This document shows positions 1-17,312 of a stretch of DNA of 17,312 bases, piece by piece (position 1 is the first letter of the stretch; every line of letters begins with the position of its first letter). Below the pieces are notes generated by a model. That model was not told where the DNA came from. It worked only from the letters and a program-made list of their open reading frames with translations, and searched no databases. Origin of the DNA: a bacterium. Lineage in GTDB: Bacteria > JALSQH01. The stretch covers positions 1 to 17,312 of the forward strand of contig JALSQH010000059.1 in the NCBI GenBank assembly GCA_026985515.1, in the 5' to 3' direction. A program made the translations under genes and the position numbers.

Positions 1-140
1 ATGGTGTACCTCTATTAAATGAAGAAAAAGTGGAAAAGATAAAAAGGGAACTACCTCATCTATTCTACAACGTGGTGCATGAATACATCCACTCAAAAAG
101 TCAGGGTGAAAGATTCAGAGTTGAAAAAGGGAAAAATTGA
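1..140 (+). CDS. C-terminal end of an unidentified upstream gene (partial)
   Basis: The codon phase beginning at base 3 is open from the window edge to a TGA at 138-140, giving about 45 residues that begin GVPLLNEEKVEK and end EKGKN. The other two plus-strand frames are closed by stops at 16-18 and 20-22, so a gene entering from the left in this tightly packed region must use this frame. The tail is charged and probably helical. I do not recognise a family. It overlaps the annotated start of the next gene by 62 bases if that gene begins at 79, or by 20 bases if it begins at the TTG at 121. Because the piece is short, its being coding is an inference from frame exclusion and gene density. Confidence 0.5.
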   Translation, partial: GVPLLNEEKVEKIKRELPHLFYNVVHEYIHSKSQGERFRVEKGKN

Positions 141-1254
141 AGAGATAAAAAAAGAAGGGGAAAAATTTTACCCCCTGCTTGAAGAAATCGCAAAAAAACT
201 CTACCAGCTTCGCGAAGTTTCACTAAAAGAAAAACATAGTAGCAGATATCTCATGGAAATCCTTGAAAAGCATGGATTCAGGGTACACATCCCTCCTGTA
301 AAGGGTCTTTCAACCCATTTTGTTGCTGAAAAAGTTCTCTCAGATGATGGACCTGCTATTGCATTTATTGCAGAGTATGATGCTCTCCCGGAAATAGGAC
401 ATGGCTGCGGTCATAACCTTATTGCAGCAGCATCAGTAACAGCCGGAATAATCCTCTCACACACAGGATATCGTGGAAAAGTCATGGTTATTGGAACACC
501 GGCAGAAGAAACAGGTAGAGGAAAAATTTCAATGATAGAGGCTGGAATCTTCAATGATCTTGACTATGCCCTCATGTTTCACCCCGGCAACAGAACGAGG
601 ATGAGGCCGGAACTTGTTGCACTATCTGAGGTTAATGTGAGATACACCGGCAAAGAGGCTCATGCATCAAGTTATCCTGACAGAGGTATAAATGCCCTTC
701 ATGCTCTGATAAATCTCTTCAATCTGATAAACTCACACAGACAGAATCTGAGCAATGATTTCAGAATAAATGGAATAATCACCAGAGGTGGAGTGGCACC
801 CAACATAATACCTGCAGAAGCAGAGGCGACATTTCATCTCAGAGCAAAGGATTCCATGCTTCTCCAGGAACTTAAAAAAAGGTTTAAAAAAATGGCAAAA
901 GCTGCCGCAGAGGGTAGCTTTACAAAAGTGAAGATCAGTTTCTCACCATTTGAGTTGAAGGAGATGAAACATTACCCATTCCTTGAGGATCTATTCAGAG
1001 AAAATCTTCTTAAACTCTCTCCAGATATTGATCTTGACGAAACTCCCCGTGGCAGGTGGGCATCATCAGATATTGGTAATCTGAGCCACATTATTCCAAC
1101 ACTTCAGGCAACCATAAGAATCACAGAAAAACCCACTCCAATTCACACAAAAGAATTTGCAGAAGCCACTCTAAAAGAGTTTGCACTAAGGAGAACCCTT
1201 ATTGCCGCAGAGACTCTTGCCCTTACAGGAGTTTCTCTGCAGGAGAAAGGATGA
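79..1254 (+). CDS. M20 family metallo-amidohydrolase (M20D / AbgB-PM20D2-like)
   Basis: This is a di-metal amidohydrolase that cleaves an amide bond in a small N-acyl amino acid or dipeptide; the substrate is not evident. Seen in the sequence (numbering from the ATG at 79): EYDALPEIGHGCGHN at 99-113 supplies the Cys110/His112 metal ligands typical of the M20D subgroup, PAEET at 141-145 the glutamates, FHPG (His168) and IHT (His356) further ligands. The dimerisation domain lies at about 185-295. The length of 391 aa is normal for the family. There is no signal peptide, so it acts in the cytoplasm. The start is uncertain: ATG79 has no Shine-Dalgarno and lies inside the preceding gene, while GTG106 and TTG121 would shorten the overlap. 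The stop overlaps anmK by ATGA, so the two are probably co-translated, and the neighbour hints at turnover of cell-wall or peptide fragments (inference). Confidence 0.88.
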   Translation: MNTSTQKVRVKDSELKKGKIEEIKKEGEKFYPLLEEIAKKLYQLREVSLKEKHSSRYLMEILEKHGFRVHIPPVKGLSTHFVAEKVLSDDGPAIAFIAEYDALPEIGHGCGHNLIAAASVTAGIILSHTGYRGKVMVIGTPAEETGRGKISMIEAGIFNDLDYALMFHPGNRTRMRPELVALSEVNVRYTGKEAHASSYPDRGINALHALINLFNLINSHRQNLSNDFRINGIITRGGVAPNIIPAEAEATFHLRAKDSMLLQELKKRFKKMAKAAAEGSFTKVKISFSPFELKEMKHYPFLEDLFRENLLKLSPDIDLDETPRGRWASSDIGNLSHIIPTLQATIRITEKPTPIHTKEFAEATLKEFALRRTLIAAETLALTGVSLQEKG

Positions 1255-2375
1255 AGGCAATAGGTTTAATGTCGGGAACATCAGCTGATGCTCTTGATAT
1301 TGCCCTGATTGAGATAAGCAACACAGATGTGAAACTTTTAGAATTCAGGGAAGTTAACTATCCAGGAGAATTGCACAAAAAAATTTTAAGAACCATCCAC
1401 TCCACTACAATTTCCCTGGAGGAAATTGCAGATCTGAACATTGAGCTGGGAAAATTCTACGGGGAAAGTGTCAAAGCATTCATTGAAAATATCAGGCTCA
1501 GAAAAGATGAAATTGGAGTCATAGGTTCTCACGGTCAGACAATCTTTCACAGATCAAAGAGATACACCGGGAAAGGCGCCACTCTCCAGATCGGTGATGG
1601 AGCACACATTGCAAAAATTACCGGAATTCCCGTCGTTTCAGATTTTCGAATGGATGATTTGGCTGTCGGGGGAGAAGGAGCTCCTCTCACACCATATTTC
1701 CACCACTTTCTATTCAAAAATAGAGAAAAACCTCTGATGGTGCTCAACATTGGAGGAATAGCAAACATCACAGTTGTAACCGGTAAAATAGATGACCTCA
1801 TAGCCTTTGACACTGGCCCTGGGAACTCCCTCATAGATATTGCTGTTTGTGACCTTACCGGAGGGGAGAGCTCCTTTGATAAAGATGGAACCTTCTCTGG
1901 AAAGGGGAATATTATTGAAGAGATGCTGGAAGAACTCTGCAATCATCCCTTTTTCAGAATTCCACCTCCAAAATCCACGGGAAGAGAGGATTTTGGAATG
2001 GAAACATACCTGAATGTTAAGAAAAGGTATGGAAATAACCCACCTGAAGATATTGTGAGAACCTTCGTTGAACTCACTGCATGTTCAATCCACGATGCAT
2101 ACAGAAGATTTATACTTCCACATTATCCTGCAAGAGAATTGATAGTAACAGGTGGGGGGAGCAGAAACCCCACTCTAACTGAAGCACTGAGAAAGTACTT
2201 TGCGGAAATACCTGTAAAGAAAATTGAAGATTATGGCTACAGATCAGAGGCCATGGAGGCAATGGCCTTTGCTCTCTTTGGATACAAAACTCTCTTCGAG
2301 AAGGAGGGAATAAATATTCCCGGGGCAACAGGGGCTGAGAGAAGGGTAATCTGTGGGAAGATTTCCCTCCCGTAA
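1251..2375 (+). CDS. anmK: anhydro-N-acetylmuramic acid kinase
   Basis: AnmK uses ATP to open and phosphorylate 1,6-anhydro-MurNAc released during peptidoglycan turnover, giving MurNAc-6-phosphate for recycling in the cytoplasm. Recognisable family blocks in order are: GLMSGTS at 5-11, GSHGQT at 92-97, TLQIGDG at 111-117, GGEGAPLTP at 140-148, LNIGGIANIT at 165-174, FDTGPGN at 186-192 (containing the catalytic aspartate), PPPKSTGRE at 238-246, GGGSRNP at 301-307 and RSEAMEAMAFAL at 331-342. The length of 374 aa is normal. The first motif reads SADALD where most members have SxDGxD, a Gly-to-Ala change at 14. The ATG overlaps the M20 stop by four bases and has AGGAGA just upstream. Its TAA is directly followed by the stop of the convergent lipoprotein gene. 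Confidence 0.97.
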   Translation: MKAIGLMSGTSADALDIALIEISNTDVKLLEFREVNYPGELHKKILRTIHSTTISLEEIADLNIELGKFYGESVKAFIENIRLRKDEIGVIGSHGQTIFHRSKRYTGKGATLQIGDGAHIAKITGIPVVSDFRMDDLAVGGEGAPLTPYFHHFLFKNREKPLMVLNIGGIANITVVTGKIDDLIAFDTGPGNSLIDIAVCDLTGGESSFDKDGTFSGKGNIIEEMLEELCNHPFFRIPPPKSTGREDFGMETYLNVKKRYGNNPPEDIVRTFVELTACSIHDAYRRFILPHYPARELIVTGGGSRNPTLTEALRKYFAEIPVKKIEDYGYRSEAMEAMAFALFGYKTLFEKEGINIPGATGAERRVICGKISLP

Positions 2376-3164
2376 CTACTGGGAGAGCTGATCAAGAAGT
2401 CTGTTGATCACCTCAATATTTTTCTCAATCTTGGGAGAATATCTGTTGTCAGGGTAATCTTCATTAAGTCGCAGAAGAATCTCCTTGGCTTTTTCGAGGA
2501 ATTCCCTCTTTCTCGCAGGGTCACTTTCGCTCCTTCCCTGATAAACAAGGAGATTTGCCCTGTTCCACTCGGGAAGAATCACCCTCTGTTCAATTTTCCT
2601 CAGGTAACTCCCTGCTTCATCAACCCTGACTCCCTCCTCAAGGCACTTCTGAAATTTTGAATAGGCCTCTTTCCACTGCTGGTTATTAAAATCCTCAACT
2701 GCACTGGCAAAATCACACTCCTTTTCTTCTGATACCGAAGGAGAAATTGATGTTTGCATCGTGGCTGTAGAAGGGTAATTCTGAAACTCCTGCGATTCGG
2801 GGTGATTCCGCTGAAGTGGAGGCTTCACCTCAGAGGGAGAGGTAACCCTACCAGCTATGTAATTCACACTATTGAGTAGAGCTGTGAGTTTCTGAGAATA
2901 AATTTTGTAGAGGAAAAGGACATATCTGGGTTCTCTTCCTTCCTTTATGGCATTTTTTAAAGTTATGTTGAGTCTTATAGCCATATCAAGATCAGACTGC
3001 GGCACCTTATTCTGTAGTGATTCCAGGACTCTTCTCTCCTCATCAAGTTCATAGATGTAATTTTCTCTTTCCCTGTAGGGAAGGGTCGTTTTAAAAAGGG
3101 TGGCACAGGATGAAAAGAGGAATAGCAGAAGAATTGAAAGAAAGGTTATTTTTCGGGCAACCAT
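2376..3164 (-). CDS. TPR-like envelope lipoprotein of unknown function
   Basis: The protein has a lipoprotein signal: positive residues, a hydrophobic stretch at 7-17, then FSSC with Cys20 as the probable lipid anchor. Residues 30-105 are charged and helical. Residues 107-150 form a Pro/Ser/Gln-rich linker. Residues 151-262 look like helical repeats of TPR type (DFNNQQWKEAYSKFQKCLEE at 158-177, then EKAKEILLRLNEDYP at 224-238). The start is supported by GAGGAGAG about nine bases upstream. Its first 19 bases overlap the end of the penicillin-binding protein gene, so translation of the two is probably coupled. A TPR lipoprotein made next to a class A PBP recalls LpoA/LpoP-type activators, but I see no sequence identity to those and the role is inference. 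It is the last gene of the minus-strand unit. Confidence 0.8.
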   Translation of the reverse strand: MVARKITFLSILLLFLFSSCATLFKTTLPYRERENYIYELDEERRVLESLQNKVPQSDLDMAIRLNITLKNAIKEGREPRYVLFLYKIYSQKLTALLNSVNYIAGRVTSPSEVKPPLQRNHPESQEFQNYPSTATMQTSISPSVSEEKECDFASAVEDFNNQQWKEAYSKFQKCLEEGVRVDEAGSYLRKIEQRVILPEWNRANLLVYQGRSESDPARKREFLEKAKEILLRLNEDYPDNRYSPKIEKNIEVINRLLDQLSQ

Positions 3165-6100
3165 AATTTTTCTCTCCTCATTGTGGTCTCAATTCTCTTT
3201 CTCACATCCACCTCTTCAGGGTCAGTCACAGGAGCAAGGGGTATCCCTGTAACTTCATCTACTTCATACCACTGGAAGTCGTCAGGTACTTCAAGGGAAA
3301 CATAATTTCCTCTTATCTCATCAAAACTAAGTATATCCTGGAAGTGAGATTTATCAACAATTTCTCTCATAACCTCTGCCACCACGGGAAGTGCTCCATT
3401 GGATCCAAATACCCTGTAACCATGCTTTCTCATAGGTTTGTTATCATCATACCCGACATACCCCGCAACCACAAATGCTCCATCTGGAGAAAGTGTAACA
3501 CCATCCCTCGTTATCACCGGAACAATTCCCACAAAGGATGAATTGGTAAAATTGTTTGTTGTTCCAGTCTTACCCATTACAGGGAGATAATATTTCCTTC
3601 CATTGTAATCAATCACGAACTTTTCCCTCATGCTTCTGGCAGTTCCTATTTGAAAAACCTTTTCAAGTACTGAATCAACCATTGAAATGTATCGTCTCGG
3701 GATGAGTTGCTGTATTTCAATTTCACTGCGGTAAATGGTTTCCCCATTGTAATCAATATGGTCTATTAAAGTAAGCCCATAGGGCTGATCAGAGGTATAA
3801 TACCTGAAACCCTGAGAGAGAGTTGTGTATACCAGACTCAACTCCGGCAGAGTTACTCCTGAGCTTCCCAGGGGGAGGGATGGAACCTTTTTCAGAGGAG
3901 AAACAACTCCCATCATGTTCATCAACTTTTCATACACTGAGAGAGCCAGATATGTTTTAAAATCCCTGAGATGAACTATCAATTGAGGAGAATAAAAAGA
4001 GTAGGCGGAAAGAAGAGAGTTGAATTTTTCCTCTGCATCATTCTCAAGCTCGTTCAACAGTTGAAGAGGAATCACTCCCTCAACCCAGTAATTTTCGAGT
4101 TCAGACGGTGAGAGCGAGTAAATTCTTTCACCCCTGCAGGGAGCAAAGTTTTCTGTACATATGGAGATTTTTCCATTATCGTCAGTAATCTTCAGTGCCT
4201 CATAACTACCTTCCTTTAACAACTTCTCAATTCTGTCTCTCTTTCTTATCAACCAGTCATAATCATAAAGGGTAAATCTCAACCTGAGCTGTTCCTCCTC
4301 ACTTCTTCTCTTTTTTCTCAATAATTGTTTCCTTATCCTTGCAATCACGGGACTGCATCTCATATTTCTCAAAGCGTAAATTTCATCAGGAGAAAGATTG
4401 AAACCCTGGTCCCTTATGATTTCACCGGCACTTTCCTCCACTATGGAGCAGAAGAGAGTCTTCTTCGTAAAAGTTATTCCCTCCTTACCCAGAAATTTGA
4501 GATAATCTCTGTCTATCCTCTCTGGAAGAACTCCACTCCATCTGGCAAGTTTTAAGATATCCTGTGGTGGGGAGTAGTTAAAGAGATTGAATAGAAGATT
4601 AATAGTTGCAAGATTTTCAGAGTAGGCACCTGCCCACGCTATTGAAACAATCTTTGAATGAGGAGGATGATCAGGTCTGGGGAAATAAGGCTGACCCTGA
4701 TAGATATACATCTCCCTCTCATCGGGAATGGGATCGGTGTTTAACTGGCCCAGAAGAAAGTACTCCAGATAAAGTGGAATTTTAAAAATAGATCCCGGCT
4801 GCCTCCTCGCCACCCACGCCCTGTTGTAGTAGATGTTGGTAAAACCTCCAACCATAGCCTTTATTCTTCCAGCCTGTGTAACGAAAACTGCACCCTCCAG
4901 TCGGGGATATTTCTCCACACAGAATTTCTCACCATCGTAACTTATCAGAACTGGATCACCTTTTTTAAAATTTTTCATGAAATATCTTACCGCCACTGTG
5001 GGAGAAACCCATCTTCCCCTTCTGTAAAAGTAATCTGCCACAGGAACCTGAGGACATTCAAGAAGGTTGACTTTTATATTCTGTGGAGATGGTGCTCTTA
5101 TCCTGACAGTTAAAGCTTTCCTGCCCTTTCTGACAATACTTCCATAGTAAAAACCCTTTTCCAGAGAGGGATAAACCTCAAGAGATATACCTGAAGGTGG
5201 CGAATATCCCCTGAGAAGTGTGTCAAGGAGTGAGAGCCTCTTTCTCAGAGCGAATAGAGATTCCCTTTCAAGGTCATAATCCAGCGTTGTATAGATTTTA
5301 AGTCCTGCCGTGTATATATTTTCAATGCCGGCACTTTCCCAGATCTCCTGAAACTCAGGACTTTCGAGGATATCACTGATAACATTTATCATCACATTGG
5401 GCCTTGTGGAAAGAATTCCCATGTGAAACTTCAATTTTTCCCTCAATGCGTGAAGATAGGTTTTCCTGTCAATATATCCATTTCTGTACATCCTGTAGAG
5501 AACATAATGTACCCTCTTTCTTATTCTCTCCCTTATCCTCTTCTCCTGCTGAATATTCTTTGCAGAAAAAATGTCATACATTGATGGCGCCTTCACGGAC
5601 CCTGCAATAAAGGCACACTCTTTAAGAGTGAGATCAGAGACATCCTTGTTGAAAAAATACCTGGCAGCCACCCCTATACCTCTCCCCTGACCCTTCACAT
5701 AGAACTGATTCAGGTAGAATTCCAGTATCTCATCCTTGGTGTAGTAATGTTCAAGACGAAGCGCATTTATCAGCTCCTTTATTTTTTCATAAACTGTTCT
5801 TCCACGCCTCCCAAAGAGGTTTTTGGCAGTTTGCTGAGTAATTGTGCTTCCCCCCTCAACAATTCTCCCCTTAATGAGATCCACAATCAGTGCCCTCAGC
5901 ATTGAGATGGGATTGAATCCTGGATGGTGGTAGAACCACCTGTCTTCAGCAGAAATCACCGCTTCCCTGCAGTAAAGGGGAATATTTTTCAGGGGCACAT
6001 ATATTCTGTAACTTTTTCCAAAGAAACTTCCCACCTCATGCACACCATCACTGTAGTAAACCACAGAATGCCTCGAGAGAATCTTCATGATATTTTCTCG

Positions 6101-6271
6101 CTTAATCTGATCCCCGGGAAACCAGACAACGAAAAAGTAATAGAGAAAAGTCAGAATCCCTGCAGTTACACCAACAGTAAGAAAAAAATAAAATAAAAAT
6201 CTGATCCGGCGACGTTGATTCTTACTGCTCTTCTTTCTTTTTGTTACTCTTCTCTTTCCTTTTTTACCCAC
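3146..6271 (-). CDS. class A (bifunctional) penicillin-binding protein, 1A-like, unusually long
   Basis: This enzyme polymerises lipid II into glycan strands and cross-links stem peptides on the outer face of the inner membrane. After a very basic N-terminus (1-24) there is one membrane span at about 25-49. The GT51 glycosyltransferase follows: EDRWFYHHPG at 109-118 with the catalytic Glu, and GGSTITQQTAKN at 140-151. A linker with an OB-like region comes at about 320-460. The transpeptidase has SIFK at 494-497 (nucleophile Ser494), SEN at 551-553 and KTGTT at 901-905. SxN to KTG spans about 350 residues against about 190 in E. coli PBP1A, so about 600-790 is an insert with four of the protein's eight cysteines (608, 639, 705, 712) and a highly charged helical stretch at 644-689. 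The total of 1041 aa compares with about 720-850 usual. The start is GTG, 28 bases inside the preceding gene, with no clear Shine-Dalgarno, suggesting coupled translation. Confidence 0.95.
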   Translation of the reverse strand: MGKKGKRRVTKRKKSSKNQRRRIRFLFYFFLTVGVTAGILTFLYYFFVVWFPGDQIKRENIMKILSRHSVVYYSDGVHEVGSFFGKSYRIYVPLKNIPLYCREAVISAEDRWFYHHPGFNPISMLRALIVDLIKGRIVEGGSTITQQTAKNLFGRRGRTVYEKIKELINALRLEHYYTKDEILEFYLNQFYVKGQGRGIGVAARYFFNKDVSDLTLKECAFIAGSVKAPSMYDIFSAKNIQQEKRIRERIRKRVHYVLYRMYRNGYIDRKTYLHALREKLKFHMGILSTRPNVMINVISDILESPEFQEIWESAGIENIYTAGLKIYTTLDYDLERESLFALRKRLSLLDTLLRGYSPPSGISLEVYPSLEKGFYYGSIVRKGRKALTVRIRAPSPQNIKVNLLECPQVPVADYFYRRGRWVSPTVAVRYFMKNFKKGDPVLISYDGEKFCVEKYPRLEGAVFVTQAGRIKAMVGGFTNIYYNRAWVARRQPGSIFKIPLYLEYFLLGQLNTDPIPDEREMYIYQGQPYFPRPDHPPHSKIVSIAWAGAYSENLATINLLFNLFNYSPPQDILKLARWSGVLPERIDRDYLKFLGKEGITFTKKTLFCSIVEESAGEIIRDQGFNLSPDEIYALRNMRCSPVIARIRKQLLRKKRRSEEEQLRLRFTLYDYDWLIRKRDRIEKLLKEGSYEALKITDDNGKISICTENFAPCRGERIYSLSPSELENYWVEGVIPLQLLNELENDAEEKFNSLLSAYSFYSPQLIVHLRDFKTYLALSVYEKLMNMMGVVSPLKKVPSLPLGSSGVTLPELSLVYTTLSQGFRYYTSDQPYGLTLIDHIDYNGETIYRSEIEIQQLIPRRYISMVDSVLEKVFQIGTARSMREKFVIDYNGRKYYLPVMGKTGTTNNFTNSSFVGIVPVITRDGVTLSPDGAFVVAGYVGYDDNKPMRKHGYRVFGSNGALPVVAEVMREIVDKSHFQDILSFDEIRGNYVSLEVPDDFQWYEVDEVTGIPLAPVTDPEEVDVRKRIETTMRREKLWLPEK

Positions 6272-6675
6272 AGGTACAGATATGTTGCAATTACTGCCAG
6301 GGGAAAATCAGTTAAGAAAATCACTATGTAGGAAAAATACTTCTCCGTGAAAATGAAAAAAAGGACCCCAAAAATTGAACTTGTATATTTGGAAATGATT
6401 AAAACAGGAAGCAAGCAAAGATTTTTTCTGGGATTCAAATAAATCGCAATGGAGATGAAAGATATCATAACCATCATGCTGTTGGTAAGATCAAGGTAGA
6501 ATCTCTCCTGAAATGGAGGCGATGGTGGAAGACCAAGAAGTGACCCAAGATAGTTCATAATATCATACAGCTGTGGAGACGCAAAGAGGAAAATCAGATC
6601 AGTTACAATGAAAGCAATAGCGTATAAGAGCATAACATATCTAAGAACATTTTCTCTTTTCGTCCACTCATTCAT
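6244..6675 (-). CDS. small four-helix integral membrane protein, unknown function
   Basis: The 143-residue protein is hydrophobic, with four probable membrane helices at about 11-31, 64-80, 86-108 and 113-136 and a basic/acidic cytoplasmic tail ending KKEREE. Between helices 1 and 2 is a Pro-rich loop (GLPPSPPFQERFYLD, 48-62). I do not recognise a family. The ATG follows the TAG of the GH31 gene with no spacer, and the last 28 bases overlap the start of the penicillin-binding protein, so it sits inside one transcription unit and probably relies on translational coupling. Position suggests an accessory role in envelope metabolism, but nothing in the sequence shows a catalytic motif. Confidence 0.8.
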   Translation of the reverse strand: MNEWTKRENVLRYVMLLYAIAFIVTDLIFLFASPQLYDIMNYLGSLLGLPPSPPFQERFYLDLTNSMMVMISFISIAIYLNPRKNLCLLPVLIISKYTSSIFGVLFFIFTEKYFSYIVIFLTDFPLAVIATYLYLWVKKEREE

Positions 6676-9051
6676 CTATCTGACCTCCATAAGAATGAAT
6701 TTATGATACCCTGTCAGGTTCATAATTTCCAGTTTATTTCTCTCAATTTCAGATGAACCAGATATTTCCTCAAAACCTGAGGCGGGAGAAATCATTCTGT
6801 CATTGATGATGTCACATTTTCTGAGTATCAGGCCAGCCGGCATATTTATTTCAACTTCAATATTGTTCCCACTTTTTTCCACATTCACATCCACGCCGTT
6901 GTAGAATCTTCTGTGAAAACTACCAAATGTAAAGATCTGAAGATCAAGTTGATTCTCTACATCCTTCAGATCAACATACTTTGAAGATTCAACAAAGGTC
7001 TGCGGTACTTTATCAAGGTAGAGAATCGCTCCCTTTCTTGCAAAATGGGGAATGGTATCAAGAGGTGCATAGTAAGATCTGACAATCTGTTTGCCATGAA
7101 AAATTACTCCCCTGTTGAGATCATACCAGATTCCCTCCGGAAGATAAACATCAACCCTTTCAGTGTCATCCACCACAGGTGCCACAAGAATTGTGTCACC
7201 AAACATGTATTCAAAGGGGAACTTCCAGGTCTCCTCATCATACCTGTACTCCATTGAAATACTTTTAATCATTGGAATCCCCTCTGTTGCCTCTATTGCC
7301 GCGGTGTAAATGTAGGGGAACATCTTCACGTAAAGTCTGGCATATTTCCTGAAAATTTTCACCAGTTCCTCATCATAAACTGCCCACGGTCTTCTATCTC
7401 CATTTCCCCCATACTGAAATATGGGTGAGAAGGCACCAAACTCAATCCACCTTGCCATAACATTCTTATCTGGCGTCCCTCCCCTGTAACCACCAATGTC
7501 TGATCCAAAAAATGGAAAACCTACGATATTGAGATTTATGGCAGCCATAACTGCAGCCTTCAATCCTCCCACATTACCGGGAGGGGTACCATCGGGGGCA
7601 CTTTTATCCCAGTTAGCTGTGCTCCAGGAAAAATCGTTATCCAGGTCTCCGGGCCAGATAGCCGTCACATTTCTCTGATCCCCTATCGTTCCAGTCCTCG
7701 CAATGGTGAAACAGAGATCTCCGTGAATCTTCCTGCACGCATTCATCGCATGGTAGTGATACAGAAACTTGTAACAGGCATGCATCTGTGTTTCATCTTT
7801 GCCATTGTGAAAATGGTACATAAAAGCATGGGCCTTCTGTCCCTGGCTCACGCTAAGATATGGCACGACATCTTCACCATAATCAAGTTTAAAACCCATC
7901 CCCCCCATTCTGAGAGGTTTTGAGACCAAACTCTCCCACCACAGAGCTGCTTCGGGATATGTAAAATCAATTATTGCACCATTTCCCCTGCCCCAGGGAA
8001 GTATTAAAGGATTGCCACTATTATCTGTAACAAAATAGCCATGCTCCTCTGCATAGGCGAAATATGGGAGAGTTGCCGGATCATGAGAGGGATCGTTTAT
8101 ATGTTCCGTTATCCAGTTGAATGTATATACACCTTTTTCTCTCATTCTCTCTATCATACCCCACGGATCAGGGAACTGTGAGGGATTGTAATCATAGGTG
8201 TTGTGACCTGTCTCCCAGGGCGCATCGATCCAGACCGCTGAAAGGGGCACATCAAGGGCTCTTAAATGGTCAATATCATCCATTATTTCATTTTCACTGT
8301 AATACTCATCCCTCCACCACAACACCCCAAAGCTCCAGACAGGGGGGAGAGACGGTTTGCCAGTATCTCTCATATACTCCCTGATAATTTCATAGGGATC
8401 ATCAGATAAGTAGATCCTTCCATGAATATGATTGGTGTAAAATTTGAACCTTATCTCATCCTGCCGGGTTTTACCAACATCCCACTCGCCTTCAACACAG
8501 GTACTGACAAGCAATCCGTAACCCCTGGAAGAAATGTAGAATGGAATGGGAAGATGTACCTCGTTCAATCCAGATTCACTCCAGGGTGCAAGTTCCAGCT
8601 GCATGGGTCTTCTGAAACCAACATTATCAATGGAATCAAAATTCTCACCAAAGCCCCATATATGCTCTCCCCCGTTTAATGCTACGGTACCTGTAAGATA
8701 TTTCTTCTCCACATCAAGATTTTCGAAAGATGACATTGAAACATCAAATGAGTACCCGGACCCCTCCTTCCTGATTTCCACATTAACCGGGATATCAATA
8801 CCTCCTGCCTCGCATACATACTCTATCTTTGCGCCATTATCTCTGACTGAATAAGAAGGAGCTTTCTTCAACTTACCCTCCTCAACGCAGAAACCGGGTT
8901 TCTTAAAGTCAACAATGATTTTTTCACCCTTCATAATTCCAAACAAAACATCACCTGAAAAAAACAATCTGAACCTGTTCGCCACACTGGATTTATTTGA
9001 ACAGGAGGTGATCAGCAGGACTACAATAATCATCCATTTTTTCAATTTCAT
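6676..9051 (-). CDS. glycoside hydrolase family 31 lipoprotein (alpha-glucosidase/xylosidase-type)
   Basis: This is an exported retaining alpha-glycosidase; the sugar it releases cannot be read from the sequence. A lipoprotein signal (ITSC, Cys17 modified) places it in the envelope. The N-terminal beta-sandwich (about 25-230) contains GFGENFDSID at 133-142. The barrel starts near WSFGVLWWRDEYY at 239-251. FKLDYGED at 387-394 carries the nucleophile Asp390 and WPGD at 466-469 the acid/base Asp469. FFGSDIGGY at 514-522 and PIFQYGGNGDRRPW at 543-556 are further GH31 blocks. Beta domains occupy about 615-791. The length of 791 aa is normal. GGAAGG six bases upstream and an extended -10 promoter support the start and make this the first gene of the minus-strand unit. 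Grouping with a peptidoglycan synthase suggests an envelope or external glycan substrate (inference). Confidence 0.93.
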   Translation of the reverse strand: MKLKKWMIIVVLLITSCSNKSSVANRFRLFFSGDVLFGIMKGEKIIVDFKKPGFCVEEGKLKKAPSYSVRDNGAKIEYVCEAGGIDIPVNVEIRKEGSGYSFDVSMSSFENLDVEKKYLTGTVALNGGEHIWGFGENFDSIDNVGFRRPMQLELAPWSESGLNEVHLPIPFYISSRGYGLLVSTCVEGEWDVGKTRQDEIRFKFYTNHIHGRIYLSDDPYEIIREYMRDTGKPSLPPVWSFGVLWWRDEYYSENEIMDDIDHLRALDVPLSAVWIDAPWETGHNTYDYNPSQFPDPWGMIERMREKGVYTFNWITEHINDPSHDPATLPYFAYAEEHGYFVTDNSGNPLILPWGRGNGAIIDFTYPEAALWWESLVSKPLRMGGMGFKLDYGEDVVPYLSVSQGQKAHAFMYHFHNGKDETQMHACYKFLYHYHAMNACRKIHGDLCFTIARTGTIGDQRNVTAIWPGDLDNDFSWSTANWDKSAPDGTPPGNVGGLKAAVMAAINLNIVGFPFFGSDIGGYRGGTPDKNVMARWIEFGAFSPIFQYGGNGDRRPWAVYDEELVKIFRKYARLYVKMFPYIYTAAIEATEGIPMIKSISMEYRYDEETWKFPFEYMFGDTILVAPVVDDTERVDVYLPEGIWYDLNRGVIFHGKQIVRSYYAPLDTIPHFARKGAILYLDKVPQTFVESSKYVDLKDVENQLDLQIFTFGSFHRRFYNGVDVNVEKSGNNIEVEINMPAGLILRKCDIINDRMISPASGFEEISGSSEIERNKLEIMNLTGYHKFILMEVR

Positions 9052-9080
9052 AAATTCCCTTCCTTCTCGGGTTTAAAATA

Positions 9081-9108
9081 ATTATAGCAGGAACAGCAGA
9101 AGTGCAAA
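9081..9108 (-). promoter_or_regulatory. extended -10 promoter for the GH31-PBP unit
   Basis: On the minus strand the bases read TGCTATAAT (9089 to 9081), an exact extended -10 with TATAAT at 9086-9081. A partial -35, TTTGCA (9108-9103), lies 16 bases upstream and matches the consensus at four of six positions. Transcription would begin near 9074, leaving a short leader that contains the ribosome site GGAAGG at 9063-9058. This is the only gap from which the four minus-strand genes can be transcribed inside the window. Confidence 0.6.
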
Positions 9109-9168
9109 AAGCAAGATCAGAGAATGGCACGAAAAAGCAAAATAAATCTACCTATACTTCCCAGATCC

Positions 9169-9201
9169 GTTAGAGACTGGGGTTTATCTCCTGCCTCTAA
9201 C
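9169..9201. promoter_or_regulatory. hairpin-forming inverted repeat upstream of ftsH
   Basis: GTTAGAG (9169-9175) and CTCTAAC (9195-9201) are a perfect 7-base inverted repeat. Inside it GGGG (9179-9182) can pair with CTCC (9188-9191, one G-U) around a five-base loop, and C9177 can pair with G9193. There is no T-run on either side, so it is not a standard intrinsic terminator. It ends three bases before the candidate -35 of ftsH, which fits an operator, or an RNA element if transcription starts further upstream. It does not match CIRCE. Confidence 0.4.
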
Positions 9202-9204
9202 TGT

Positions 9205-9233
9205 TTGCCTAAAAATTACCTTTCTGATAATAT
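9205..9233 (+). promoter_or_regulatory. candidate sigma-70 promoter for the ftsH-glmM unit
   Basis: TTGCCT (9205-9210) and TAATAT (9228-9233) are separated by 17 bases, each matching four of six consensus positions. GATAAT at 9226-9231 is an alternative -10 with a 15-base spacer. Either would start transcription about 25-35 bases before the ftsH start. It is weak, but it is placed where a promoter is needed, since all downstream genes abut or overlap. Confidence 0.4.
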
Positions 9234-9254
9234 ATTTAGTGGAAACAGCTTAAA

Positions 9255-9262
9255 AGAGGAGG
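9255..9262 (+). promoter_or_regulatory. strong ribosome binding site fixing the TTG start of ftsH
   Basis: AGAGGAGG at 9255-9262 is a near-perfect anti-16S complement. It lies nine bases before TTG at 9272 and no in-frame ATG is nearby, so it decides the non-ATG start of ftsH. Confidence 0.75.
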
Positions 9263-9271
9263 ATTGTCAGA

Positions 9272-11104
9272 TTGAATAACAGCGCATTTAAAGGTATTAT
9301 TTTATGGACCGCAATAATCATCTTTTTCATTCTCCTTTACAATCTATTCTATTCGCCTGAGAAGAGGAAAATTGAACTTACTTACTCTGAGTTCCTGGAA
9401 AAGGTAAGCTCAGAGGAAGTAAAATCTGTCCTTATAAAAGGCTCAGAAATAGAAGGATTGATGAAGGATGGTACCCAGTTTCACACCTATGCCCCCAATG
9501 ATCCCCAGATGATAGATTTCCTAAGAAAGTACCACGTTGACATCGCTGCAAAACCCGCGCCGGAGGAACCTCTCTGGAAATCGATACTGATCGGCTGGGC
9601 GCCAATGATACTCTTGATCCTGGTGTGGATCTTCTTCATGCGGCAGATGCAGGCAGGGAGTGGGAAAGCCTTCTCCTTTGGTAAAAGCAGAGCCAAAATG
9701 GTAAATGCCAATGAAAGCAAAGTTACCTTCAAGGATGTTGCAGGTATTGATGAGGCAAAGGAGGAACTGGAAGAGATCATTGAATTTCTAAAGAACCCCA
9801 AAAAATTCACAAAACTTGGTGGAAAAATACCAAAGGGTGTACTTCTCATTGGTCCTCCCGGTACCGGCAAAACTCTCCTTGCAAAGGCAATTGCAGGGGA
9901 GGCTGGAGTACCCTTCTTTTCCATAAGTGGAAGTGACTTTGTAGAGATGTTTGTTGGAGTTGGTGCATCAAGGGTGAGGGATCTGTTTGATCAGGCAAAG
10001 AGGAATGCTCCATCTATCATCTTTATCGACGAGATAGACGCAGTCGGAAGACAGAGAGGTACGGGGCTGGGTGGAGGACATGATGAGAGAGAGCAGACAC
10101 TGAATCAGCTGCTGGTTGAGATGGATGGTTTCGATGCAAATGAGGAAGTTATAGTCATTGCTGCCACAAACAGACCAGACGTACTTGATCCAGCTTTACT
10201 GAGACCGGGAAGATTTGACAGAAGAATTGTTATTCCACGTCCCGATGTCAAGGGAAGACTTGAAATTCTGAAAGTACATACAAGGAACAAACCACTTGCT
10301 GAGGATGTGAATCTCGAAATTCTGGCAAAATCAACACCTGGATTCTCAGGTGCAGATCTTGCAAATCTGGTAAACGAAGCAGCCCTCATTGCAGCAAGGA
10401 AGAACAAAAACAAAATTGAAATGGAGGATTTTGAGGAAGCCAAGGATAAGGTACTGATGGGTGTTGAGAGAAAAAGCATGGTGATAAGTGAGGAGGAGAA
10501 GAAGAACACAGCCTATCATGAGTCAGGGCACGCTCTTGTTGCAAAACTCACACCGGGAGCTGATCCCGTTCACAAGGTAACCATCATACCCAGAGGAATG
10601 GCTCTGGGTGTAACCCAGCAACTCCCCATTGATGACAGGTATACCTACACAAAAGAATATCTGATGGCAAACATAGCTGTACTGATGGGAGGAAGAGCTG
10701 CTGAAGAAATAGTTCTTGGCCACATAACCACCGGCGCAGGAAACGATATAGATAGAGCCACAGAAATAGCAAGGAAGATGGTGTGTGAATGGGGGATGAG
10801 CGAAAGACTGGGTCCCCTCTCCTTCGGTCACGAAGATGAAGCTGTTTTCCTGGGAAGGGATCTTGTAACCAGAGCCAAATATTCTGAAGAAACAGCAAGA
10901 TTAATTGATGAAGAAGTCAAGAGAATCGTTGTCACAGCATACAACTATGCAAAGAATCTTTTAAAGGCAAACATTCAGATTCTGCATGAAATGGCAAAAG
11001 TTCTGCTGGAGAAGGAGATAATAACCTCTGAAGAAATTGATGAAATAATATCCAGATTCAACGTGGTAAAAGGTAATATTGAGGAACTGGTGGGGACCAT
11101 TTAA
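9272..11104 (+). CDS. ftsH: ATP-dependent zinc metalloprotease FtsH
   Basis: FtsH is the membrane-anchored AAA+ protease that extracts and degrades misfolded membrane proteins and selected regulators; in E. coli it also sets LPS synthesis by degrading LpxC. Two membrane helices (about 7-26 and 104-123) flank a short periplasmic domain. The AAA module has Walker A GPPGTGKT at 194-201, the pore motif FVG at 227-229, Walker B FIDEID at 251-256 and the second region of homology at about 299-318 with the arginine fingers. The protease has HESGH at 416-420 (His416, Glu417, His420) and Asp492 in TTGAGNDID as the third zinc ligand. The length of 610 aa is normal. It starts with TTG behind a strong ribosome site. 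It leads the plus-strand unit, and its TAA is followed immediately by the folP ATG. Confidence 0.98.
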
Positions 11105-12325
11105 ATGTACACCATTCACTTCCTCACCCTTGAAGAGGCAGAAGAGTTTCTCAAGGAAAGAATAAATGTTTTCCCCGGGGTCGTTCCCCTTTTTCGGGAT
11201 AAAATTGATCTCAGAGTAATATACATTCCATCTGTAAATTATGTTCAGGGAAATATAATCAAACAGGAAGCTCTTGCATCAGATATTGATGCTGCAATAC
11301 CACAGGGAATGATTGACGCAACGAGAGAGAGTGGTCCGGTACTCATAATAGGAGACCTTCACCGTATAAAGAGATTGATCGCCAAATTGAAACTGCAGCC
11401 CTACGGTTTGAAGAAGATTGCAGAAAGCTTAGAGGAACTTATTGAAAAAGAACCTTTAAAATTCAGAATCCCCGCGAAGGGGATCGAATTTGATTGCCGC
11501 AATCCAGTTATAATGGGAATTCTCAATGTAACCCCCGATTCCTTTTCAGATGGAGGGAAATATAACACACTGGAGAGAGCTCTCAGCCGGGTGGAAGAAA
11601 TGATTAGAGACGGTGCCGACATAATTGATGTGGGAGGGGAATCAACCAGACCGGGTGCCTCACCTGTTGATGTTAACGAGGAATTGAAAAGAACAATACC
11701 CATCATTGAAGAGATAAGGAAAAGATTTGAGATTCCCATCTCCATCGACACCTCAAAACCTGAAGTGGCAAAAAGGGCACTGGAGGCAGGAGCTGACATA
11801 ATAAATGATGTAACGGCAGCCAGAGAGCCAGAAATGGAAAAACTGATCATAGAGACAAAATCTCCCGTTGTTCTGATGCACATGCAGGGAGAACCACGCA
11901 CCATGCAGAGGAATCCCCATTACGAAGATGTAATAGGAGAAATATATGGATTTCTCAAAGAGAGAGTTAACTTCTTCGTAAGAAATGGTTTAAACTATGA
12001 CCAGATTGCCATAGATCCCGGAATTGGTTTTGGGAAAACCCTTCAGCATAACCTCACGATTTTCAATCACCTGGATTCTTTTTTATCAATAGGTTCACCG
12101 GTTTTAATTGGTCCATCAAGAAAATCCTTTATTGGCATGATTCTTGATGTACCCGTTGAAGAAAGGGAGGAAGGTACAGTTGCCTCGGTAATATGGTCAT
12201 ACATGAAGGGTGCGTGCATTTTCAGAGTTCATGATGTTAAAGAAAATAAGCGGGCACTTGAAGTGGCAAAAGCAATAAAATTTTCTTTTTCTACAGGGAA
12301 GAGGGAAGTTGGTCTTCACCCTTAA
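11105..12325 (+). CDS. folP: dihydropteroate synthase with N-terminal extension
   Basis: The enzyme joins p-aminobenzoate to the pterin pyrophosphate in folate synthesis, in the cytoplasm. The TIM-barrel domain starts near residue 133 and shows MGILNVTPDSFSDGG at 137-151, DIIDVGGESTRPGA at 172-185, SIDTSKPEVAKRALEAGADI at 213-232, VVLMHMQG at 255-262, IDPGIGFGKT at 303-312, GPSRKSFIG at 336-344 and RVHDV at 374-378, covering pterin and pABA loops. Residues 1-130 are extra to the usual 270-280 aa enzyme; such long forms are known in several anaerobic and thermophilic lineages, and the extension has no motif I recognise. The ATG abuts the ftsH stop with no gap, and the end overlaps cdaA by 17 bases, consistent with one operon. 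Confidence 0.96.
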   Translation: MYTIHFLTLEEAEEFLKERINVFPGVVPLFRDKIDLRVIYIPSVNYVQGNIIKQEALASDIDAAIPQGMIDATRESGPVLIIGDLHRIKRLIAKLKLQPYGLKKIAESLEELIEKEPLKFRIPAKGIEFDCRNPVIMGILNVTPDSFSDGGKYNTLERALSRVEEMIRDGADIIDVGGESTRPGASPVDVNEELKRTIPIIEEIRKRFEIPISIDTSKPEVAKRALEAGADIINDVTAAREPEMEKLIIETKSPVVLMHMQGEPRTMQRNPHYEDVIGEIYGFLKERVNFFVRNGLNYDQIAIDPGIGFGKTLQHNLTIFNHLDSFLSIGSPVLIGPSRKSFIGMILDVPVEEREEGTVASVIWSYMKGACIFRVHDVKENKRALEVAKAIKFSFSTGKREVGLHP

Positions 12326-13064
12326 AGAAATTATTGTCAACATCCTGGACATTATCCTTGTAGCAATCATAATTTACGAGACTATCATTCTGATAAAAGG
12401 CACCAGAACCGTTCAGATGCTCCTTGGAATACTCCTTATAGCCCTTCTTTACTTAGTGGCTCAATATCTTGGGATGCCCACAATTACCTGGCTCTTAGAT
12501 GGCTTCATAAAATATTTCGTTCTCATTCTGATTATTCTCTTCCAGAACGATATCAGAAGAGCCCTCACAGAAGTGGGAAGAAACCCCTTTTTCACCGGCG
12601 TGAGCAGAAGCGAAGAAAAACATGTCTTAGATGAAATTGTAAAAGCCTCCTTCCAGATGGCAAGCAGAAGAATAGGTGCACTCATAGTGATAGAAAGAAG
12701 GGTAAACATTAAGGACATCGTGGAAGATGGTATCACCCTTGATGCAAAGGTATCAAGTGAATTGCTTATGACGATCTTTTTTCCCAGGACACCACTTCAT
12801 GATGGTGCAGTTATTATAAAAGAGGGAAGAATTCTACAGGCAAAGGGGATCCTGCCCCTATCCACAAATCCTGAAATTCCCAGATTCTTTGGTACGAGGC
12901 ACAGAGCAGCAATGGGAATTACAGAACAATCTGACGCCATTGCCATAGTTGTATCTGAAGAGGAGGGAATCGTTTCCTTAGTGGTGGAGGGAAAAATCAC
13001 GAGAGGGCTCCAGCAGAGTGATCTCTTTAACCAGTTAGCGGAACTGTTAGAGGTCAAGGTATGA
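12309..13064 (+). CDS. cdaA: diadenylate cyclase CdaA (membrane-bound DAC domain)
   Basis: CdaA condenses two ATP into the second messenger c-di-AMP, which in well-studied bacteria controls potassium and osmolyte uptake and cell-wall homeostasis. Three membrane segments lie at about 8-29, 36-54 and 62-79. The DAC domain follows with LDAKVSSELL at 144-153, the catalytic DGA motif at 165-167 and RHR at 197-199 (GTRHRAAMGITEQSDA). The length of 251 aa is slightly shorter than B. subtilis CdaA at its C-terminus. The start is TTG, with GAGGGAAG directly upstream, 17 bases inside folP. The stop and the cdaR ATG overlap as ATGA. Presence with cdaR and glmM reproduces the core of the c-di-AMP/GlmM cluster of Firmicutes. 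Confidence 0.96.
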   Translation: MVFTLKEIIVNILDIILVAIIIYETIILIKGTRTVQMLLGILLIALLYLVAQYLGMPTITWLLDGFIKYFVLILIILFQNDIRRALTEVGRNPFFTGVSRSEEKHVLDEIVKASFQMASRRIGALIVIERRVNIKDIVEDGITLDAKVSSELLMTIFFPRTPLHDGAVIIKEGRILQAKGILPLSTNPEIPRFFGTRHRAAMGITEQSDAIAIVVSEEEGIVSLVVEGKITRGLQQSDLFNQLAELLEVKV

Positions 13065-13981
13065 AAACACTGATAGAAAAGTTGAAAAATCTCTTTACCC
13101 ACAACTGGCAGCTGAAACTCCTTTCCCTTTTTCTCGCCATCCTACTCTGGCTCTTTGCAGTTTTTGAAAAGCCTGTTGATACGACAATTGTGGTTCCCCT
13201 GACATATCAGAATATCCCAAAGCGTATGATCCTTGTTGGCAATCCTCCCGACAGAATTTTAGTGGAAATAAAGGGTCCAAGAGCGCTTATCACCAGTATT
13301 AAAAAGTCCGGAAGTTACAGAATAAATCTCGGTAATCTGAGACCAGGTACAACCGCCATAAAGATAGATCCCTCTAAAATCCACCTTCCCCCCGGGATTG
13401 AAATAACAAAGATCACACCCTCAATAATTGAAATTACAATAGACAGGATTGCAAGCAGGGTTCTCCCTGTGAGGGTGAGAACAAAAGGTTTGCTTCCCCC
13501 CGGTCTGGAATTGAAAAAAATTACAGTTGAACCATCAAAAATTAAACTGACAGGGGCAGCCTCCCAGTTAAACAGCCTGAGAGCAATCTATACCGAATTC
13601 ATTGACCTCTCTGATATCAAAACATCCCAGACAATTGATGTGGAACTGGATTTTGGAAATTTAACACTTGTGGAAGTCACAACGAGAATTGTTCATGTAA
13701 GAATAGAGGTAATGGCAAGAAAGATTCTAAAAGAGTTCAACAACGTTCCCATCCATGTGTTTGGAGGTAAAAATTTTGTGTTAAAAGATAAAACTGCACA
13801 TCTTAAACTTTACGGTCCGCAGATGATACTTGGTAAGCTCACCCCTTCAGATATAAAAGTTTATATTAACATAGCAGGCTTCAAAAAGGGAAGAAGAAGA
13901 GCAAGGGTGGAGGTTGATCTGCCTCCACAAACAAGACTCGTTGAGATTTCACCACTCTTTGCAGAGGTGATTATCCATTGA
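13061..13981 (+). CDS. cdaR: CdaA regulatory partner CdaR (YbbR-domain protein)
   Basis: CdaR is a membrane-anchored extracytoplasmic protein that binds CdaA and adjusts its cyclase activity in Gram-positive bacteria. An N-terminal stretch of basic and polar residues precedes one membrane helix at about 17-34. Then come three YbbR repeats at about 38-128, 132-216 and 220-304, each beta-rich and typically holding a pattern like LVEIKGPRALITSI (67-80), IKLTGAASQLNSL (161-173) and LKLYGPQMILGKL (248-260). The length of 306 aa is shorter than the four-repeat Bacillus protein. It overlaps both neighbours by four bases (ATGA, TTGA). Its role here is inferred from family and position; no regulatory residues can be read. 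Confidence 0.9.
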   Translation: MKTLIEKLKNLFTHNWQLKLLSLFLAILLWLFAVFEKPVDTTIVVPLTYQNIPKRMILVGNPPDRILVEIKGPRALITSIKKSGSYRINLGNLRPGTTAIKIDPSKIHLPPGIEITKITPSIIEITIDRIASRVLPVRVRTKGLLPPGLELKKITVEPSKIKLTGAASQLNSLRAIYTEFIDLSDIKTSQTIDVELDFGNLTLVEVTTRIVHVRIEVMARKILKEFNNVPIHVFGGKNFVLKDKTAHLKLYGPQMILGKLTPSDIKVYINIAGFKKGRRRARVEVDLPPQTRLVEISPLFAEVIIH

Positions 13982-16008
13982 AAAGATGGACAATCTATCT
14001 CCTCTATTCACTCATCTTTCTAATCTTGCCCCTTTTTCACTGGGGCCTTGAATATATTTACACAAAATTTCTGGTCTGGTCCCTGCTTTTTTCCTTCATT
14101 ATTCTTCTATCTGATGAATTACCACTTCCCGGTAAGAAAAGTGTGCTGTTCCTCCTTCCCTTTATCATTTCTCTGATTTCCCTGATCCTTTTCTCTGATC
14201 ACCCGCTGTGGGGCTATCATCTCACGATGCTATTTCTCCTCTTCCTCTTCTTTCCTCTATTCCTTTTCCACCACTTCAAAAAAATCCACAGAGGAAACCT
14301 TCTTCTCCTCATCCTTCTCACAATTCCCCTTCTCACAATTGAGGTAGTTGGTATTCTTCAGTTCTTCAAAATTCTCCCCCTCCCCATAGACAGATATGGA
14401 AAACCAGATCCGGGTAGCCTTGTGGGATTATCCAACTTCGCCTCACACTATATCGTCATCATCCTCCCTGCAGTAATTTTTCTGATGAGCAGAGAAATCA
14501 AGAATAAAATTCTTTCCATCTCCGTGATCTTTATCACCCTTTCCCTATCACTTTACTATCTTGCAATTGCGGCAAACAGGGCATCTTTTGTGGCACTTCT
14601 TGTTATTCTCCTTCTGTGGGTAGCAATGCAAATCAGGAAACAGTGGAGGGAGATTCTCATAACTTCAGCAGCCGCACTTTTAATTCTATTTGCCACAGGT
14701 ACCCTCAATCGTGCCTACAGAAGATTTATTACAACCTTTAATTTCTCTGACCCCGCCATAGGATATCGTCTTCATCTCTGGGAAGCTTCTCTTAAAGCAT
14801 TACCTCACAATCTTTCAGGAATGGGTATGGGAGATTTCAGATTTGAAATCTGGAAATACATTGATTACTACTTGAAAAAAATGACAGTTACAGGTGACAT
14901 AATAATTCAGCACGCACATAACGAATACATTGAGGCAACTCTTGAGGGGAGCCTGCTTCTTCTATTTTCCATACTTCTGATTCTCTTCCTTTCCATTGCT
15001 CGGTCCAGGAGTGAAGAAAGATTTACAATTTACCCCATAGCATCTGCATCCACCGTTTCCTTCTTTTCCTTTCCCATGCACATGCCACTATCACTTTTCG
15101 TAACAGCGATTTTCGTCACAGGGAAAGAATACTTTCACAACCTTTTCATATGGAAGAAAAATTTTCCCTACAGGATTCTTCTTTTCCTCCTGTTCTTCAT
15201 CCACTCACTATTTCTCTTCAACCTTTCAACTGCTGAATACCATTCAAGGAGGGGCATCAACTTCATAATAAAAAAGGACTACAATAGCTGTGAGAAAGAA
15301 TTCACAGAAGCAATTTCACACTTCAGAGAAGAACCTGACTACTTCTACAACAGAGCAGTTTGCAGGGAAAACCTCAAACTCACAGGTGGAGCAATAAGGG
15401 ATCTCAAAGAAGCCATTAAAATTTCCCCCTACCAGCCACAACCATATAAATTTCTGGGTGTTCTCTATCTGAAGGAGAACAACAAACAGGAAGGAATCAG
15501 ATGGTTGAAAAAGTATCTGAACCTTACTGGTGAACCAATAGAAGTCCAGCCCATCCACTTCGTTATTGCAGCATCCCTCGACATTGGAGACGTTGCTACG
15601 GCAGGTAAATATCTGAAAATTGCTGAGAGGAGATTCCCTTCAAACAAAATCATACTTCTTGATAAACTTGCTTACCTACTGGCTACAAAGAAGTACAGAA
15701 AAGCTGAAAAACTATCTGGAGCAATAGAAAAGATGTTTGCTTCCCTTCCGCCTGAATATTACATGATGAAAGCCCAACTCCTTATTCACCTCAACAGATC
15801 ACCACTTCCGTCACTGAAAATCCTCATCCAGAAAAAACCAGATCCTCAGCTCATCTTAACATATCTCCTTGAGATAAAAAGAGAGAAGGGTGAAAAAAGG
15901 GCTCTGGAAGAGATGGAGAATATCTTGAAAAAAAACCCTTCTCTGCTAAATTATCTTCTGCGGAACAGGGAAATGAGAGAGATTCTCAGGAGAGGAGAAA
16001 AGAGATGA
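13978..16008 (+). CDS. O-antigen ligase/polymerase (Wzy_C-type) membrane protein with C-terminal TPR domain
   Basis: Proteins of this family transfer or polymerise lipid-linked glycans on the periplasmic face. About ten or more hydrophobic helices fill residues 4-415. The Wzy_C-type signature is visible as GLSNFASH at 150-157, NRAS at 200-203, then a periplasmic loop with GYRLHLWEASLKALP at 262-276, GMGMGDF at 281-287 and HAHNEYIEATLEGS at 312-325 (the H-N-E motif and conserved Arg264 are the likely functional residues). After a last helix (about 398-416), residues 419-670 are TPR-like helical repeats, clearest at 422-450, 454-484 and 488-515. The TTG start has GAGGTGAT upstream and overlaps the cdaR stop as TTGA; the stop overlaps glmM as ATGA. 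The exact substrate (O-antigen, exopolysaccharide or protein glycan) is unknown. Its place between cdaR and glmM is unusual. Confidence 0.85.
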   Translation: MKRWTIYLLYSLIFLILPLFHWGLEYIYTKFLVWSLLFSFIILLSDELPLPGKKSVLFLLPFIISLISLILFSDHPLWGYHLTMLFLLFLFFPLFLFHHFKKIHRGNLLLLILLTIPLLTIEVVGILQFFKILPLPIDRYGKPDPGSLVGLSNFASHYIVIILPAVIFLMSREIKNKILSISVIFITLSLSLYYLAIAANRASFVALLVILLLWVAMQIRKQWREILITSAAALLILFATGTLNRAYRRFITTFNFSDPAIGYRLHLWEASLKALPHNLSGMGMGDFRFEIWKYIDYYLKKMTVTGDIIIQHAHNEYIEATLEGSLLLLFSILLILFLSIARSRSEERFTIYPIASASTVSFFSFPMHMPLSLFVTAIFVTGKEYFHNLFIWKKNFPYRILLFLLFFIHSLFLFNLSTAEYHSRRGINFIIKKDYNSCEKEFTEAISHFREEPDYFYNRAVCRENLKLTGGAIRDLKEAIKISPYQPQPYKFLGVLYLKENNKQEGIRWLKKYLNLTGEPIEVQPIHFVIAASLDIGDVATAGKYLKIAERRFPSNKIILLDKLAYLLATKKYRKAEKLSGAIEKMFASLPPEYYMMKAQLLIHLNRSPLPSLKILIQKKPDPQLILTYLLEIKREKGEKRALEEMENILKKNPSLLNYLLRNREMREILRRGEKR

Positions 16009-17312
16009 AAAAACTCTTTGGTACAGACGGTATAAGAGGTGAGGCAAACAGATACCCCATAATTCCTGAAATAGCACTGAAAATTGGAATGGCAGCAGCC
16101 ATTCAGTTCAGAAACGGGAACAGACGCCATAAGTTCATAATAGGAAAAGACACAAGAATCTCAGGATACATGCTTGAAACAGCAATGACCTCCGGAATCA
16201 TCTCCATGGGAGGAGATGTGTTACTTACAGGTCCCTTTCCCACCCCTGGCATTGCCTTTCTCACGGGAAGCATGAGGGCAGATGCTGGAATCGTTATATC
16301 TGCCTCACACAATCCTTATTACGATAACGGTATAAAATTTTTCGACAGAAACGGCTACAAACTTCCCGACGAAATTGAAAATAGAATTGAACAACTTTTA
16401 GAAAACCCTGAAGAAATGGATAGAATGAGGGTACCATCCTCCAGACTGGGAAAAGCACGCAGGATAAGTGACGCCAGGGGAAGATACATCGTCTTCCTCA
16501 AGTCCACATTTCCCATTGACCAGACTTTAGAGGGAATGAAAATAGCCCTGGACTGCGCCAATGGTGCAACCTACAGAATCGCCCCGGAGGTTTTTTCTGA
16601 GTTAGGTGCCGATGTTATCCCGGTGGGGGTAAATCCTGATGGATTCAACATAAATGATAATTGCGGTGCCCTTTACCCTGAAAACATAGCAAAAATTGTC
16701 AGGGAATCAGGTGCAGATGCAGGTATAGCATTCGATGGAGATGGTGACAGGGTAATTATGGTGGATGAAAAGGGAGAAATTGTGGATGGTGATGACATTC
16801 TTGCCATGCTGGCATCAAGACTGCTTGAGGAGGATTCTCTTCCCCACAGAACCATTGTGGGAACCGTCATGACAAATGGTGCCCTGGAACAGCTGATGAA
16901 AGAGAAGGGTGGGAAATTGATAAGAACCCCTGTTGGAGATAGATATGTTGCGGAAAAAATGAGAGAAGGGGGATTTATTCTTGGTGGAGAAAATTCGGGA
17001 CACATTATTTACGCAAAGTATTCCACTACAGGAGATGGTATTCTCACTGCTCTGCAGGTCCTTGCACTGATGACAACAAGGGGCAAACCTCTCTCGGAGC
17101 TGAGAAAAATTATAGAAAAGTACCCTCAGCTGATGAAAAGCTTTCGCTACAGGGAGAAGAAGGAATTGTCTTCAATAGATCAATTGAATAAGCTGAAAGA
17201 GGAAGCTATGAAAGATCTTGGTGAGAGCGGTAGAATTCTTATCAGATACTCTGGGACCGAACCAAAGGTGAGGATAATGGTTGAAGCGGATGATGAGGAA
17301 AAGGCGAGAGTC
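16005..17312 (+). CDS. glmM: phosphoglucosamine mutase (partial, C-terminus beyond window)
   Basis: GlmM converts glucosamine-6-phosphate to glucosamine-1-phosphate, the step that feeds UDP-GlcNAc for peptidoglycan and LPS; in Firmicutes it also binds and inhibits CdaA. The reading frame is open to the window end (436 codons), close to the usual 445-455, so only a few residues are missing. Motifs are KLFGTDGIRGE at 3-13, the phosphoserine loop ISASHNP at 98-104 with Ser101, the metal loop FDGDGDRV at 243-250 (Asp244, Asp246, Asp248), the sugar-binding GGENSGH and the phosphate-binding RYSGTEPKVR near the end. The ATG sits in an ATGA overlap with the preceding gene and has AGAGGAG upstream. 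It completes the cdaA-cdaR-glmM set. Confidence 0.97.
   Translation, partial: MKKLFGTDGIRGEANRYPIIPEIALKIGMAAAIQFRNGNRRHKFIIGKDTRISGYMLETAMTSGIISMGGDVLLTGPFPTPGIAFLTGSMRADAGIVISASHNPYYDNGIKFFDRNGYKLPDEIENRIEQLLENPEEMDRMRVPSSRLGKARRISDARGRYIVFLKSTFPIDQTLEGMKIALDCANGATYRIAPEVFSELGADVIPVGVNPDGFNINDNCGALYPENIAKIVRESGADAGIAFDGDGDRVIMVDEKGEIVDGDDILAMLASRLLEEDSLPHRTIVGTVMTNGALEQLMKEKGGKLIRTPVGDRYVAEKMREGGFILGGENSGHIIYAKYSTTGDGILTALQVLALMTTRGKPLSELRKIIEKYPQLMKSFRYREKKELSSIDQLNKLKEEAMKDLGESGRILIRYSGTEPKVRIMVEADDEEKARV

Follow-up and report, generated by a model that had tools for sequence, protein, structure and literature searches.

What does a gene for a membrane protein of the O-antigen ligase type, extended by a TPR tail, do between cdaR and glmM, inside an operon for c-di-AMP and amino-sugar synthesis? 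The window analyzed here, 17,312 nucleotides in full, makes up all of contig C59 in the genome of a little-known, deep-branching bacterium (G000; 2.36 Mb, 97.6% complete), and the protein in question is called X below. We lean slightly towards the reading that X is an active envelope-glycan ligase of the WaaL/PglL superfamily (Wzy_C, GT-C fold), co-expressed with the c-di-AMP and amino-sugar genes and perhaps touching CdaR. In the literature searched, we found no paper joining a diadenylate cyclase with an O-antigen ligase and none discussing this gene neighbourhood.

Gene Order and Host

On the plus strand of the window, six genes form a single run, ftsH-folP-cdaA-cdaR-X-glmM. The run is headed by ftsH (9272..11104; Pfam Peptidase_M41, AAA and FtsH_ext), and folP, encoding dihydropteroate synthase (11105..12325; Pfam Pterin_bind, 292 bits), lies directly upstream of cdaA. 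The membrane-bound diadenylate cyclase encoded by cdaA (12309..13064) matches the TIGR00159 equivalog at 248 bits (cut-off 188.8), is composed of Pfam CdaA_N and DAC domains, and contains both the DGA and RHR motifs; the host genome has no DAC gene besides cdaA. The product of cdaR (13061..13981) holds three YbbR stretches and is expected to have one N-terminal membrane helix, with the YbbR repeats on the outer side of the membrane. X (13978..16008) begins with TTG and encodes 676 aa with Wzy_C and TPR matches, and glmM (16005..17312, with the contig end inside the gene) encodes a phosphoglucosamine mutase that scores 588 bits against the TIGR01455 equivalog (cut-off 447.6). Genuine CdaA, CdaR and GlmM are thus encoded in one operon, as in the cdaA-cdaR-glmM regulatory module. 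Four-base overlaps join cdaA to cdaR (13061-13064), cdaR to X (13978-13981) and X to glmM (16005-16008), and AGGTGA- and AGGAGA-like ribosome-binding sequences lie closely 5' of X and glmM. The order cdaA-cdaR-X-glmM, the gene identities, the span of 12309-17312 and the four-base overlaps on both sides of X, as given in the first-pass annotation, were all reproduced, and because the genes overlap, X is very probably co-expressed with the other genes of the operon.

The same annotation had viewed the cluster through its classical Firmicutes counterpart, a frame that does not extend to the host. The Firmicutes cdaA-cdaR-glmM operon (PMC8573169) has the same three genes in the same order, on a single strand and with overlapping ends, whereas the locus described here differs in the WaaL-like, TPR-bearing gene between cdaR and glmM, in a GlmM with Arg at the Asp151 contact, and in its lipid-A diderm host. 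The presence of LpxC in the host genome indicates a lipid-A-bearing diderm bacterium and not a Firmicute. Only one of the compared genomes, G001 (JALTID01, bin S016_metabat2_scaf2bin.175), shares the family of the host, and the rest are related to it at the domain level only. Bins with names of this kind are reported from deep-sea hydrothermal deposits (PMC9793634).

Elsewhere in the window, in the neighbourhood of the contig's other envelope genes, anmK (anhydro-MurNAc kinase) and an M20 peptidase gene (79-1254 and 1251-2375) overlap by four bases. A 1041-aa transglycosylase protein is encoded on the minus strand (3146-6271), with a transpeptidase domain match of 17 bits, below the threshold of 22, and is possibly a divergent PBP1C-like protein.

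Fold and Putative Active Site of X

X matches Pfam Wzy_C at 52.9 bits, with a curated cut-off of 31.7, and TPR is also matched. An AlphaFold model of X, built from 28 locus-derived sequences, has a mean pLDDT of 89.1 and a pTM of 0.87. Its top match in VIA-align 2 is WaaL 7TPG (7TPG_B; Z 23.4, 357 residues, rmsd 4.5), which covers model residues 1-388; plain Foldseek matches were dominated by TPR proteins. The predicted layout is a WaaL fold (1-388), an extra membrane helix (396-416) and a TPR superhelix (about 417-672). Arg201, Arg264 and His314 are kept in X and are at least 90% conserved among 28 homologue sequences, and alignment together with motifs assigns them to R215, R288 and H338, the catalytic residues of WaaL (PMC3643930; roles explained in PMC10920833). 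With its Wzy_C match, WaaL fold and conserved R/R/H set, X is most probably an active enzyme that ligates or transfers glycans. X shares with the WaaL O-antigen ligase (PDB 7TPG; Pfam PF04932; CAZy GT121) the fold of residues 1-388, the R/R/H set and a large His-bearing loop on the outer face; unlike WaaL, to which it is only 13% identical, it continues into one further membrane helix and ~260 residues of TPR superhelix, and its gene lies within a cdaA operon.

By analogy, X in the inner membrane would take a glycan off undecaprenyl diphosphate at the outer face and hand it to an acceptor, either lipid A-core or protein, with the two arginines holding the diphosphate and the histidine activating the acceptor. 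The extra last helix would bring the TPR superhelix to the periplasmic side, with the acceptor or a partner protein as its most likely ligand. Lipid A is an available candidate acceptor, as LpxC is present, and X need not be the O-antigen ligase, because the host genome holds four further Wzy_C genes. The operon would then divide the work: GlmM may supply the amino sugar, X may attach the finished glycan, and CdaA/CdaR may set c-di-AMP and so turgor.

A protein acceptor would make X a PglL-like protein O-oligosaccharyltransferase whose TPR presents protein substrates. This is compatible with the reading we prefer, being the same enzyme type, and we hold it as a tentative possibility. Both the Wzy_C domain and the three catalytic residues are common to PglL and WaaL (PMC3643930), a TPR superhelix has the shape typical of peptide binding, and two glycines kept in the X family, G281 and G283, may match the conserved PglL pair described in the same study, as mapped by eye. 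However, no PglL-specific Pfam family was matched by X even at E 1, X shows no evident counterpart of the PglL residues H400/E404, no pilin-like substrate gene adjoins X, and the TPR tail is an addition relative to PglL.

Predicted Topology and Reach of the TPR Tail

The best count of membrane spans in the X model is 12 in the WaaL core plus 1 before the TPR. WaaL itself has 12 membrane helices, with the catalytic loop outside (PMC10920833). In the model, the WaaL-like part ends at ~388, at the cytoplasmic end of the fold, and is followed by a strand (390-393) and by helix 396-416, which runs straight into the TPR. The strand appears to lie alongside strand 47-50 of the TM2-TM3 loop on the cytoplasmic side, a pairing read from secondary structure. 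The C-terminus of WaaL is cytoplasmic. Under the topology assigned to X by its WaaL fold match, one extra helix is predicted to place the TPR tail outside the membrane, where it could reach the YbbR domains of CdaR, the only domains of the proposed partners that are predicted to share this compartment. The TPR tail had been proposed in the first-pass annotation as a docking site. Docking is feasible for CdaR, whereas the predicted topology makes it unlikely for GlmM and the DAC domain, which both lie on the opposite side of the membrane. If X makes a physical contact, it should thus involve CdaR rather than GlmM or the cyclase domain.

Recurrence of the Insertion and of Glycosyltransferases beside cdaA

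The survey covered ~100 cdaA loci, drawn from genomes that, with few exceptions, belong to different families and share no rank below domain with the host. In 36 loci, gene calls placed all three of cdaA, cdaR and glmM on the same strand, with cdaR and glmM abutting in most, and of these 36 clusters the window and G049 alone had a same-strand gene between cdaR and glmM. Both inserts code for a protein in which TPR repeats come after ~12 membrane spans, and in G049 the whole order is retained from ftsH onwards (ftsH-folP-cdaA-cdaR-X'-glmM). G049 is a phylum-level orphan, kin to the host at the domain level and represented by one 84%-complete genome, with no second member of its phylum in the collection. 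In addition, G001, a second genus, carries cdaR-X-glmM on a 4.1 kb contig, with an X that is 48% identical and with cdaA past the contig end. The insertion is thus not confined to one genome, and its recurrence in the unrelated G049 lineage indicates that the placement is real and old. We therefore regard it as a real, old, conserved and uncommon variant of the cdaA operon.

Several other candidates were rejected. In L049 and L105, the gene that separates cdaR from glmM is unrelated and lies on the opposite strand, and L044 has only a doubtful distant glmM match. Apparent CdaR-GlmM fusions from long ORFs in L034 and L048 are read-through of the GlmM frame over cdaR, and a long ORF in L094 is GlmM sequence repeated across an N gap.

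The family to which X belongs is broader than the cdaA operon. A profile of X, its G001 counterpart and X' found Wzy_C+TPR proteins in 27 of 386 genomes at 1e-12, and about 25 of the 28 homologues in these 386 genomes are encoded away from cdaA, which opposes a general tie between X homologues and cdaA. Within the fetched flanks of the homologue loci, neither cdaA nor cdaR was found besides those of G000, G001 and G049. Moreover, two of the four further Wzy_C genes in the host genome (746 and 560 aa) encode TPR-bearing relatives of X, beside a TetR regulator and a Roadblock protein.

Other membrane glycosyltransferases also lie beside cdaA or cdaR. In G018 and two congeners (L114/L169, L132 and L133), the gene directly after cdaA-cdaR encodes a Wzy_C protein of 517 aa that lacks TPR, and a TMEM260-like (PF11028) glycosyltransferase gene lies directly 3' of cdaA on the same strand in G102 (L065), G061 (L082), G130 (L106) and G069 (L113). 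The TMEM260-like proteins of G069, G102 and G130 have TPR hits and that of G061 has none; no cdaR was found next to cdaA in these four loci. Like X, these are multi-spanning membrane glycosyltransferases, mostly with a C-terminal TPR, encoded next to cdaA, and they differ from it in glycosyltransferase family and in having no adjacent cdaR. Among ~890 genes of the surveyed regions, all strong TMEM260-like and confident Wzy_C matches directly follow cdaA or cdaR, a count to be read with search profiles that were partly built from these proteins and with four TMEM260 lineages that may be mutually related. Such recurrence argues against pure chance. In L119 (G008; 4239-7926, minus strand), cdaA is followed by genes for two multi-spanning membrane proteins without Pfam hits, which by eye are flippase-like and YfhO-like and are possibly another glycan-related pair beside cdaA.

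These distributions bear on whether X is simply an ordinary envelope glycosyltransferase that settled in an envelope operon and is tied to c-di-AMP by shared transcription only, a view that we consider rather unlikely. It accounts for the many Wzy_C+TPR homologues, two of them in the host genome itself, that stand elsewhere among unrelated neighbours, and all genes of the cluster have broad envelope roles. It sits less well with the finding that both same-strand inserts among the 36 clusters are WaaL-like proteins with TPR, in lineages related at the domain level only, and that the ~890 genes yielded no other Wzy_C-like gene but the one directly after cdaR in G018.

The G049 Copy and a Possible Non-catalytic Role

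X' (L030:6603-8447) has 614 aa, with weak TPR hits and no Wzy_C match in Pfam. A profile of the other Wzy_C+TPR proteins matches X' across the catalytic region and the TPR at 4e-17 (an E-value for a single sequence), and the best pairwise match of X' among 25 homologues is the X of G001 (30.5 bits, the next being 19.5), which is also its sole non-self match below 1e-6 in a search of 130 genomes. Similarly, an X-only profile scores 31.8 bits against X', and the profiles of other subgroups score at most 15.7. In the tree of X, X' forms a very long branch that groups weakly with X (ultrafast bootstrap 53). The CdaR proteins of the window and G049 are reciprocal best matches within the survey (183 bits and 34% identity over 298 residues, against 110 bits for the next lineage to the window), whereas their CdaA and GlmM proteins are not each other's best match, and a concatenated CdaA and GlmM tree leaves the sisterhood of G049 and G000 undecided. 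The cdaR-X pair of the window and that of G049 are thus likely to have a common origin, by descent or by transfer.

X', whose model has a pLDDT of 70, retains the slot, the size, the membrane part and the TPR, yet it lacks the catalytic His, with Glu or Pro in its place, and the first Arg. Judged by these residues, X' is possibly a pseudoenzyme, and catalysis is not what both lineages conserve in this slot; the losses come from a single genome and, if relatives were to show them too, would point to a role in the operon other than catalysis. X might then belong to the complex that makes c-di-AMP, as a structural or regulatory subunit whose periplasmic TPR binds CdaR at its YbbR domains and signals the state of the envelope or its glycans to CdaA, catalysis being secondary and losable. 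The reciprocal best match of the two CdaR proteins also speaks for such a subunit, as do the membrane glycosyltransferases after cdaA or cdaR in five further lineages, three with TPR tails. However, the X copies of the host's own family retain every catalytic residue, the likeness of CdaR may merely mirror common descent of the cdaR-X pair, and G049 is one incomplete genome with no relatives to confirm the residue loss, so that we judge this role unlikely.

GlmM, CdaR and the Control of the Cyclase

In B. subtilis, GlmM D151/E154/D195 contact CdaA R126 (PMC8573169). The GlmM of the window has Arg, Asp and Glu at the corresponding positions, so that the acidic contact set is not reproduced, and the same R/D/E pattern occurs in 17 of 38 surveyed GlmMs, including that of G049. 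The Arg/Asp/Glu pattern is that of the E. coli and P. aeruginosa GlmMs, neither of which binds the S. aureus cyclase (PMC8573169). With Asp151 replaced by Arg, control of this CdaA by GlmM should not be assumed. On the CdaA side, the R126 position (B. subtilis numbering) appears to be kept in the window (SRRIGAL). In the first-pass annotation, c-di-AMP output, amino-sugar supply and surface glycan assembly had been proposed to form one linked module; given the probable co-expression, we regard such a module as a reasonable inference.

c-di-AMP is best known from turgor and cell-wall control in Gram-positive bacteria. It is an improbable, if broader, idea that glycosyltransferases with a periplasmic TPR (WaaL-like after cdaR, TMEM260-like after cdaA) are recurrent partners of CdaA-type cyclases in deep-branching bacteria, touching CdaR or CdaA on the outer side and thereby letting c-di-AMP synthesis follow the state of surface-glycan assembly, with the G049 copy as a catalytically dead sensor or scaffold. 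The mode in which CdaR regulates CdaA remains unclear (PMC8573169). A predicted extracytoplasmic TPR protein that is made with CdaR offers a concrete candidate partner for what CdaR senses outside, and if X does bind CdaR, c-di-AMP would be linked to surface-glycan attachment in lipid-A-bearing bacteria.
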